The notes under the pieces were generated by a model. That model was not told the origin of the DNA. It was given only the letters and a program-made list of their open reading frames with translations, and searched no databases. A program made the position numbers and the translations under genes. A stretch of DNA of 64,000 bases, taken from contig JAFYHN010000112.1 in NCBI GenBank assembly GCA_017539165.1, positions 16,912 through 80,911 on the forward strand, written 5' to 3'. Shown piece after piece: positions 1 through 64,000 of this stretch. Origin of the DNA: Eubacterium sp. Its GTDB lineage: Bacteria > Bacillota > Clostridia > Lachnospirales > Lachnospiraceae. Positions within the stretch are counted from its first letter, which is position 1. Each line of letters opens with the position of its first letter.

Positions 1-1
1 T

Positions 2-1366
2 ATAACTATGGAATATCTTGATGGATGTAACATGATGGAGTATATTGAGACCAGGAATGAAAAGGTTTCACTGGATATGCTCCTGGATATCACAGACTGT
101 ATATGTAATGTTCTGTCTGTGGTGCATTCGACAGGAGTCATACATAGAGATATAAGTCCGGAGAATATATTTGCTGAGTCAGATGGTACATATAAGCTTA
201 TTGATTTTGGGGCTGCCAAACAGCAGATTACAAAAGATAAGCGTTCATCTACCGTTATATTGAAACATGATTATGCTCCGTTGGAACAGTTTTCACATAA
301 AGGAAATGTAGGTCCCTGGACAGATATATATTCATTAGGGGCAACATTATATAAGATTCTGACGGGAATCACACCGAAGGAATCTATTCAAAGGATCATG
401 CATGATGATATACAGGAACCTATAGAACTTAGGCCTGATATTCCTAAGTATGTAAGCGACTCGATCATGAAAGCTATATCACTGCAGATCAAAGATAGGT
501 ATAAAACGGCGTTGGAGTTTAAAACTGCGATGCATGGTGAGGGGAAAGAGGAAGATTATAATTTTTCCAGAGTTGAAGTCAGTGATCAGGATAGAAACAG
601 ATTAAGTTCCAAAGAATCTGAAGATAATACTGATGACAAGAATCAAAAAGGTGGAATTCAGCAACAGGAGAGAGATATGGGTAAAGAATTGCAGGAGAAA
701 GCATTAAGCGAGACAGAAGGCGATAGCTTTCTTGATATTAATGATTTCATTAATTTCGATGACACAGAGGTGGCACAACAATCTACACAGATATTGAGAG
801 GAATTCAGGAGGCTGCTAAACAAGATGGCAGTCAGATTCTTAGTTCAACGCCAGTACCAGGAGCTATACCTGGATATGAGGCACCTGGTGGTAAACAGCC
901 GGGAGCTGAAAAGGTGGAAGAGAAAAAAGAACCATCCAATCCTCAACCGGAAGAAAGAATGCCGCTTGGTTATACCGAGCCACCTAAGATTCAGAGAACG
1001 GTACCAGGTCAACCGGGAATGCCTCAGCGACCTGTGGGATATGGAGGTCAGCCGGGACAGGGACAGCCTGTACCACCGCCACATCATCCTCGTCCAAAAC
1101 AGGGTGGTATGCTCTCTGCCAGAAGAGATGCTGCAAATCAGTTTAAAGAGGAACATGAGAATACAGGCACACTTTCGATGTCTAAGATGAGCATGGCAAA
1201 GTCTACACCTGCTCATAAGCCGAAGGGTATCAGTGCAGTAATAGAACAGCAGACTAACATTTTAAAGGCAACCGACGAGGCTGCCCAGGCAGCTCAGGGA
1301 TCAATGTCTGATGATACTGAAAAGAAGAGAAAAGGACTTGGTTCCTTATTCGGAAAGAAAAAGTAA
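2..1366 (+). CDS. Ser/Thr protein kinase, N-terminus cut by window edge
   Basis: Eukaryotic-type (Hanks) protein kinase that transfers ATP phosphate to Ser/Thr of partner proteins. The reading frame is open to the window edge and the first visible residues (MEYLDG) are the hinge between the kinase lobes, so the ATP-binding N-lobe with its lysine lies outside. Numbering from the ATG at 8, the catalytic loop HRDISPEN (D48, N53) and the metal-binding DFG (D66) are intact, so it should be active. The kinase domain ends near residue 175. The remaining ~275 residues are charged, then Pro/Gln/Gly-rich (about 290-370), and end in a basic GLFGKKK tail. No transmembrane segment is visible in this part, unlike PASTA-type PrkC kinases. 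An intrinsic terminator follows directly. The family is certain; the substrate is unknown. Confidence 0.9.
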   Translation: MTMEYLDGCNMMEYIETRNEKVSLDMLLDITDCICNVLSVVHSTGVIHRDISPENIFAESDGTYKLIDFGAAKQQITKDKRSSTVILKHDYAPLEQFSHKGNVGPWTDIYSLGATLYKILTGITPKESIQRIMHDDIQEPIELRPDIPKYVSDSIMKAISLQIKDRYKTALEFKTAMHGEGKEEDYNFSRVEVSDQDRNRLSSKESEDNTDDKNQKGGIQQQERDMGKELQEKALSETEGDSFLDINDFINFDDTEVAQQSTQILRGIQEAAKQDGSQILSSTPVPGAIPGYEAPGGKQPGAEKVEEKKEPSNPQPEERMPLGYTEPPKIQRTVPGQPGMPQRPVGYGGQPGQGQPVPPPHHPRPKQGGMLSARRDAANQFKEEHENTGTLSMSKMSMAKSTPAHKPKGISAVIEQQTNILKATDEAAQAAQGSMSDDTEKKRKGLGSLFGKKK

Positions 1367-1372
1367 TACTTT

Positions 1373-1408
1373 AGCGGGACGGAGGTCATACCCCCGGTCC
1401 CGCTTTTA
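1373..1408 (+). terminator. Intrinsic terminator after kinase gene
   Basis: Arms AGCGGGAC (1373-1380) and GTCCCGCT (1397-1404) pair perfectly around a loop and are followed by TTTT. It lies 7 nt after the kinase stop codon. Confidence 0.85.
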
Positions 1409-1416
1409 AGTTTTGT

Positions 1417-1445
1417 TTGCCAAAAGACCTAAAACATTATATACT
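1417..1445 (+). promoter_or_regulatory. Sigma-A promoter for DUF308/ispF genes
   Basis: TTGCCA (1417-1422), a 17-nt spacer and TATACT (1440-1445) lie between the upstream terminator and the next start codon. Read by eye. Confidence 0.6.
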
Positions 1446-1473
1446 AGTGGGCGTGATAAAGGAGTGAAAATAT

Positions 1474-2043
1474 ATGAAAAACAAATCGATAAAAGATTTT
1501 TTTGAGAAAAATGCATCATCTTTGTCGGTTCCACTTATCATGATAATCATAGGACTTTTATTTATATTTGCTCCAGGAGGAGCAGTTAGTTTCACTGTTA
1601 GTGTGATAGGAGTTATATTTGTTGTGGTCGGACTGATAATGGCAGGAACGCTTCTTGCGTCGTACTCTCCATTTACTATGGGTGTTTCAGTTGTGCTGAT
1701 CATCTTTGGAATAGTATGTATAGCCAGACCTGCAGCAATAGCCGATTTTATAATAAAAGTTATAGGGATAGTGATTCTTGTGAATTCAGGATTCAGAATT
1801 TATGATGCTTATCAGATCAAGGGAAAAACCGATAACTTTGTTAAGTATGTAATAAATGACATCATTACATTTATTCTTGGACTAGTTCTTCTATGTTTCT
1901 CATTAAATGCAGTAGGTGCAGTTGTAAGAGTAGTTGGAGTATTTATGCTTGTTCTTGGAATTACAAATGTTATCACTGCTGTTAAGGTTTACAAAGATGG
2001 ACGATATGTAGATGATGGATCAGATGTAGTCTGGGAAGAATAA
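1474..2043 (+). CDS. DUF308 / HdeD-family membrane protein
   Basis: Integral membrane protein of 189 residues. After a short charged N-terminus (about 1-18) the sequence is almost wholly hydrophobic helices, apparently six in hairpin-like pairs separated by short polar turns, the pattern of the DUF308 (HdeD-like) family. In Enterobacteria HdeD is linked to acid resistance; no biochemical activity is established for clostridial members. The C-terminus is short and acidic. The start is supported by an AGGAGTG ribosome site 8-10 nt upstream. It is followed after 16 nt by ispF and is probably cotranscribed with it from the promoter at 1417-1445. The fold assignment is good; the role is unknown. 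Confidence 0.75.
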   Translation: MKNKSIKDFFEKNASSLSVPLIMIIIGLLFIFAPGGAVSFTVSVIGVIFVVVGLIMAGTLLASYSPFTMGVSVVLIIFGIVCIARPAAIADFIIKVIGIVILVNSGFRIYDAYQIKGKTDNFVKYVINDIITFILGLVLLCFSLNAVGAVVRVVGVFMLVLGITNVITAVKVYKDGRYVDDGSDVVWEE

Positions 2044-2059
2044 TTAAAGAGGACTTAAT

Positions 2060-2629
2060 ATGAGAGTAGGAATGGGATATGATGTTCACAAGCTTGTTGA
2101 GGACAGGCCACTTATCCTTGGAGGCGTGAATATACCATTTGAGAAAGGGCTTTTGGGTCATTCTGATGCAGATTGTCTTACACATGCTATTATGGACAGT
2201 CTGCTTGGAGCGGCAGCATTGGGAGATATAGGAAAGCATTTCCCTGATACTGACCCAAAGTATGAAGGGGCTGATAGTCTTAAGCTGCTTTCTGTTGTCA
2301 GAGATAAGCTTGATGAGAGAAGCTATATAATCGGTAATATCGATGCTACGATAATAGCTCAGAAACCGAAGATGCTTCCGCATATAGAGAAAATGAGACA
2401 GAATATAGCTGACACACTTGAGATAGAGATTGATCGAGTGAATATAAAAGCTACAACTGAAGAAGGACTTGGGTTTACCGGTGAGGGACTGGGAATATCC
2501 TGCCAATCTATAGCATTGCTGGAGACGGTCGATAACTATGTTTATAGAAATGCTACAACAGGTTTTGTTGATGACGTGGAAGGGGAAGGACTTAAAGGAC
2601 TTAAGGATCAGAGAAGCTGTTGTAGATAA
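2060..2629 (+). CDS. ispF: 2-C-methyl-D-erythritol 2,4-cyclodiphosphate synthase
   Basis: Fifth step of the non-mevalonate (MEP) isoprenoid pathway: cyclises CDP-methylerythritol 2-phosphate to MEcPP with release of CMP. The N-terminal GYDVH motif supplies the zinc ligands Asp and His, GHSDAD (residues ~34-39) carries the third His, and [12 protein letters not shown] near residues 133-144 is the CDP-binding signature. The family usually has about 157-162 residues; this one has 189 because of a tail of ~30 residues that ends in two cysteines. No ispD is adjacent, so the common ispDF fusion or pair is absent here. It follows the DUF308 gene by 16 nt. Confidence 0.95.
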
Positions 2630-2667
2630 TAATACTAAAATAATAAGATTGGAGATATTACTGAAAA

Positions 2668-3165
2668 ATGGACAGATATGATGAATATGTTGTAAAAGCT
2701 AAGCCACAGGTGACAGGACCTATCGGAATCATAGGAGGAGTTATTCTTGCTTTGCTAGGTTTGTTTACGTTTCTGACTTTATCAAGTGCAGGAATCATTC
2801 TTCTTGCAGGTGGTGTAGCACTTTGTGTTTTCTCAAAAGAATCAATGGATCTCGAATATGAATACATATTCACAAACGGAGATATAGATGTTGCTAAGGT
2901 AATAGCAAAGAAGAGACGTAAGAATATTCTTAGCATTGAATCCAGTAGTATAGCTAAGATGGATAGAGGAGATTCAGACAGAGTCAAAAATGATATGAGT
3001 CTCGGAAAACTTAGAATCAAAGAGTTTCTTGGAAAAGAAGATCCGAATCCTATCGCTTTTTATGTAGGAGAGGGTGACAATCAGTACATGCTCCTTCTTG
3101 ATCTGAATGATACATGTATAGAACATATGAAGGCAATTCTTAAATCAAAGAGTGAGATCAGATAG
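2668..3165 (+). CDS. Small membrane protein with C-terminal cytosolic domain (DUF6106-like)
   Basis: Protein of 165 residues with a hydrophobic hairpin at about residues 18-58 (two transmembrane helices) and a soluble, charged C-terminal half that probably faces the cytosol. The architecture and the YDEYVVKAK start resemble small Lachnospiraceae proteins classed as DUF6106; this is recalled family similarity, not a search result. No catalytic motif is visible. A GGAG ribosome site stands upstream of the ATG. It is probably the last gene of the DUF308-ispF transcript, ending at the bidirectional hairpin 3191-3218. Confidence 0.65.
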   Translation: MDRYDEYVVKAKPQVTGPIGIIGGVILALLGLFTFLTLSSAGIILLAGGVALCVFSKESMDLEYEYIFTNGDIDVAKVIAKKRRKNILSIESSSIAKMDRGDSDRVKNDMSLGKLRIKEFLGKEDPNPIAFYVGEGDNQYMLLLDLNDTCIEHMKAILKSKSEIR

Positions 3166-3190
3166 TTTAAAACTATAAGAAGTAAAAAAC

Positions 3191-3218
3191 AGAAGCAGGT
3201 GTTTATACACCTGCTTCT
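3191..3218. terminator. Bidirectional hairpin between convergent genes
   Basis: A perfect 12-bp stem (3191-3202 with 3207-3218, loop TTAT). An A-run just before it (3184-3189) becomes a U-run on the minus strand, so it is a strong terminator for the minus-strand gene 3248-3481 and a weaker one for the plus strand. Confidence 0.8.
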
Positions 3219-3247
3219 TATAAAGATAAAAGACAAATCAAAAACAA

Positions 3248-3481
3248 TCATGGTTCAAGTGGTATCATTCGAAGTCCTTTGTAAACTTTGGTATACATAC
3301 TTTTTTCATCGGTGTAAAGCATGATACCGCGAGAACCATCACGAATTATATAGGCATATTTATTTTTTTGCACATTCATGTACAGTACTTCATCGACATT
3401 AAGCTCTTGTGCTTTGATCTTGGCAGTATAAGTATTAACGGGATCCAGCTTATACTTTTTTACGGCCTGTTGTACAGTCAT
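3248..3481 (-). CDS. Small hypothetical protein, 77 aa
   Basis: A 77-residue soluble, basic protein read on the minus strand, starting at an ATG preceded by a clear AGGAGG ribosome site 9 nt upstream and ending before a good minus-strand terminator, which supports it as a real gene. No signal peptide, membrane segment or cysteine cluster. The sequence alternates short strands and helices (VQQAVKKYKL, KAQELNVDEV) and could be a small DNA- or ligand-binding fold, but I do not recognise a family. It is divergent from queH. Confidence 0.65.
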   Translation of the reverse strand: MTVQQAVKKYKLDPVNTYTAKIKAQELNVDEVLYMNVQKNKYAYIIRDGSRGIMLYTDEKSMYTKVYKGLRMIPLEP

Positions 3482-3614
3482 GTAATGAACCTCCTGACAT
3501 ACGGGAAAAAATATTCACAGTTATCTCAGAATAAGCTTCCTTTAAAGTATATTAAAAATATTGCACAAGGTCAATCGTACAAACTATACAAAATTGTAGA
3601 TAATATACGAAAGA

Positions 3615-4283
3615 ATGACGGTTATGGGAATCAATTACTATTTGAAATTTGAAAAACAGATAAATGGGTTGAAGGAAGAAGGAAGAAAACCAACTTTGCT
3701 CCTTCAGGCTTGCTGCTGTCCGTGCAGCTCCCATTGTCTTGAAGTGTTGAATGGTTATTTTGATATTACTGTATTCTTTTATAATCCTAATATCGATGAT
3801 AGAACTGAGTATGATAAAAGGCTGAAAGAACTTTACAGATTCACTGAGGAGGCACCCTTTGCCATGGATGTAAAAGTGGTGGATGGTGATTATGAGCCAG
3901 AAGTATTTTATGAGATGGCTAAAGGAAGGGAAGATCTTCCTGAACGAGGCGCAAGATGCTATGACTGTTACAAGTTGAGGCTTCGTAAGACAGCGGAGTA
4001 TGCGTTGGAGAATAGTTACGATTACTTTTCCACCACGCTCTCGATCAGCCCTTATAAGAATAGTGAATGGATAAATGAGATAGGAATGGAGCTCGAAAAT
4101 GAAATGAGGGACAGAAGCGGTGATAGACCAGTCCCGGTTTTCCTTTTCAGCGACTTTAAAAAGAAGAACGGATATAAACGTTCTATAGAACTGTCGCAGG
4201 AATATGGACTCTATCGACAGGATTATTGTGGGTGCGTTTATTCAAAACGTGATCATGAAAGAAAATTAAAAGAGAAAGGTTAA
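3615..4283 (+). CDS. queH: Epoxyqueuosine reductase QueH
   Basis: Reduces epoxyqueuosine to queuosine at the wobble position of tRNAs, the last step of Q biosynthesis; QueH is the non-cobalamin replacement for QueG. The N-terminal ACCCPCSSHCLE motif, the central GARCYDCYKLRL (about residue 118) and the C-terminal DYCGCVYSKRD provide the cysteines for the Fe-S cluster and an additional metal. Length 222 fits the family. The ATG at 3615 has only a weak ribosome site; an in-frame ATG at 3624 is an equally possible start. It is followed after 11 nt by hslO. The partner enzyme gene tgt is also in this window (36675-37805). Confidence 0.92.
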   Translation: MTVMGINYYLKFEKQINGLKEEGRKPTLLLQACCCPCSSHCLEVLNGYFDITVFFYNPNIDDRTEYDKRLKELYRFTEEAPFAMDVKVVDGDYEPEVFYEMAKGREDLPERGARCYDCYKLRLRKTAEYALENSYDYFSTTLSISPYKNSEWINEIGMELENEMRDRSGDRPVPVFLFSDFKKKNGYKRSIELSQEYGLYRQDYCGCVYSKRDHERKLKEKG

Positions 4284-4294
4284 TAAAAGATACG

Positions 4295-5185
4295 ATGGAA
4301 GATTATATCATAAAGGGAATGGCTGCAGGGAATGAGATAAGATTCTTTGCAGGATATACAAGAGAGGTTGTAGATATAGCAAGACAGACTCATGACCTGA
4401 GTCCTGTATGTACTGCTGCACTTGGAAGACTTCTTACAGGCGGGGCTCTGATGGGATCGATGTGTAAGAATGACGATGATGTACTGACTCTTAAGGTTAA
4501 TGGTGATGGACCGGTTAAAGCAATCACTGTTACTGCTGATGCTTCGTCGAATGTAAAAGGAATAATATATAATAATGCAGTCCAGCTTCCACTCAAGGCT
4601 GACGGCCATCTGGATGTCGGTGGCGCAGTTGGAAGAGGTACACTTACTGTTATCAGAGATGAAGGTCCGGGGGAACCTTACGTGGGTCAGACTGCTCTTG
4701 TATCAGGTGAGATAGGTGAAGATATAACATATTACTTTGCTGAAAGTGAACAGATACCTACATCGGTCGGACTCGGAGTATTGGTAGACAGGGATCTCAG
4801 TGTTAAACATGCAGGAGGATTTATAATCCAGCTGCTTCCATTTGCTTCAGAGGAAACGATTACTAAGCTTGAAAACAGTCTTGCTAATGTCGCTTCAGTA
4901 ACAAACTATTTCAATGATGGAATGACAGTAGAAGAAATGATGAGAAGTATCATTGGCGAGGAAGTATTTGGAGATGATATACGCATAGAAGAAAAAAGAA
5001 GTACAAAGTATCACTGTAATTGCAGCAGGGAAAGAGTTACAAAAGCTCTGATCAGTATCGGAAAAACTGAACTTAAATCCATGATAGATGATGGGGAGCC
5101 TGTAAATCTTCATTGTGACTTCTGTAATACAGATTATGAGTTCTCTATTGATGAATTAAAAACTATTTATTCACAATCAATTTAA
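4295..5185 (+). CDS. hslO: Hsp33 redox-regulated chaperone
   Basis: Cytosolic holdase activated by oxidation. The 296-residue protein has the Hsp33 N-terminal domain (for example GRLLTGGALMGS near residues 43-55) and the C-terminal zinc/redox switch: HCNCSRERV followed about 30 residues later by HCDFCNTDYEF, giving the CxC...CxxC ligand set. All four cysteines are present, so the redox switch should work. It starts 11 nt after queH and is probably translated from the same mRNA; pairing an Fe-S enzyme with an oxidative-stress chaperone makes sense but may be accidental. Confidence 0.95.
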   Translation: MEDYIIKGMAAGNEIRFFAGYTREVVDIARQTHDLSPVCTAALGRLLTGGALMGSMCKNDDDVLTLKVNGDGPVKAITVTADASSNVKGIIYNNAVQLPLKADGHLDVGGAVGRGTLTVIRDEGPGEPYVGQTALVSGEIGEDITYYFAESEQIPTSVGLGVLVDRDLSVKHAGGFIIQLLPFASEETITKLENSLANVASVTNYFNDGMTVEEMMRSIIGEEVFGDDIRIEEKRSTKYHCNCSRERVTKALISIGKTELKSMIDDGEPVNLHCDFCNTDYEFSIDELKTIYSQSI

Positions 5186-5245
5186 AAACACACTCAATAT
5201 ATACAAAGTGAACAAATTATACTGTCATATTGTATAATGATATCC

Positions 5246-5293
5246 TTGGAAAAATGTCAAAAATATGATAAAATGAATTAACTTTCGTTAATT
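5246..5293 (+). promoter_or_regulatory. Promoter with palindrome over the start site, upstream of the sensor-EAL gene
   Basis: TTGGAA (5246-5251), 17 nt, TAAAAT (5269-5274). The expected transcription start falls in a palindrome AATTAAC-TTTC-GTTAATT (5276-5293), a natural place for an operator. The translation start is ~65 nt further down. Confidence 0.55.
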
Positions 5294-5356
5294 GATTCTG
5301 AAAAGTGCATTTCAAGTTACATTGTAGTAACACTAAAGCTAACATATGGGGGTAAT

Positions 5357-8300
5357 ATGGGAGTTGTTGGGAAGATAGCACTACTGGTAGGTCAGGCGGA
5401 CGAGGCTTACCAGCAGGAATTTATCAGTGGCGTTATGAAGCAGGCATTTAAGAGGGGGTATAGTGTCTGTGTTTTTTCTATGTATATTAAATATCAAAAC
5501 AGCAAAGAACGTGAAGTAGGAGATTCGAATATATTCAGTCTCATTAACTACGACATGTTTGATGCTGTTATTATTTTGTCTGATACTATACAGACTCCCG
5601 GAGTGGAGCAGAAGATAGAGGAGACAATACATAATAGTTATTCGGGTCCAGTCATTTGTGTGGATGTAGACAGTCCATACTTCGAATCATATTGGACTGA
5701 TGGTTATAGTGCAGTGTATTCATTGGTATCTCATCTCATAGAGAAAAGACATTTAACAGATATAGCTTATCTGACCGGAAGAGCACAGCATCCTCATTCT
5801 AAAAGACGTCTTGAGGCATTTATGGACGCTATGAATGATCATGCCTTAAAGGTGGATGAAAACAGAGTGGGGTATGGGGATTTCTGGTATACAAGTGGAA
5901 TGGTATTTGCAGAAGAAATTCTGAGAGATAGAGAAAATATGCCTCAGGCTGTTGTTTGCGCAAATGACTGTATGGCTATAGGCTTGGCTGATGAGCTTTC
6001 GAGACATGGTATCAATATTCCGGAGGATATGGCGATTGCGGGATATGGAACATCGGAAGAGGGGTGGTCGTGTCCAAAATCTCTGACGTCTACTTATATT
6101 CCTGCAGAGTACTATGGAAGTTTTACTGTGGAATGTCTGGAGAGACTCATGGCAGGAGAGAATATAAGACCTCCATTTTATACTCCAGAGCTTTTCCTGG
6201 GTGAAAGTACAGGAGACAGAACAGTAGCACCGCCTTATGAGAAAAGGCGGAGAGAAAAGTGGGTATCTAAAACTGCAGAAGAAGGATACTACTCTATTCA
6301 TAATACGCTCACACGAGATTTACAGCATTCGAATGATCTGAGTGAGTTTGCTTCTAATCTGTATGAACATCTGTATCAGATTCAGGGAATAAAAAGATTC
6401 TGTCTTTGTTTGAATGATCTGTGGCTTATGCCGGAATATATGATAGAGAAGGATTTTCCTGAAGAAGGTTATTCAGATAAGATAGCCATTGTTGTGGATT
6501 ATTATACGGATGATTCGGGAGAAACCATAATAGATGTAAACAGAACGTTTAAACGTACGGATCTCCTTCCTGATTTCAGTGATGAACCAGAAGGATATAT
6601 ATTTACACCTATATATGCTGAAGAAAAGTCGCTTGGATATGTAATGATAAGCTATGGAAAAAATCCAAGAAGTTATGATGAGCTGTATCGTTTATGGACG
6701 GAAGATCTGGCTGAAGGACTGGAATCACTCAGAAGACTTATATGTATGCGTGCTTTCAGAAGTAAAGTGGCAGAACTTGAGAGTATTAAATATGCAGGTT
6801 CTATCGCATTTGAAGAAACTCGTGAGGAACGAGATGTTTCTGAAGAGGAAATGAAAGAAATACATGAGGTAGAAAGGATTCTTGATGAGAATCTCTTTGT
6901 ATATCATTTCCAGCCTATAGTGAATACGATAGATGGAGGTATATTCTCATATGAAGCATTGATGAGATCTGCGACGGATTGGAAGATACCGCCGCTTCAG
7001 ATTATTAAGCATGCTGATACGCTTGGAAGAATATCTGATATAGAAAAGGCAACATTTAATAATATCCTGAGTATAGTCGGAAACTATATGAATGTATTCA
7101 ATGACAGGAAAGTATTTATCAACAGTATACCGGGATGTGAACTGGAAGAGGGAGACAGAAACAGGATACAGGAACTTCTTTCGGAGTATTCGGGAATAGC
7201 TGTTGTAGAGCTTACTGAACAGGATGAGATTCGTGATGATCAATTGGCTGATCTGAAGCAGAACTATAAAGATCTTGGAATAGAACTGGCGCTGGATGAT
7301 TATGGTACAGGATATTCGAACATGAAGAATCTCCTTCGATATATGCCGGGAATAGTAAAGATAGACAGAAGTATTTTGACAGAGATACAGGGCAGCAAAC
7401 AGAAACAACATTTTGTAAAAGATGTTATAGATTTTTGTCATTCTAATAGTATTCTCGCATTGGCAGAAGGAGTTGAAACATCCGATGAGCTGAAGACTGT
7501 GATTAGACTCGGGGCGGATCTTGTACAGGGTTACTATACGGGAAGGCCTTCAGAAACTATAGTTGATTCTATAGATGAGAAGATAAGGGCTGAGATCAGG
7601 CATTATCATGAGATGATCAGTCAGGGCGACCTGGATCAGGAATACGAGGCAGGACGAATAAACAGAATATCTGTTAATAATCTTGTCAAAGAGGGTGTAA
7701 ACTCTGTTATCATCGGCACAGAAGGTATGACATTTAGAGATATAACTCTTGTGGGGACACCAGGACATAGAACCAATCTTCATGTGCATATAAATAAAGG
7801 ATATGAGGGTACACTTACCCTTGAAAATGTATCTCTTATCGATACAAAAGGCCATCCTTGTATAGATATAGAACCTGGATCCAGAGCTACTATAAGGCTT
7901 GTTGGAATGAATCACCTTACTAGCGGAGGGATAAGGGTTCCGGAAGATGCTTCTCTTTTCTTTGAAGGAGAAGGTAATCTGAATATATACCTGGACGTAA
8001 ATGACTGTTATGGAATAGGAAATGGAATTGACAGCCGACATGGTGATCTGTTCTTCTATCAGGATGGAACGATATTTATTGAATCTATGGGAAGGCGGGC
8101 GATAGCTATAGGTTCTGGTCTTGGCGGACGCATAAACATCTGTAAGGGAATGTATAATATCAGTCTTAATTCTGATGAAGGTGTTGCAGTCGGTTCAATA
8201 AATGGAAGTGAAGCTATACTTATACATGAATGTTCTCTTAAGATAAATGCATCTTTGAAGAGTGGAGTTTGTGTCGGAAGTATACGAAATTCCACACAGA

Positions 8301-8680
8301 TAGGAATATGGAACTCATTTGTACAGACCATGACCTCAGGAAAGAGGATAGTTGCATTCGGTACTCTGGAGGGAGAGCGGGCAGAGATTAAGATGCACGA
8401 TATGGGGCTGAACATGGATATTATATCAAATGATATGGTTGCGTTAGGAAGTCTTTCAGGAAGTACCGTATTTGATATGAAAACATCCAATATCACCTGT
8501 TCAGTTGCTGGGGAAAATGCATATGTATTCGGAGGAACAGAGGATGTCGATGTTCGTCTTAAGAATACAGATGTAAGCATTGTTCTGAAAACGGAAAATG
8601 GAGCTGTTTCAAAAGCACCGAAAGAAAGCATAAAAGTTTACAGCAGCCGTTATAGAGTTGTTGATGCTAATCAGCAATAG
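5357..8680 (+). CDS. LacI-type sensor / EAL c-di-GMP phosphodiesterase / beta-helix-like fusion protein
   Basis: A 1107-residue cytosolic protein with no signal peptide or membrane helix. Residues ~5-290 read as a LacI/periplasmic-binding-protein fold lacking the LacI DNA-binding headpiece (GKIALLVGQ start, VVCANDCMAIGLADEL, AIAGYGTSEEGW). Residues ~320-470 may be a GAF-like linker domain. Residues ~510-745 are an EAL domain with the catalytic set visible: EAL (533-535), FINS, VVELTEQ, the DD of LALDDYGTG (647-648), VKIDRS and AEGVET, so it should hydrolyse c-di-GMP. No GGDEF domain is present. Residues ~775-1095 hold repeated short strands with turns of the type GSIxGSxxIxI and GSGxGGRIxI, like a right-handed beta-helix. 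A ligand such as a sugar could control c-di-GMP turnover. Domain 1 and the EAL call are firm; the last region's role is unknown. Confidence 0.85.
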   Translation: MGVVGKIALLVGQADEAYQQEFISGVMKQAFKRGYSVCVFSMYIKYQNSKEREVGDSNIFSLINYDMFDAVIILSDTIQTPGVEQKIEETIHNSYSGPVICVDVDSPYFESYWTDGYSAVYSLVSHLIEKRHLTDIAYLTGRAQHPHSKRRLEAFMDAMNDHALKVDENRVGYGDFWYTSGMVFAEEILRDRENMPQAVVCANDCMAIGLADELSRHGINIPEDMAIAGYGTSEEGWSCPKSLTSTYIPAEYYGSFTVECLERLMAGENIRPPFYTPELFLGESTGDRTVAPPYEKRRREKWVSKTAEEGYYSIHNTLTRDLQHSNDLSEFASNLYEHLYQIQGIKRFCLCLNDLWLMPEYMIEKDFPEEGYSDKIAIVVDYYTDDSGETIIDVNRTFKRTDLLPDFSDEPEGYIFTPIYAEEKSLGYVMISYGKNPRSYDELYRLWTEDLAEGLESLRRLICMRAFRSKVAELESIKYAGSIAFEETREERDVSEEEMKEIHEVERILDENLFVYHFQPIVNTIDGGIFSYEALMRSATDWKIPPLQIIKHADTLGRISDIEKATFNNILSIVGNYMNVFNDRKVFINSIPGCELEEGDRNRIQELLSEYSGIAVVELTEQDEIRDDQLADLKQNYKDLGIELALDDYGTGYSNMKNLLRYMPGIVKIDRSILTEIQGSKQKQHFVKDVIDFCHSNSILALAEGVETSDELKTVIRLGADLVQGYYTGRPSETIVDSIDEKIRAEIRHYHEMISQGDLDQEYEAGRINRISVNNLVKEGVNSVIIGTEGMTFRDITLVGTPGHRTNLHVHINKGYEGTLTLENVSLIDTKGHPCIDIEPGSRATIRLVGMNHLTSGGIRVPEDASLFFEGEGNLNIYLDVNDCYGIGNGIDSRHGDLFFYQDGTIFIESMGRRAIAIGSGLGGRINICKGMYNISLNSDEGVAVGSINGSEAILIHECSLKINASLKSGVCVGSIRNSTQIGIWNSFVQTMTSGKRIVAFGTLEGERAEIKMHDMGLNMDIISNDMVALGSLSGSTVFDMKTSNITCSVAGENAYVFGGTEDVDVRLKNTDVSIVLKTENGAVSKAPKESIKVYSSRYRVVDANQQ

Positions 8681-8711
8681 GTATTTGGGTGATTTGCAGT
8701 GTATAGAAAGG

Positions 8712-8745
8712 CGTGTTCACGTAATAGAGGAACCTCGTGTTCACG
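8712..8745 (+). repeat. Two copies of CGTGTTCACG upstream of the lic promoter
   Basis: Identical 10-mers at 8712-8721 and 8736-8745, 24 bp apart, each itself a near-palindrome (CGTG-TT-CACG). They end 15 bp upstream of the -35 box at 8761, a position typical of regulator sites. Part of the sequence (GTTCACGAAA, 8739-8748) is complementary to 8816-8825 in the leader hairpin. Confidence 0.6.
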
Positions 8746-8760
8746 AAAAATAAAATTCAA

Positions 8761-8789
8761 TTGACATCATATAGGCGGAGTGATAAAAT
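8761..8789 (+). promoter_or_regulatory. Sigma-A promoter of the phosphocholine operon
   Basis: Consensus TTGACA (8761-8766), a 17-nt spacer and TAAAAT (8784-8789). It is the only good promoter between the EAL gene and the lic fusion gene. Confidence 0.8.
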
Positions 8790-8836
8790 CTGTTCTCGAA
8801 AGTCGGGAGACTGGCTTTCGTGAACGGATTTTTTTT
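8787..8836 (+). terminator. Terminator-like hairpin in the lic operon leader (candidate attenuator)
   Basis: Stem with a GAGA tetraloop (8807-8810): 8797-8806 pairs with 8811-8820 without interruption (with two G-T wobbles) and extends outward to about 8787/8830 with one mismatch. Eight T residues follow (8829-8836). Transcription from the promoter at 8761-8789 would start near 8796, so the new RNA could still form at least a 10-bp stem and the U-tract before reaching the first gene. Confidence 0.75.
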
Positions 8837-8867
8837 CTAATATACATAAATGAGAAAGGCGGCATAT

Positions 8868-10646
8868 ATGAAGCTATCTATTATCGATAAAGATATACTG
8901 ATAACTCTCTATAAAAAAGGGTATTCCAATCAAAGAAACCTTATGAAAGATTCGGGATACTCATTGGGGTCGGTTAATAAGTCTCTTGGCATTCTTTCTA
9001 ATGCCGGTTTCCTTGATTCAAAAATGATGATTACTCAGAAGGCTATTAAATTCATAAAAGATCTCAGTCCGAAGAATGCAATCATTCTTGCGGCTGGATA
9101 TGGTATGCGTATGGTTCCAATCAATACTGAAACTCCAAAGGGGCTTCTTACGGTTGATGGAGAACCTCTGGTAGAGAGAACCATTAAGCATCTCCATGAT
9201 ATTGGTATAACCGATATCAGTATCGTGGTTGGTTTTATGATGGAAAGTTATGATTATCTCGTGGATAAATATGATGTGAAGATGATCTATAACAATGAGT
9301 ATGCATTTAAAAATAATCTTCATTCTCTTTCGCTTGCGGCTGAAAGGATAGATCGTACATATATTGTTCCTTGCGACATATGGAGTGAATCTAATCCATT
9401 CAGTGCTCAGGAATGTTACTCATGGTATATGGTAAGTGATCTGGCAGACAGTGACAGCTGGATCAGAGTAAACAGAAAGGCTGAACTGGTTCGGCTGGAA
9501 AATGATAAGGATTCCGGAAGCAGGATGATCGGCGTTTCATATGTATGCGGTAATGAAGCTGAAAAGCTTCGCGAAAAGCTTTTGGATATGTCTCAGAAGA
9601 CTATGTATCATGACAGCTTCTGGGAAGAGGCGGCATTTGAAGGCAATAAGATGTTTTTGAATGCTAAGGTTGTTAAGGAAGGAACAGTAACCGAGATAAA
9701 TACATTTGAACAGCTTAGAGCTCTGGATTCAGATAGTAAGAATCTTGCGAATGAAGCTATGGACGTAGCTGCATCGACTCTTGGTGCTGAGATATCGGAT
9801 ATAAAGAATATAACAGTTCTCAAGAAGGGAATGACTAACAGGTCATTTCTTTTCTTCTGCAGGGACAGTAAATATATAATGAGAATTCCCGGAGAAGGAA
9901 CAGATAACCTGATTGACAGAAAGAAAGAAGCGGCAGTTTATAAGGCGTTGGAAGGAAAGGGTATATGTGATGATAATGTATACATGAATCCGGAGAATGG
10001 TTTTAAGATTACCCGTTTTATAGAAGGTGCAAGAAACTGTGATCCTAAAAATCAGAAGGATCTTGAGATATGTATGAAGAAGCTTAGGGATTTTCATGAT
10101 ATGAAACTTTCAGTGCCTCATACATTTGACATATTCGAACGGGCTGAGTATTACAAGTCGCTTTGGGGAACGGATAAATCCGTGTATTGTGACTATGAAG
10201 ATACCAGAGCTAAAGTTATTTCATTGAAGGATTATATTCAAAAGCAGAAGATAGAAATGACTCTCGCGCATATTGATGCTGTTCCGGACAACTTTATGAT
10301 AATAGAGGGTGAAAAAGGAAAAGAACCTAGAGTTTTGCTTATCGACTGGGAATATGCCGGAATGCAGGATAAATATGTGGATCTTGCAATGTTTGCTATC
10401 TATGCACTGTATGACAGAGCTGAGATAGACAATCTTATAGATACATACTTTGCCGTAGGCGGAGAAAAAGCGGATGAAGATATACGCACAAGAATTTATG
10501 CATACGTTTCTATCTGCGGATTCCTGTGGAGTAACTGGTGTGAGTATAAGAGAGGACTTGGCGTAGACTTCGGAGACTATTCTCTCAGACAGTATAGATA
10601 TGCAAAAGATTTCTATAAACTGGTTCAGGAGAGGATAAATGAATAA
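8868..10646 (+). CDS. wHTH - LicC-like nucleotidyltransferase - LicA-like choline kinase fusion
   Basis: A 592-residue three-part protein of phosphocholine metabolism. Residues ~1-62 form a winged-helix (MarR-like) domain; ~70-290 a sugar-phosphate/choline-phosphate nucleotidyltransferase (ILAAGYGMRM...TPKGLL glycine loop and substrate lysine); ~315-590 a choline/ethanolamine kinase fold with the catalytic HIDAVPDNF and metal-binding LIDWEYAG. It can phosphorylate choline and activate it to CDP-choline. The start at 8868 is preferred over the ATG at 8850 because GAGAAAGG lies 8 nt before 8868. It overlaps the next gene by 8 nt. The wHTH suggests autoregulation, possibly at the CGTGTTCACG repeats; this is inference. 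Confidence 0.88.
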   Translation: MKLSIIDKDILITLYKKGYSNQRNLMKDSGYSLGSVNKSLGILSNAGFLDSKMMITQKAIKFIKDLSPKNAIILAAGYGMRMVPINTETPKGLLTVDGEPLVERTIKHLHDIGITDISIVVGFMMESYDYLVDKYDVKMIYNNEYAFKNNLHSLSLAAERIDRTYIVPCDIWSESNPFSAQECYSWYMVSDLADSDSWIRVNRKAELVRLENDKDSGSRMIGVSYVCGNEAEKLREKLLDMSQKTMYHDSFWEEAAFEGNKMFLNAKVVKEGTVTEINTFEQLRALDSDSKNLANEAMDVAASTLGAEISDIKNITVLKKGMTNRSFLFFCRDSKYIMRIPGEGTDNLIDRKKEAAVYKALEGKGICDDNVYMNPENGFKITRFIEGARNCDPKNQKDLEICMKKLRDFHDMKLSVPHTFDIFERAEYYKSLWGTDKSVYCDYEDTRAKVISLKDYIQKQKIEMTLAHIDAVPDNFMIIEGEKGKEPRVLLIDWEYAGMQDKYVDLAMFAIYALYDRAEIDNLIDTYFAVGGEKADEDIRTRIYAYVSICGFLWSNWCEYKRGLGVDFGDYSLRQYRYAKDFYKLVQERINE

Positions 10647-11367
10647 GGTTAAAAGAGCTATAGTAATGGCGGCTGGAAAGGGCGAGCGACTTCGTCCTGT
10701 TACTCTGGATACGCCTAAGCCTTTAGTGAAGGTAAATGGTGTCAGAATGATTGACACCATAATAGACGGTCTGCATGCAAATGGAATCGATGAGATTCAC
10801 ATAGTGACCGGTTATATGATGGAGGAATTCCGAGTTTTGAAAGAAAAGTATCCGGATATCCATCTTCTATCAAATCAGTTTTATACCGAGTATAACAATA
10901 TCTCGTCACTATATGTGGCCAGAGAATATCTGAGTGACTGTATGATCCTTGATGGTGATCTGGTCATCAGCAATCCGGATATACTGAAAGCTGATTTCGA
11001 CAGATCAGGTTATGCGGCACTCTGGACTGATGGGAAAACTGATGAGTGGCTGATGCAGGTTAATGATGAGGGAATAGTAACTTCCTGCAGCAGGGATGGT
11101 GGAGAAAAAGGATGGATTCTCTTCAGTATATCAAGATGGAGTGCTGAGGATGGTCGAAAACTGAAGAAATATCTTGAGTATGAATTCGACTATGCTGAAA
11201 ATCGTGATCTGTATTGGGATGATGTGGCTATGTTCAGACATCCCGAACATTTTAAACTTGGAATATACCCTATGGATCGAGGCGACGTCGTTGAGATTGA
11301 TGGCTTCGATGAACTTGTTAGTATAGACCCTTCTTACAAGGGATATGAACAAAAAGAGTTACCATAG
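10639..11367 (+). CDS. licC: CTP:phosphocholine cytidylyltransferase-like nucleotidyltransferase
   Basis: A 242-residue NTP transferase with the LicC signature MAAGKGERLRPVT...TPKPLVKV at residues 10-32, the acceptor region TGYMMEEF and the metal-binding ILDGDL (about residue 103). In the lic pathway it makes CDP-choline from CTP and phosphocholine in the cytosol. It overlaps the preceding fusion gene, with its AGGAGAGG ribosome site inside that gene's end, so the two are translationally linked. The fusion protein already holds a similar domain, so the operon encodes two such activities; one may use another substrate, such as phosphoethanolamine. Family certain, substrate inferred from neighbours. 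Confidence 0.82.
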   Translation: MNKVKRAIVMAAGKGERLRPVTLDTPKPLVKVNGVRMIDTIIDGLHANGIDEIHIVTGYMMEEFRVLKEKYPDIHLLSNQFYTEYNNISSLYVAREYLSDCMILDGDLVISNPDILKADFDRSGYAALWTDGKTDEWLMQVNDEGIVTSCSRDGGEKGWILFSISRWSAEDGRKLKKYLEYEFDYAENRDLYWDDVAMFRHPEHFKLGIYPMDRGDVVEIDGFDELVSIDPSYKGYEQKELP

Positions 11368-11390
11368 GATAAATAATTGGAGGAAAAATA

Positions 11391-13010
11391 ATGAGTAACC
11401 AAAAGAATTCAGAGAAAAAGAAAGAGGATGTTACCAAGAACAGTGACGGGTATGTGGTAGTTAAGGGCAGAAAGATGGATCCAACTACAACACTTGCACC
11501 ACTTGTGGTACTACTTATCCTATGTGCACTGTTTGTTATTAACCCCGAGGGCTCAACAAATACGATATCAATGATAAGAGACTTTCTAGGAACAGAGCTT
11601 GGTCTCTACTATCTGGTAGTAGCTCTTGGAATATTCCTGGTTTCTCTTTATCTGGCATTTTCAGACCTTGGTAAAGTAAGACTTGGTGGAAAGAATGAAA
11701 AACCTAAATATGGTTTCTTTTCATGGGGTGCTATGGTCTTCTGTTGCGGGCTTGCTGCTGATATCCTGTTCTATTCATTCTGCGAATGGATCTACTATGC
11801 AGAAGAACCGAGACTTAAAGAACTTGGAAGTATTCAGGATTGGGCAAATGCTATGCCGCTTTATCATTGGGGACCTGTAGTCTGGAGCTTTTATGCAGTA
11901 CTTGCAGCGTGTTTCGGATTTATGATCCATGTAAGAGGAAGTAAGAAACAGAAATACAGTGAAGCCTGTAGACCTATCCTTGGAAAGCATACTGATGGTA
12001 TTCCGGGGAAGATAATAGATGTGCTTGCAGTTATCGCACTTATAGCAGGAACAGCTACAACGTTCAGCGTAGCGACGCCTCTTCTTGGAAGTGCACTCAC
12101 AACTCTTTTCGGAATTGCGTATTCTAAGTGGGTTACTATCGGAATCCTTCTTGTTACATGTGCTACATATACTACATCTGTAATGATTGGAATGAAGGGT
12201 GTAAACAATCTTTCAAAGATATGTATGATACTCTTCGGAATCCTTCTTATATATGTCCTTGTAGTAAGTGGTAAAGCAGTATATATTCTTGAAAATGGAT
12301 TCTCATCACTGGGACTTGTAGTTCAGAACTTCCCTGTACTTAGTACTTACACAGATCCACTCAGAACGAATAACTTCCCACAGAACTGGACAATGTATTA
12401 CTGGGCTTACTGGCTTGTATGGTGTGTTGCAGCTCCTTTCTTTATGGGAAATATCTCTAGAGGGCGTACAGTAAAACAGGTTATTCTTGGAACATATGTA
12501 TTTGGACTGTTTTCAACACTGATTTCATTTATCGTTTTAGGAAACTATGGACTTAACCTTCAGGTAACAGGTAAGTTTGATGCGATAGCATCCTACGAGG
12601 CAAATGGATATGATCTCTATGCGGTTATTATAGATATTATAAAGACAATACCTGGTTATCAGTTTGTACTTATAATACTTATACTTTCGATGATCGCATT
12701 CTATGCGACATCATTTGACTCTATCACACTTGTTGCTTCATCCTATTCATATAAGAACATGAAGGGAGATGAGATGGCGTCAAAGAAGATGAAACTGTTC
12801 TGGGCAGGGCTTCTTATACTTCTTCCTATAGCACTTATCTTTAGTGAAAGTAGCATGAACAATATTCAGTCCGTGTCCATTATAGCTGCATTTCCTGTTG
12901 GAATAGTTATTATCCTGATCATAGCAAGCTTTATAAAAGATGCCAGAAAATATATAGACAATAATGAAGATCCGGTAGATCTCGAAACGGAAGAGATTGA
13001 AGATCAGTAA
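11391..13010 (+). CDS. BCCT-family choline/betaine transporter
   Basis: A 539-residue secondary transporter with 12 predicted membrane helices. The BCCT signature is clear: the tryptophan-rich helix with NWTMYYWAYWLVW followed by PFFMGNISRGRT (about residues 331-362). BCCT carriers import quaternary ammonium compounds such as choline, betaine or carnitine driven by Na+ or H+. It lies 23 nt after licC with a GGAGGA ribosome site, so choline supply for the lic pathway is the likely job. N- and C-terminal tails are charged and cytosolic. A weak hairpin follows (13030-13068). Confidence 0.92.
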   Translation: MSNQKNSEKKKEDVTKNSDGYVVVKGRKMDPTTTLAPLVVLLILCALFVINPEGSTNTISMIRDFLGTELGLYYLVVALGIFLVSLYLAFSDLGKVRLGGKNEKPKYGFFSWGAMVFCCGLAADILFYSFCEWIYYAEEPRLKELGSIQDWANAMPLYHWGPVVWSFYAVLAACFGFMIHVRGSKKQKYSEACRPILGKHTDGIPGKIIDVLAVIALIAGTATTFSVATPLLGSALTTLFGIAYSKWVTIGILLVTCATYTTSVMIGMKGVNNLSKICMILFGILLIYVLVVSGKAVYILENGFSSLGLVVQNFPVLSTYTDPLRTNNFPQNWTMYYWAYWLVWCVAAPFFMGNISRGRTVKQVILGTYVFGLFSTLISFIVLGNYGLNLQVTGKFDAIASYEANGYDLYAVIIDIIKTIPGYQFVLIILILSMIAFYATSFDSITLVASSYSYKNMKGDEMASKKMKLFWAGLLILLPIALIFSESSMNNIQSVSIIAAFPVGIVIILIIASFIKDARKYIDNNEDPVDLETEEIEDQ

Positions 13011-13029
13011 ACTAAATATGAATGTATTT

Positions 13030-13068
13030 AAGGAGGGACTGCGAAAATATATCTCGCATTCTCTCCTT
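13030..13068 (+). terminator. Hairpin after the choline transporter gene
   Basis: Arms 13030-13044 and 13054-13068 pair over 15 positions with one mismatch and one wobble; only a short TTATTT follows. It may partly terminate or stabilise the upstream mRNA before licD. Confidence 0.5.
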
Positions 13069-13118
13069 ATTTCTGTTATAGTAGTACGCGAACTCAGAAC
13101 ATAATGAGAGGTAAAGTA

Positions 13119-13976
13119 ATGACTGAGCAGGAACAGAATATAGTAGACAAAATCCACAAATACGAGTTTGATATGATGTGTAAACTGGATGATGTCTGCC
13201 GACGTCACGATATAACATATTATCTTGAGGGAGGCACTTTAATAGGTGCAGTAAGACATAAAGATTTTGTACCTTGGGATGATGATATTGACATTTATAT
13301 AAAGAGGAAAGATTTTGATAAACTCCTCAAGTATCGTGATGAGCTGGAACCGTACTTTATACATGTTCCGAATCCGGAAGACTACAGCTTTTGGGATTTT
13401 ACATCAAGGATAATGTATGATAAGGTTCGATTTAAGAAAGAGGATGCTGAGGCCAGATTTTATAATCATATACATTGTCAGTATCTGTTCTTTGATTTCT
13501 TTATAATGGACAATTTCCCTGGAGGGCTTAGAGGAAAGCTTCAGATTTTGGAGCTTAAACTTCTGTATGTTCTTGCGACGAGCAGAAGATATAAACTAAA
13601 GTATTATCCGCCGGAGAATCCGATAAGCAGACTTGCGGTATATCTGATCTGCCGTATCGGATTATTTTTCCCGATAGCGTGGATATTCAAAAGATACGAC
13701 AAGGTTTCCAGAAGATATAATAAGAAAAAAGGATGTGAGGATTTTATCCTTTCAAATGCATCAGCTTCATTTCTTGCAAATTGCATTTACAAGAAGAAAT
13801 GGTACAAGACAAGGGCGGAGCTTCCTGTGCGAGGAAGAAACTTCTTTGTTCCTGGAGATTATGATGCATCTCTCAGGAATTATTATGGGGACTATATGAA
13901 GCTCCCACCGGAAGAGGACAGGATTCCGGAACATGTTGATAGTTTTGATGTTGTTGAATTTCTCGATGAAGAGTAA
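13119..13976 (+). CDS. licD: LicD-family phosphocholine transferase
   Basis: Transfers phosphocholine from CDP-choline to cell-surface glycans or teichoic acids; 285 residues. The LicD nucleotidyltransferase motif is present near the N-terminus: LEGGTLIGAVRH followed by WDDDIDIYI, with the acidic metal-binding residues intact. Hydrophobic stretches near 155-185 may touch the membrane. An in-frame ATG exists at 13104, but the start at 13119 is better because GAGAGG lies 7 nt before it. It completes the uptake, kinase, activation and transfer set started at 8868. The acceptor molecule cannot be told from sequence. Confidence 0.88.
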   Translation: MTEQEQNIVDKIHKYEFDMMCKLDDVCRRHDITYYLEGGTLIGAVRHKDFVPWDDDIDIYIKRKDFDKLLKYRDELEPYFIHVPNPEDYSFWDFTSRIMYDKVRFKKEDAEARFYNHIHCQYLFFDFFIMDNFPGGLRGKLQILELKLLYVLATSRRYKLKYYPPENPISRLAVYLICRIGLFFPIAWIFKRYDKVSRRYNKKKGCEDFILSNASASFLANCIYKKKWYKTRAELPVRGRNFFVPGDYDASLRNYYGDYMKLPPEEDRIPEHVDSFDVVEFLDEE

Positions 13977-14038
13977 CAGGACATCTATTATATAATTATT
14001 TTTTACTACGTATATAACGTTCAAGAGGAGGAACAGAG

Positions 14039-15352
14039 ATGGCAAAGTATTTCCAGGAAGAAATCGAGACAATGCCGGTTGAACAGCTTAAAGCACTTCA
14101 GGAGGAGAAGTTCTTAAAGCAGGTAAAGTTTGTTTATGAGAATAATGAGTATTACCGCAATCTTATGGATGAAAAAGGAATTAAGCCGGAAGACATCAAG
14201 AGCATGGATGATATTCAAAAGCTTCCATTCCTTACAAAGAGTGATCTGAGAGAAGCTTATCCTTACGGACTTCTTTCAAAACCTCTTAAGGATTGTGTTC
14301 GCATACAATCAACAAGCGGAACTACAGGAAGAAGAGTAGTTGCATTCTATACACAGCATGATTTGGATATATGGGAAGAGTGCTGCGCAAGAGCAATCGT
14401 TGCTGTAGGTGGATCTAACAAGGACGTTGTTCAGGTGGCTTACGGATACGGACTTTTTACAGGTGGTGCCGGACTTCATGGAGGATCACACAAGGTTGGA
14501 AGTCTTACACTTCCTATGTCATCAGGTAACACAGAGAGACAGATTCAGTTCATGAGAGATCTGAATGCTACAATCCTCTGCTGTACACCATCATATGCAG
14601 CATATATCGGAGAGAAGCTTCATGATATGGGACTTACTCCTGATGATATCAATCTTAAAGCAGGTATCTTCGGTGCAGAACCATGGACTGAAGAGATGAG
14701 ACAGAACATAGAGAAGAGTCTTGGAATCAAAGCTTATGATATCTATGGACTTACAGAGATATCCGGACCTGGTGTATCATTTGAGTGTGAAGCCCAGACA
14801 GGAATGCATATCAATGAAGATCACTTCTATGCTGAGGTTATCGATCCTGATACAGGAGAAGTTCTTCCTGAAGGCTCAGAAGGAGAGCTTGTCTTCACAT
14901 CTCTTGATAAGGAGGCATTTCCACTTCTCAGATACAGAACAAGAGATCTTGTAGTTCTTAAGAGAGAGAAATGTCCATGCGGACGTACACATATCAAGAT
15001 GTGCAAGCCAAAGGGACGTTCAGATGATATGATGATCATCCGTGGCGTAAATGTATTCCCATCTCAGATTGAAACAGTACTTCTTAAGTGCGGATACACA
15101 CCAAATTACCAGATACTTGTAGACAGAGTTGGCAATGAAGATACTTTTGATATAAATGTAGAGCTGTCAGAAGAACAGTTCAAGAAATACAGAGAAGAAT
15201 CAGATCTTGATGCGGCAAGAAAGAGTCTTACATCAGCTATGGTAACTATGCTTGGAATCAGACCTAAGATGCATCTGCTTGCACCAAAATCTATAGTAAG
15301 AAGTGAAGGAAAAGCAGTTAGAATAATAGATAAGAGAAAACTGCACGATTAA
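14039..15352 (+). CDS. paaK: Phenylacetate-CoA ligase-type adenylate-forming enzyme
   Basis: A 437-residue cytosolic enzyme that adenylates a carboxylic acid and transfers it to CoA. The PaaK-type P-loop STSGTTGRR sits near residue 91, with YGLTEISGPG in the adenylation domain, LLRYRTRD, and a CPCGRTH motif typical of PaaK enzymes. It has an AGGAGGA ribosome site. In anaerobes such enzymes activate phenylacetate, indoleacetate or other aryl acids. No ketoacid:ferredoxin oxidoreductase is adjacent, so the substrate stays open. It is followed after 3 nt by a protease gene, which implies cotranscription. Confidence 0.88.
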   Translation: MAKYFQEEIETMPVEQLKALQEEKFLKQVKFVYENNEYYRNLMDEKGIKPEDIKSMDDIQKLPFLTKSDLREAYPYGLLSKPLKDCVRIQSTSGTTGRRVVAFYTQHDLDIWEECCARAIVAVGGSNKDVVQVAYGYGLFTGGAGLHGGSHKVGSLTLPMSSGNTERQIQFMRDLNATILCCTPSYAAYIGEKLHDMGLTPDDINLKAGIFGAEPWTEEMRQNIEKSLGIKAYDIYGLTEISGPGVSFECEAQTGMHINEDHFYAEVIDPDTGEVLPEGSEGELVFTSLDKEAFPLLRYRTRDLVVLKREKCPCGRTHIKMCKPKGRSDDMMIIRGVNVFPSQIETVLLKCGYTPNYQILVDRVGNEDTFDINVELSEEQFKKYREESDLDAARKSLTSAMVTMLGIRPKMHLLAPKSIVRSEGKAVRIIDKRKLHD

Positions 15353-15355
15353 AAT

Positions 15356-16303
15356 ATGGGTGATAAGAAAAAAATCTTTTTCACATTTATCGTTCTTCCG
15401 ATAGTACTGATAGCAGGTCTTGCAGTCAGCCTTATGATGAATAGAAAGACTGACGAAGAAGAAAAAACGAATTCTGTTTCTGATTTATCTAAAGATGAAG
15501 AGATTGACAGAATGCTGCTTGAGGAATACCGAAAATCACAAGCTACCAGAGAATATCTGGAATATAGCACTGAAGCACCGGTGGATCTCACTCCGGATGA
15601 CCCTGAATATGATGACATGATCGACTTCTCGGAGATAGACTTTTCAACAAGTTCGGATGATTCAGAAGATGCGATAATTGCGGAAGCTGAAAGAAAATCA
15701 TGGGAAGAAGACAGTAAATATGTTGCAAGTAGTGGTATCGAGATTGTATCCAGTATGAATCAGCTTGCTACAAATGGCGACTGGATACTTAATCTATCGG
15801 ATGATGAATTAAAAGCATCGCATCCGTTGCTGCTACAGTATGATCCGAGATGGGCAACATTTCCTTATGGAAGTGGTACTATGAAATCATCGGCTTGTGG
15901 TCCTACAAGTCTTTCGATGGTTATAACAGCCCTCACGAATATAACCTATGCTTCGCCGCCTTATATAGCGACATACAGTATGAATCATGGTTATTATGTC
16001 AGTGGTGTTGGTACGGCTCACGAACTTTTCTGGGAGGCGGCTCCTGAGTTTGGATTATATTGTACAAAGATAGCAGTTGATGAGATGGATTTTAAAAGAC
16101 ATCTTGATAGTGGAGAGATGCTGATACTTGCTATGCATGTTGGACACTTTACCAGCTGCGGACATTTCATAGTTGTATATGGTTATGATAATAACGGATT
16201 CATGGTAAATGATCCGGGATCATTTGACAGAAGTACAGTGTACTGGCCATTTAGTATACTCGGTTCTGAAGCTGATAATGCATATGCGCTAGGCAGAGAT
16301 TAA
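15356..16303 (+). CDS. Membrane-anchored C39-like cysteine protease
   Basis: 315 residues. An N-terminal membrane anchor (about 8-25, FFTFIVLPIVLIAGLAVSL) is followed by an acidic linker and an extracellular C39-type peptidase domain. Catalytic residues are visible: Cys181 in SACGPTS, His270 in CGHFIVVYGY and Asp286 in VNDPGSF. The family cleaves peptides or peptidoglycan-related amide bonds outside the cell; unlike bacteriocin-exporter C39 domains it has no ABC transporter part. It starts 3 nt after paaK without a ribosome site of its own, so translation is probably coupled. Target unknown. Confidence 0.8.
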   Translation: MGDKKKIFFTFIVLPIVLIAGLAVSLMMNRKTDEEEKTNSVSDLSKDEEIDRMLLEEYRKSQATREYLEYSTEAPVDLTPDDPEYDDMIDFSEIDFSTSSDDSEDAIIAEAERKSWEEDSKYVASSGIEIVSSMNQLATNGDWILNLSDDELKASHPLLLQYDPRWATFPYGSGTMKSSACGPTSLSMVITALTNITYASPPYIATYSMNHGYYVSGVGTAHELFWEAAPEFGLYCTKIAVDEMDFKRHLDSGEMLILAMHVGHFTSCGHFIVVYGYDNNGFMVNDPGSFDRSTVYWPFSILGSEADNAYALGRD

Positions 16304-16313
16304 GGGTAAAAAT

Positions 16314-17963
16314 ATGAATTACTATCTTACAGGCAGTCAAGCAGGATTAATAGATAAGTATACACAGGACAAGGTCGGGATTCCCGGCCTTGTTTTAATG
16401 GAAAAAGCAGCAGATGTGGCTGTGCAGGAACTGGAAAGAAGGTTGAATGGATCAGAAGGATTCTTTTCAAAGACAAGAGATAAGATCCTTGTGGTAGCAG
16501 AAAGCGGCAATAACGGCGGAGATGGTGTTGCGGTTGCCAGAATCTTAAAGACCAAAGGATATGATACATATGTCTACGAGATAAAAGGGATATCTTCAAG
16601 CTCGGACTCTTATAGGAAACAGATAGAGATAGCAAAGAATCTGAATGTTAAGTTCGTGGAACCAGACCTAAAAGACGAAAATGTATTCGCAGAGTACAGG
16701 GTGATCGTTGATTCTATATTTGGAGTGGGACTTTCCAGAGAAGTAAAAGGAATTCATAGCGACGTGATTGACAGGATCAATCATGCACGTGAAGCAGAGT
16801 CCTATATATTCAGTATTGATATTCCAAGTGGTATCAGCAGTAGTACGGGGCATATTTTAGGAAATGCTGTCAGAAGTGATATGACGGTCACATTTCAATA
16901 TATAAAGTATGGTATGCTGATACATGAGGGAAGAGATTATTCAGGGGATATCATTTGTAGAGATATTGGACTTTATATTCCAGATAATATGGAAGAAATG
17001 ATGAGTATTGTTTCTGAACCAATATTTTATGAGTATGAGAACTCTGAGATTAAGTCTCTAATTCCACAAAGAAAAGCTGATTCAAATAAAGGTACATATG
17101 GTAAGGTTATGGTCGTAGCCGGTTCAAAGGATGTATATGGCGCTGTATACATGGCTGCCGAGTCTGTCCTTAGAGTTGGAGCGGGACTGGTAAAGGTTGT
17201 GACAGATATCAGAAACAGAGATGTATTAGCTGATAAACTTCCGGAAACGATGATGCTGACCTATGATTCGGGAGAGTTTAAGGAGTCAGGTTTTCAGGAT
17301 GGCTTTGAAGAAAAACTTGCGGAGTCTGTATCATGGGCAGATGTTATTCTGGTAGGACCGGGTCTGGGAACCGACAGTGTAGCAGAACATATTCTTACAA
17401 GTACTCTCAGATCTTGTGACGGAAAGAAGCTTGTTCTTGATGCTGATTCACTGAATGTTATTTCAGAGATGGATGTTGAAACTATTTTCGAAGAGATGAC
17501 AGAGAAAACAGGAAGAGGAAATGTGATAATCACTCCTCATATAGCTGAGATGAGCAGACTGGCGAAGATTATTCTGGATGAAAAGGCAGAAAGTGCTGCT
17601 ATAAACCGGATTAAATATATAAAAGAAAATCCAGGAATGGTTGCTAGGGAGGTGTCTGACAGATATGGTGTAGTGACTGTTCTAAAAGATGCTAGGACAG
17701 TTGTCACGTCTCCAGATGATGCAGCAATATATGTGAATACTACAGGGAATTCAGGAATGTCTACCGGAGGTTCGGGAGATGTACTGGCTGGTGCGGTGGC
17801 AGGTCTGCTTGCCCAGATGGAGCCTTCCCGGTATTCTGTTAAGGAGATTGCTTCTGCAACGGTGAGGCTTCACGGAACTGCAGGGGATAAAGCCTGTCTT
17901 GATAAGGGTGAACGAGGGATGACTGCTACGGATATCCTTGTTGCACTATATATGAATTTTTGA
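16314..17963 (+). CDS. nnr: Bifunctional NAD(P)H-hydrate epimerase / ADP-dependent dehydratase
   Basis: Repairs damaged NADHX and NADPHX. The 549-residue protein has an N-terminal YjeF epimerase domain (residues ~1-225; ESGNNGGDGVAVARIL and SIFGVGLSREV motifs) and a C-terminal ribokinase-like dehydratase domain (~250-545; GTYGKVMVVAGS and NSGMSTGGSGDVLAG with the catalytic Asp). Length and order match the usual fused enzyme. It begins 10 nt after the protease gene and lies upstream of alr, a linkage often seen in Firmicutes. Confidence 0.95.
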   Translation: MNYYLTGSQAGLIDKYTQDKVGIPGLVLMEKAADVAVQELERRLNGSEGFFSKTRDKILVVAESGNNGGDGVAVARILKTKGYDTYVYEIKGISSSSDSYRKQIEIAKNLNVKFVEPDLKDENVFAEYRVIVDSIFGVGLSREVKGIHSDVIDRINHAREAESYIFSIDIPSGISSSTGHILGNAVRSDMTVTFQYIKYGMLIHEGRDYSGDIICRDIGLYIPDNMEEMMSIVSEPIFYEYENSEIKSLIPQRKADSNKGTYGKVMVVAGSKDVYGAVYMAAESVLRVGAGLVKVVTDIRNRDVLADKLPETMMLTYDSGEFKESGFQDGFEEKLAESVSWADVILVGPGLGTDSVAEHILTSTLRSCDGKKLVLDADSLNVISEMDVETIFEEMTEKTGRGNVIITPHIAEMSRLAKIILDEKAESAAINRIKYIKENPGMVAREVSDRYGVVTVLKDARTVVTSPDDAAIYVNTTGNSGMSTGGSGDVLAGAVAGLLAQMEPSRYSVKEIASATVRLHGTAGDKACLDKGERGMTATDILVALYMNF

Positions 17964-18038
17964 TAGAATTACGTTACTGTTGTCGTGTTGAGAGATATAC
18001 GACGGAAAAACAAAAATAGTTAGTGGAAGTAGTCGGAA

Positions 18039-19217
18039 ATGAATGAATTACCATACAGACGTGTTGAGGCAGATATAGATTTAGATGCGATAAGATACAA
18101 TATCGAAACTGTGCAGGAGCTTAATTCTTCGGAGACAAAAACTCTCCTGGTCATAAAGGCTGATGCATACGGGCATGGAGCGGTGCCACTGGCCCGTGAG
18201 TTGGATGATCTGGCAGATTACTATGCAGTTGCCACTGTTGAAGAAGCTCTGGAACTCAGAAGAAATGATATAGATAAGCCTATTCTTATTCTAGGCTATA
18301 CTGATGAAAGTGAATATGAAGCAGTTATTGATAACGATATAACAACTGCGGAATATGACCTTGAAAGGGCAGAGATATTATCTGATCTTGCTCTTAAGAA
18401 GAATAAAAAAGCGAAGGTTCATATCAAGGTAGACAGCGGAATGAGCCGAATCGGTTTTCAATGTGACGATGAAGGTGTTTCTGAAGCTTTAAAGCTTGCA
18501 GAACTTCCGGGACTTGATGTAGAGGGGATATTTACTCACTATGCCAAGGCAGACTATGTTGACAAATCCGATGCGATGGTTCAGTACGGAAGATTCTCAT
18601 GGTTTGTAAAACAGCTTGAAGCTGAAGGGATTGAATTCAGATTCAGACATATAGACAACAGTGCAGGAGCTATGGAGATACATTCCAAGGGCTTTGATAT
18701 GATGAGGCTTGGTATAGTGATATATGGACTGTATCCGTCTGAAGAGATAGATAAGCGGGTTGAGCTAAAACCGGCAATGACCTTGAAGGCAAAAGTAATC
18801 CATGTAAAGGAACTACCTGCTGGCAGAGGAATAGGTTACGGTTGGACATATATAACTGACAGACCTACGATGGTCGCTACAGTATCTGTGGGGTATGCAG
18901 ATGGTTATCCGAGAGCTCTTTCTGGAAAAGGAAGGGTACTTATTCACGGACAATATGCACCGATACTCGGAAGAGTGTGTATGGATCAGATCATGATAGA
19001 TGTTACCGATATCGTTGATTCGGGAGAGGATGTTGTGGTTGGTGATGAAGTGGTTCTGTTCGGAAAACAGGGTGACAATATAATCCCTGTAGAGGAGGTT
19101 GCGGAACCGGCGAACAGCTTTAATTATGAAGCAGTTTGCAATATCAGCAGAAGAGTCCCAAGGGTATACTATAAGGATGGGAATGAGATCTATACTGTTG
19201 ATTATCTGACAAAATAA
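18039..19217 (+). CDS. alr: Alanine racemase
   Basis: PLP enzyme that converts L-alanine to D-alanine for peptidoglycan. 392 residues, fold type III. The PLP lysine is Lys40 in VIKADAYGHG and the opposing catalytic tyrosine is Tyr267 in IGYGWTY; the second domain signature GYADGYPR and the CMDQIMIDVT motif are present. The ribosome site is weak. The 75 nt upstream contain only a small hairpin-like stretch, and cotranscription with nnr is likely. Confidence 0.96.
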   Translation: MNELPYRRVEADIDLDAIRYNIETVQELNSSETKTLLVIKADAYGHGAVPLARELDDLADYYAVATVEEALELRRNDIDKPILILGYTDESEYEAVIDNDITTAEYDLERAEILSDLALKKNKKAKVHIKVDSGMSRIGFQCDDEGVSEALKLAELPGLDVEGIFTHYAKADYVDKSDAMVQYGRFSWFVKQLEAEGIEFRFRHIDNSAGAMEIHSKGFDMMRLGIVIYGLYPSEEIDKRVELKPAMTLKAKVIHVKELPAGRGIGYGWTYITDRPTMVATVSVGYADGYPRALSGKGRVLIHGQYAPILGRVCMDQIMIDVTDIVDSGEDVVVGDEVVLFGKQGDNIIPVEEVAEPANSFNYEAVCNISRRVPRVYYKDGNEIYTVDYLTK

Positions 19218-19243
19218 ATAATACATGAAAAGAGGAAATAAAA

Positions 19244-20518
19244 ATGAAAATACTTTTAGTTGGCGGCGGTGGTCGTGAGCATGCTATAGCGTGGGCAGTT
19301 GCAAAGAGTCCTAAGTGCGATAAATTATATGCAGCACCCGGTAATGCAGGAATAGCAGAGCTTGCTGAATGCGTACCTATATCTGTTATGGACGCACCGG
19401 CGCTTGTTTCATTTGCCAAAGAAAAAGATATTGATTTTGTTATAGTAGCACCGGATGATCCTCTTGCAGCGGGCGTTGCGGATGCATTCCTCGATGAGGG
19501 AATCAGAACATTCGGTCCAAGAAAGAATGCAGCTATCATTGAGGCTTCAAAGGCATTCTGTAAGGATCTTATGAAGAAGTACGATATACCTTCAGCTGCA
19601 TATGAGACATTTGATGATCCTGATAAGGCGCTTGCATACCTTGATACTATAGAGGCTCCTTATGTTATAAAGGCTGACGGTCTTGCACTGGGTAAGGGTG
19701 TTCTTATATGCCAGACTATAGAAGAGGCAAGAGATGGAATCAAAGAGATCATGATAGATAAGAAGTTCGGTGATTCAGGTAATAAAGTAGTCATCGAGGA
19801 ATTCATGACAGGACGTGAAGTATCTGTTCTCTGCTTCTCAGATGGAAAAACTATCATTCCTATGACATCTGCTCAGGATCATAAGCGTGCAGGTGATGGT
19901 GATACAGGTCTTAACACAGGCGGTATGGGTACATTTTCACCTAGTCCATTCTACACAGATGAAGTAGCTAAGTTCTGTGAAGAAAATGTCTATCAGAAGA
20001 CAATCGATGCTATGGCTGCAGAAGGAAGAGAGTTCAAGGGAGTTCTTTTCTGCGGACTTATGCTTACAGATAAGGGACCTAAGGTACTTGAGTTCAATGC
20101 AAGATTCGGAGATCCTGAAACACAGGTTGTCCTTCCGAGACTTAAGAATGATATAGTTGAAGTTTTTGAGGCGTGTGCTGATGGAACACTCGATAAGATA
20201 GATCTTCAGTTTGAAGACAATGCAGCAGTATGTGTAATGCTTGCTTCTGAAGGATATCCTGTATCTTATGAAAAGGGATATGAGATAAGAGGTCTTGAGA
20301 ACTTCAAGGATAAAGAAGGTTACTTTGTATTCCATTCTGGAACAAAGTTTGATGAAAATGGTAAGGTTGTAACTAATGGTGGACGTGTTATCGGAGTTAC
20401 GGCTCTTGGACGTGATCTTGTAGAGGCAAGAGCAAATGCTTATAAAGCAACAGAACTTATAGACTTTGATAACAAGTATATGAGACACGATATAGGAAAA
20501 GCGATCGACGAACAGTGA
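19244..20518 (+). CDS. purD: Phosphoribosylamine-glycine ligase
   Basis: Second step of purine synthesis: joins glycine to 5-phosphoribosylamine with ATP. 424 residues with the typical MKILLVGGGGREHAIAW start, ATP-grasp motifs (GLALGKGV near residue 147) and the GDPETQVVLPRL signature near residue 288. A GAGGAA ribosome site precedes it. No other pur gene is adjacent. Its last codons overlap the start of clpC (GTGA), so the two are translationally coupled, an unusual pairing. Confidence 0.97.
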   Translation: MKILLVGGGGREHAIAWAVAKSPKCDKLYAAPGNAGIAELAECVPISVMDAPALVSFAKEKDIDFVIVAPDDPLAAGVADAFLDEGIRTFGPRKNAAIIEASKAFCKDLMKKYDIPSAAYETFDDPDKALAYLDTIEAPYVIKADGLALGKGVLICQTIEEARDGIKEIMIDKKFGDSGNKVVIEEFMTGREVSVLCFSDGKTIIPMTSAQDHKRAGDGDTGLNTGGMGTFSPSPFYTDEVAKFCEENVYQKTIDAMAAEGREFKGVLFCGLMLTDKGPKVLEFNARFGDPETQVVLPRLKNDIVEVFEACADGTLDKIDLQFEDNAAVCVMLASEGYPVSYEKGYEIRGLENFKDKEGYFVFHSGTKFDENGKVVTNGGRVIGVTALGRDLVEARANAYKATELIDFDNKYMRHDIGKAIDEQ

Positions 20519-22980
20519 ATGAGATAAAATATTCGGTTACATTTAATATTGTGCTTCAGGAAGCACGCAATATAGCAAGAAGACTGGGAAGCAGCTATGC
20601 AGATAGCAGGCATGTTTTTATTGCGCTTTATACCGTGCACAGAGGGACATCATACAGTATCCTTCTGAAAAATGGATTAAGATCCGAAAATATGCAGCAA
20701 CTTGCAGGTGTCATTCGTGAACAGGCACTTCTTGAAGTCAGATCAACAGCAATATTGCTGCCTGAACTTACAGACAGAACTAAAGAACTTATCGAGAAAG
20801 CAAAGGTTGAAGCTGGTAAGCTTGGTTCTGATAGTGTTGGTACGGCGCATATGCTTATCATGATACTTCAGGATGAAAATGAAGATATCATGAATTGCCT
20901 GAAAGAGAAGAATATCAATGCAAAGAATGTAGTGGTAGAAGCTCTTATGGCATGCGGAATGGAAAAGGCTGAGGCTGTTAAATACAGTGAGAAGTTTGTC
21001 TCTGCAAATAAAGGCGCTGTTCAGTTTTCAAAGAAGAAAAAGACTATGCTGGAGACTTACTGCAGAGATCTTACTAAAGAGGCTGCAGAGCTTAAACTTG
21101 ATCCTGTTATCGGACGAAAACAGGAGATTCTCAGAGTGATGCAGATACTTGGAAGAAGATCCAAGAACAATGCATGTCTTGTTGGCGAGCCTGGTGTTGG
21201 AAAGACAGCTATCGTTGAAGGATTAGCTGATATGATCCATAAGAAGGTTGTTCCGGACAGTCTTAAGAATACTAGGATACTGAGCCTGGATCTTTCTGCT
21301 ATGATCGCAGGTACAAGATACCGTGGTGATTTTGAAGAACGTCTGAAGGGTACTATAGATGAGCTGAAGGCTGATCCTGATATAGTACTGTTCATAGATG
21401 AACTCCATACACTTATCGGTGCCGGTGGTACTGAAGGAACGCATGATGCGGCAAATGTATTCAAACCGGCTCTGTCCAGAGGAGAACTCCATGTTATCGG
21501 AGCAACTACTCTTGATGAATACAGAAAATATATCGAGAAGGATTCGGCTCTCGAGAGAAGATTCCAGCCTGTTACGGTTGAAGAGCCTACGAGAGAAGAA
21601 ACAATCGAGATGCTGGAAGGACTGGCAGAAAACTATCAGAGCTATCATGGCGTGACCATCACAAAAGAAGCCATAGTAGCTGCTGTTGACATGTCTATCA
21701 GATATATAAATGACAGGTTCTTACCTGATAAGGCTATCGATCTTGTCGATGAAGCCTGTTCAAAAGTCAAGCTTGGAAATATACCAGAGGATTTCTGTTA
21801 TGATTTCTCGGAATCATCTGAATGGTTTCTGAAGAGACTTATGGAAGAGGCTCTTCATGATGGAAAGATTGAGAAGGCTGCACAGCTCAGAAATACTCTT
21901 AATCAGAAAAAGAAAGAAAGGGAGTCCGAGCAGGCTGAGAAAGATTTCGGGTTGCTTAAGATTACTCCTGACGATATAGCAGATGTAGTAGCTATATGGA
22001 CAAAGATTCCTGTTGCAAGACTTACAGAAACAGAACAGTCCAGACTTGTTAAACTGGAAGATACTCTTCATAAGAGAGTGGTGGGTCAGCAGGAAGCTGT
22101 AGCTGCTATAGCTAGTGCGGTTAGACGAAGCAGAGCTGGACTTAGAAGCCCTGATAAGCCTATTGGGTCATTTCTCTTCCTCGGACCAACTGGTGTTGGT
22201 AAGACTGAGCTTTCAAAGGCTTTGGCTGAGGCACTTTTCGGAGATGAGAAGAACCTTATCCGCGTAGATATGTCTGAATACATGGAGAAGCATAATGTAT
22301 CTAAGATGATTGGATCTCCTCCGGGTTATGTAGGATACGATGAAGGGGGACAGCTTTCTGAACAGGTAAGAAGAAATCCTTACAGTGTCGTACTTTTCGA
22401 CGAGGTTGAAAAAGCTCATCCGGATGTATTCAATGTGTTGCTTCAGGTTCTGGACGATGGTGTAATAACCGATGCTCAGGGCAGAAGAGTCAACTTCAAG
22501 AATACCCTTATTATCATGACATCCAATCTCGGAGCAAATAGGATAATCGATCCTAAGACTCTTGGCTTTGTTACAGATAAGTCTGAAGACAGAAATTATG
22601 CTGAGATGAAGGATAATGTCATGGAAGAGGTTAAGAATCTCTTCAAACCTGAGTTCCTGAATCGACTTGATGATATCATAGTATTTAAGGCTCTTAGTGA
22701 AACTGAAGTAACTCAGATTGCTGAGCTTATGGTCAAGGAACTTAAGCTCAGAGTAGAAAAGAATATGAACATAACACTTTCATATGGTTCAAGGCTGACG
22801 AAGTTTATCTTCGAAAAAGGATATGACAAAAAGTACGGGGCTCGTCCTCTTAGAAGAGCTATTCAGGAGTATATCGAAGATCCGATGGCGGAACAGATTC
22901 TGAAGGGAGAGATAAAAGAAGGAGATACTGTCAGCATTTCCATACTGAAGGATAAAGTGAAGTTTAAGGTAAGAAAATAA
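20515..22980 (+). CDS. clpC: ClpC-type AAA+ unfoldase
   Basis: ATPase subunit that unfolds proteins for ClpP. 821 residues: N-terminal Clp_N double repeat (~1-150), first AAA module with GEPGVGKT (~224-231), a short middle region (~410-470, much shorter than in ClpB) and a second AAA module with GPTGVGKT (~557-564). The ClpP-binding tripeptide LGF is present (683-685), which separates it from the clpB gene at the right end. It starts with GTG at 20515, overlapping the purD stop by 4 nt. No mcsA, mcsB or ctsR is near and no CIRCE or CtsR box is visible, unlike the Bacillus clpC operon. Confidence 0.93.
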   Translation: MNEIKYSVTFNIVLQEARNIARRLGSSYADSRHVFIALYTVHRGTSYSILLKNGLRSENMQQLAGVIREQALLEVRSTAILLPELTDRTKELIEKAKVEAGKLGSDSVGTAHMLIMILQDENEDIMNCLKEKNINAKNVVVEALMACGMEKAEAVKYSEKFVSANKGAVQFSKKKKTMLETYCRDLTKEAAELKLDPVIGRKQEILRVMQILGRRSKNNACLVGEPGVGKTAIVEGLADMIHKKVVPDSLKNTRILSLDLSAMIAGTRYRGDFEERLKGTIDELKADPDIVLFIDELHTLIGAGGTEGTHDAANVFKPALSRGELHVIGATTLDEYRKYIEKDSALERRFQPVTVEEPTREETIEMLEGLAENYQSYHGVTITKEAIVAAVDMSIRYINDRFLPDKAIDLVDEACSKVKLGNIPEDFCYDFSESSEWFLKRLMEEALHDGKIEKAAQLRNTLNQKKKERESEQAEKDFGLLKITPDDIADVVAIWTKIPVARLTETEQSRLVKLEDTLHKRVVGQQEAVAAIASAVRRSRAGLRSPDKPIGSFLFLGPTGVGKTELSKALAEALFGDEKNLIRVDMSEYMEKHNVSKMIGSPPGYVGYDEGGQLSEQVRRNPYSVVLFDEVEKAHPDVFNVLLQVLDDGVITDAQGRRVNFKNTLIIMTSNLGANRIIDPKTLGFVTDKSEDRNYAEMKDNVMEEVKNLFKPEFLNRLDDIIVFKALSETEVTQIAELMVKELKLRVEKNMNITLSYGSRLTKFIFEKGYDKKYGARPLRRAIQEYIEDPMAEQILKGEIKEGDTVSISILKDKVKFKVRK

Positions 22981-23120
22981 TTCAGTAAAATAATAAGTAA
23001 ATGTAGAAATAAAAACTGTTTTTTGTTACAATTAACTTAGCTGTAATATACAGTGGTTAGTGTGGTAAAAACTCGCAGTAACAAGATCAAACAGTGTAGC
23101 TACCAGGAGGTAAAAAAGAG

Positions 23121-23534
23121 ATGGCAGTAATTGATGAACTCATCCGTGAAGAAGAAAACGGTTCAATAAGCTTTGGTAATTATGAGCTCACTTCAAAGAC
23201 AAAAAAAGATGGATTTGAATATAATGGAGATAGTTATAAGATAAAGACGTTTAATGAGATTACAAAGCTTGAAAGAAATGGAATGTTCGTATACGAATCA
23301 GTTCCGGGAACTGTAGTTCATGAGTTCAGAGCAAACGGGGAAAAGGTAATGTTCAGTGTTGAGGGTGAAGCTGATGCTCAGATAACACTTGAGCTCGAAG
23401 CTGAAACCGAATACAAGGTTCATGTTGGTGGAGTATACGTTGGAAAGATGACAACAAATCTCGGAGGAAAGCTCAGTATAAGTGTGGAACTGGAAGATAA
23501 CGATTTGGTAGATGTGGTTATTGAAAAGCAGTAA
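23121..23534 (+). CDS. Conserved-looking hypothetical protein, 137 aa
   Basis: Soluble 137-residue acidic protein with a perfect AGGAGG ribosome site and its own terminator, so a well-expressed single gene. The C-terminal two thirds are rich in alternating Val/Glu/Thr with glycine turns (about 65-135), suggesting a beta-sandwich, and the N-terminus (IREEENGSISFGNYEL) a short strand pair. There is no signal peptide, cysteine or catalytic motif. I recall similar proteins in Lachnospiraceae that carry an 'endosialidase' label without an evident active site; I do not assign that function. Confidence 0.75.
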   Translation: MAVIDELIREEENGSISFGNYELTSKTKKDGFEYNGDSYKIKTFNEITKLERNGMFVYESVPGTVVHEFRANGEKVMFSVEGEADAQITLELEAETEYKVHVGGVYVGKMTTNLGGKLSISVELEDNDLVDVVIEKQ

Positions 23535-23558
23535 GAAGAGTGACTGAGAATATAGTAG

Positions 23559-23592
23559 AAAAAAAGCGAACAGATTTCTGCTCGCTTTTTTT
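23559..23592. terminator. Bidirectional intrinsic terminator
   Basis: AGCGA/TCGCT plus CAGA/TCTG stem around 23565-23586, flanked by an A7 run before and a T7 run after, so it can stop transcription from both sides. Confidence 0.85.
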
Positions 23593-23622
23593 CTAAATAT
23601 AAAATGATTTGAAAGCCTCATG

Positions 23623-23759
23623 GATGTAAGGTACCTTTTCAAGACTCTACTTGCGTACGGTTTGGGCAGCCCCTAGCGGACACTAAGCTCTCACTTCGCA
23701 TAGCTCGTGAATCGCTAAGTGCCGAGGCCCAAAACGGTCTTGAAAAGGTACCTTGCATC
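23623..23759. repeat. 137-bp long inverted-repeat element
   Basis: The outer arms 23623-23645 and 23737-23759 are inverted repeats matching at 22 of 23 positions (core AAGGTACCTTTTCAAGAC). A second pair, TTTGGGC (23661-23667) with GCCCAAA (23727-23733), nests inside. The element sits in the 345-bp gap between the terminator and radA and is too long and too far from the gene to be its terminator. It has no coding capacity. It could be a MITE-like element or a folded RNA. Confidence 0.75.
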
Positions 23760-23880
23760 TGCTGGGGAGTACAAATGGGTATAGACTGAATCATATATAT
23801 TTAGAAAAAAATGCGAGTTGGGGATATAAGATAGTTGAAGTAGGGAAAAGAAGGTTAAATAGTATTAAGAAGGAGCCAAG

Positions 23881-25257
23881 ATGGGAAAGGAAAAACAAGT
23901 ATTTTACTGTAAGGAATGCGGATATGAGTCGAGCCGATGGCTGGGACAGTGTCCCGGATGTCGTGCCTGGAATACTTTTGTTGAGGAGAAAGTAACTGTT
24001 AAGTCTAAGGTAACGGGTAGGACTGTGCCGGTTTCGGAGCGTCCTAAGGCGACGAGTATAAAGAATGTATCTTCTTCTGAGGAGACTAGGATTAAGACGA
24101 GGATTGGAGAATTGGATAGAGTTCTTGGTGGAGGTATTGTTCAGGGCTCTCTGGTTCTTGTTGGTGGTGATCCCGGTATCGGTAAGTCTACTTTGCTTCT
24201 TGAAATGTGTAAGAATCTGGTTGAGACTGATACGAAAGTCTTGTATGTATCAGGCGAGGAGTCGGTTTCTCAGATCAAGTCTAGGGCGGTTAGACTTGGA
24301 ATAACTGCTGGAACAGTAATGGAAGAAAGACTTATGCTGCTGAGTGACAATGATATGGATAATATTGAGAATCAGATTGATGCACTTAAAGCTGAAGTTG
24401 TTATCGTTGACTCTATTCAGACTATCATGTCGGCTGATATAGATAATGCTCCTGGTACTGTTTCACAGGTTAGGGAAGTTACTGCAAGGCTTCTTCAGAT
24501 TGCAAAACAGAAGAATGCGGCAGTATTTATTGTAGGACATGTTACAAAGGAAGGTACCGTAGCTGGACCGAGAACTCTGGAGCATATGGTGGATTCGGTA
24601 CTCTATTTTGAAGGTGATGAGAGTGGCGGATTCAGAATGCTGCGTGCAAATAAGAACAGATTTGGATCGACTAATGAGGTTGGAGTTTTCAATATGACTG
24701 ATTCAGGACTTGAAGAGGTTACGAATCCGTCGGAATACTTCCTGAACGGAAGACCGGCAGATTCATCTGGATCGGTCGTGGTATGTACGGTTGAAGGAAC
24801 AAGGGCTCTTCTGGTTGAGATTCAGGCTCTCTGTACTGATTCTAACTTTAATATGCCAAGAAGAACTGCCGTAGGTCTGGACTATAACAGGGTAAATCTT
24901 CTTATTGCGGTGCTTGAAAAGCGAGGCGGACTCAGTTTGTCAGGATGTGACTGTTATGTTAATATAGCAGGAGGAATGAAGCTTAATGATCCGTCCACGG
25001 ATCTTGGTGTATTATGTGCCATTGCTTCATCTTTCAGAGACAGACCTATTGATGAACATACTTGTATTATCGGTGAGATAGGTCTGGCAGGAGAGATAAG
25101 AGGAGTGAGAAATATCGCGCAGAGAGCTAAAGAGGCAGTGAAACTTGGATATACACGACTTATCATTCCAAAGTCGAATAAGAGTAAAGAACTCGATCAG
25201 TTGAAGGCTGATGTAAATTATGTGGCGAATATCAGAGAGACTCTTGATATTCTCTAA
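23881..25257 (+). CDS. radA: DNA repair protein RadA
   Basis: RecA-like, Lon-related ATPase that helps process recombination intermediates. 458 residues: N-terminal zinc finger CKECGYESSRWLGQCPGC (residues ~10-27), ATPase core with GGDPGIGKST (~95), the RadA-specific KNRFG motif (about residue 260) and a C-terminal Lon-like domain (NIAGG...PSTDLGVL). The start has AAGGAG 6 nt upstream. It is followed after 10 nt by a lipoprotein gene. Confidence 0.97.
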   Translation: MGKEKQVFYCKECGYESSRWLGQCPGCRAWNTFVEEKVTVKSKVTGRTVPVSERPKATSIKNVSSSEETRIKTRIGELDRVLGGGIVQGSLVLVGGDPGIGKSTLLLEMCKNLVETDTKVLYVSGEESVSQIKSRAVRLGITAGTVMEERLMLLSDNDMDNIENQIDALKAEVVIVDSIQTIMSADIDNAPGTVSQVREVTARLLQIAKQKNAAVFIVGHVTKEGTVAGPRTLEHMVDSVLYFEGDESGGFRMLRANKNRFGSTNEVGVFNMTDSGLEEVTNPSEYFLNGRPADSSGSVVVCTVEGTRALLVEIQALCTDSNFNMPRRTAVGLDYNRVNLLIAVLEKRGGLSLSGCDCYVNIAGGMKLNDPSTDLGVLCAIASSFRDRPIDEHTCIIGEIGLAGEIRGVRNIAQRAKEAVKLGYTRLIIPKSNKSKELDQLKADVNYVANIRETLDIL

Positions 25258-25267
25258 GGGGGAGAAA

Positions 25268-26155
25268 ATGAACAAAAAATCTGTGAGAAGGATGCTGAGT
25301 ATATTACTTGGCTTGATGTTTCTGGTTTCATTATGTGGATGTATACCGAATGCTTATTCGAGAGAAGAAGGGGAACAGGCGGAAAAAGAGCTTAAGGGTT
25401 ATGTTGAGGAATGGTTGGATCAGAATGTTCCTGGGGCTTATATCAATTCGTGCGAAGTTGAAAGTAGTTATATAACTTCTGGAGCTGCATTTGGAAATGG
25501 TCTAACTGATATAATAACTGGGGCTTATTCTGTTTCGGGAAAATCACATGAGTTTTTATACGTAAGATCTTCCGATGCTATGTATACACAGGATTTATAT
25601 GATGAAGCGGAAAATATAGTTAGAGATTTGTTTTTTTATGGACTTGGGTTCTCAAAAGAAGATTTGATCATATCGGATGTTTATAGAGTTGAAGTAGATA
25701 TTCAACATAAAATTTATTATGATGCAGATGAAGATGGTAAGTTGGAAAGTGAACCTTCACATGGTTACTTTATATATCTACCAAGTGCACTAAAACAAGA
25801 AGATTTAGATAATTATATTCTCGATGGACTATCTTCTAAAAAAGTAATAGTTGGGGGCTTGGATTTCGAGCTGAATGGTGATATTGAACCCGAAGATATA
25901 AAACTTGAAGTGTTAAGATTATATCCTGGGTTTGGAACAATCAAGATAAAAACTGACAACGCTGATTATTGTATAATGATCAGTCAGGAAGATATCGATG
26001 GGAAGACGAAGGATGTTATATCCATTGAAAAAAAGACTATTTCAAATGCAACGAAAACTGATGCTACTGCGCAGTCAGCTCAAAAAGCATATAATAGTCA
26101 TTATTATATATATGATCTGGAAAGTTTACATTTTATAAAGGATTATGGTGATTAA
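25268..26155 (+). CDS. Putative lipoprotein of unknown function
   Basis: 295 residues. The N-terminus is a lipoprotein signal: basic start, hydrophobic core and lipobox SLCGC, giving lipidation near residue 24. The mature part is acidic and rich in Asp/Glu and aromatic residues without a domain I recognise. The chosen ATG at 25268 has a GGGGGAG ribosome site, while the open frame upstream overlaps radA. Codon use looks more AT-rich than radA. Likely exposed on the outer face of the membrane. Function unknown. Confidence 0.7.
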   Translation: MNKKSVRRMLSILLGLMFLVSLCGCIPNAYSREEGEQAEKELKGYVEEWLDQNVPGAYINSCEVESSYITSGAAFGNGLTDIITGAYSVSGKSHEFLYVRSSDAMYTQDLYDEAENIVRDLFFYGLGFSKEDLIISDVYRVEVDIQHKIYYDADEDGKLESEPSHGYFIYLPSALKQEDLDNYILDGLSSKKVIVGGLDFELNGDIEPEDIKLEVLRLYPGFGTIKIKTDNADYCIMISQEDIDGKTKDVISIEKKTISNATKTDATAQSAQKAYNSHYYIYDLESLHFIKDYGD

Positions 26156-26179
26156 AAGGTCTTAATTGATACGAAATAT

Positions 26180-26218
26180 AAAAGAGAGTAACAGCTGATT
26201 ATTGTTACTCTCTTTTTA
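26180..26218 (+). terminator. Intrinsic terminator after lipoprotein gene
   Basis: A 14-bp perfect stem AAAAGAGAGTAACA (26180-26193) with TGTTACTCTCTTTT (26203-26216), then T residues. Confidence 0.9.
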
Positions 26219-26395
26219 ACCCCCTAGAGATCACTTCCCCATGTCGAAGATCTCTAACGAAATGCATTCCTAAGTCAATGAATCAGCACCTGGGAATACA
26301 TGAATTTAACTACAGGTGATATATTATCAAAAATGATATTTTGATTGTATATATATGGATGTGAATTAATTATTGATATTTTTCGTCTTTGGAGA
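26219..26395. other. Non-coding gap between two terminators
   Basis: No credible gene. Contains a perfect 8-bp inverted repeat, TAGAGATC (26225-26232) with GATCTCTA (26249-26256), with no T-run. Otherwise AT-rich and featureless. Confidence 0.5.
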
Positions 26396-26431
26396 AATAA
26401 AAAAGGTCCACCTTTCTGTAAAGGTAGACCT
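26396..26431 (-). terminator. Intrinsic terminator for thrH
   Basis: On the minus strand, arms at 26431-26420 and 26415-26404 form a stem with an ACAG loop, followed by TTTTTT. It lies 22 nt after the thrH stop codon. Confidence 0.85.
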
Positions 26432-26453
26432 GGAATTAATCTGTGAAAAATGA

Positions 26454-27059
26454 TTAGAGAGCAGCCTTGAATGCAGCTAAAAGATCACTGTATTCTTCAT
26501 ATGCAGGAAGATCAGGATAATCTGCCTTAATCTGCTCTGTAGAGCGGAAGAGGAATCCCGCCTTACTTGCCTGAATCATGGCAAGATCGTTGAAGCTGTC
26601 TCCAGTTGCGATAGTATCAAATCCGCAGCTCTGAAGAGCTTTAACTGTTGTGAGTTTAGATTTTTCGCATCTCATCTTGAATCCTGTGATGCGTCCATCA
26701 TCAGCAACTTCAAGTGTGTTGCAGAAAAGCGTAGGCATTCCAAGCTTCTCCATAAGTGGCTTTGCAAACTGCTCGAAAGTATCACTTATTATTATAGTCT
26801 GAGTTACTGAACGAAGCTCGTCGAGGAATTCTTTTGCTCCAGGAAGTGGATCAATCTTAGCGATTGTTTCCTGAATCTCTTTAAGTCCGAGACCATGCTC
26901 GTTAAGAATTCCGATTCTCCAGTTCATAAGTTTATCATAATCAGGTTCATCTCTTGTCGTTTTCTTAAGTTCAGGAATTCCACTTGCCTCCGAAAATGCA
27001 ATCCATATCTCCGGAACAAGTACTCCTTCAAGATCAAGACATGCAACATTCATTCCCAT
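26454..27059 (-). CDS. thrH: Phosphoserine phosphatase / homoserine phosphotransferase ThrH
   Basis: HAD-superfamily enzyme of 201 residues that dephosphorylates phosphoserine and can transfer the phosphate to homoserine. HAD motif I is the ThrH-type CLDLEGVLVPE (nucleophile Asp near residue 9), motif II is in IIISDTF and the acidic motif is ATGDSFNDLAM. A strong AGGAGG ribosome site and a full promoter lie upstream. It is a single gene on the minus strand, bounded by its own terminator. ThrH contributes to serine or threonine formation. Confidence 0.9.
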   Translation of the reverse strand: MGMNVACLDLEGVLVPEIWIAFSEASGIPELKKTTRDEPDYDKLMNWRIGILNEHGLGLKEIQETIAKIDPLPGAKEFLDELRSVTQTIIISDTFEQFAKPLMEKLGMPTLFCNTLEVADDGRITGFKMRCEKSKLTTVKALQSCGFDTIATGDSFNDLAMIQASKAGFLFRSTEQIKADYPDLPAYEEYSDLLAAFKAAL

Positions 27060-27097
27060 TTATTTTTTCCTCCTAAATTAAATAAAAACCATCCCTA

Positions 27098-27126
27098 ATT
27101 ATCTATTCGAAGAGCTGATATGTCAA
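27098..27126 (-). promoter_or_regulatory. Promoter of thrH
   Basis: On the minus strand: TTGACA (27126-27121), 17 nt, GATAAT (27103-27098). Confidence 0.75.
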
Positions 27127-27175
27127 GTATAATCGCAATCTGTATGTGAGTAGGCTGATAATATAGGTAAAAAAC

Positions 27176-27204
27176 TTGACAGTAAAAAGAGTGGATAGTA
27201 GACT
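27176..27204 (+). promoter_or_regulatory. Promoter of the ABC-F gene
   Basis: TTGACA (27176-27181), 17 nt, TAGACT (27199-27204); transcription should start ~35 nt before the ATG at 27247. Confidence 0.65.
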
Positions 27205-27246
27205 AAACACGTTGTTTTTGGTCGGAAAGGTATAAAGTGATAGATT

Positions 27247-29214
27247 ATGATATTAGCTTGTCAGAATATACAGAAGAGCTTCGGTGAAAAAACTGTATTA
27301 AAGGATATAAATTTTCATATAGAGAACAGAGATAAATGTGCAATAGTCGGTATTAACGGTGCGGGTAAGACTACTCTTCTCAAGATAATACTTGGAGAAG
27401 ATGAACCGGATTCCGGTCAGGTAGTTATTGCGCGTGATGTCAGAGTTGGATATCTGTCTCAGACGCAGGACACTGAACTTGATAACACTATCTATGGAGC
27501 CATGCAGGATGCCAAGAGGTATATTCTTGATATGGAGCAGAGAATGCGCGCTCTTGAGCAGGAAATGCAGGAGAAGACGGGAGATGAGCTTGCAAGCATT
27601 ATGGAAGCTTATAACCGACTGTCTACTACATATGACAGAGAGAATGGATATGCCTATGAAAGTGAGATTACAGGAGTTATAGCAGGACTTGGTTTTACCC
27701 AGGATGATTACGACCGTCCTATAGAAACTCTGTCCGGAGGACAGAAGATGCGAGTGGGTTTGGGGAGACTTCTCCTGAGTCATCCTGATATCATCATTCT
27801 CGATGAGCCTACTAACCATCTTGATATGTCTTCAATCAGCTGGCTTGAAGGGTTCCTGGCTTCATATCCGGGAGCTGTAATAGTTGTCAGCCATGATAGA
27901 TATTTTATAGATAAGATATCGAATAAGATACTTGAGATAGATCAGGGAAGATCTACCATGTACAATGGCAGCTATTCTTATTATAGTGAGGAAAAGGCGA
28001 AGAAACGTAAAGCTGCAATGAATGAGTATCTGAAGCAACAGGCGGAGATTGCCCATGAAGAAGCAGTAATAACAAAGCTCAAACAGTTTAACAGAGAAAA
28101 ATCAATAAAACGTGCTGAAAGCCGTGAAAAGAAGCTTGATAAGATAGAACGCATTGAAAAACCAACTGAAGTAAGTGCTGATATGAGACTTAAACTTGAG
28201 CCGGTATGCGAATCTGGAAATGACGTTCTTCTTGTTGAAGGACTGGCAAAAGCTTTTGGTGATAATAAGCTTTTTGATGACCTTAATATGGATATCAAAC
28301 GTGGAGAGCACGTGGCTCTTATCGGTGGTAACGGTACAGGAAAGACTACCATTCTGAAGATGATCAATAGAATGCTTTCCAAAGATAACGGGAAGATTAC
28401 ATTTGGCTCCAAGGTCCGTGTTGGCTACTTTGATCAGGAACATCACGATCTGGATACGAGAAAGACTATATTTGAAGAAATGTCGGATTCATTTCCAGAT
28501 ATGAACAATACCCGTATAAGAAATGTACTAGCTGCTTTCCTTTTTACAGGAGAGGATGTGTTTAAATCGATAGGTGACCTGTCAGGAGGTGAGAGAGGAC
28601 GACTGTCGCTGGCTAAGCTTATGCTTTCTCCGGCTAACTTCCTGATCCTCGATGAGCCTACGAATCATCTTGATATATCTTCAAAGGAGATTCTTGAAGA
28701 TGCACTTAAGGAATACACAGGTACTATCCTGTATGTAAGTCATGACAGATATTTTATTAATAAAACAGCAACCAGAATAATAGAACTGAGGAATAAGGTT
28801 CTTACGAACTTCGTGGGTGATTTTGACTTCTATGAAGAGAATAGAGACAGACTCTATGAACTTCAGCATGGAGAGAACACAGGTTCATCTGATGATGGTA
28901 AGATGGAGATGACCTCTTCGGTTCAGAGTTTAGGAGGAGAAAAAGATTCTTCCGATACTAAATCTGAGGGACGTCTTGAATATGAATCTAAGAAAGCTCA
29001 GTATGCAGCTGAACGCAAGAAGGCAAATGAAATAAAAAGGATTGAATCTGCTATAGCGGAGATAGAAGAAAAACTTGCAGACATTGATTCGCAGCTTGCT
29101 GATCCAGCAAATGGAACCAATGTGGATCTTCTGGTAGAACTTTCACGAAAAAAAGAAGAGTCTGAGGAGACTCTTCTGGAACTCTATACCAGACAGGAAG
29201 AGCTGTCTGAATGA
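27247..29214 (+). CDS. ABC-F family ATPase (ribosome-associated)
   Basis: 655 residues, two ATP-binding cassettes and no membrane domain, the hallmark of ABC-F translation factors. Walker A GINGAGKTTLL (~36) and GGNGTGKTTIL (~359); signature LSGGQKMRVG and LSGGERGRLS; both Walker B motifs read LDEPTNHLD. A charged linker (~235-315) separates the cassettes, and a C-terminal coiled coil (about 590-650) follows a Ser/Asp-rich spacer. Such proteins act at the ribosomal E site; some protect against antibiotics, but nothing here identifies it as a resistance factor. Own promoter 27176-27204. Confidence 0.93.
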   Translation: MILACQNIQKSFGEKTVLKDINFHIENRDKCAIVGINGAGKTTLLKIILGEDEPDSGQVVIARDVRVGYLSQTQDTELDNTIYGAMQDAKRYILDMEQRMRALEQEMQEKTGDELASIMEAYNRLSTTYDRENGYAYESEITGVIAGLGFTQDDYDRPIETLSGGQKMRVGLGRLLLSHPDIIILDEPTNHLDMSSISWLEGFLASYPGAVIVVSHDRYFIDKISNKILEIDQGRSTMYNGSYSYYSEEKAKKRKAAMNEYLKQQAEIAHEEAVITKLKQFNREKSIKRAESREKKLDKIERIEKPTEVSADMRLKLEPVCESGNDVLLVEGLAKAFGDNKLFDDLNMDIKRGEHVALIGGNGTGKTTILKMINRMLSKDNGKITFGSKVRVGYFDQEHHDLDTRKTIFEEMSDSFPDMNNTRIRNVLAAFLFTGEDVFKSIGDLSGGERGRLSLAKLMLSPANFLILDEPTNHLDISSKEILEDALKEYTGTILYVSHDRYFINKTATRIIELRNKVLTNFVGDFDFYEENRDRLYELQHGENTGSSDDGKMEMTSSVQSLGGEKDSSDTKSEGRLEYESKKAQYAAERKKANEIKRIESAIAEIEEKLADIDSQLADPANGTNVDLLVELSRKKEESEETLLELYTRQEELSE

Positions 29215-29239
29215 TTTTGTAATAAGTTATTGATGTATG

Positions 29240-30283
29240 TCAATTCATTAATACGATCTCAAAGATACTGTATCCGATAGTGATGATAAAGAATAATATC
29301 ATACCGAGATTATAGAAGATGGCCGGTACTGCTTCAGGTTTCTGGAGTGGTGACTGGCTATCATTTACTTTAAGCTGTCTATGATTTAAAGCAAAAATAA
29401 TGATTCCTGCTACAACAAATATAAGAAGTATTATGATGTATAGAACATATGACAGCATATAAGGATTTGATAAAAGCTGTGTCATCTTCTGGGTGTATGC
29501 CGGATTGGTTTTATCCATGGTAGACAGTTCTAAAGCTTCATCAGTATCTATATGCTTAAGAAATATCATTGGAAGGATGCCGTGAATAAAGTTTACAGTC
29601 ATATGAAGAATAACACTGTAACGGAGTTTTCCTGTTATCGTGTAGATATACGCAAATACCATCCCGATAAAGAATGCATAGAAGAACTGATAAAGATTTG
29701 TGTGGATCAGTCCAAACATGATTCCTGAAAGAATGATTGTATATTTCTTTGAATATCCACTGACTCTGTCAAGAAGAAGCTTTCTGAATGCCAGCTCTTC
29801 AAGGATTGGTCCGAGGATAACTGCAAAGATTATGCTCGGAAGAATCTTCTGTTTGGATATCAGATCGATGGTGTCGTTCTTGATGATGATACCAACACCA
29901 TTCTCCAGAACATATGATATCATGTTTCCGATAATGCTTCCGCCTATCATCATAAATGTCAGCATAAGGTAAAACTGAACCAGATATTTTGGTTTCATGA
30001 CTTCGTCCGCAGGACGCTTGGCAGGAACTTTTCTGAGCATCAGATAGCATACCGGGAATCCGAAAGCCCATATCGGTGCAAGTCCGAGTATATATGTTGC
30101 CCAACTGTTCAGTCCGGATATATTCATGCTTTTGAGGATAAAACTGAGTAAGAATGATGCGCCAATCTCAACAACCATGAATACGAAGTAACTGAGTCCG
30201 ATCCAGTTGAATACTTTTCTTATTTCATTTGTATTATTTGAGGTGTTTGTTTCATATGTATCGTAAGTGTTATATGTGTCCAT
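29240..30283 (-). CDS. CPBP-family intramembrane glutamic endopeptidase
   Basis: 347-residue polytopic membrane protein of the CAAX/CPBP (Abi) family. The EExxxR motif appears as LEELAFRKLL, followed by the conserved histidines in FGLIHTN and ILHMTVNFIHG, so the active site is complete. About eight membrane helices; the N-terminus is a Thr/Asn/Tyr-rich cytosolic tail. The start at 30283 is chosen over an in-frame upstream ATG because GGAGG lies 8-9 nt before it. Bacterial members process or scavenge membrane proteins and peptides; the target is unknown. Confidence 0.85.
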   Translation of the reverse strand: MDTYNTYDTYETNTSNNTNEIRKVFNWIGLSYFVFMVVEIGASFLLSFILKSMNISGLNSWATYILGLAPIWAFGFPVCYLMLRKVPAKRPADEVMKPKYLVQFYLMLTFMMIGGSIIGNMISYVLENGVGIIIKNDTIDLISKQKILPSIIFAVILGPILEELAFRKLLLDRVSGYSKKYTIILSGIMFGLIHTNLYQFFYAFFIGMVFAYIYTITGKLRYSVILHMTVNFIHGILPMIFLKHIDTDEALELSTMDKTNPAYTQKMTQLLSNPYMLSYVLYIIILLIFVVAGIIIFALNHRQLKVNDSQSPLQKPEAVPAIFYNLGMILFFIITIGYSIFEIVLMN

Positions 30284-30328
30284 AGTAATCCTCCGGTGAA
30301 GTTTTGTCACAAAAATACGACGCTTCTG

Positions 30329-30334
30329 ATTATA
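30329..30334 (-). promoter_or_regulatory. Extended -10 promoter for the CPBP gene
   Basis: Minus-strand TGC-TATAAT with TATAAT at 30334-30329; the -35 (TTTCCA, 17 nt upstream) is weak, which fits an extended -10 promoter. Confidence 0.55.
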
Positions 30335-30428
30335 GCAGAGATTGATGTGTTTGGAAAGATGAATGGAATTTGATGGATATATCTGATATACTTAAGACAT
30401 TACATTTTTATAAAAGAAGAATAGAGAT

Positions 30429-31535
30429 ATGGATAGAGAAAAGAAAGTAATACAGACAAGTATAATAGGAATCATAGCGAATATTTTTCTGGCGGTATTT
30501 AAAGCTGCGGTTGGACTGATGGCCCATTCGGTTGCTATAACTCTTGATGCGGTTAACAATCTGAGTGATGCTCTGTCGTCGATAATAACTATCATAGGAA
30601 CAAAACTGGCTGCAAGAGAACCTGATAAGGATCACCCGCTGGGGCATGGAAGGATAGAGTATCTGACAGCTATGGTAATAGCTGTTATCATCTTATATGC
30701 AGGTGTTACTGCGTTTATAGAGTCGATAAAGAAGATCATTGATCCTGAAACACCGGATTATTCTACATATTCGATCATAATAGTAATAGTAGCAATATTT
30801 GTAAAAATAATATTGGGTACTTATGTCAAAAAGGTTGGAGAAGATGTAAAGTCAGATTCTCTTGTTGCTTCCGGAAAGGATGCCCTGTTTGATGCGGTCA
30901 TTTCCACTTCGACACTTATTGCTGCTATCATATTTATAGTTTTCAGACTTAGTCTTGAGAGCTATCTTGGAGCGGTTATTGCAGTCGTGATCATAAAGTC
31001 CGGTTTTGATATATTGAAAGATACAGTGAGCGAACTTCTGGGTAAACGTGTAGATTCAGAGCTTTCTAAGAAGGTAAAGGATACGGTTATGTCATTTTCT
31101 GAGGTTACGGGTGTCTATGATCTTGTGATACATAACTATGGACCGGATAGAATGGTAGGGTCGTTTCATGTTGAACTCCCATCGGATATGACTGTTAAGG
31201 AGTTGGATATACTTCAGCGTGAGATTGCTACAAAAGTATATGAGGAAACGGGGGTACTTATAACAGGAGTTTCGGTTTACAGTGCGACTGACTGCGGAGA
31301 TGTTGAAGAAGCTGTACTCTGTCATATAAAAGAGATCGTGGATAGATATAAAGAGATACTTGAAATCCACGGTTTTTATCTCGAAAAGGAAAGGAAAAAG
31401 ATCAGGTTCGATATAATCATAGATTTTAATGCTCAGAACAGAAAAGATATATATTCAGAATTTTGTGACGAAGTTAAAAAGGAATATCCGGATTATGAGA
31501 TATGCATAACTCTTGATGCTGACATGACAGATTAA
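30429..31535 (+). CDS. Cation diffusion facilitator family transporter
   Basis: 368-residue divalent metal/H+ antiporter that exports zinc, manganese, iron or similar ions. The first ~215 residues hold about six helices with family motifs (TLDAVNNLSDALSS near 38-51, DHPLGHGRIEYL near 66-77, DALFDAVIS near 151); the C-terminal cytosolic metal-binding domain follows and is longer than usual by ~80 residues. Whether it exports manganese would matter given the Mn-type riboswitch in this window, but the sequence does not settle the metal. Confidence 0.9.
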   Translation: MDREKKVIQTSIIGIIANIFLAVFKAAVGLMAHSVAITLDAVNNLSDALSSIITIIGTKLAAREPDKDHPLGHGRIEYLTAMVIAVIILYAGVTAFIESIKKIIDPETPDYSTYSIIIVIVAIFVKIILGTYVKKVGEDVKSDSLVASGKDALFDAVISTSTLIAAIIFIVFRLSLESYLGAVIAVVIIKSGFDILKDTVSELLGKRVDSELSKKVKDTVMSFSEVTGVYDLVIHNYGPDRMVGSFHVELPSDMTVKELDILQREIATKVYEETGVLITGVSVYSATDCGDVEEAVLCHIKEIVDRYKEILEIHGFYLEKERKKIRFDIIIDFNAQNRKDIYSEFCDEVKKEYPDYEICITLDADMTD

Positions 31536-31620
31536 TAAAGTGACTTGAATGACTGATATGTCGTTTACACAGTTATTCTGTCGTTCACTCAATGAGTGTT
31601 GAGTTTCCCTTTGACACGTG

Positions 31621-31629
31621 TGATATAAT
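31621..31629 (+). promoter_or_regulatory. Extended -10 promoter for the secreted DUF4214 protein
   Basis: TG-A-TATAAT (31621-31629), with TTGAGT at 31599-31604 as a distant -35 (19-nt spacing). The long leader runs to the start at 31738. Confidence 0.5.
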
Positions 31630-31737
31630 ATTAATTGCGTGTGGTTTTCGGTAGTTTTACACATGTAAAGTATGAGGAATTATTATCACAAATGTCTACT
31701 AAAATGTAGATATTTCCAAGCAATTAAGGGGGACAAA

Positions 31738-32523
31738 ATGAAAACTAAAAGTTTTAAATTTATATCTTTTTTAATGACACTCATTATGGCTTTGAGCATG
31801 ACTCCGGCTCTTGCAGTTTCCGCGAGGGAGATTGATCATGTCGGTCTTTCAAAGGTTTCACTTAAGGTAAAAAACACTGATGCATACTATTATGATGGAT
31901 CAGGTACATTTTACTGTCTTGCAGGTGAAAGACCTACAGTTTCAGCATCAATAAATGGATTGTCAGAAGGCAATTATTATGATCTTGATGTTGAGCTCTA
32001 TAAGGAAGGCTATTATGTCACAGGTGATTCATATGGCCATCTTTCAGGCAAGCCATACAGCATTACTCTGCCGAAGCTTTCTGTTGGAAGGTATATGGTA
32101 AGATATACATTTAGTGGAAAAGATATAAGTGAAAAATCTTTTAACTATAGCATTTATGTAATGGATAAAAATGCATATAGCTTTTGTGATAACCTTTTCA
32201 ATGCTTTCGGTGTTCCGAAGACAGCTGAAACAGAACAGTATAAGTATATGAATGCTTATAGTCTTTCTATTGATGATGTTATGTCAAGAATGGTAATCAC
32301 AATGGCATATAATAAATCAAATATAAACAATGTAAGCAACGAAGATTTTGTAAACGCTTTGTATAAGGGTATTCTTCAGAGAGAAGCCGATAAAGGTGGA
32401 TATGCTTACTGGCTCAATAAACTGAATTCAGGCAAGAAATCTAGAGCAGAAGTTACTGCTGCTTTTATGACTTCAGATGAATTTAAAAACGTTACATGTA
32501 AAAATTTTAATATTCCTTGGTAA
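31738..32523 (+). CDS. Secreted protein with C-terminal DUF4214 domain
   Basis: 261 residues with a classical signal peptide (MKTKSFKF, hydrophobic core, cleavage likely after ALAVSA near residue 26). The middle part (30-140) is Tyr/Gly-rich and strand-forming, like an Ig-type fold. The C-terminus (about 205-255) reads YKGILQREADKGGYAYWLNKL, the DUF4214 motif common in secreted and surface proteins of Clostridia. The upstream in-frame ATG at 31672 is rejected because GGGGGAC directly precedes 31738. A strong terminator follows. It may serve adhesion or matrix assembly; unproven. Confidence 0.8.
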   Translation: MKTKSFKFISFLMTLIMALSMTPALAVSAREIDHVGLSKVSLKVKNTDAYYYDGSGTFYCLAGERPTVSASINGLSEGNYYDLDVELYKEGYYVTGDSYGHLSGKPYSITLPKLSVGRYMVRYTFSGKDISEKSFNYSIYVMDKNAYSFCDNLFNAFGVPKTAETEQYKYMNAYSLSIDDVMSRMVITMAYNKSNINNVSNEDFVNALYKGILQREADKGGYAYWLNKLNSGKKSRAEVTAAFMTSDEFKNVTCKNFNIPW

Positions 32524-32558
32524 AAAAATAATTTAAGTATTATTTATCTAAAACTACT

Positions 32559-32589
32559 AAGAGACGTCAATCCGACGTCTCTTCTTTTA
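32559..32589 (+). terminator. Intrinsic terminator
   Basis: Perfect 10-bp stem AAGAGACGTC (32559-32568) with GACGTCTCTT (32574-32583), loop AATCC, then a short T-rich tail. Confidence 0.85.
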
Positions 32590-32604
32590 AAGAAAGGCTC
32601 GTAT

Positions 32605-33384
32605 ATGCAGATAAGACTGGAAAAATATCTGGCGGATTCAGGTTTTGGAACAAGAAGTCAGGTGAAAAAGATAATAAAACAGGGGAATGTATTCGTAAAT
32701 GGAGTTCCTGAAAAGGATGGCAGCAGACGGGTGGATACAGATGCGGACGAGGTTGTATGTAATGGAAAGAAAGTCGGCTACTGTGAATATGAGTATTATC
32801 TTCTTTATAAACCGGCCGGAATTATAACAGCTTCGCGTGATAAGACAGAAAAGACTGTTGTGGACATGATAGAGTCCAAGAAACGAAGAGACCTTTTTCC
32901 TGTGGGAAGACTGGACAGGGATACGGAAGGACTGCTCCTTATCACAAATGATGGGAAGCTTAGTCATGAGCTTCTTGCTCCGGGGAAACATGTAGATAAG
33001 GAGTATATCGCTCTTATCGAAGGGATTATTCCGGACTATACAATCGAGAGGTTTAGAGAAGGTGTTGATATCGGAGATGAGGAACTGACTAAACCTGCGG
33101 AACTTGTCATTTATGAGAAAGTAGAAGATACCGGAGATGACAGGATAAAAGAAAAGTATATCGAAATCACCCGGGAAATGAATGAGACCGGGCAGGAAAA
33201 GAATATTTCGGCAATCAGAATTACAATTACTGAAGGCAGATATCACGAGATAAAACGTATGTTTGAGGTGGTTGGCTGCAAGGTTGTATATTTGAAGAGG
33301 ATATCTATGGGCAAACTTAATCTCCCTGCTGATATGGATCTTGGAGAATATATAAAGATTGATAAGTCAGATATTGTAAGTTAA
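32605..33384 (+). CDS. RsuA/RluB/RluF-family rRNA pseudouridine synthase
   Basis: 259 residues. An N-terminal S4 RNA-binding domain (1-60, with RLEKYLADSGFGTRSQVKK) precedes the catalytic domain; the catalytic Asp is in GRLDRDTEGLLLITNDG (about residue 106). It converts a uridine of 16S or 23S rRNA to pseudouridine. The linker at 170-200 is longer than typical, with a charged insertion. By overall layout RluB-like is most likely, but RsuA or RluF cannot be excluded. Confidence 0.88.
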   Translation: MQIRLEKYLADSGFGTRSQVKKIIKQGNVFVNGVPEKDGSRRVDTDADEVVCNGKKVGYCEYEYYLLYKPAGIITASRDKTEKTVVDMIESKKRRDLFPVGRLDRDTEGLLLITNDGKLSHELLAPGKHVDKEYIALIEGIIPDYTIERFREGVDIGDEELTKPAELVIYEKVEDTGDDRIKEKYIEITREMNETGQEKNISAIRITITEGRYHEIKRMFEVVGCKVVYLKRISMGKLNLPADMDLGEYIKIDKSDIVS

Positions 33385-33437
33385 CTGTGAAGAGTAGCGA
33401 TAGCTGCACTATATGATGTGTTTTATGATGCTAGGCG

Positions 33438-33466
33438 TTGCATATTCTTGTGTTTTTTGATACAAT
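33438..33466 (+). promoter_or_regulatory. Promoter of nrdR
   Basis: TTGCAT (33438-33443), 17 nt, TACAAT (33461-33466) with a TGA extension just before the -10. Confidence 0.7.
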
Positions 33467-33552
33467 GAACGGGTTATTAAAGAAGGGCTATATCTTGTTG
33501 CCGTAACAGGCATCTGAATGTTGAAAAAAGCTTAAAGAACGGGAGAAAAACT

Positions 33553-34002
33553 ATGAAATGTCCATATTGTTCAGATGATAACACCAGAGTAATCGATTCG
33601 AGACCGGCAGATGATAATACTGCTATCAGAAGACGTAGACAGTGCGATGTTTGTGGAAAGAGATTCACAACATATGAAAAGGTAGAGGCTATACCTCTAA
33701 TGGTTATTAAGAAAGACAGAACCAGAGAACCATATGATAGAGAGAAGCTTATGCAGGGTATTATCAGAAGCTGTCATAAGAGACCGGTTTCAATGGACAG
33801 AATAGAAAACTGCATCAATGAGATAGAATCTGAGATCTACAATATGGAAACAAGAGAGATTGACAGTGTTACAATCGGAAGTATTGTTATGGATAAGATC
33901 AAGGACCTGGATGGAGTTGCGTACGTAAGATTCGCTTCTGTTTACAGAGAGTTCAAGGATGTAAATACATTTATGGACGAACTTAAGAAACTCCTTAAAT
34001 AA
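33553..34002 (+). CDS. nrdR: Transcriptional repressor NrdR
   Basis: ATP/dATP-sensing repressor of ribonucleotide reductase genes. 149 residues, the usual size. The N-terminal zinc ribbon CPYC...CDVCGKRF (residues 3-37) and the ATP-cone (PLMVIKKDRTREPYDREKL) are intact. GGGAG ribosome site. No nrd gene is in the window. The next gene starts within 16 nt. Confidence 0.97.
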   Translation: MKCPYCSDDNTRVIDSRPADDNTAIRRRRQCDVCGKRFTTYEKVEAIPLMVIKKDRTREPYDREKLMQGIIRSCHKRPVSMDRIENCINEIESEIYNMETREIDSVTIGSIVMDKIKDLDGVAYVRFASVYREFKDVNTFMDELKKLLK

Positions 34003-34017
34003 TTGGTAACTGAGATA

Positions 34018-34632
34018 ATGGATAAAAAGAAGATCATAAAAAACGGAGAGTCTGAGGTAATCATAAAGAAATCCAGATTTCTCGGAGTTGCGGCATATGT
34101 TGAAACGGAAGAAGAGGCAAGAGAACTTGTTAATTCGATAAAGAAGGAACATTTTTCTGCAAGACATGTGTGTTATGCATATAGTATCGGAGAAGAGAAT
34201 CCCAGACTTAAGTTTTCGGATGATGGAGAACCGGGAGGAACAGCAGGAAAACCAATTCTGGATGTTATTAATAATTCCGGGATCTATAATGTTGTGATCG
34301 CAGTGATAAGATATTTTGGAGGTGTTCTGCTTGGAACAGGAGGACTGGTCCGGGCATATACACAGGCAGCAGCTGAAGCTGTTCAAGCGGCGGGAGTAAA
34401 GACAGTATGTCTTTGCAGTATATATGAGATAGTTCTTGATTACAGTGATTACGATAAAGTGATGTATATACTGAATCAGACCGAGGGCGTGATGGCTGAG
34501 ACGGATTATTCTGATAAGGTAACCGTAACAGCAACTATTCCTGCTGACTGCGCTGATTCATTGGTAGAAACGATAAGAGAAAAGACTGCGGGGAAAAGTG
34601 AGATCAGTTATCTCCGTGATGAGGTCATTTAA
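34018..34632 (+). CDS. yigZ: YigZ / IMPACT-family protein
   Basis: 204 residues. The N-terminal IMPACT (UPF0029) domain shows KSRFLGVAAYV, ARHVCYAYSIG and FSDDGEPGGTAGKPIL (about 66-81); a smaller C-terminal domain follows. YigZ proteins are thought to act on translation or amino-acid stress, by analogy to eukaryotic IMPACT, which binds GCN1. A TTG start at 34003 directly after the nrdR stop is possible, but the ATG at 34018 is taken. Cotranscribed with nrdR. Confidence 0.88.
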   Translation: MDKKKIIKNGESEVIIKKSRFLGVAAYVETEEEARELVNSIKKEHFSARHVCYAYSIGEENPRLKFSDDGEPGGTAGKPILDVINNSGIYNVVIAVIRYFGGVLLGTGGLVRAYTQAAAEAVQAAGVKTVCLCSIYEIVLDYSDYDKVMYILNQTEGVMAETDYSDKVTVTATIPADCADSLVETIREKTAGKSEISYLRDEVI

Positions 34633-34639
34633 TGATAAT

Positions 34640-34682
34640 AACGCCACAGGGACTTGTGTATTGATTCAGTCCTGTGGCGTTT
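34640..34682. terminator. Bidirectional hairpin between convergent genes
   Basis: Arms 34640-34654 and 34668-34682 (AACGCCACAGG...) pair over 14 bp with one bulged G. It ends yigZ and, on the other strand, the small gene at 34688-34969. Confidence 0.75.
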
Positions 34683-34687
34683 ACTGT

Positions 34688-34969
34688 TTATTCCCATACG
34701 TGATCTTCTTCAATAACGTGAAAATCTAGATAGTCGAAATCGATTGTTTCTACGAAGTTCTGATCATTGAATCGTGTGCGGGCATGTTTTATGAATTCCT
34801 GCTGGTTGCTTTCCAGCCAGATAGGAACAGCGAGATCGAATTCGTCGCATAACATTTCCAATGCCTTATATACTTTTTTTGTTCGTGACAGTTCACGTCC
34901 CGGTAATTCTATAGTATAATCTTTGATTAGATGGTTTTCGTGGATTAGTTTTCCCCAGACTCTGAACAT
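34688..34969 (-). CDS. Small hypothetical protein, 93 aa
   Basis: 93-residue acidic, soluble protein. The start at 34969 (MFRVWGKL) is supported by AAGGGGATAA immediately upstream; a longer in-frame start at 35026 lacks one. The sequence (KVYKALEMLCDEFDLAVPIWLESNQ) looks like an alpha/beta fold, with no recognisable family or catalytic residues. It is divergent from htrA and ends at the shared terminator. Confidence 0.65.
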   Translation of the reverse strand: MFRVWGKLIHENHLIKDYTIELPGRELSRTKKVYKALEMLCDEFDLAVPIWLESNQQEFIKHARTRFNDQNFVETIDFDYLDFHVIEEDHVWE

Positions 34970-35112
34970 TGTGTTATCCCCTTTTGATATCAGTATTAGA
35001 GTTTGATTTGTGAACATTTGTTTCATCGTTTTTCACAAACATGGAACAAGTATAACATAAAAAAATCACATTTGCGCGCTATTATTCGAGTTATCCAAAA
35101 GAGGAATAACTT

Positions 35113-35141
35113 TTAGTAAATGGTTTAAAAGAAAATATACT
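35113..35141 (+). promoter_or_regulatory. Possible promoter of htrA
   Basis: TTAGTA (35113-35118), 17 nt, TATACT (35136-35141); the -35 is poor. Just upstream lies an imperfect inverted repeat (35089-35111). Confidence 0.4.
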
Positions 35142-35161
35142 TAGGAAAGGAAGTGTTCATT

Positions 35162-36637
35162 ATGGCAAATGAATACGATTCAAACAATCTAAACCAGGAA
35201 AATAAAAGAGAGGAAAACGGATATTCGGGTTATTCCGGAATGAATGGGATGAGGTATACTTCACCATATACTTCTAATGGATATGGATCGAATACTTCTT
35301 CAAATACTCCACCGAATGGTCCGCAGCCAAATAATCAAAACATGAATCATACGAAACCGCCTAAACAGAAATCAAAGAAAAACGGCATGGGTAAGACCAT
35401 AGGAAAGACTGCAGCTATTGCAGCTGTGTTTGGACTTGTGGCAGGTGGCGCTTTTCAGGGAGTTAATTACGGTGTATCTAGGTTCAGAGGGGATGAACCC
35501 GTGTATGAATCGGTTGAAGGGGATGACTCCGCAAAGATAGATGACGATTCTATATCATATGCTGCTGAAGAAGCTACCGAAGAGGATGCAAAGAGTACGG
35601 ATATGGCGGCTAATGATGATTCTAAAGTAAGTACGACAAAGATAGCTCAGCAGGAACAGGCTGCATCTGTTTCATATGATGTTGCCAATATCGTAAAGAA
35701 GGCTCAGCCATCTATTGTTTCAATTACCACTACAGTAACTCAGAGTTATCAGTATTTCTTCCAGAACTATGAAAAGGATGCAACGGGCGCAGGCTCAGGT
35801 ATCATTATAGGACAGAATGATGATGTACTCTATGTTGCATCAAACTACCACGTTATTGATGGCGCTAAAGAGATAAAGGTTGGTTTCAACGATGGTGAGA
35901 TAGTAGATGCAGAGGTAAAAGGATTTGATGCTTCGGAAGATATAGCAGTTGTTGCTGTTAAGCTTTCTGATATGAAGGATTCAACTAAGAATTCCATAAC
36001 TGTGGCAAATGTAGGTGATTCTGACGCTCTTCAGGTTGGTGAGCCAGCTATAGCAATAGGAAATGCGCTTGGTTACGGTCAGTCTGTAACTGTTGGATAT
36101 ATCAGTGCTCTTAACAGAACGATTGAAGATTCTGATGGATCTTATATTCAGACAGATGCTGCAATCAATCCTGGTAACAGTGGTGGCGCACTTATTAATT
36201 CAAGCGGTCAGGTTATCGGTATTAATTCAGTTAAGTATGTTGATAGTACTGTAGAAGGAATGGGATTCTCTATTCCTATCAATACAGCTATGGCAATCAT
36301 AAATGACATCATAGAAGGAAAGCAGGAAGGGAATGCTTACCTTGGAATAAATGGTGAAGCTATAAGCAGAGAGTATGCTCAGATATATGGTTTCCCAACA
36401 GGCGTATATGTAAAAGAAGTAAAGGATGGTTCACCTGCAGATGCGGCTGGACTTCATCCAGGAGATATTATTTCTAAGTTTAATGATAAGGACATTACAT
36501 CAAATGATGATCTCCAGTCAGCTCTCAGAGAAAAGAAGGCAGGAGAAACTGTTGAAATAGTTGTTTACAGAGCTGATAATATGGGTTATTATGAGGAAAC
36601 GAAACTTTCGGTAACCCTTGCGGCTGAAACTCCGTAA
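35162..36637 (+). CDS. htrA: HtrA/DegP-type membrane serine protease with PDZ domain
   Basis: 491-residue envelope quality-control protease. Residues 1-75 are Asn/Gly/Pro-rich and disordered (cytosolic); one membrane helix lies near 78-98 (IAAVFGLVAGGAF); then an acidic linker; the trypsin-like domain (~175-380) with the triad His230 (SNYHVID), Asp260 (EDIAVV) and Ser340 (GNSGGAL); and one PDZ domain (~390-485). The ATG at 35162 is chosen over the GTG at 35153 because GGAAAGGAAG lies at the right distance. Confidence 0.94.
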   Translation: MANEYDSNNLNQENKREENGYSGYSGMNGMRYTSPYTSNGYGSNTSSNTPPNGPQPNNQNMNHTKPPKQKSKKNGMGKTIGKTAAIAAVFGLVAGGAFQGVNYGVSRFRGDEPVYESVEGDDSAKIDDDSISYAAEEATEEDAKSTDMAANDDSKVSTTKIAQQEQAASVSYDVANIVKKAQPSIVSITTTVTQSYQYFFQNYEKDATGAGSGIIIGQNDDVLYVASNYHVIDGAKEIKVGFNDGEIVDAEVKGFDASEDIAVVAVKLSDMKDSTKNSITVANVGDSDALQVGEPAIAIGNALGYGQSVTVGYISALNRTIEDSDGSYIQTDAAINPGNSGGALINSSGQVIGINSVKYVDSTVEGMGFSIPINTAMAIINDIIEGKQEGNAYLGINGEAISREYAQIYGFPTGVYVKEVKDGSPADAAGLHPGDIISKFNDKDITSNDDLQSALREKKAGETVEIVVYRADNMGYYEETKLSVTLAAETP

Positions 36638-36650
36638 AGGCAGTTCGTAG

Positions 36651-37805
<1,155 letters not shown>

Positions 37806-37810
37806 AAAAT

Positions 37811-37843
37811 GAGCTATAGTGCCAGATTTTGGCGCTATAGCTC
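37811..37843. terminator. Bidirectional terminator after tgt
   Basis: A 14-bp stem 37811-37824 / 37830-37843 (GAGCTATAG...CTATAGCTC) with one G-T pair; an A6 run before it gives a U-tract for the minus strand. Confidence 0.8.
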
Positions 37844-37847
37844 TTGT

Positions 37848-38069
37848 TTATAGTCCGTGTTTTTTCATGATATCATCGATCTGTTGCTCTTTTTCTTTGT
37901 ACAAAGGATCGTTCCTTAGTTTTTTCTTTAACATACGGGAGCTGCAGTGACCAGAACATGTAGGCGCGTCGGGACAGGCTCCGCATGTTCCGTGTCTATA
38001 TAGATATCTGATGGCGAAAAATAGAAGTGCCGCCAGTATCATAAGTGCGATTATCGTGGATATATTCAT
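37848..38069 (-). CDS. FeoB-associated Cys-rich membrane protein-like
   Basis: 73 residues: one N-terminal membrane helix (about 4-24), a cysteine cluster GTCGACPDAPTCSGHC (about 28-43) and a basic, helical C-terminal tail. This fits the small family usually encoded beside feoB and thought to help ferrous iron uptake. No feoA or feoB gene lies nearby here, so it stands alone. It uses the terminator shared with tgt. Confidence 0.65.
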   Translation of the reverse strand: MNISTIIALMILAALLFFAIRYLYRHGTCGACPDAPTCSGHCSSRMLKKKLRNDPLYKEKEQQIDDIMKKHGL

Positions 38070-38162
38070 ATATTTCCTCTATTTCTCATTGCGAGTTAGT
38101 TTTGGTTAACTATAGGTATGATAGCTTGTTTGTTATGTGTTGTCAAGAAATAACAGAAAGCC

Positions 38163-38191
38163 TTGCATAAATGACCAATTTATAATAAGAT
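38163..38191 (+). promoter_or_regulatory. Promoter of yajC
   Basis: TTGCAT (38163-38168), 17 nt, TAAGAT (38186-38191). Confidence 0.5.
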
Positions 38192-38248
38192 GATAAGAGC
38201 GCTTTTTAGCTAAGTGTTGATTATAAATCATTAGAGGAGTGAAAAATT

Positions 38249-38665
38249 ATGACTTTTTTAACAGGATTAGTTAATTTTGCGGCTGATGCTGCCACAACTG
38301 GAGAACCAAACGGCGGTATGGGCATCGGTATCATGGTAGGATACATCGTCATTATCATTGCATTTTTTTATGTTATAGCTATCAGACCTCAGAAGAAGCA
38401 GAATGCTCAGCATGAGGAGATGGTTAAGAAGCTTAAGCCAGGCGATTCAATAATGACAACAAGTGGTTTCTACGGAACTGTAGTTGCTGTAGATGATGAT
38501 ACAGTTATCGTGGAGTTTGGAAATAACAAGAATTGCCGTATTCCTATGCACGTAAAGGCTATCGCTGAAGTTGAGAGCGAAGAAGATTCTTACGAGAAGG
38601 AAGAGACAGTAGAAGAGGAAACTACAGAAGAGAAGTCTTCAGTATTCGGTAAAAAGAAGAAATAA
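38249..38665 (+). CDS. yajC: Preprotein translocase subunit YajC
   Basis: Small accessory subunit of the Sec holotranslocon. 138 residues: one membrane helix (about 29-48) ending in the family motif AIRPQKKQ, then the conserved soluble domain (LKPGDSIMTTSGFYGTVV), then an acidic Glu/Thr-rich tail. In many bacteria the order is tgt-yajC-secD-secF; here tgt is upstream, separated by the small minus-strand gene, and no secDF follows. Confidence 0.93.
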   Translation: MTFLTGLVNFAADAATTGEPNGGMGIGIMVGYIVIIIAFFYVIAIRPQKKQNAQHEEMVKKLKPGDSIMTTSGFYGTVVAVDDDTVIVEFGNNKNCRIPMHVKAIAEVESEEDSYEKEETVEEETTEEKSSVFGKKKK

Positions 38666-38679
38666 TAAAGGTAGAACTT

Positions 38680-39450
38680 ATGAGATTAAACAAGGGAAGA
38701 ATATCAGCTGTTCTTATTGGCCTTACTATATTAGGTCTGCTTCCGGGATGTGGAAAGCAGGAAGAACCTTACTCTTCACCGACATTTAAGAATTCGACCA
38801 CCGAAGAAGTTGTCAGTGACGAATCGAATGGAGTGCCAGCAAGCATAACGGATGCGCTTAATATCGCGAGTTATTCTGATGCGACAAGTTCTGATGCAGC
38901 TAAAAAGAAGGCAGAGCTTGCTTCTGTGGGAGACGCACTTCTCATGGGAATCAAAAAGGGAAATGTATATTACAATACTCTTGCCGGTTTTAAGATAACA
39001 GTTGACGGAATTGCGTGGAAATTGCTTGATGGAGTTGAGGTAGCATCTGCTACAGGAGCTACAGCTGATTATATAGATGAACTGTGGCGCGGATATAGAT
39101 CTCCATATGATGAGGAAACTTCGTATGCCGCTATAGCTTATGAGGTTGCTTCAGGGGCCAATATCATAGTTTCATATATTAATCCCGATAAGTTCCAGAT
39201 GCCTGAATTCAATGCGAATTCATATCTGAAGATGGCAGCGGACAGATATGAGGGTGTTAGTGTTGCTGAGACCACTTTCCTTGGACAGCAGTATTCATAT
39301 CTTGTTGTTCCTGCTTCGAAGACATCTATGGGTGAAAGAGCACAATTTGCCATAGATAAAGAAGGTCTTATAGTTCTGATAACATTTACGCTAAGCGATA
39401 GTGTTGAATTGGCGGACGCTGTAAGTTTACTTGCGCCACTGTATTACTAG
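38680..39450 (+). CDS. Putative lipoprotein
   Basis: 256 residues with a lipoprotein signal: basic start, hydrophobic core and lipobox LLPGC (lipidated Cys about residue 24). A Ser/Thr/Asp-rich spacer follows, then a globular region (about 85-255) with no family I can name. It lies 14 nt after yajC and is probably cotranscribed. Function unknown; could be a substrate-binding or envelope assembly factor. Confidence 0.7.
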   Translation: MRLNKGRISAVLIGLTILGLLPGCGKQEEPYSSPTFKNSTTEEVVSDESNGVPASITDALNIASYSDATSSDAAKKKAELASVGDALLMGIKKGNVYYNTLAGFKITVDGIAWKLLDGVEVASATGATADYIDELWRGYRSPYDEETSYAAIAYEVASGANIIVSYINPDKFQMPEFNANSYLKMAADRYEGVSVAETTFLGQQYSYLVVPASKTSMGERAQFAIDKEGLIVLITFTLSDSVELADAVSLLAPLYY

Positions 39451-39480
39451 TAATAGAGCCGGCTGAGAGGTACCCGTTGT

Positions 39481-40215
39481 ATGAAGAATAAAAACAGAGT
39501 TATGAGAAATATGCTCATCAGCATGATAGGTGCGGCTATCTGTATGGCTTCTGCTTGGCTCTCATCAGCATATGGTGAGGGAAATGTAAGAAATGGCCTC
39601 ATCCAGAGCAACTGGCCTAAAATGCCATTTCTGAGATTTGAGCTCTCTCTGATTTTCAGTGCCATCGGGATCCCGATATATTATCTCGGGATGAAGGAGC
39701 TTGTGAAGGCGATCAGACTCGCTAGAAGAAAGAGAAGTCTGTCTGATCTGAAAATGGCTAAGCTTTTCGATATGAGTGCAAATATCGGAGCTGTTGGATT
39801 TATGTTTGTCAGTGCCGGATATACAATGATGGCCATAGTATATAAGCTTCTGTATAGTACTAATCTGATGGGCGCAGATATTATCTCGACTACCGAAGGT
39901 ATGTTTTACTATCTGGCTATCCCGCTTTTTGCATTTTATATAATTGCCATTGGCGGTGTTTCGTTCCCATTTATGTACTATGTGTTAAATGAAAGACTTA
40001 AGGTCTCAAAGATATGTGTACTCTTTAATCCTCTTGTTTTCTTAGGGATTGGAGAGGTGCTGAAACTTACCAAGATATTCTATCTGGCTGATTTTGCCAG
40101 TGCAGCAATTCCATTTGGCTATCTTCTGATGATGGCTGCCGGACTTGTACATGTAGCACAGCTTCCGAATATCAAGAGACGAAGAAGAGTGAGCAGAGAA
40201 CGAGAAACATACTAA
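39481..40215 (+). CDS. Polytopic membrane protein (DUF6796-like)
   Basis: 244 residues with about six hydrophobic helices (13-30, 55-72, 103-125, 143-170, 183-200, 208-228) and a strongly basic C-terminus (RRRRVSRERE). Resembles uncharacterised DUF6796 proteins of Firmicutes by recall. No transport or catalytic motif. A GAGAGGT ribosome site lies upstream. A terminator-like hairpin follows. Confidence 0.65.
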   Translation: MKNKNRVMRNMLISMIGAAICMASAWLSSAYGEGNVRNGLIQSNWPKMPFLRFELSLIFSAIGIPIYYLGMKELVKAIRLARRKRSLSDLKMAKLFDMSANIGAVGFMFVSAGYTMMAIVYKLLYSTNLMGADIISTTEGMFYYLAIPLFAFYIIAIGGVSFPFMYYVLNERLKVSKICVLFNPLVFLGIGEVLKLTKIFYLADFASAAIPFGYLLMMAAGLVHVAQLPNIKRRRRVSRERETY

Positions 40216-40250
40216 AGGTTACTAAAACTGTATATTATAGAATATTTACG

Positions 40251-40288
40251 GGTCAGGCCTTCTGGGACAGAGAGCCTGGCCTCATTTT
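40251..40288 (+). terminator. Intrinsic terminator before xth
   Basis: GGTCAGGC (40251-40258) pairs with GCCTGGCC (40274-40281) with one G-T; followed by TCATTTTT. Confidence 0.65.
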
Positions 40289-40307
40289 TCAGAAAGGACT
40301 AGAGAAT

Positions 40308-41063
40308 ATGAGATTCGTATCATGGAATGTAAATGGAATCAGAGCGTGTGTAAATAAAGGCTTCTATGATTCGTTTAAAGAATTAGATGCTGACATATTT
40401 GCGATTCAGGAGAGTAAGATGCAGAAAGATCAGCTGATTCTTGATACTCCAGGTTATCATCAGTACTGGAACTATGCCAAAAAGAAGGGATATTCGGGAA
40501 CAGCGATATTCACAAAGAAGGAACCGGTTTCAGTTGTAAATGGAATGGGTCTGGAACAGCATGATCAGGAAGGAAGACTTATAACTCTTGATATGGGAGA
40601 TTATTACTTCATATGCGTTTACGTTCCGAATTCACAGAATGAGCTGAAGAGACTTGACTATCGTATGGAGTGGGAAAATGACTTCAGAGAGTATCTTTCA
40701 AAGCTTGCAAAGGAAAAGCCTGTAATAATGTGTGGCGATCTTAACGTGGCTCATCAGGAGATAGATCTAAAGAATCCTTCTTCCAATCATAAGAATGCAG
40801 GTTTCACAGATGAGGAGAGAGGAAAGTTCAGTGAACTTCTCGAGGCAGGTTTTGTAGATAGTTTCAGATATAAGTATCCGGATCTTACAGATACATATTC
40901 CTGGTGGTCATACAGATTCAATTCGAGAGTGCGAAATGCAGGATGGCGTATAGATTATTTCGTCGTTTCAGATTCGATAAAAGATAAGATAGTAGATGCG
41001 AAGATTCATAATGAAGTATACGGGTCGGATCACTGTCCTGTTGAACTTGAGATTAACATTTAA
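40308..41063 (+). CDS. xth: Exodeoxyribonuclease III
   Basis: AP endonuclease / 3'-5' exonuclease of base-excision repair. 251 residues, complete: WNVNGIRAC at the start, the metal-binding Glu in AIQESKMQ, CGDLNVAHQEIDLKNP in the middle and the terminal GSDHCPVELEI with the catalytic His. Ribosome site AAAGGA. It stands between a terminator and the promoter of the acyl-CoA synthetase gene. Confidence 0.96.
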   Translation: MRFVSWNVNGIRACVNKGFYDSFKELDADIFAIQESKMQKDQLILDTPGYHQYWNYAKKKGYSGTAIFTKKEPVSVVNGMGLEQHDQEGRLITLDMGDYYFICVYVPNSQNELKRLDYRMEWENDFREYLSKLAKEKPVIMCGDLNVAHQEIDLKNPSSNHKNAGFTDEERGKFSELLEAGFVDSFRYKYPDLTDTYSWWSYRFNSRVRNAGWRIDYFVVSDSIKDKIVDAKIHNEVYGSDHCPVELEINI

Positions 41064-41089
41064 TAAACTTGGAATTTAAAAAAAACAAG

Positions 41090-41118
41090 TTGAAACAAAA
41101 AAAACATGATGTTATAAT
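41090..41118 (+). promoter_or_regulatory. Promoter of the acyl-CoA synthetase gene
   Basis: TTGAAA (41090-41095), 17 nt, TATAAT (41113-41118), with a TG extension before the -10. Confidence 0.8.
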
Positions 41119-41132
41119 CTGCACGACCACAT

Positions 41133-41149
41133 GTAGTTTTCAAAACTAC
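41133..41149. promoter_or_regulatory. 17-bp palindrome in the leader, candidate operator
   Basis: GTAGTTTT-C-AAAACTAC, a perfect palindrome around one central base, ~8 nt after the expected transcription start and flanked by GCAC...GTGC. It may bind a regulator such as the MarR-type protein at 50965 or act as an mRNA hairpin. Confidence 0.5.
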
Positions 41150-41212
41150 GTGCGAATTCCGCAGACATAATAGCGGTGACTCAATAATATACAAGAAAAG
41201 AAAGGGATTTCC

Positions 41213-42916
41213 ATGAGTAATAATAATGGAAATGCAATAGAATACACTCTGACTCCTGAGGAGGGAATTGCAGGTTCATATATCTCATCATATGTGGATG
41301 AGAAAGGACTATTGAAGAGCATAGATATTCATGATGATGAGAATTTTAATTTTGGTTTCGATGTGGTCGATGCTCTTGCCAAGAAATGTCCTGACAAAAC
41401 TGCCATGCTTCACATATCAAAGCATGGGAAAGAAAGACGTTTTACTTTTAAGGATATGATGTTATATTCTAATAAGACAGCTAACTACCTTACCTATCTT
41501 GGTATCAAGAAGGGTGACCGTGTGCTTCTTATCCTTAAGAGACATTACCAGTTCTGGTTTACATTGGTTGCACTTCATAAGATCGGTGCGATAGCTGTTC
41601 CGTGTTCATTTCTTCTTACAAAGAAAGATTTTGAATACAGACTTAAGGCGGCTCAGATAAATGCTGCAATCGTAACTGCTGACGGAGAGGTTTCCGGTGA
41701 GCTGGATAAGGCAGCTAAGAACTATCTGGGACTTAAGACTAAGATTATAGTCGGAAATCCGAAAGAGGGCTGGGCGAATTACAATAGAGATATAAGATAT
41801 TTTTCGAGTACATTTAAAAGAACAGAAGAATCTGCAGGTGGAAATGACACCTCACTTATGTTCTTCACATCAGGTACTACATCATATCCCAAGATGGCAG
41901 CACATAGCTTTAAGTATCCTTTGGGACACTATGTGACGGCTAAGTACTGGCATCAGGTTGATAGCGAAGGAATGCATTTTACCATAAGTGATACTGGCTG
42001 GGGTAAGGCGCTCTGGGGTAAGATCTACGGCCAATGGCTTTCCGAAGCATCAATCTTTACATATGATTATGACGAATTCTTTGCCAAAGAGATTCTGTCA
42101 ATGATAGAAAAATATCGAATGACTTCATTTTGTGCACCGCCTACGGTTTTCAGAATGCTTGTGCATGTAGATATGAGAAAGTTTGATCTGTCTTCACTGA
42201 AAAATGTATCTACAGCCGGTGAGGCATTGAATCCTGAAATATATGATAAGTTCTATAAGATGACAGGACTTAAGATTATGGAGGGGTTCGGACAGACAGA
42301 GACAACACTTCTTATCGCAAATCTCAAAGGTATGGATCCGAAACCGGGATCTATGGGAAAACCTAGTCCACTTTATGATATTCATCTGCTTGCTGATGGC
42401 GACAGAGAAGTAGAGCCTGGACAGGCAGGAGAAATCTGCGTTAAAGTATCAGATAAGACACCTTGTGGCTTATACAAGGGCTACTATCTTGATGAAGAGA
42501 AGACAAATGCTGTGCTTCACGATGGTTATTATCATACAGGAGATACGGCTTATATGGATGATGACGGATATCTTTACTATATTGGAAGAGTTGATGACGT
42601 TATTAAGTCAGCAGGCTACAGAGTGGGTCCTTTCGAGATAGAAAATGAGATCATGAAGCTTCCATATGTTCTTGAATGTGCAGTTACCAGCGTGCCGGAC
42701 ATCGTAAGAGGTCAGGCTATCAAAGCCTCAATCGTTCTTACAAAGGGGACAGCTGCAACGGATAAACTTAGAAAAGATACTATGAAATATCTTAAGGCTA
42801 ATCTTGCTTCTTACAAGAGGCCTAAGATCGTTGATTTTGTAGATGATCTCCCTAAGACTAGCAGTGGAAAGATAAGACGTGCTGAGATCAAGGCAAAAGA
42901 TTGGAAAAATGCATGA
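41213..42916 (+). CDS. AMP-binding acyl-CoA synthetase
   Basis: 567-residue adenylate-forming enzyme that activates a fatty or other carboxylic acid to acyl-CoA. P-loop FFTSGTTSYPKMA (about 218-230), AMP-binding YKMTGLKIMEGFGQTE, the TGDTAYMDDDGYLYYIGRVDDVIK hinge region split over 443-466, and the C-terminal catalytic lysine in KTSSGKIRR. The length suits medium-chain or acetyl-type synthetases. It overlaps the next gene by 4 nt and lies upstream of the fatty-acid operon, which points to acyl-chain metabolism. Confidence 0.9.
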   Translation: MSNNNGNAIEYTLTPEEGIAGSYISSYVDEKGLLKSIDIHDDENFNFGFDVVDALAKKCPDKTAMLHISKHGKERRFTFKDMMLYSNKTANYLTYLGIKKGDRVLLILKRHYQFWFTLVALHKIGAIAVPCSFLLTKKDFEYRLKAAQINAAIVTADGEVSGELDKAAKNYLGLKTKIIVGNPKEGWANYNRDIRYFSSTFKRTEESAGGNDTSLMFFTSGTTSYPKMAAHSFKYPLGHYVTAKYWHQVDSEGMHFTISDTGWGKALWGKIYGQWLSEASIFTYDYDEFFAKEILSMIEKYRMTSFCAPPTVFRMLVHVDMRKFDLSSLKNVSTAGEALNPEIYDKFYKMTGLKIMEGFGQTETTLLIANLKGMDPKPGSMGKPSPLYDIHLLADGDREVEPGQAGEICVKVSDKTPCGLYKGYYLDEEKTNAVLHDGYYHTGDTAYMDDDGYLYYIGRVDDVIKSAGYRVGPFEIENEIMKLPYVLECAVTSVPDIVRGQAIKASIVLTKGTAATDKLRKDTMKYLKANLASYKRPKIVDFVDDLPKTSSGKIRRAEIKAKDWKNA

Positions 42917-43479
42917 ATATAAGATATTTAAATGAAAAGAAAGCGGCATCAGAAGAATTAAAGAAAAAGATCCTGATGATCATAGCAATGATATTAGGTG
43001 ATTTTAATCTGTTTGGTGTGGTATATTTCATTATATTTAAAACTGGCTGGGCAATCGTTATGTTTTCTATTTTCCTGGCCATGGATGCGTTTATATTCTG
43101 GCTTGGTGTAAAAGCCGGAAGAAGAGTTGAAATGGCAAGAAGGTATGAAACGATATTTGGAAGTGACGAGGATGGATTTGTTACCGTAGGAGAGATCAGT
43201 TCGCTTCTTCAGCAGCCAGGTAATAAGATTCTTGCAGAACTTAAATTGCTTTTCAGAAAGAAATTCTTTCTGAATTGTAATCTGGAAACAAAAGGTCAGC
43301 CGATGGTGTATATCTATAACGCTCAGCCTGACCAGAATATAAATGATGGTGTTGGTTTTGTTGTGTGTACATGCGGTAACTGTGGAACGCAGAATCGTAT
43401 AAGAGCTGGTGCTATGAGCAGATGCTATGCATGTCAGGCTCCACTGCAGGGAACGGTTAATCCGGTAAACAGGGGGTGA
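42913..43479 (+). CDS. Membrane protein with C-terminal zinc-ribbon, paralog 1
   Basis: 188 residues; the ATG overlaps the synthetase stop (ATGA). Two membrane helices (about 28-48 and 52-70) are followed by a winged-helix-like or EF-like region (SDEDGFVTVGEISSLLQQ, LLFRKKFFLNCNLE) and a zinc-ribbon CTCGNCGTQNRIRAG...CYACQ. The same layout and motifs occur in the next gene, so this is a tandem duplication. Function unknown; the zinc ribbon and position suggest a membrane-linked sensor or assembly factor. Confidence 0.75.
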   Translation: MNIRYLNEKKAASEELKKKILMIIAMILGDFNLFGVVYFIIFKTGWAIVMFSIFLAMDAFIFWLGVKAGRRVEMARRYETIFGSDEDGFVTVGEISSLLQQPGNKILAELKLLFRKKFFLNCNLETKGQPMVYIYNAQPDQNINDGVGFVVCTCGNCGTQNRIRAGAMSRCYACQAPLQGTVNPVNRG

Positions 43480-43480
43480 C

Positions 43481-44047
43481 ATGATGGATCAGACAAGAAC
43501 ATATCTTAATCAAAATCTGATAACAAAGAATAAGAAAAAATCAAGTCTTCAGTTTAAGATAGGAATAGGAATGCTAATTTTTTACAGTTTTGATTTTATA
43601 GCAATTTATGAAGGCAGTCTTGATAAGTATTATATTCCGCTTGTTATAGCATTGATGATGCCAGCTTTTTATCTTATCTGGTGTAGCAGAAAGAACAGTG
43701 CTGAGATATCTGAAGCAACAAAGTATGATGAGGTGTTCTGCAAGGATAAGAATGGAATAGTTACTGCTCATGAGATGGCTGAAGCTCTTGATAAAAAGTA
43801 TTTTGATATATTTGTTGAGCTGGAGAGGCTTTTTAGATGCGGCTATTTTGTAAACTGTACTCTGCAGCAGGGGAGAAATCCCAGCGTTATCATGTACGCC
43901 GCTCAGATGAATGATGGTAAAAGCGTCGGCTTTATGCAGGTTGTCTGCAAAAAGTGTGGTGCATCCACAAGGATAAGAGCTAATTCCAGAGGAAAATGTG
44001 AATACTGTGGTTCGATCATAAGTACGGTAAACCGTAAGAATCCGTAG
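43481..44047 (+). CDS. Membrane protein with C-terminal zinc-ribbon, paralog 2
   Basis: 188 residues, the same length and order as its upstream neighbour: two helices (about 25-41 and 50-66), KDKNGIVTAHEMAEAL, LERLFRCGYFVNCTLQ and a terminal zinc-ribbon CKKCGASTRIRAN...CEYCG. It starts one base after the neighbour's stop with GGGGGTG as ribosome site, so both are made together. Sequence identity with paralog 1 is modest outside the motifs, implying an old duplication. Function unknown. Confidence 0.75.
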   Translation: MMDQTRTYLNQNLITKNKKKSSLQFKIGIGMLIFYSFDFIAIYEGSLDKYYIPLVIALMMPAFYLIWCSRKNSAEISEATKYDEVFCKDKNGIVTAHEMAEALDKKYFDIFVELERLFRCGYFVNCTLQQGRNPSVIMYAAQMNDGKSVGFMQVVCKKCGASTRIRANSRGKCEYCGSIISTVNRKNP

Positions 44048-44077
44048 TGTGATCGGGATGGATTGATTAAAAATCTC

Positions 44078-44105
44078 TTGACAATAGAATGATATGTAAT
44101 ATAAT
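44078..44105 (+). promoter_or_regulatory. Strong promoter of the fatty-acid operon
   Basis: Perfect TTGACA (44078-44083) and TATAAT (44100-44105) with a 16-nt spacer, in front of acpP. Confidence 0.9.
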
Positions 44106-44107
44106 GG

Positions 44108-44147
44108 AAAAGGTTAAAAAATTTTAAGTAAAAATTTTTAACCTTTT
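44108..44147. promoter_or_regulatory. Long AT-rich palindrome over the acpP transcription start
   Basis: AAAAGGTTAAAAA (44108-44120) is perfectly inverted at TTTTTAACCTTTT (44135-44147), with four further pairs inside. It begins 3 bp after the -10 box, so it covers the start site: a good position for an operator. As RNA it would form a hairpin followed by TTAATTTTT, so weak attenuation is also possible. Confidence 0.65.
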
Positions 44148-44176
44148 TAATTTTTGAAAAAAAGGAGACAAAGAAT

Positions 44177-44401
44177 ATGTTTGAAGAAATTAAGGCTGTA
44201 ATCGTAGAGACACTTAGTGTTGATGAGAGTGCTGTTACTCTTGAGGCTTCTCTTTCAGATGACCTTGGAGCTGATTCACTTGATGCTGTTGAACTTGGAA
44301 TGGCTATCGAGGATGCAGTTGGAGTAGCTATCGCTGATGAAGATCTTCCAAACATCAAGACAGTTCAGGATCTTGTAGATTACGTAGAATCACATAAATA
44401 A
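44177..44401 (+). CDS. acpP: Acyl carrier protein
   Basis: 74 residues, acidic. Carries the growing acyl chain on 4'-phosphopantetheine attached to Ser34 in [12 protein letters not shown]. All family features are present. First gene of the fatty-acid operon, with GGAG ribosome site and the strongest promoter in the region, which suits the high ACP demand. A folded RNA element lies between it and accD. Confidence 0.97.
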
Positions 44402-44422
44402 TTTTTTCAAAAAATCAAAATG

Positions 44423-44492
44423 GGGGTCAGGCAAGGAGACGAAGCGTTTGGGATCTTCGCTCTGTATGGTAAAACTATACATGCTTGACTCC
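44423..44492 (+). ncRNA. Three-way-junction RNA element between acpP and accD
   Basis: The 70 nt fold into three helices with almost no unpaired junction: P1 44423-44433/44482-44492 (11 bp including two G-U pairs), P2 44435-44444/44555-equivalent arm at 44455-44463 (9 bp with a bulged A at 44439 and a 10-nt loop), P3 44464-44469/44475-44480 (6 bp, one G-U, loop UAAAA). Single A residues at 44434 and 44481 link the helices. G-U pairs point to function as RNA. There is no U-tract, so it is not a terminator. It matches no riboswitch or tRNA I know. Confidence 0.65.
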
Positions 44493-44531
44493 TTGTGCAT
44501 TTAATAGGGAATACTTTCGGAGGGATTTTTT

Positions 44532-45437
44532 ATGAAGCTTTTTGGTAAGCACGGAAATAAAAAAGATAATTCCGATCTTAAAAACGATTATGAATTTGTT
44601 GAGGTAGAAAAGGGGAGTTCTGAAGATTCAACCGAGAATACCGAGGTTGAACAGCAGTATACATGCAAGGGCTGCGGTAAGACATTCTCACTTTCTGATA
44701 TAAAAAAGAACATGTATGTATGTCCTGAGTGTGGTAAGCACGACAAGATATCTGCAAGAAGAAGGATATCAGGTTTGGCTGATCCTGGAACATTCAGGAA
44801 ACTAAAAACGGATATTCCATTTAGAAATCCATTGGATTATCCGGATTATGCAGAGAAAATAAACGGTCTCAAAGCGAAGACTGGACTTGATGAAGGAACA
44901 CTTGCAGGCGTTTGTGAGATCGAAGGATATAAAACAGTTGTAGCTGTTATGGCCAGTGAATTCCTTATGGGAAGCATGGGAATAGCAGTTGGTGAAACTA
45001 TTACGAAGGCATTTGAAGTTGCTGAGAAGATGGAACTTCCTATTATCATTTTCACTGCCAGTGGTGGTGCGAGAATGCAGGAAGGTATCCTGTCTCTTAT
45101 GCAGATGGCTAAGACATCTGCTGCAGTTCAGAGATTCAGTGAGAATGGCGGACTATATGTATCTGTTCTGACACATCCTACAACAGGTGGTGTAAGTGCT
45201 AGTTTTGCAACTCTTGCAGATATTACTATAGCTGAACCTGGAGCACTGATAGGATTTGCCGGACCTAGAGTTATCGAGCAGACCATAGGACAGAAACTTC
45301 CGGCCGGTTTCCAGCGTGCCGAATATCTGGAGGAACATGGTTTTGTAGATGGCATAGTTGTACGTACAGAAATGCGTGATCAGCTGGCGCAGATACTCAG
45401 ACTCCACGAGAAGAGGAGGAAGTCATGGCTACGATAA
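44532..45437 (+). CDS. accD: Acetyl-CoA carboxylase carboxyltransferase subunit beta
   Basis: Forms the carboxyltransferase with AccA, making malonyl-CoA. 301 residues: an N-terminal zinc ribbon CKGCGKTF...VCPECG (about 44-66) and a crotonase-like domain with TASGGARMQEG and TTGGVSASFA. GGAGGG ribosome site. It overlaps accA by 13 nt, typical of tight coupling. accB and accC, needed for the full enzyme, are not in the window. Confidence 0.96.
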   Translation: MKLFGKHGNKKDNSDLKNDYEFVEVEKGSSEDSTENTEVEQQYTCKGCGKTFSLSDIKKNMYVCPECGKHDKISARRRISGLADPGTFRKLKTDIPFRNPLDYPDYAEKINGLKAKTGLDEGTLAGVCEIEGYKTVVAVMASEFLMGSMGIAVGETITKAFEVAEKMELPIIIFTASGGARMQEGILSLMQMAKTSAAVQRFSENGGLYVSVLTHPTTGGVSASFATLADITIAEPGALIGFAGPRVIEQTIGQKLPAGFQRAEYLEEHGFVDGIVVRTEMRDQLAQILRLHEKRRKSWLR

Positions 45438-46384
45438 GAGAGATAGATGATAAGTTAAATGCTCTTGAAGAGCAGATAGATGCGCTTAAGGACAATATGG
45501 AGTATATAGAGATACTCAGCAGTCTTCATGCAGAGTATGATAAGACAGCTGAAGATGCAGCTGTACTTACTCCTCATGACAGAGTATTTCTTGCAAGACA
45601 TCCAAAACGTCCTAAGGTTGATGATTATATAGAAGCACTCTTTGATGATTTCTTCATTCAGAGAGGTGATCTTCTGAATAAAGAAGATAAAAGTATATTC
45701 GGTGGAATAGCTATGTTCCACGGGGTTCCTGTAACAGTTCTTGGACACAGAAAAGGAAGAGATCTTCAGGAAAACCTTGAATTTAACTTTGGAATGCCTG
45801 AGCCAGAAGGTTACAGAAAAGCCCTTCGTCTTATGAAACAGGCTGAGAAGTTTGGAAGACCGATCATTACATTTATCGATACACCTGGTGCATATCCTGG
45901 ACTTGATGCAGAGGCTCATGGTCAGAGTCAGGCTATATCAAGAAACCTTGCTGAGATGAGTGCACTTAAGGTTCCTGTTATCGCAATTGTTACAGGAGAA
46001 GGAAGCAGCGGTGGAGCACTTGCTATCGGTGTTGCCAATACAGTATATATGCTTGAAAATGCAGTCTATTCGGTGCTCTCACCTGAAGGTTTTGCAACTA
46101 TCCTCTGGAAGGATTCTTCAAGAGCAGGGGAGGCATGTGAGCTTATGAAGCTTACAGCTCATGATCTGTATGAGTATGGTGTGATCGATGGAATCATAAG
46201 AGAGCCTCTTGGTGGAGCTCACAGAAGTCCTGGAGTTGTATACCGTGATATAGATGAGATGCTTGTAAGAGAACTTAGAAAATTCAAGGGCAAGTCAGGT
46301 GCTGAGATAGCTCGTGACAGATATGAGAAGTTCCGTAACATAGATCAGGTTGTGCTTAAGGACAATGTAGAGGTAATAAGATAA
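45425..46384 (+). CDS. accA: Acetyl-CoA carboxylase carboxyltransferase subunit alpha
   Basis: 319 residues, partner of AccD. Family motifs: FIDTPGAYPGLDAEAHGQS (about 155-173), GEGSSGGALAIGVAN and the C-terminal EPLGGAHRSP. A helical N-terminus (1-45) is usual. The ribosome site AGAGGAGG lies inside the end of accD. Its last base overlaps the A of the fabK start. Confidence 0.97.
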   Translation: MATIREIDDKLNALEEQIDALKDNMEYIEILSSLHAEYDKTAEDAAVLTPHDRVFLARHPKRPKVDDYIEALFDDFFIQRGDLLNKEDKSIFGGIAMFHGVPVTVLGHRKGRDLQENLEFNFGMPEPEGYRKALRLMKQAEKFGRPIITFIDTPGAYPGLDAEAHGQSQAISRNLAEMSALKVPVIAIVTGEGSSGGALAIGVANTVYMLENAVYSVLSPEGFATILWKDSSRAGEACELMKLTAHDLYEYGVIDGIIREPLGGAHRSPGVVYRDIDEMLVRELRKFKGKSGAEIARDRYEKFRNIDQVVLKDNVEVIR

Positions 46385-47310
46385 TGGACAGAAAAATGAT
46401 TAATGAATTACTTGGTACAAAATATCCTATAATTCAGGGCGGTATGGCAAATATCGCACTTGGTAAGTTTGCAGCTGCTGTATCAAACGCAGGTGGTCTC
46501 GGACTTATCGGCTCAGGTGGATATGATGCCGCAAGAATCGAGCAGGAGATACATGATGCAAGAAATGCAACAGATAAGCCATTTGGTGTGAATCTGATGC
46601 TTCTCAATCCAGATGTAGATAATATCGCTGATCTTCTTGTTCGCGAAAAGATCAAGATTATAACAACAGGAGCTGGTACTCCTGGTAAGTATATGGAAAT
46701 GTGGAAAGAGATGGGAGCTATCGTAATCCCTGTAGTAGCAAGTAGTGCACTTGCTCGTCGTGTTGAGAAGCAGGGCGCTGATGCGGTAATCGCAGAAGGC
46801 GGCGAAAGTGGTGGTCATGTAGGTGATATGACTACTATGGCTCTTGTACCACAGATAGTTGACTGTGTAGATATTCCTGTAATTGCAGCAGGAGGAATCG
46901 CTGACGGAAGACAGTTTGCAGCTGCTATGTGTCTCGGCGCATCAGGTGTTCAGATTGGAACATGTCTTCTTGTAAGTGAGGAGTGTCCTGTACACGACAA
47001 CTATAAGCAGGAGCTTATCAAAGCTAAGGACAACAGTACAACTGTAACAGGACGTTCACTTAACGCACCTGTTCGTATAATAAAGAATCAGATGGCTAGA
47101 GAATATCTTAAGCTTGAAGCTCAGGCTGCTTCTCGTGAAGAGCTTGAACAGATTACACTTGGTGGACTTCGCCGTGCTGTAACAGACGGAGATGTGAAGA
47201 TGGGTTCTGTAATGGCAGGTCAGGTATGTGGACAGCTTAAGGAAATAAGACCAGTGGCTGATATCCTTGATGATATTTACACTGAAGGAATGAAGATCTT
47301 AAAAGGTTAA
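46384..47310 (+). CDS. fabK: Enoyl-ACP reductase II (flavin-dependent)
   Basis: Reduces trans-2-enoyl-ACP with FMN and NAD(P)H. 308 residues, TIM-barrel of the nitronate monooxygenase superfamily. FabK features: IQGGMANIALGKFAAAVSNAGG at the start, EGGESGGHVGDMTTMAL (about 138-154) for flavin binding and GGIADGRQFAAAMCLGA. Its place in the FAS operon separates it from true nitronate monooxygenases. No fabI, fabL or fabV is seen, so this is probably the organism's enoyl reductase, which would make it insensitive to triclosan. Confidence 0.94.
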   Translation: MDRKMINELLGTKYPIIQGGMANIALGKFAAAVSNAGGLGLIGSGGYDAARIEQEIHDARNATDKPFGVNLMLLNPDVDNIADLLVREKIKIITTGAGTPGKYMEMWKEMGAIVIPVVASSALARRVEKQGADAVIAEGGESGGHVGDMTTMALVPQIVDCVDIPVIAAGGIADGRQFAAAMCLGASGVQIGTCLLVSEECPVHDNYKQELIKAKDNSTTVTGRSLNAPVRIIKNQMAREYLKLEAQAASREELEQITLGGLRRAVTDGDVKMGSVMAGQVCGQLKEIRPVADILDDIYTEGMKILKG

Positions 47311-47327
47311 CTAATGAGGAAACAGAT

Positions 47328-48275
47328 ATGAAGCTTGGATTTTTATATGCAGGACAGGGAGCTCAGAAGGTTGGTATGGGACTTGACCTCTATGAGAAAT
47401 ATCCTGAATTTAAAGAAACTTTTGATAATGTACAGGGTGTTGATTTTGATCTGAAAAAGGTTTGTTTTGAAGGACCAGCAGAGACACTCAATGAAACAAA
47501 ATATACACAGCCATGCATGGTGGCATTTGCAGTTGGTATGACTAAGGTACTTAAGAACTTAGGAGTTGAACCAGTATGCGCAGCAGGTCTTTCACTTGGT
47601 GAATACAGTGCTCTTTATGCATCAGGAGTGTTCACAGAGGAGCAGGTTATCCCTCTTGTTCAGTTCAGAGGAAATGCTATGCAGACTGCAGTTCAGGGAA
47701 GAGACTGTAAGATGATCGCGGTTATCGGACTTGATAAAGAAACGGTATTTGCCGGATGTGAGAAGGTTAAAGCACAGCTTGAAGCTGATGGGAAGAATCT
47801 TGTAGCTGAGCCAGCTAACTTTAACTGCCCAGGTCAGATTACTGTTTCAGGAGATACTGAAGCGGTTGATATGGCAGCTGAAGTACTTAAAGAAATGGGT
47901 GCAAAGAGATGTCTCCCAGTTAAGGTAAGTGGACCATTCCATACTTCACTTATGAAACCTGCAGGAGATGCTCTTGCAGAGAGATTTAAGAGTGAGAATT
48001 TTCGAGATATGCAGATTCCTGTAATCTTCAATTGCATTGGTCGTGAGAAGAATGCGGATGAAACAGTTCCTGCACTTCTTGAACAGCAGGTTCAGAAGTC
48101 AGTGTACTTTGATGACAGCATCAAGGCTATGGCTGATATGGGAGTAGAGGCATTTGTAGAGATAGGACCAGGAAAAACACTTTCCAAGTTTGTTCAGAAG
48201 ACAATATCTGATATTCCAGTTTATGGAGTAGAAACAGTCGAAGAAATAGAAAAGTTACTCGAAGTGATTGGTTAA
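47328..48275 (+). CDS. fabD: Malonyl-CoA:ACP transacylase
   Basis: Loads malonate onto ACP. 315 residues with the nucleophile Ser89 in GLSLGEYSAL and the catalytic His205 in SGPFHTSLM; the N-terminal LYAGQGAQKVGMG is typical. GAGGAAA ribosome site, 17 nt after fabK. Confidence 0.97.
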   Translation: MKLGFLYAGQGAQKVGMGLDLYEKYPEFKETFDNVQGVDFDLKKVCFEGPAETLNETKYTQPCMVAFAVGMTKVLKNLGVEPVCAAGLSLGEYSALYASGVFTEEQVIPLVQFRGNAMQTAVQGRDCKMIAVIGLDKETVFAGCEKVKAQLEADGKNLVAEPANFNCPGQITVSGDTEAVDMAAEVLKEMGAKRCLPVKVSGPFHTSLMKPAGDALAERFKSENFRDMQIPVIFNCIGREKNADETVPALLEQQVQKSVYFDDSIKAMADMGVEAFVEIGPGKTLSKFVQKTISDIPVYGVETVEEIEKLLEVIG

Positions 48276-48304
48276 CATAATACGACATCATTTAGGAGGT
48301 AAAA

Positions 48305-49054
48305 ATGAGTAAGAACTTAGAAGGTAAAACAGCAATCGTAACAGGTGGCGGACGCGGAATCGGAAGAGCAATCAGCCTTAAACTTGCGTCTGAGGGTGCA
48401 AATGTAGTTATCTGTGATATCGTTATCAATGAAGCTGCAGAGGAAACAGTAAAGCTTATCGAAGAGCAGGGTGTAAAGGCTGCAGCATATAAGGCAGACG
48501 TTACTTCTTCAGAAGATGCAGAAAACCTCTTTAAGCAGGCAACAGAAGAGTTTGGTAAGGTTGATATTCTTGTAAATAATGCAGGAGTTACAAGAGATAA
48601 TCTCATTATGAAGATGAAAGAAGAAGAGTTTGATCTTGTAATCGCTACAAACCTTAAAGGTACATATAACATGATGAAAGCTGCTGCAAGACCTATGATG
48701 AAGAACCGTTATGGACGTATTGTAAATATCAGTTCTGTAGTCGGTGTCTATGGTAATGCAGGTCAGGTTAATTATTCAGCAAGTAAAGCAGGCGTTATCG
48801 GAATGACTAAGTCACTTGCCAAGGAGCTCGGAAGCAGAGGTATTACATGTAATGCTGTAGCTCCTGGATATATTGAAACAGATATGACTAAGGTACTTCC
48901 TGAGGAAGTTAAGGCAGCAATGGTTAAAAATATAGCTCTTGGAAGAGCAGGACAGCCTGAGGATGTAGCAAAAGTTGTTGCATTCCTCGCATCAGACGAA
49001 GCAGCATACGTAACCGGCCAGGTTATCGAATGTGCAGGGGGAATGTCCTGTTAA
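48305..49054 (+). CDS. fabG: 3-oxoacyl-ACP reductase
   Basis: NADPH-dependent reduction of 3-oxoacyl-ACP. 249 residues, short-chain dehydrogenase: TGGGRGIGRAI at the nucleotide site, NNAG, and catalytic Tyr157 and Lys161 in NYSASKAG. Perfect AGGAGG ribosome site. Its last 16 bases lie in the first copy of a 23-bp direct repeat that flanks an inserted sequence. Confidence 0.97.
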   Translation: MSKNLEGKTAIVTGGGRGIGRAISLKLASEGANVVICDIVINEAAEETVKLIEEQGVKAAAYKADVTSSEDAENLFKQATEEFGKVDILVNNAGVTRDNLIMKMKEEEFDLVIATNLKGTYNMMKAAARPMMKNRYGRIVNISSVVGVYGNAGQVNYSASKAGVIGMTKSLAKELGSRGITCNAVAPGYIETDMTKVLPEEVKAAMVKNIALGRAGQPEDVAKVVAFLASDEAAYVTGQVIECAGGMSC

Positions 49055-49061
49055 AGACCAC
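49039..49061 (+). repeat. 23-bp direct repeat, copy 1 (fabG end)
   Basis: Starts GGGAATGTCCTG and ends AAAGACCAC; identical to 49193-49215. It covers the fabG stop codon. Confidence 0.9.
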
Positions 49062-49192
49062 GATTTCGAAGAAATCGTGTGGAGCGAAAGCGACCAGCAA
49101 GCCACAGCGCCGTTCAGGCACAATGTGCCTGAATGGGCAGGTGGCGATAAGCTAGAAGGTCCAGACATCCACGAAGAGCTAAGCTCGAGGGC
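49062..49192 (+). repeat. 131-bp structured insert between direct repeats
   Basis: Non-coding and much more G+C-rich than its surroundings. It contains GATTTC/GAAATC hairpin (49062-49077), a long hairpin with perfect 10-bp core TTCAGGCACA-A-TGTGCCTGAA extended by GCC/GGC and GCCAC/GTGGC pairs, and GAGCT-AAGCTC. Flanked by 23-bp direct repeats, giving a 154-bp unit. It looks inserted into the fabG-fabF spacer. Confidence 0.7.
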
Positions 49193-49215
49193 GGGAATGT
49201 CCTGTTAAAGACCAC
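49193..49215 (+). repeat. 23-bp direct repeat, copy 2
   Basis: Identical to 49039-49061; downstream of it the normal spacer with the fabF ribosome site continues. Confidence 0.9.
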
Positions 49216-49262
49216 AGCTACCCCCCCTAATAGAAAAATCAATTTAAAGTAGGAGAAAAATT

Positions 49263-50498
49263 ATGAGACGAGTAGTTATTACAGGAATAGGAACTATCAA
49301 TCCCGTAGGACACAATCTCGAGGAAGCTTGGGAGAATGTAAAAAAAGGAGTTTGTGGTATCGATTTCACAAAGCAGATTGATACAACAGATTTCAAAGTA
49401 AAGGTATCCGGTGAGGTTAAGGATTATGATCCTGCAAACTTCCTTGATAAGAAGGAAGCACGTAAGATGGACAGATATACTCAGTTCGGTATGATTGCTG
49501 CTAGAGAAGCAATCAAGGACAGTGGAATTGACATCACAAAAGAGGATCCTTTCAGATGCGGAACTATAGTTTCATCAGGTATCGGTGGTCTTATAACAAT
49601 CTCCGATCAGACTATCAGAGGATATACAAAGGGATATGAGAAAATATCTCCATTCTATATTCCGATGTCAATCTCAAACATGTGTGCAGGTGAGATCGCT
49701 ATCGATACAGGCTTCAAAGGAGTTTGTGAATGTATTGTAACTGCATGTGCAAGTGGTAACAATTCAATCGGTGAAGCATTCCACAAAGTACGTGATGGAT
49801 ATCAGGATGTAATGATAACAGGTGGTGCAGAAGGATGTATCTGCCAGATGGGAGTCGGTGGATTTACAGTTATGCAGGCACTTAGTACTTCAACAGATCC
49901 TAATCGTGCATCTATCCCATTTGACGCTGAAAGAGGCGGATTCGTTATGGGTGAAGGTTCAGGTATCCTTATTATCGAAGAACTTGAGCATGCAAAGGCT
50001 CGTGGAGCAAAGATCTACGGCGAGATCGTAGGATACGGCGCAAGCTGTGATGCTCATCATATCACTGCTCCGGATCCAACTGGTGCAGGTGCAGCTGGAT
50101 GTATGAAGATGGCAATCGAGGATGCAGGTATTCAGACAACAGACGTTGATTATATCAACGCTCATGGAACATCAACACATCTGAATGATGCCGGAGAGAC
50201 TAAGGCTATCAAGACAGTATTCGGAGATCATGCATATAAGCTCATGGTAAGTTCAACAAAGTCTATGACAGGACATCTTATGGGAGCTGCTGCAGCAATC
50301 GAGGCTATATTTACTACTATGGCTCTTAAAGATGGATTTGTTCCTGCTACTATTAACTATAAGACACCAGATCCTGAGTGTGATCTTGATATAGTACCTA
50401 ATGAAGGACGTAATGCTGATATCAAGTATGCCCTTTCGAACTCACTTGGATTTGGAGGACATAACGCAGCTGTATTATTCAAGAAGTACGAGGACTAA
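49263..50498 (+). CDS. fabF: 3-oxoacyl-ACP synthase II
   Basis: Chain-elongating condensing enzyme. 411 residues: nucleophile Cys162 in [13 protein letters not shown], and the two catalytic histidines in [11 protein letters not shown] and [18 protein letters not shown] ribosome site. No fabH is present in this cluster, so chain start depends on a gene elsewhere or on FabF-dependent decarboxylation. Confidence 0.97.
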
Positions 50499-50508
50499 GG
50501 AGAATAAA

Positions 50509-50946
50509 ATGGAACTTAATTCTAATCAGATAAGAGAAATCATTCCGCATCGTTATCCGATGCAGCTTGTAGATAAGATCATTGACTTTGAACCTGGCCA
50601 GTGGGCAGAGGGTATCAAATGTGTTTCTGTAAATGAATCATTCTTCCAGGGACATTTCCCAGAAGAGCATGTAATGCCTGGTGTACTTATCATTGAGGCT
50701 CTTGCGCAGACAGGAGCAGTAGCTATTCTCTCAGAAGAAGATGCAAAGGGTAAGATTGCATTCTTCGGAGGTATCAAGAATGCAAGATTCCGTAAGCAGG
50801 TTAAGCCTGGTGATGTACTTCACCTCAGATGTGAGATAACAGGAAGACGTGGTCCTCTTGGATTTGGAAAGGCAGTAGCAACTGTAGACGGAAAGGTTGC
50901 ATGTCAGGCAGAGATTTCATTTGCTATAGGAAATAAAGAAGACTGA
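50509..50946 (+). CDS. fabZ: 3-hydroxyacyl-ACP dehydratase
   Basis: Hot-dog fold dehydratase. 145 residues; His49 in [11 protein letters not shown] and Glu63 in IIEALAQ form the active site; the N-terminal [11 protein letters not shown] is typical. The start at 50509 has AAGGAG 7 nt upstream; the longer open frame overlaps fabF and is not used. Confidence 0.96.
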
Positions 50947-50964
50947 TAAAAGAGGTTGGAACAG

Positions 50965-51456
50965 ATGTTAAACAGTTCGGAGGGAAAAGTCGGCCTCTCC
51001 CCAAAGGAGAGATTGGAGCGTAATCCGCTGTCGGCTATATATTCAAAATTCAGGGTGCATTATTATAGGGATGTATTCAGAAGAATCAATAGTAGAGAGC
51101 TTTCGCTTACTACCACAGAGGTGTACTGCGTTGAGATCATCTACAATCTTGACAAACCTACGATACAGGAATTTGCAAACTTTATCGGTATTTCTGCGCC
51201 AAATGCAACTTACAAGGTTAACTCTCTGATCAAAAAAGGATATGTTCAGAAGGTTCAGTCCGAGACAGATAAACGTGAATTCTATCTTGACGTTACCGAG
51301 AAGTATTACAGATATTATAATATCAACGAGAAGTATCTCGATATAGTGGAACATAGACTTCAGGAAGCGCTTTCGAAAGAAGAGTTTGAGATGTTCAACA
51401 ATACACTCAAAAAGATATACTGGGAGCTTATGCCGGAAGTTGACATTTCCAGATAG
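50965..51456 (+). CDS. fabT: MarR-family regulator, FabT-like
   Basis: 163-residue winged-helix protein: dimer helices at both ends and the HTH around 62-95 (TIQEFANFIGISAPNATYKVNSLIKKGYVQKV). Its position as the last gene of the FAS operon matches FabT, the acyl-ACP-responsive repressor of fatty-acid genes in Streptococcus and relatives. The ATG at 50965 has AGAGGT 8 nt upstream and is preferred over a TTG at 50956. Candidate targets are the palindromes at 44108-44147 and 41133-41149. The functional name is inferred from context. Confidence 0.8.
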   Translation: MLNSSEGKVGLSPKERLERNPLSAIYSKFRVHYYRDVFRRINSRELSLTTTEVYCVEIIYNLDKPTIQEFANFIGISAPNATYKVNSLIKKGYVQKVQSETDKREFYLDVTEKYYRYYNINEKYLDIVEHRLQEALSKEEFEMFNNTLKKIYWELMPEVDISR

Positions 51457-51561
51457 TATTATCAATGTGGCACTGTTCATGTTTTAGTGATAAAATATGA
51501 ATAGTGCTTTGTTTTGTAATAAAATTATTTGACATTTATTGTTCTTGAAAGAGGATTGATT

Positions 51562-52173
51562 ATGGAAAGTATATACGGAGAATATGAGCCTGTGCTCATA
51601 CGTATTAAGGAAGAGGTAGAGAAGAGATTTAACGAATACCAGGAGAAAGTTTTACAGGAAACAGGTGAGAAGGGTTTCGAACATCTGTCGGTCAGAATAA
51701 AAACAGATGAGAGTATGCGTGAGAAGTGTAGACGTAAGGGGGTTCCCGAGACTACAGAGTCTGCGCTAGTCACATTGAAGGATGCTATAGGAGTTCGAGT
51801 TGTCTGCTCATTTGTGGATGATGTATTTAAAGCAGCTGAGTATATAAAAAATATGGAAGGCTGTGAAGTGATCGAAGAGAAGGATTATATCCGTCATGCC
51901 AAGCCGAATGGATACAGAAGCTATCATATTATACTTGCGGTGCATCCGAATTCTAAGGATGTTCTTGGAAATGTCCCCGGAACGTACTATATCGAGCTCC
52001 AGCTCCGTACGATAGCTATGGATACATGGGCAGCTCTTGAACACAAGATGAAATACAAGAAGGATATCCCGAATCAGAATATTCTGGTTTCGGAACTGAA
52101 GCGTGTTGCCGATGAACTGGCATCATGTGATCTATCTATGCAGACTATCAGAGAACTGATAGACACATTGTAA
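51562..52173 (+). CDS. Small alarmone synthetase (RelQ/RelP type), copy 1
   Basis: 203-residue single-domain (p)ppGpp synthetase. RelA/SpoT synthetase motifs: GVRVVCSFVDDV (about 83-94), KPNGYRSYHII (substrate binding) and ELQLRTIAMDTWAALEHKMKYKK. No hydrolase, TGS or ACT domain, so it is a SAS. The start at 51562 has AGAGGA upstream. It lies directly after the FAS operon and ends at a strong terminator. A paralog is at 58347. Confidence 0.9.
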   Translation: MESIYGEYEPVLIRIKEEVEKRFNEYQEKVLQETGEKGFEHLSVRIKTDESMREKCRRKGVPETTESALVTLKDAIGVRVVCSFVDDVFKAAEYIKNMEGCEVIEEKDYIRHAKPNGYRSYHIILAVHPNSKDVLGNVPGTYYIELQLRTIAMDTWAALEHKMKYKKDIPNQNILVSELKRVADELASCDLSMQTIRELIDTL

Positions 52174-52226
52174 CCAAAAGAAAGATGACAGATGAAATCA
52201 GATTTCACCTGTCACCTTTTTTGGTT
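52173..52226. terminator. Terminator between alarmone synthetase and flotillin genes
   Basis: TGAAATC (52193-52199) / GATTTCA (52201-52207) extended by TGACAG/CTGTCA and AAAG/CTTT with single mismatches, then TTTTTT. Outer ACCAAAAG/CTTTTTTGGT lets it serve the converging minus-strand gene as well. Confidence 0.8.
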
Positions 52227-52252
52227 AGTTATTTACAAGTCATACAATTATG

Positions 52253-53785
52253 TTAGTCAATTACTTCTCTGGTATCTGTATCATCGGAGCTATCTGAAAC
52301 TGAATCATCAGATACATCATCAAGCTTATCTAAAGCTGACTCTGTAGCAACCTTTGATCCGATAAATGAACTAAGTAGTGAATTGAAGTCCATTCCCATT
52401 GAATCTGACAGTCCGTCGATTGTCTGCTTGAATGATTTTGTAACATCTTCTGTAAGTCTAGCGGTATTGCCGTCACCATACATTGTGATCTTATCAATCT
52501 TTCCAAGTGGCTCAGCAATAGCACGAGCAACTTCAGGATACATTTTGCAGAGCATTTCAACTACAGCAGCTTCGCCGTATTTCTGCATTGCTTCGGCTTT
52601 CTTATCGATACCAGCAGCTTCAGCTTCGGCTTTAGCTTTGATTGCAGCAGCTTCAGCTTCACCTTTTGCTCTGATGCCGGCAGCTTCAGCTTCGGCTCTG
52701 GCCTTGATTGCTTCAGCTTCCTGCTCCATAGCATATTTCTCAGCTTCAGCTTTGATCTTCTTGGCTTCAGCTTCTTTTTCAAATTCAAACTTCTTAGCCT
52801 CAGCTTCTTTCTGACGCTTGAACAGGTCTACCTCAGCCATCTGCTGCTGACGATATCTGTCAGCATCAGCCTGCTTACGGATATTAGCATCAAGTTCTTT
52901 CTCACGAACAGCAGCTTCTTTCTGCTTACGGGTGATTTCCTGCTCCTGCTTTGCGATATCAGCCTGAGCTTTTGTGATCTCAATTGTCTTACGCTGTGTT
53001 TCCTGCTGAATCTCATATGCAGCATCAGCTTCGGCTTTCTTTGTATCTTCAACTGTCTTAAGTTCAGATCTCTTGATAGAAAGGTCATTCTGCTTGATTG
53101 CAATCTCTGTTTCAGCAAGAACTCGTGCATCATTAGCTTCCTTCTGAGCCTGTGCCTGAGCGATTGCTACGTCGCGATCAGCGTTTGCTTTTGCGATACT
53201 AGCTGATTTCTGAATTGCAGCCATGTTGTCCTGACCAAGTGCATTGATGAGGTCATTTTTATCTTCAACATGCTGAATGTTGCAGGAAATGATCTCAACA
53301 CCGAGTCTGTTCATGTCCAACTGAGCTTTCTCCTGAACCTGATCACCGAATGATTTACGGTCATTGCAAAGCTCTTTAAGAGTGATAGTACCGACAATCT
53401 CACGCATGTTACCCTGAAGAGAATCAACAAGGGCATCAGCGATTCGCTGCTCATTCATATTCAGGAAGTTTGACATTGCCAGCTGAATTCCAACAGGGTC
53501 TGTCATAAGACGAATCTTAGCAACTGCATCGATGTTAACACCGATGAAATCAGATGTCGGTACATAGTCGCCGGTTTTAATATCTATGGATATCTGCTTG
53601 ATCAGCAGTTCGTCCTTTCTTTCAAGGAAAGGAAGCTTAAGTCCGGCTTTACCGATGAGAACCTTTGGCCTTCTTCTGATACCTGATATGATGAAAGCTT
53701 TGTTTGGGGGTGCTTTCACATAACTTGTGAAGATAAGCACAACAAATAATAAAACAACACCACCAATAATAATATAGGTTAACAT
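52253..53785 (-). CDS. floT: Flotillin-like SPFH protein
   Basis: 510 residues, close to Bacillus YuaG/FloT. An N-terminal membrane helix (3-22), the SPFH domain (about 25-190), then a long Ala/Glu/Lys coiled coil with a repeated AEAxxIKAKAEAEA pattern (about 190-420) and an acidic Ser/Asp tail. Flotillins organise ordered membrane domains at the cytosolic face. Ribosome site AGGAGG. The leader on the minus strand carries a yybP-ykoY-type riboswitch, so expression appears linked to metal status. The usual partner NfeD/YuaF is not adjacent. Confidence 0.93.
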   Translation of the reverse strand: MLTYIIIGGVVLLFVVLIFTSYVKAPPNKAFIISGIRRRPKVLIGKAGLKLPFLERKDELLIKQISIDIKTGDYVPTSDFIGVNIDAVAKIRLMTDPVGIQLAMSNFLNMNEQRIADALVDSLQGNMREIVGTITLKELCNDRKSFGDQVQEKAQLDMNRLGVEIISCNIQHVEDKNDLINALGQDNMAAIQKSASIAKANADRDVAIAQAQAQKEANDARVLAETEIAIKQNDLSIKRSELKTVEDTKKAEADAAYEIQQETQRKTIEITKAQADIAKQEQEITRKQKEAAVREKELDANIRKQADADRYRQQQMAEVDLFKRQKEAEAKKFEFEKEAEAKKIKAEAEKYAMEQEAEAIKARAEAEAAGIRAKGEAEAAAIKAKAEAEAAGIDKKAEAMQKYGEAAVVEMLCKMYPEVARAIAEPLGKIDKITMYGDGNTARLTEDVTKSFKQTIDGLSDSMGMDFNSLLSSFIGSKVATESALDKLDDVSDDSVSDSSDDTDTREVID

Positions 53786-53827
53786 AACTCATTCCTCCTT
53801 TTCATGCTAAACCTAATTTATAGTTAC

Positions 53828-53850
53828 TGTATCAGTGTTCAGCTGATACA
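53828..53850 (-). promoter_or_regulatory. Hairpin in the flotillin mRNA leader
   Basis: GTATCAG/CTGATAC (8 bp with flanking T-A) between the riboswitch and the floT ribosome site; no T-run. Confidence 0.5.
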
Positions 53851-53905
53851 TTTGCTTTAAGGTGGATTGATGTTATGTTAACCTATGAATTATAATCCGG
53901 CTAAC

Positions 53906-53969
53906 AAAAAAGACCACCTTGCAGCTGTAGACGTTATCAATATCTGATAACATCGGCTACAAAACAGTC
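53906..53969 (-). terminator. Riboswitch-controlled terminator upstream of floT
   Basis: On the minus strand GACTGTTTTGTAGC (53969-53956) pairs at all 14 positions, five of them G-U, with GCTGCAAGGTGGTC (53925-53912), followed by TTTTTT (53911-53906). A small GTTATC/GATAAC hairpin lies inside the loop. Its first arm contains the 3' strand of aptamer helix P1. Confidence 0.8.
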
Positions 53970-54103
53970 TCGCTATTTAATCATTAACCGAATCATACGT
54001 ATACTTAATAAAGTAAACTTTGATTGTCTTGACGATTAGATGAACACTTATCAGTACAGTATGTATAATACTGAATCATGTAAGCTACTCCCTATCTGTA
54101 TTG
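53960..54103 (-). promoter_or_regulatory. yybP-ykoY (Mn2+) riboswitch aptamer
   Basis: Minus strand reads, in order, GGGAGTAGC (54092-54084), a hairpin arm with CAGTAT/ATACTG, TCGTCAA (54035-54029), ATTCGG (~53993-53988) and TAGCGAGAC (53975-53967): the conserved landmarks of the yybP-ykoY aptamer. Helix P1 is CAATACAG (54103-54096) with CTGTTTTG (53967-53960), one mismatch. The class binds Mn2+ at the contact of its two arms and usually raises expression of metal exporters. Here the downstream gene is a flotillin. Identified by eye; alignment to RF00080 would settle it. Confidence 0.75.
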
Positions 54104-54106
54104 ATG

Positions 54107-54138
54107 ATTATACTATCAGAAGGGGGATTCGGCGTCAA
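54107..54138 (-). promoter_or_regulatory. Possible promoter of the riboswitch-floT transcript
   Basis: Minus strand: TATAAT at 54112-54107 with TTGACG at 54138-54133, spacing 20 nt (longer than ideal). Start would be near 54100, at the first base of aptamer P1. Confidence 0.5.
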
Positions 54139-54308
54139 TATAAATCGGAAAATCCGAAGAAAAGTGTTCCGGGGCATATTCGGGATTAAGAAAATATAGT
54201 TTGGAATAAAAAAATGATATTGTAAATTAAAAAAATAAACAAATCTTATGTGAAGGTGTATAATGTTCTTCGATTTATAAGAGATTTGAAATATGAGAGG
54301 ATAGTAGT

Positions 54309-55187
54309 ATGAAAGGTCAGTTAAAGGGAATCATATGTATAGTTATTGCAGCAGTGGGCTTTTCACTGATGACATTTTTTGTGAGACTTGCAGGGGATCT
54401 GCCTACGATGCAGAAGGCATTTTTTAGAAATGCATTTGCACTTATGATAGCAGTAAGTACGCTTTTGATAAAAAAGGAAAAATTTGAGATCCCAAAGAAC
54501 TGCAGATTAGATATTTTCCTTAGATGTCTTTTTGGCACGACAGGTCTTATAGCGAATTTTTATGCGATTGATAAGCTTGACCTGGCGGATTCTAACATGT
54601 TGAATAAACTGTCGCCTTTTTTTGCTATACTTATATCAATACCCGTTCTGAAGGAGAAGCCTACAAGACTTGATATAGGAGCTACGCTCATTGCGTTTAT
54701 GGGAGCACTCTTTATCATCAGACCTACTGGTAATAACATGTCTCTGATTCCTTCGCTTATCGGACTTTACGGTGGTTTTGGAGCTGGTACTGCCTATGTA
54801 TTTGTTAGACGTGCAGGAGGAAAGGGCGCAAAGACGCCGGTTATAGTTATATGCTTTTCACTGTTTTCGTGCCTGCTCACGCTGCCTTTCCTTATCATAA
54901 ACTTTGTTCCGATGAGTCTTAAACAGTGGCTGATAATGTGTATGGCCGGACTGTCTGCTGCAGTTGGACAGTTTGCTATAACGACAGCATATAAGTTTGC
55001 TCCGGCAAAGAAGCTTTCAGTTTTCGATTATATGCAGGTTATATTTGCTGCACTTTGGGGAGTTATTTTCTTTGGAGAGGTTCCTGTTCCTATGAGTATC
55101 GTAGGTTATATAATCATAATCGGTGTAGCAGTAGTAAGATGGGAAAAAGCCCGAAGGGATGAAATGAAAAACGTAGATACTGAATAA
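54309..55187 (+). CDS. DMT-superfamily (EamA) transporter
   Basis: 292 residues with ten hydrophobic helices as two EamA repeats; the repeat signature (FVRLAGDLPTMQKAFFRN; later QFAITTAYKFAPAKKLSVFDYMQVIFAALWG split over 218-248) is typical. Such proteins export amino acids, nucleosides or small metabolites; the substrate cannot be read from sequence. GAGAGGATAG ribosome site. It is divergent from the flotillin transcript; a TATAAT at 54259-54264 may be its -10. Confidence 0.88.
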   Translation: MKGQLKGIICIVIAAVGFSLMTFFVRLAGDLPTMQKAFFRNAFALMIAVSTLLIKKEKFEIPKNCRLDIFLRCLFGTTGLIANFYAIDKLDLADSNMLNKLSPFFAILISIPVLKEKPTRLDIGATLIAFMGALFIIRPTGNNMSLIPSLIGLYGGFGAGTAYVFVRRAGGKGAKTPVIVICFSLFSCLLTLPFLIINFVPMSLKQWLIMCMAGLSAAVGQFAITTAYKFAPAKKLSVFDYMQVIFAALWGVIFFGEVPVPMSIVGYIIIIGVAVVRWEKARRDEMKNVDTE

Positions 55188-55204
55188 GGTACATTTAAAG
55201 ACTA

Positions 55205-55237
55205 TTTAAGGAAATTTTAATAAAACTGTGGTATATT
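55205..55237 (+). promoter_or_regulatory. Direct repeat and -10 upstream of the two-component system
   Basis: TTTAA at 55205-55209 and 55216-55220, 11 bp apart (one helical turn), sits before TATATT (55232-55237), the layout of OmpR-family response-regulator sites replacing a -35 box. Suggests autoregulation. Confidence 0.4.
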
Positions 55238-55325
55238 CATAGTATGCTATTGGGTATGATAATTGATTACTGATATAGATATAAAGATTGATAGTAAAGA
55301 TAGATGATAAAGATTGGAGATATAA

Positions 55326-56006
55326 ATGAATATACTACTTGCAGAAGATGAGAAGGATCTGTCCCGTGCACTTACGGCAGTTCTTAAGCATAATGGATAT
55401 GATGTTACTGCCGTATATGACGGCGAAGCTGCAGTTGAGGCAGCAAAAGAACAGGCATTTGATTGTATGGTTTTCGATATAATGATGCCAAAGATGGATG
55501 GCATGACGGCTCTGGGTATCATAAGAGAGTCCGGTGATATGACACCGGTTCTTTTCCTTACTGCCAAGTCAGAAATGGATGACAAGGTAGCAGGACTGGA
55601 CGCAGGAGCTGATGATTATCTGACAAAGCCTTTTGCTATGGTTGAACTGCTTGCACGTATCAGATCACTTGTCAGAAGAAAGGATGATTACACTCCTAAG
55701 AAGCTGTCATTTGGTTCGGTCACACTTGATGTAAATGGACAGGAACTCGTAGCAGAAAACTCTGTCAGACTTGCCGGTATGGAAGCAAGCCTTATGGAAT
55801 TCTTTATGTTGAATCCCGAGAAGAGTTTTACTACAGAAGAGATATATGCTCATGTGTGGAAGGATGATGAGGCAGGACCAGATATCGTATGGGTTTATAT
55901 ATCTTATCTGAGAAATAAACTCATGGCTATCGAAAGTGATATAAAGATAGTAGGAGAACAGGGAAAGAGCTTTATGCTCACAGAGAACGATAAAAAACGG
56001 AGCTAG
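55326..56006 (+). CDS. OmpR/PhoB-family response regulator
   Basis: 226 residues: receiver domain (1-120) with phosphoacceptor Asp51 in VFDIMMPKMDG, the acidic pair EDEKD near the N-terminus and Lys in LTKPFAMVELLARI; a winged-helix DNA-binding domain (about 130-222). GGAG ribosome site. Overlaps or abuts the kinase gene (stop at 56006, kinase ATG at 56012). Target genes unknown. Confidence 0.93.
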   Translation: MNILLAEDEKDLSRALTAVLKHNGYDVTAVYDGEAAVEAAKEQAFDCMVFDIMMPKMDGMTALGIIRESGDMTPVLFLTAKSEMDDKVAGLDAGADDYLTKPFAMVELLARIRSLVRRKDDYTPKKLSFGSVTLDVNGQELVAENSVRLAGMEASLMEFFMLNPEKSFTTEEIYAHVWKDDEAGPDIVWVYISYLRNKLMAIESDIKIVGEQGKSFMLTENDKKRS

Positions 56007-56011
56007 TGTAT

Positions 56012-57247
56012 ATGTTCAGAAAGCTTAAACTTAAATTCATAGGTATTTCAACACTGTCCATGGTGATAGTGCTTTTCATTGTGCTCGGGCTTGTCAATAT
56101 TATCACTTACAAGAATGTTATTGATGGGATATTTTCAACTCTGGATTTCATCTCGGAACACAGTGAGAATGATGGAACCCTGAAAGCTGATGAGATTAAG
56201 TCGTATAAGGGTGATATGATAACACCAGAGACTCAGTATGAAAGCCGATATTTTACAGTTCTGCTTGATAAGAATGAGGTTATCATTTCTTATAATAACG
56301 AACATATTGCAATGATTCGTGATAGAGATGAAGTAGAGCGAGTGGTGTCAAATGTTACTGATCTTGAACGCGAGAGAGGTCTGTTTACATATGAGGGACT
56401 GAACTATGCTTATCTGAAGAAATATAATGATAAGGAAAAAAATATTAAAGTTACGATAATGGACTGTACCAGGAGTATCAAAGCGGCGCAATTCTTTGTG
56501 AAGTTTTCGGTATATATTGGATTCTTAAGCGTACTCCTTCTGATATTCCTGCTTTCTGTTTTTGCAAGAAAAGTTGTTAATCCATATGTGAAGAATGCAG
56601 AGGCACAGAAACAGTTTATCACGAATGCCAGTCATGAACTGAAAACTCCGTTGGCAGTCATTTCCGCTAATACTGAAGTTATTGAGATGATGGGTGGAAA
56701 GAACGAGTGGACGGAGAGTACTATAAATCAGGTAAACAGATTGACGAATCTTATCTCGCAGCTGGTTGTCCTTTCTAGACTTGAAGAAAGAGAAGATCTT
56801 GTTCTGACTGATGTCAATATGTCAGAAGAGGTAAGCAATGTAATAAAAGATTTTAAGGCAGTGGTTGATACTCAGGGTAAAAAGATGGAGTATTCTGTTG
56901 CCGAAAATATACATGTTAAGGCTGATGAAAAGGGAATACATGAGCTTGCGAATATTCTCGTGGATAATGCAGTGAAGTATTGTGATGACGAAGGGACTAT
57001 AAAAATCACTCTGAGTCAGAAAGGAAAGTCAGCGTGCCTGACAGTTTCAAATGACTATAAAGATGGAACAAAAATAGACTGTAAACGTTTCTTTGACAGA
57101 TTCTACAGAGAAGATCAGTCTCATAATTCTGAGAACCAGGGATATGGTATAGGACTTTCTATGGCAGATAGTCTTGTAAGGATGTTTAAGGGCAAGATAA
57201 ATGTGACATACAAGAAGCCGGTGATAACATTTACAGTCACTCTTTAG
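56012..57247 (+). CDS. Membrane sensor histidine kinase
   Basis: 411 residues: two membrane helices (about 10-31 and 163-185) enclosing an extracellular sensor of ~130 residues, then HisKA with His208 in NASHELKTPLAVISANTEV, and HATPase_c with NILVDNAVKY and GYGIGLSMA. Partner of the response regulator just upstream. The sensor region has no family I recognise. ATG 56012 is chosen over GTG 56006 from the CGGAG site. A terminator follows after 60 nt. Confidence 0.92.
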   Translation: MFRKLKLKFIGISTLSMVIVLFIVLGLVNIITYKNVIDGIFSTLDFISEHSENDGTLKADEIKSYKGDMITPETQYESRYFTVLLDKNEVIISYNNEHIAMIRDRDEVERVVSNVTDLERERGLFTYEGLNYAYLKKYNDKEKNIKVTIMDCTRSIKAAQFFVKFSVYIGFLSVLLLIFLLSVFARKVVNPYVKNAEAQKQFITNASHELKTPLAVISANTEVIEMMGGKNEWTESTINQVNRLTNLISQLVVLSRLEEREDLVLTDVNMSEEVSNVIKDFKAVVDTQGKKMEYSVAENIHVKADEKGIHELANILVDNAVKYCDDEGTIKITLSQKGKSACLTVSNDYKDGTKIDCKRFFDRFYREDQSHNSENQGYGIGLSMADSLVRMFKGKINVTYKKPVITFTVTL

Positions 57248-57304
57248 CTTGCGTTATCGTGTCTTTATAGAGTATAATTGAAGTTGTTGATGACCTATAA
57301 AGAT

Positions 57305-57336
57305 AAAAGGACGAATCCTTGCGAATCCGTCCTTTT
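57305..57336. terminator. Terminator after histidine kinase gene
   Basis: AAAAGGACG (57305-57313) pairs with CGTCCTTTT (57328-57336); further partial pairing inside. Confidence 0.8.
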
Positions 57337-57590
57337 ACCATTAGTGAAGGTTAAAAGTATTTATATGATTAAAGAAGATAAAAATCTTCTTTAACAGGGG
57401 GCATATTCATTTGATGATGCTAGTATATATTGTTTAATAGGCTAATTCTATTAAAAAAATGCGAATTGTGTCAAATTCATGGTTACACTCTTTAAATTTT
57501 TGTGAAAAAATCATATATTTATTTGTGCAACTTTTTATAAAGATTCGAAGCATAATAATTTTTGAGACTCAAAATGAAAGGGGACAGGAT
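57337..57590. other. AT-rich non-coding gap before the AraC gene
   Basis: No gene. Contains a perfect 11-bp inverted repeat TTAAAGAAGAT-AAAA-ATCTTCTTTAA (57369-57394). An open frame reaches into the gap from the AraC gene, but without a ribosome site. No clear promoter seen. Confidence 0.5.
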
Positions 57591-58337
57591 ATGTCTGACA
57601 TTAAAAAAGAACTGACGCTGAACATGTTTGAAGAAAGAGAAAGTGATCAGAAGCATCCTACTTACGATTCAGAGATGGCTATATACAATCTGATCGGCGA
57701 GGGCAAGATCGATGAAGTAAGGAGAATAATGGATTCAGAAGTAAGCACTGATGATCCAAGTAGAGGTGTGCTTTCGGAAAACCCTTTGAGAAATGCGATA
57801 TACCATCACGTTGTCATGACTGCACTGGTTACCAGAGTATGTATCAGTAAAGGTCTTCCGCAGGATCTTGCATATAAACTCAGTGATGCCTATATTAAGA
57901 AGGCGGATAAACTTTCAAGAATAGAAGACGTACATCAGGTACAGCATGAGATGATTGAGACATTTGCTGAATATATGTCCAGTAAGAATGTTCAAAATGC
58001 TCATTCAAAACAGATAATGCAGTGTATTGATTATATACGTCAGAATATCCACGGTAGTATAACGGTTGCAGAACTTGCGGATGTTGTTATGCTGAATGAA
58101 ACATATCTGTCCAAACTCTTCAAGAAAGAGATGGGATGTACTGTCAGTGAATATATCAGAAATGAAAAGATAGAAGAAGCATGTTATCTCCTTGTCTATA
58201 CAGATAAGACCAGTATAGAGATAGCGACTGATCTATCATTTTCATCACACAGTTATTTTATTAGTGTATTTAAAAAAGTTACAGGTCTTACTCCGAAGGA
58301 ATATAGGAATAAGAATTTTAGAAAGATAGTTAATTAG
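57591..58337 (+). CDS. AraC-family transcriptional regulator
   Basis: 248 residues. The C-terminal ~100 residues are the double HTH of AraC: MQCIDYIRQNIHGSITVAELADVV, LSKLFKKEMGCTVSEYIR and FKKVTGLTPKEYRNKNF. The N-terminal ~130 residues are helical and carry no cupin or receiver motif, so the signal is unknown. The start at 57591 has AAAGGGGACAGG upstream. It is followed after 9 nt by a second alarmone synthetase, so the two form an operon. Confidence 0.9.
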   Translation: MSDIKKELTLNMFEERESDQKHPTYDSEMAIYNLIGEGKIDEVRRIMDSEVSTDDPSRGVLSENPLRNAIYHHVVMTALVTRVCISKGLPQDLAYKLSDAYIKKADKLSRIEDVHQVQHEMIETFAEYMSSKNVQNAHSKQIMQCIDYIRQNIHGSITVAELADVVMLNETYLSKLFKKEMGCTVSEYIRNEKIEEACYLLVYTDKTSIEIATDLSFSSHSYFISVFKKVTGLTPKEYRNKNFRKIVN

Positions 58338-58346
58338 GAGCTTGTT

Positions 58347-59009
58347 ATGGATTATCCAGAGGAAACAAGTTTTCGAAAAGAAGCTGAAGAGATAGCAAAG
58401 AATTTTTCGAGGACAAAAGAATTTAATGATCTGCTGACTCTCTACAGATGTGCCATAATGGAGATCGAGACGAAACTCAGGGTACTTAATGAAGAGTTTT
58501 CACTTCAGTATGACCGTAATCCGTTCGAGTCAATCGAGTCGAGACTGAAGAGTCCGGCTAGTATAGTCGAAAAGATGATGGCCAAAGGCCTGGAGATAAA
58601 TGTTGAGAATATTGAAGGAGAATTATTCGATATTGCCGGGATCAGAGTAGTATGTTCATTTAAAGAAGATATTTATAAACTCGCGGATCTTCTGGTACAA
58701 CAGGATGATATTCTCATGCTGGCAAGAAAGGATTATATAGAGAATCCAAAGTCAAATGGTTACAGAAGTCTTCATATTATAGTTGATATACCGATATTCC
58801 TGTCTGAAGGAAAAAGACATATGAAGGTAGAGGTTCAGTTTAGAACGATAGCTATGGATTTCTGGGCATCGGTAGATCATAAGCTGAAATATAAGAAGGA
58901 GATAAAAAATCCGGAAGAGGTTGTTGCTCGTCTGAAGAAGTGTGCTGATTCTCTGGCACAGATGGATGATGAGATGGAAGCAATCAGAAAAAGCTTGGAT
59001 AAGTCGTAA
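58347..59009 (+). CDS. Small alarmone synthetase (RelQ/RelP type), copy 2
   Basis: 220 residues, single RelA/SpoT synthetase domain: FDIAGIRVVCSFKEDI (about 93-108), NPKSNGYRSLHIIV and VQFRTIAMDFWASVDHKLKYKKE. Same family as 51562-52173 but distinct, like the RelP/RelQ pair of other Firmicutes. AGGAG ribosome site. Lies in the AraC-SAS-Nudix-PspA gene run; a Nudix hydrolase follows after 6 nt. Confidence 0.9.
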   Translation: MDYPEETSFRKEAEEIAKNFSRTKEFNDLLTLYRCAIMEIETKLRVLNEEFSLQYDRNPFESIESRLKSPASIVEKMMAKGLEINVENIEGELFDIAGIRVVCSFKEDIYKLADLLVQQDDILMLARKDYIENPKSNGYRSLHIIVDIPIFLSEGKRHMKVEVQFRTIAMDFWASVDHKLKYKKEIKNPEEVVARLKKCADSLAQMDDEMEAIRKSLDKS

Positions 59010-59015
59010 ATTGAT

Positions 59016-59591
59016 ATGAAATATGAGGGAATAGAGAAGAAGGAATCAGGTAAGTTTATTACCAGATATGATATAAGTTACAAAACTGAAGATGGTCAGG
59101 AAAAGATATATGAGATAATAAGTCGAAATCCTAACATCAGATCTCAGGAAGAACTGAGTGGAGATAAGCCTGATGCAGTAGTTCTGATCATGACTAGTTT
59201 AGACGGTAAAAAGATACTTCTGAATAAGGAATTCAGAATGGCGGCAGGTATGAGCGTTTACAATTTTCCTGCCGGACTTATAGATCCGGGAGAGACACCG
59301 GAGGAAGCGGCAGCCAGAGAACTGCGAGAAGAAACTGGACTTAATCTTGTAAGAATAGATGATGTCATAGGACTGAGTTACAGTGCTGTGGGATTCTCAA
59401 ATGAGATGAATGTCTGTGTAGTTGGATGCTGCGATGGGGAAATATGCATGAGTGATTCTTCATTTGAAGAGATAGAAGCTGCATGGTATACTAGGGAGGA
59501 AGTTCGTGAACTTCTGAAGAATGAAAGATTTGCGGCTAGAACGCAGGCATATTGTTACATATGGAGCAAGGATACTCCTTCGGCATTATAA
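59016..59591 (+). CDS. Nudix hydrolase (ADP-ribose pyrophosphatase-like)
   Basis: 191 residues. The Nudix box reads GLIDPGETPEEAAARELREETGL (split around residues 87-109), complete with all acidic metal ligands. The N-terminal strands and the GYSAVGFSNE-like segment resemble ADP-ribose pyrophosphatases. Directly behind a (p)ppGpp synthetase, so nucleotide clean-up, possibly including ppGpp, is conceivable; the substrate is not proven. Confidence 0.85.
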   Translation: MKYEGIEKKESGKFITRYDISYKTEDGQEKIYEIISRNPNIRSQEELSGDKPDAVVLIMTSLDGKKILLNKEFRMAAGMSVYNFPAGLIDPGETPEEAAARELREETGLNLVRIDDVIGLSYSAVGFSNEMNVCVVGCCDGEICMSDSSFEEIEAAWYTREEVRELLKNERFAARTQAYCYIWSKDTPSAL

Positions 59592-59624
59592 GCGAAGGAA
59601 TATGGGGATGAAAGGAGATATGTA

Positions 59625-60278
59625 GTGGGAATACTGAAACGTTTCAAGGATATCATGGCATCAAATGTAAATGCAGTTATCCACCGAGATGAGAAAAATC
59701 CCGAGAAGGCGATAGAGAAATATCTGGCTCAGCTGAATTCAGATCTGGGACAGGTTAAAGCTGAATCAGCAGCTCTTCAGGCTGAGTATAACAGAGCAGA
59801 AAGAGCATACTTTGATAATCAGTCTGAAGCTGAGAAGATGAAGAGATACATTTCCAAATCTCAGGAAAACGGTGATATGAGTTCTGCAAGAATATATGAG
59901 AATAAGCTTGCAGGAATCGAAGCTGAAGGTCAGAGGCTTAATGAAAACTATATCAGAGCGAAGCAGGATATGGAAAACCTTAAGGCTATGCATGAAAAGC
60001 TAAGTCAGGATGCATCTACTCTTGAAGGAAAGCTCTCTGAGATAAAGTCAAAACTCAGTGCGGCAGAAGCGATAAATACCATGAATAAGATTGCTTCAAA
60101 AAGCGGAGCTTCGGATTCAGATGAGATGTTTAACAGAATGAATGAAAAAGCTGATTATATGATGGATAGAGCAAATGCTATGGCCGAGCTCGACGGGGCT
60201 CAGCAGAAGAGAGATCTTAGTGATCTTGAAGAACTGGAAAGCAAGTATAATAATGACGGTCCGATAGATCTTTTCTAG
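59625..60278 (+). CDS. pspA: PspA/IM30-family membrane stress protein
   Basis: 217 residues, nearly all coiled coil, of the ESCRT-III-like PspA family that coats damaged cytoplasmic membrane. Typical features: amphipathic N-terminus (MGILKRFKDIMASNVNAVI), DEKNPEKAIEKYLAQL, and long heptad helices to residue ~160. It starts with GTG at 59625 with AAAGGAG 7 nt upstream. Next gene is an SPFH/zinc-ribbon protein, as in the Bacillus pspA-ydjGHI operon. Confidence 0.9.
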   Translation: MGILKRFKDIMASNVNAVIHRDEKNPEKAIEKYLAQLNSDLGQVKAESAALQAEYNRAERAYFDNQSEAEKMKRYISKSQENGDMSSARIYENKLAGIEAEGQRLNENYIRAKQDMENLKAMHEKLSQDASTLEGKLSEIKSKLSAAEAINTMNKIASKSGASDSDEMFNRMNEKADYMMDRANAMAELDGAQQKRDLSDLEELESKYNNDGPIDLF

Positions 60279-60313
60279 GATTGTTCTATTCGATATTCAG
60301 GGGTGAAATATTT

Positions 60314-60340
60314 TTGACATGATGACATTTTTGGTATACT
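60314..60340 (+). promoter_or_regulatory. Promoter of the SPFH/zinc-ribbon gene
   Basis: TTGACA (60314-60319), 15 nt, TATACT (60335-60340) with TGG extension; the short spacing is offset by the extended -10. Confidence 0.55.
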
Positions 60341-60399
60341 ATGAATGTTGTGTAGTGTATGGATTCACATGTTACGACAAACAATAAATGGAGGTAAGT

Positions 60400-61404
60400 A
60401 TGGGTATAATATCTAATCAATTTGCAAATGTAGTTGAGTGGGAAGAATTTGATGAGAATATGATCTTCTGGAAGTGGACTAACAAGGAGATTAAGAAGGG
60501 CTCACGTCTCATCATCAGACCAGGACAGGATGCAATCTTCATGTATCAGGGTAAGATTGAAGGTGTCTTCACTGATGAAGGAGATTATGATATAGAATCT
60601 AAGATAGTTCCATTCCTTTCAACATTGAAGGGATTCAAGTTCGGTTTCAATTCCGGTATGAGAGCAGAGGTTCTGTTTGTTAATACTAAGGAATTTACGA
60701 TCAAGTGGGGAACAAAGGGACCGATAATGCTTCAGGCACCTGGACTTCCGGGTGGTATGCCTGTAAGAGCAAATGGAACAGCTAATATAAAAGTTTCAGA
60801 TTATACAACACTTATTGACAAGATAGCCGGAGTTAAGCAGTCATATATGGTTGACGATGTTAAACTTCGTATCATTACAATTCTGGATCAGCTTCTTATG
60901 AAGTGGATATCAAAAGAAGGTAAAGATATGTTCAACCTTCAGGCTAGTGCATTTGATATCTCAAAGGGTATTCAGGAAGATCTTGATATGGAGACCAGCA
61001 AGGATGGTATCTCAGTAACAGGCTTCAGTATCAATAACTTTAACTATCCTGAAGAAGTTCAGAATGCGATCAATAAGAACGCAGCTCAGTCAATGGTTGG
61101 TGATGTTGGAAAGTATTCACAGCTTTCTATGGTAGATGCTATGGCAGAAGGTAAGGTTGGTGCCGGCGGTTCTACAATGGGTAACATGGCAGAGATGATG
61201 ATGGGTGCTCAGATGGCAAACCAGATGATGGGCAGCATGGGAATGAACATGGGACAGCCTATGGGAAATCAGCAGCAGGGTCAGGTTCCTCCTCAGGGAC
61301 AGCAGGCAGCTGCAACAGGAGAAGGTCCTAAGTTCTGTCCACAGTGTGGAACACCTACAAATGGTGCTAAGTTCTGTTCTAACTGCGGAACACAGCTTGT
61401 TTAA
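60400..61404 (+). CDS. SPFH-domain protein with C-terminal zinc ribbon (YdjI-like)
   Basis: 334 residues. Residues 1-240 are an SPFH-type domain of the virion-core/YdjI kind without a membrane helix; 250-305 is Met/Gln/Gly-rich; the C-terminus has a zinc ribbon CPQCGTPTNGAKFCSNCGTQ. In Bacillus YdjI recruits PspA to the membrane; the neighbouring pspA supports the same job here. The start at 60400 has TGGAGGT; the ATG at 60388 overlaps that site and is rejected. Confidence 0.88.
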   Translation: MGIISNQFANVVEWEEFDENMIFWKWTNKEIKKGSRLIIRPGQDAIFMYQGKIEGVFTDEGDYDIESKIVPFLSTLKGFKFGFNSGMRAEVLFVNTKEFTIKWGTKGPIMLQAPGLPGGMPVRANGTANIKVSDYTTLIDKIAGVKQSYMVDDVKLRIITILDQLLMKWISKEGKDMFNLQASAFDISKGIQEDLDMETSKDGISVTGFSINNFNYPEEVQNAINKNAAQSMVGDVGKYSQLSMVDAMAEGKVGAGGSTMGNMAEMMMGAQMANQMMGSMGMNMGQPMGNQQQGQVPPQGQQAAATGEGPKFCPQCGTPTNGAKFCSNCGTQLV

Positions 61405-61464
61405 TATTTAGACTTAGTTCTATTTTGTGATTATTAACGAATAATTTCATAATGTGTATAAGAG

Positions 61465-61504
61465 AAAACGACACCTGAAGGATTTTATCCTCAGGTGTCG
61501 TTTT
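61465..61504. terminator. Bidirectional terminator
   Basis: 14-bp perfect arms AAAACGACACCTGA (61465-61478) and TCAGGTGTCGTTTT (61491-61504), with GGAT/ATCC inside. Confidence 0.92.
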
Positions 61505-61539
61505 CACAAGGTTTAAGATATATTTAGTTTTACAAGATT

Positions 61540-61788
61540 CTAATTAGAATCTGTATTGGCATTATCAGTTGTCTGAGCTTCATCAGTTATCTTTTTTATT
61601 TCATCCATTATAGCTTCTGTTGCTTTATCTGCTATTTTTTCCTCTTCATCAGTTATTTCCTGTTCTTCTGTGGTAACTTCAGTAAGCTCTTCTGTTTTAC
61701 TATCTGCTACATTTTCATTAGAAGCACAAGCTGTTAAGGCTGTGACTATCATAGCGGTAATAGTAAGAATCTTTATTCTTTTCTTCAC
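61540..61788 (-). CDS. Small acidic lipoprotein, 82 aa
   Basis: GTG start at 61788 with a perfect AAGGAGGT site. Lipoprotein signal with lipobox LTAC (Cys about residue 21); the mature 60 residues are Glu/Thr/Asp-rich and low in complexity, likely disordered. No family recognised. Downstream on the minus strand it ends near the shared terminator at 61465-61504. Confidence 0.7.
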   Translation of the reverse strand: MKKRIKILTITAMIVTALTACASNENVADSKTEELTEVTTEEQEITDEEEKIADKATEAIMDEIKKITDEAQTTDNANTDSN

Positions 61789-61982
61789 AGTACCTCCTTC
61801 TTTCGTATTAGTGTTTTAAACATCTTAGTTTTGTGCTACTTATCTGTAACATGTTTACAATATAAAACAGGAATACATAAAAGAAGCATCACTAAAAAAA
61901 ACATTTTCCATCATACGTGTGAATTAAATAAGAACAGAACTTGGTGTAAAATCTTTTAGTGAAAAATATATTGAAGAAGTGA

Positions 61983-62011
61983 TTGACATAAGATTCTCAT
62001 GGTGGTATAAC
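61983..62011 (+). promoter_or_regulatory. Promoter of clpB
   Basis: TTGACA (61983-61988), 17 nt, TATAAC (62006-62011). Confidence 0.85.
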
Positions 62012-62027
62012 ATATTCGAAAGATGAA

Positions 62028-62054
62028 TTAGCACTCATCAACTGTGAGTGCTAA
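62028..62054 (+). promoter_or_regulatory. CIRCE element (HrcA operator)
   Basis: TTAGCACTC (62028-62036), N9, GAGTGCTAA (62046-62054): exact match to the CIRCE consensus. It lies between promoter and ribosome site of clpB, so HrcA would block transcription until heat shock. Confidence 0.97.
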
Positions 62055-62086
62055 CAAAAAATGTGTTTGAGAGAGGAGTTGATGTT

Positions 62087-64000
62087 ATGAATGCTGATAA
62101 GTTTACAAGAAAATCTCTTGAAGCCGTAGAAGGTTGTCAGAGAATAGCAATGGAATATAATAATCAGGAAGTGGTTTCCGAGCATCTGCTTTACAGCCTG
62201 CTTACTATTGATGATAGTCTTATAAAGAAACTGCTTGATAAGATGGGCATAGCAACATCTGCCTTTATAGATGAAGCAGAGGGACTTGTGAAGGCGAGAC
62301 CTCATGTGACAGGTTCTTCTGAAGATGTTTATATGGGACAGGATATGAGCCGTGTTATCTTGACCGCCGAGACCAATGCGAAAAAGATGGGAGATGACTA
62401 TATCTCCGTTGAGCATCTTTTCATAGCCCTTCTGGAAAAAGGTGATGAGGCAGTCAAGAATCTCTTTAAGAAGTTTGCTATAAAGAAAAATGATTTTATG
62501 AAGGCTCTTGCTGATGTAAGAGGTAATAAGAAGGTAGAGTCTGATAATCCGGAGGATACTTATGGTGCTCTTGAAAAATTCGGTGAAAGTCTTGTTCAGA
62601 GAGCGAGAGCGCAGAAGCTTGATCCTGTAATAGGTCGTGATGCTGAGATAAGAAATATCATCCGTATTCTTTCACGTAAAACTAAGAATAATCCTGTGCT
62701 TATCGGTGATCCCGGTGTTGGTAAAACAGCAGCCATAGAAGGTCTGGCTCAGCGTATTGTAAAGGGTGATGTTCCTGATTCACTTAAGAATAAGGAGATA
62801 TTTGCACTTGATATGGGATCTCTTATTGCCGGTGCAAAGTATAGAGGTGAATTCGAGGAAAGACTTAAATCTGTACTTGATGAAGTTAAGAAATCTGATG
62901 GAGAGATCATTCTCTTCATCGATGAGATTCATACTATAGTAGGTGCAGGAAAAACTGATGGTGCACTTGATGCAGGTAACATGCTTAAGCCGATGCTTGC
63001 AAGAGGTGAACTTCATTGTATAGGCGCGACAACGGTTGATGAATACAGAAAGTATATCGAGAAAGATAAGGCGCTTGAAAGAAGATTCCAGCCTGTTCAG
63101 ATAAGTGAACCAACTGTTGAAGATACCATATCCATCCTTAGAGGAATCAAGAATAGATATGAAGTATTCCATGGTGTTAAGATATCTGATGGCGCACTTG
63201 TTGCAGCAGCTACACTTTCTAACAGATATATTACGGACAGATTCCTTCCGGATAAAGCTATCGACCTTGTTGATGAAGCCTGTGCGATGATCAAGACTGA
63301 GCTGAATTCAATGCCGGCTGAGGTTGATGAGATAGAACGTAAGATCATGCAGCTTGAGATAGAAGAAGCCGCTCTTAAGAATGAAGATGACCATCTGTCA
63401 CAGGAAAGACTTGAATCTATTAAGTCAGAACTTGCCGAACTTAAAGATAAGGCAAATGCCATGAAAGCAACATGGGAGAATGAGAAGGCTGAAGTTGATA
63501 AGGTCAGAAATCTTCGAGAAGAGATCGAACTTGTAAAAGATGATATAGAGATAGCTAAGAGAAAGTATGATCTTAATAAAGCGGCTGAACTTCAGTATGG
63601 TAAGCTGCCTCAGCTGCAACAGGAACTTGAGGCGGTTGAGAATAGTGCAACTGTTAAGGAAAGACAGCTTCTTCATGAGACAGTAACAGATGAAGAGATA
63701 GCCAAGATTATATCCAAGTGGACAGGAATACCTGTATCTAAGCTTTCGGAATCAGAGAGGAATAAGATTCTTCATCTTGCCGATGAACTTCATAAGAGAG
63801 TTATAGGTCAGGACAGTGCAGTTTCTCTTGTGAGTGAAGCTATAATCAGATCTAAAGCAGGAATAAAGGATCCTACAAAACCTATTGGTTCATTCTTATT
63901 CCTTGGTCCTACGGGAGTTGGTAAGACTGAGCTTGCAAAGACACTTGCAGAAGCACTCTTTGATAATGAATCAAATATCATAAGAATCGATATGAGTGAG
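62087..64000 (+). CDS. clpB: ClpB disaggregase, 3' end cut by window edge
   Basis: Open to the last base; 638 residues visible. ATP-driven disaggregase that works with DnaK. Clp_N double repeat (1-150), first AAA module with GDPGVGKT (about 208-215), the long ClpB-type middle coiled coil (about 405-520, [12 protein letters not shown]...[19 protein letters not shown]), and the start of the second AAA module with GPTGVGKT. The middle coiled coil separates it from clpC at 20515. GAGAGGAG ribosome site. CIRCE upstream gives HrcA control, which is common for groE and dnaK and less so for clpB. Confidence 0.93.

Follow-up and report, generated by a model that had tools for sequence, protein, structure and literature searches.

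Results

The floT locus and its leader

The window, which is the whole stretch of 64,000 nucleotides from Eubacterium sp. that we analysed, carries on its minus strand a floT gene preceded by a structured leader (Table 1). In Pfam, the floT product matched PF01145 with 70 bits and PF15975 with 36.4 bits, both over cut-off, and with its SPFH and flotillin domains it is a member of the flotillins, which confirms the first-pass annotation in naming a flotillin as the first downstream gene; the score with the NCBIfam FloT equivalog was 265.9 bits, under the cut-off of 700. The next gene-like ORF beyond floT is convergent. ORFs resembling small RelA/SpoT-type (alarmone synthetase) proteins were seen by eye at 51529-52173 and 58347-59009.

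Table 1. Features of the floT leader and gene, with the second element of the same genome. Positions are those of the window unless a contig is named.
Feature	Position	Strand	Remark
floT, flotillin-like SPFH protein, 510 aa	52253..53785	minus	first ORF of transcript
Shine-Dalgarno AAGGAGG of floT	53794..53800	minus	sequence
Six-U run 3' of terminator	53906..53911	minus	sequence
Intrinsic terminator hairpin	53912..53969	minus	arms 53969-53956/53925-53912, 14 bp
Terminator inner stem	53954-53945/53939-53930	minus	folding
Whole aptamer	53955..54106	minus	extent matched by covariance models
P1 3' strand, within first terminator arm	53958..53967	minus	bulged U at 53961
L1 3' strand AGCGAGAC	53967..53974	minus	opposite GGAGUAGC
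L3 3' nucleotide C53990 and P3a 3' strand 53989-53981	53981..53990	minus	covariation
P3b 5' strand base	54021..54025	minus	pairs with 53995-53991
L3 5' strand GUCAAGAC	54026..54033	minus	8 nt; 54030 is the equivalent of L. lactis A41
P3a 5' strand, bulged C at 54039	54034..54043	minus	pairs with 53989-53981; covariation
P2 stem-loop	54044..54081	minus	RNAfold; basal pairs vary on both sides
P1.2	54085-54083 with 53974-53972	minus	pairing
L1 5' strand GGAGUAGC	54084..54091	minus	A10 equivalent is 54089
P1 5' strand (switch helix, P1.1 of L. lactis)	54092..54100	minus	pairs with 53967-53958
Candidate sigma-70 promoter, TG before -10	54110..54138	minus	9/12 matches to consensus
Candidate promoter boxes	TTGACG 54138-54133, 17 nt, TAGTAT 54115-54110	minus	
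Second element of the clade in the window's genome	G000:C64:66947-67075 (L137:401-529)		before ABC ATPase and FtsX/MacB permease

From its boxes, a sigma-70 promoter is likely at 54138-54110 and would start the transcript near the P1 5' strand. A TTGAC plus -10 pattern, which was defined after the floT leaders had been read, occurs at the equivalent place in all 15 floT leaders; a promoter scan found 4 candidates and the shuffles gave a mean of 3.6, so that the count itself was not above shuffles. A 9-bp hairpin at 53828-53850, between the terminator and the floT Shine-Dalgarno sequence, is terminator-like on the plus strand. In 7 of the 15 relatives (L044, L045, L046, L047, L049, L050 and L051) a short conserved ORF of about 69 aa (MAYFPPxPxIRRN...) that has a Shine-Dalgarno sequence lies between riboswitch and floT, and the one copy that was scanned had no Pfam match.

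The 14-bp terminator followed by six U was found by folding just as first described. Folding to the edge of the U run gave exactly 14 terminator pairs, and RNAfold added two pairs when the U run was included; the minimum free energy structure of the full leader contains the terminator (-50.9 kcal/mol, z -2.93 with 200 shuffles). The helix P1, which the first-pass annotation had closed by 54103-54096/53967-53960, was recovered as a helix and not in that register, which holds one U-U mismatch. We replaced it by a register that abuts L1 and is conserved in relatives, in which 54092-54097 pair with 53967-53962 and 54098-54100 with 53960-53958; all 14 floT leaders in the alignment keep the three pairs next to L1.

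As had been proposed, P1 and the terminator are mutually exclusive, since the P1 3' strand (53967-53958) lies within the terminator arm 53969-53956, and the switch helix competes with the expression platform as in the class. The overlap is kept in relatives: the terminator 5' arm reaches GAGAC/P1 in 15/15 floT leaders and in 58 of the 65 elements found in the genus (see below), the seven that were not counted being five in which an early U run was picked (L112, L113, L117, L118 and L121), one with a repeat (L135) and one at a contig end (L140). In RNAfold the terminated fold has -50.4 kcal/mol, compared with -40.7 kcal/mol when all conserved helices are enforced and -40.9 kcal/mol with P1 alone. 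Because the terminated fold is more stable than the P1-enforced folds, the default state of the leader would be off.

Architecture and covariation of the aptamer

All four landmarks that had been read in order on the minus strand are present. Searched on both strands in a strict and a relaxed form, the ordered pattern occurred once in the window and in none of 300 dinucleotide shuffles, a descriptive count, as the pattern was composed after the element was known. All 25 listed pairs of P1, P1.2, P3a and the P3b base are standard. RNAfold gave the aptamer alone a branched fold with P1, P1.2, P2 and P3b (z -1.14, not clearly above shuffles), in which P1 is one base off beside L1 and P3a takes another register that pairs into L3; we took the helix registers from covariation rather than from folding energy.

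The L1 internal loop holds the GGAGUA and GAGA that mark the class. Its 5' side is GGAGUA and its 3' side AGAC in 65/65 elements, ending in GAGAC in 63 and in AAGAC in 2; both motifs were required by the script, and no element of the 65 failed on them. The two pairs of P1.2 on the L1 side are standard in 65/65 elements, with GC/AU exchange, and GUAAC occurs in L1 of five elements, each of which carries GUGAGAC on the facing strand, a concerted change of P1.2.

The nucleotides of the metal site are likewise conserved. In L. lactis, the MB site is formed by G9, U39, C40, A41, U44 and C45, of which A41 gives Mn selectivity, according to excerpts of PMC9190785 and PMC6754395. The ligands U39, C40, A41 and C45 fall on 54032, 54031, 54030 and 54026 of the window. 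L3 holds GUCA in 64/65 elements and GCCA in one; the A41 equivalent is present in 65/65, where the residues of L137 were entered by eye and the script itself gave 64, and the C45 equivalent in 64/65. In X. oryzae, A10 is received by a base pair whose counterpart here is C54034-G53989; it is C-G in 64/65 elements with one gap, so that L3 has both the Mn-ligand nucleotides and, at 54034-53989, the C37-G A-minor receptor pair of the class. For this mapping we assume the numbering of G38 and C37.

The four-way junction with P4 of the crystallised members was not found, as the gap from P3a to L1 is only about 7 nt in the models (longer in L054). P4 was not counted as a defining feature: even the mntP leaders detected by RF00080 have no insertion at this place in the alignment, and P4 is not known to be universal in the yybP-ykoY class.

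Covariation supports the structure. For 14 floT leaders the supplied structure gave 95.7% of cells paired, compared with 84.8% when shuffled and 30-43% when slid, with two-sided changes at 14/27 pairs and a covariation score of 0.381 as against 0.160; none of 500 shuffles was as high on any of five measures. L054 was left out of this alignment of the 15 leaders (14 rows) as MAFFT had misplaced its P3. Unaided, RNAalifold on the 15 leaders found P3a and P3b, with two-sided changes at 11/14 pairs, and did not find P1, P1.2 or P2. Among relatives, the P3b base showed two-sided changes at all five modelled pairs. In the alignment of the 65 elements (A4), 94.4% were paired compared with 70.7% in shuffles, and the covariation score was 0.615 as against 0.180. 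A4 and a further alignment, A5, were fitted to the model structure; the number of pairs with two-sided changes was near that of shuffles in both (21 vs 18.9, 18/500, for A4; 20 vs 18.4, 92/500, for A5), and the remaining measures were above shuffles.

These data bear on whether the leader still switches. An inherited element whose control of floT has been lost, leaving a constitutive terminator or constant read-through, would fit a terminated fold favoured by about 10 kcal/mol over the P1-enforced fold and a P1 that in the window holds two G-U pairs and a bulge. We consider such decay very improbable, since the landmarks, the covariation and the overlap of P1 and terminator are kept in 15/15 orthologues, and a stable default terminator is what one would expect of an ON switch.

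Relationship to the yybP-ykoY class

The first-pass annotation had assigned the leader to the yybP-ykoY class and pointed to the Rfam model RF00080. That scan was non-significant: there was no match to the element at E<=10 by cmscan of 2 kb or of 231 bases or in a whole-genome search, and by the Rfam cut-off (45 bits) the window element is not a member of RF00080. Matches to mir-251, mir-142, FourU and a snoRNA in Rfam were discarded, all being under cut-off. In E. coli, RF00080 gave mntP 41.6 bits, which is under the cut-off of 45, and did not report alx at E<=0.1 (L234, L235). It passed its own cut-off in 0/299 genomes of the family and in 2/14 control genomes, and at E<=0.01 it matched 9/299 family genomes. 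We gave its silence little weight because alx goes unreported, E. coli mntP stays under cut-off and no family genome passes; after the E. coli control we did not accept the silence as a refutation. RF00080 is insensitive here, though not useless.

We therefore relied on covariance models of the clade itself. R1 was built from the floT leaders. R2 gave the window element, one of its own 65 training rows, 78.5 bits. R3, trained on the 50 elements outside floT, gave it 75.3 bits (E 1e-15) and at E<=10 matched nothing else in the window; the 50 rows had been collected with R1 and are held out in letters, with a selection that depends on the floT leaders. One of these rows, L096 of G024:C5, stands before an unrelated gene and is nearly identical to a floT leader from a different genome, G009; no floT was found in G024 at E<=1e-20.

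R3 found all 15 floT leaders and 7/7 mntP leaders of the genus (43-46 bits, E 1e-8 to 7e-8). Those seven are the best matches of RF00080 in the 61 genus genomes, weak ones (19-27.5 bits) that all lie before mntP genes, and the clade models score them at 25-28 (R1), 42-45 (R2) and 43-46 bits (R3). Six of these mntP genes (L032-L034, L036-L038) encode MntP fused to a ZIP-like part, as judged by Pfam for L033 and by similarity to L033 for the others; the mntP of L035 is cut by a contig end. E. coli alx was matched with 27.4 bits by R2 and, in the right register, with 27.5 bits by R3 (E 3e-4), and E. coli mntP scored weakly (15.2 bits, E 0.02, with R2; 15.0 bits, E 0.3, with R3).

Statistical homology to accepted members is found, with R3, through the mntP leaders and alx. 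The chain from the floT leaders through the mntP leaders to RF00080 gives the window element a statistical link to the Mn2+ class, beyond that of shared motifs. From architecture, covariation and R3 homology, the proposal of a yybP-ykoY-type aptamer before a flotillin gene is supported, and the leader is very probably homologous to the yybP-ykoY (Mn2+) class, as a divergent clade that lacks P4 and has a three-way junction. This divergent form is outside the recognition of the public RNA library.

The silence of RF00080 would be in keeping with a protein-binding or other structured leader whose likeness to the class is a convergence of short motifs. Against this stand the full-length R3 matches, in the right register, to 7/7 mntP leaders and E. 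coli alx, the covariation of P1.2, P3a and P3b around a nearly invariant L1 and L3, and the P-type ATPase and CaCA context described below, and we rate convergence as highly improbable.

Genes under the element in the genus and beyond

Flotillin was found in 22/61 genus genomes at E<=1e-20. The expectation that the element would precede floT in relatives held for the close orthologues, with the loops and the overlap kept: all 15 with upstream DNA (the window's own and 14 more, 84-100% identity) have it, and an additional close copy, L058, is truncated where its contig ends. It did not hold for more distant flotillins. One homologue of 68% identity and five of 47-49% lack an L1 motif within 700 nt, and R1 matched none of these sites. 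At the named floT loci of public genomes, R2 matched 15/61, namely 14 close orthologues and that of Eubacterium uniforme ATCC 35992, a floT of 64% identity with an R2-matching leader; the other 46/61 gave no match, L186 and L189 being without upstream DNA. The link between floT and the element is local. Nucleotide BLAST of the leader against the 61 genomes returned short pieces only, several of which are the promoter-P1-L1 stretch of elements that R1 detected.

A flotillin-specific element, or flotillin as an isolated target, is contradicted by the genus, where 50 of 65 elements lie elsewhere. At E<=0.1, R1 found the 65 elements in 35/61 genomes, with six as the largest number in any one genome. 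They precede floT (15), ABC-FtsX operons (24), DUF3137 operons (16), CaCA genes (5) and others (3), and 2 lie at contig ends. The ABC operons have both the ATPase and the FtsX/MacB permease in 24/24 cases, and the DUF3137 operons have LemA in 15/16. The window's genome has two elements at E<=10, before floT and before an ABC operon (Table 1); its mntP has no clade leader, and the idea that this mntP shares the floT-type leader was dropped.

A P-type ATPase or mntP relative on the same strand within 2.5 kb downstream was found for 1/50 non-floT elements, L126 (G013:C3). There the operon under the element consists of DUF3137, LemA and mntP-ZIP as one close gene run, the mntP-ZIP beginning 17 nt past the LemA match and being 82% identical along its full length.

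In the family, R2 matched 135/299 genomes at E<=0.01. The best 29 family loci besides our own, which are the best-scoring and a non-random sample, precede P-type cation ATPases (15), CaCA genes (11), an AI-2E transporter, an OAD beta gene and floT (one each). In this tally the element was placed wrongly in L214, L218, L225, L228 and L249, although the labels agree with the gene already seen there for the first four and with a recheck for L249; the element of L260 was unlocated. In the phylum, 44/398 genomes matched at E<=0.001; 5/8 of the CaCA labels at this level rest on 22-27% identity. Elements also lie before Na+-transporting oxaloacetate decarboxylase beta-like genes (L213; L249, L253, L256 and L261), labelled by Pfam in one case and by similarity in four. 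Outside the family, a clade element in L248 (G614:C63) precedes a LemA-like gene (29% identity), and the association with LemA may predate the genus. Because P-type ATPases and CaCA dominate the best family loci, cation export looks like the ancestral job of the clade and the envelope genes of the genus look like recruits.

Discussion

We interpret the leader as a member of a divergent Mn2+ riboswitch clade that acts as a transcriptional ON switch and whose regulon has spread to envelope genes, a reading to which we assign a probability of about 80% from comparative sequence evidence. We infer Mn2+ as the ligand, ON as the direction and a benefit of flotillin under high Mn2+. In the proposed mechanism, Mn2+ together with Mg2+ would fill the site between L1 and L3, the two legs would dock and P1 would be stabilised. 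P1, once formed, would block the terminator through the shared 53967-53958, and RNA polymerase would read on into floT. In L. lactis and X. oryzae, metal between L1 and L3 stabilises P1 and blocks strand invasion by the terminator, according to excerpts of PMC11087558 and PMC6754395. Without the metal, transcription would be stopped by the terminated fold, which RNAfold favours by about 10 kcal/mol, and ligand and co-transcriptional timing would tip the leader from default off to on. At high Mn2+, the additional flotillin would then benefit the membrane or the transporters and proteases in it.

The target genes also allow a variant in which the scaffold is the same and the clade of the genus senses another signal, such as another divalent ion, for example Ca2+, or alkaline pH. 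The targets in the genus are mostly floT, ABC-FtsX, DUF3137-LemA and CaCA, of which CaCA would suit Ca2+; most mntP-ZIP genes carry a separate leader subtype and the window's mntP is without a clade leader; and alx, which shares the L3 arrangement, responds to alkaline pH too in an excerpt of PMC9603457. However, the nucleotides of the metal site are kept, including the Mn-selective adenosine, position 44 departs from L. lactis and agrees with alx (A), a clade element heads the operon that contains mntP-ZIP (L126), and elements of the clade in the family lie before P-type ATPases and CaCA exchangers. We regard another signal as unlikely.

In the Eubacterium ruminantium group, this clade of Mn2+ riboswitches may have shifted in part from the control of metal export to that of an envelope-maintenance regulon, in which cytosolic Mn2+, possibly with alkaline pH, would directly set the level of membrane scaffolds. 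That regulon would jointly comprise flotillin, DUF3137-LemA, the FtsX/MacB ABC transporter and CaCA. We hold this extension tentatively, at somewhat below even odds.

What flotillin might do under Mn2+ is suggested by B. subtilis. Among the membrane proteins co-recovered with MeeF/MeeY, of the TerC family, an excerpt of PMC10550928 tables FloT and FloA along with FtsH and secretion components, and an excerpt of PMC7231995 describes activation of a YqgP-FtsH membrane quality-control route by Mn2+ excess at low Mg2+. We conjecture that Mn2+-induced flotillin could scaffold membrane machinery such as the YqgP-FtsH route; as far as the tabled proteins go, the MeeF/MeeY data independently point the same way, to a tie between flotillin and metal. 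In the open-access literature that we searched, yybP-ykoY and flotillin are co-mentioned in one work, the TerC paper PMC10550928, and our searches there found no pairing of 'manganese riboswitch' with flotillin and none of yybP-ykoY with Lachnospiraceae. Co-mentions of yybP-ykoY with LemA were set aside as probably the author name Lemay, caught by start-of-word matching.

Taken together, a common Mn2+-type riboswitch clade appears to have been missed by RF00080 in the Lachnospiraceae, because RF00080 matches 9/299 genomes, none over cut-off, and the clade model 135/299. Flotillin, LemA and an FtsX-type ABC transporter would be tied to one defined and directly testable metal signal, and the L126 operon joins DUF3137 and LemA directly to the manganese exporter gene mntP-ZIP.

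Comparison with known systems

Compared with the L. lactis yoaB and X. oryzae riboswitches of RF00080, the window element has the same L1, GGAGUAGC/AGCRAGAC, the same 8-nt L3 5' strand with a GUCA start and a C end, and the same competition of P1 with an intrinsic terminator, with a presumed ON logic. The C-G and U-G pairs that close P3a are presumably shared with L. lactis. The crystallised members have a four-way junction with P4, whereas P4 is absent from the window clade, which has a three-way junction; position 44 in L3 is U in L. lactis and A in the window element, as in alx. The target of the window element is a flotillin in place of an exporter, and RF00080 does not score it.

The L3 arrangement of E. 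coli alx is the same, UC-GUCAUUAC ... C-GG as compared with UC-GUCAAGAC ... C-GG in the window. Unlike the window element, alx precedes an annotated Mn2+ exporter gene in a proteobacterium, and its L1 3' side and P1 fit the clade model poorly. The alx and mntP leaders of E. coli are described as Mn-sensing riboswitches in an excerpt of PMC9603457. Within the genus, the mntP leaders (L032-L038) are recognised by RF00080 and by R2/R3 alike, as the window element is by R2/R3; they differ in a shorter P2, another kind of L3 (GUCAACAUAC) and an exporter target.

A further likeness is to RF02617, SSRC10 (Streptococcus sRNA 10), filed in Rfam as an sRNA, which aligns with the equivalent stretch of 3 related elements with 43.2, 30.4 and 29.9 bits, all under its cut-off of 56; the 43.2-bit match is to the floT leader of E. 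uniforme. Sub-cut-off overlap sites are L211:1474-1596, L218:1515-1633, L213:1476-1598 and L182:2179-2301. In S. pyogenes, SSRC10 lies before a putative calcium transporter gene, according to an excerpt of PMC3675131, and a possible reading of SSRC10 is a riboswitch in the leader of a calcium/manganese transporter gene.
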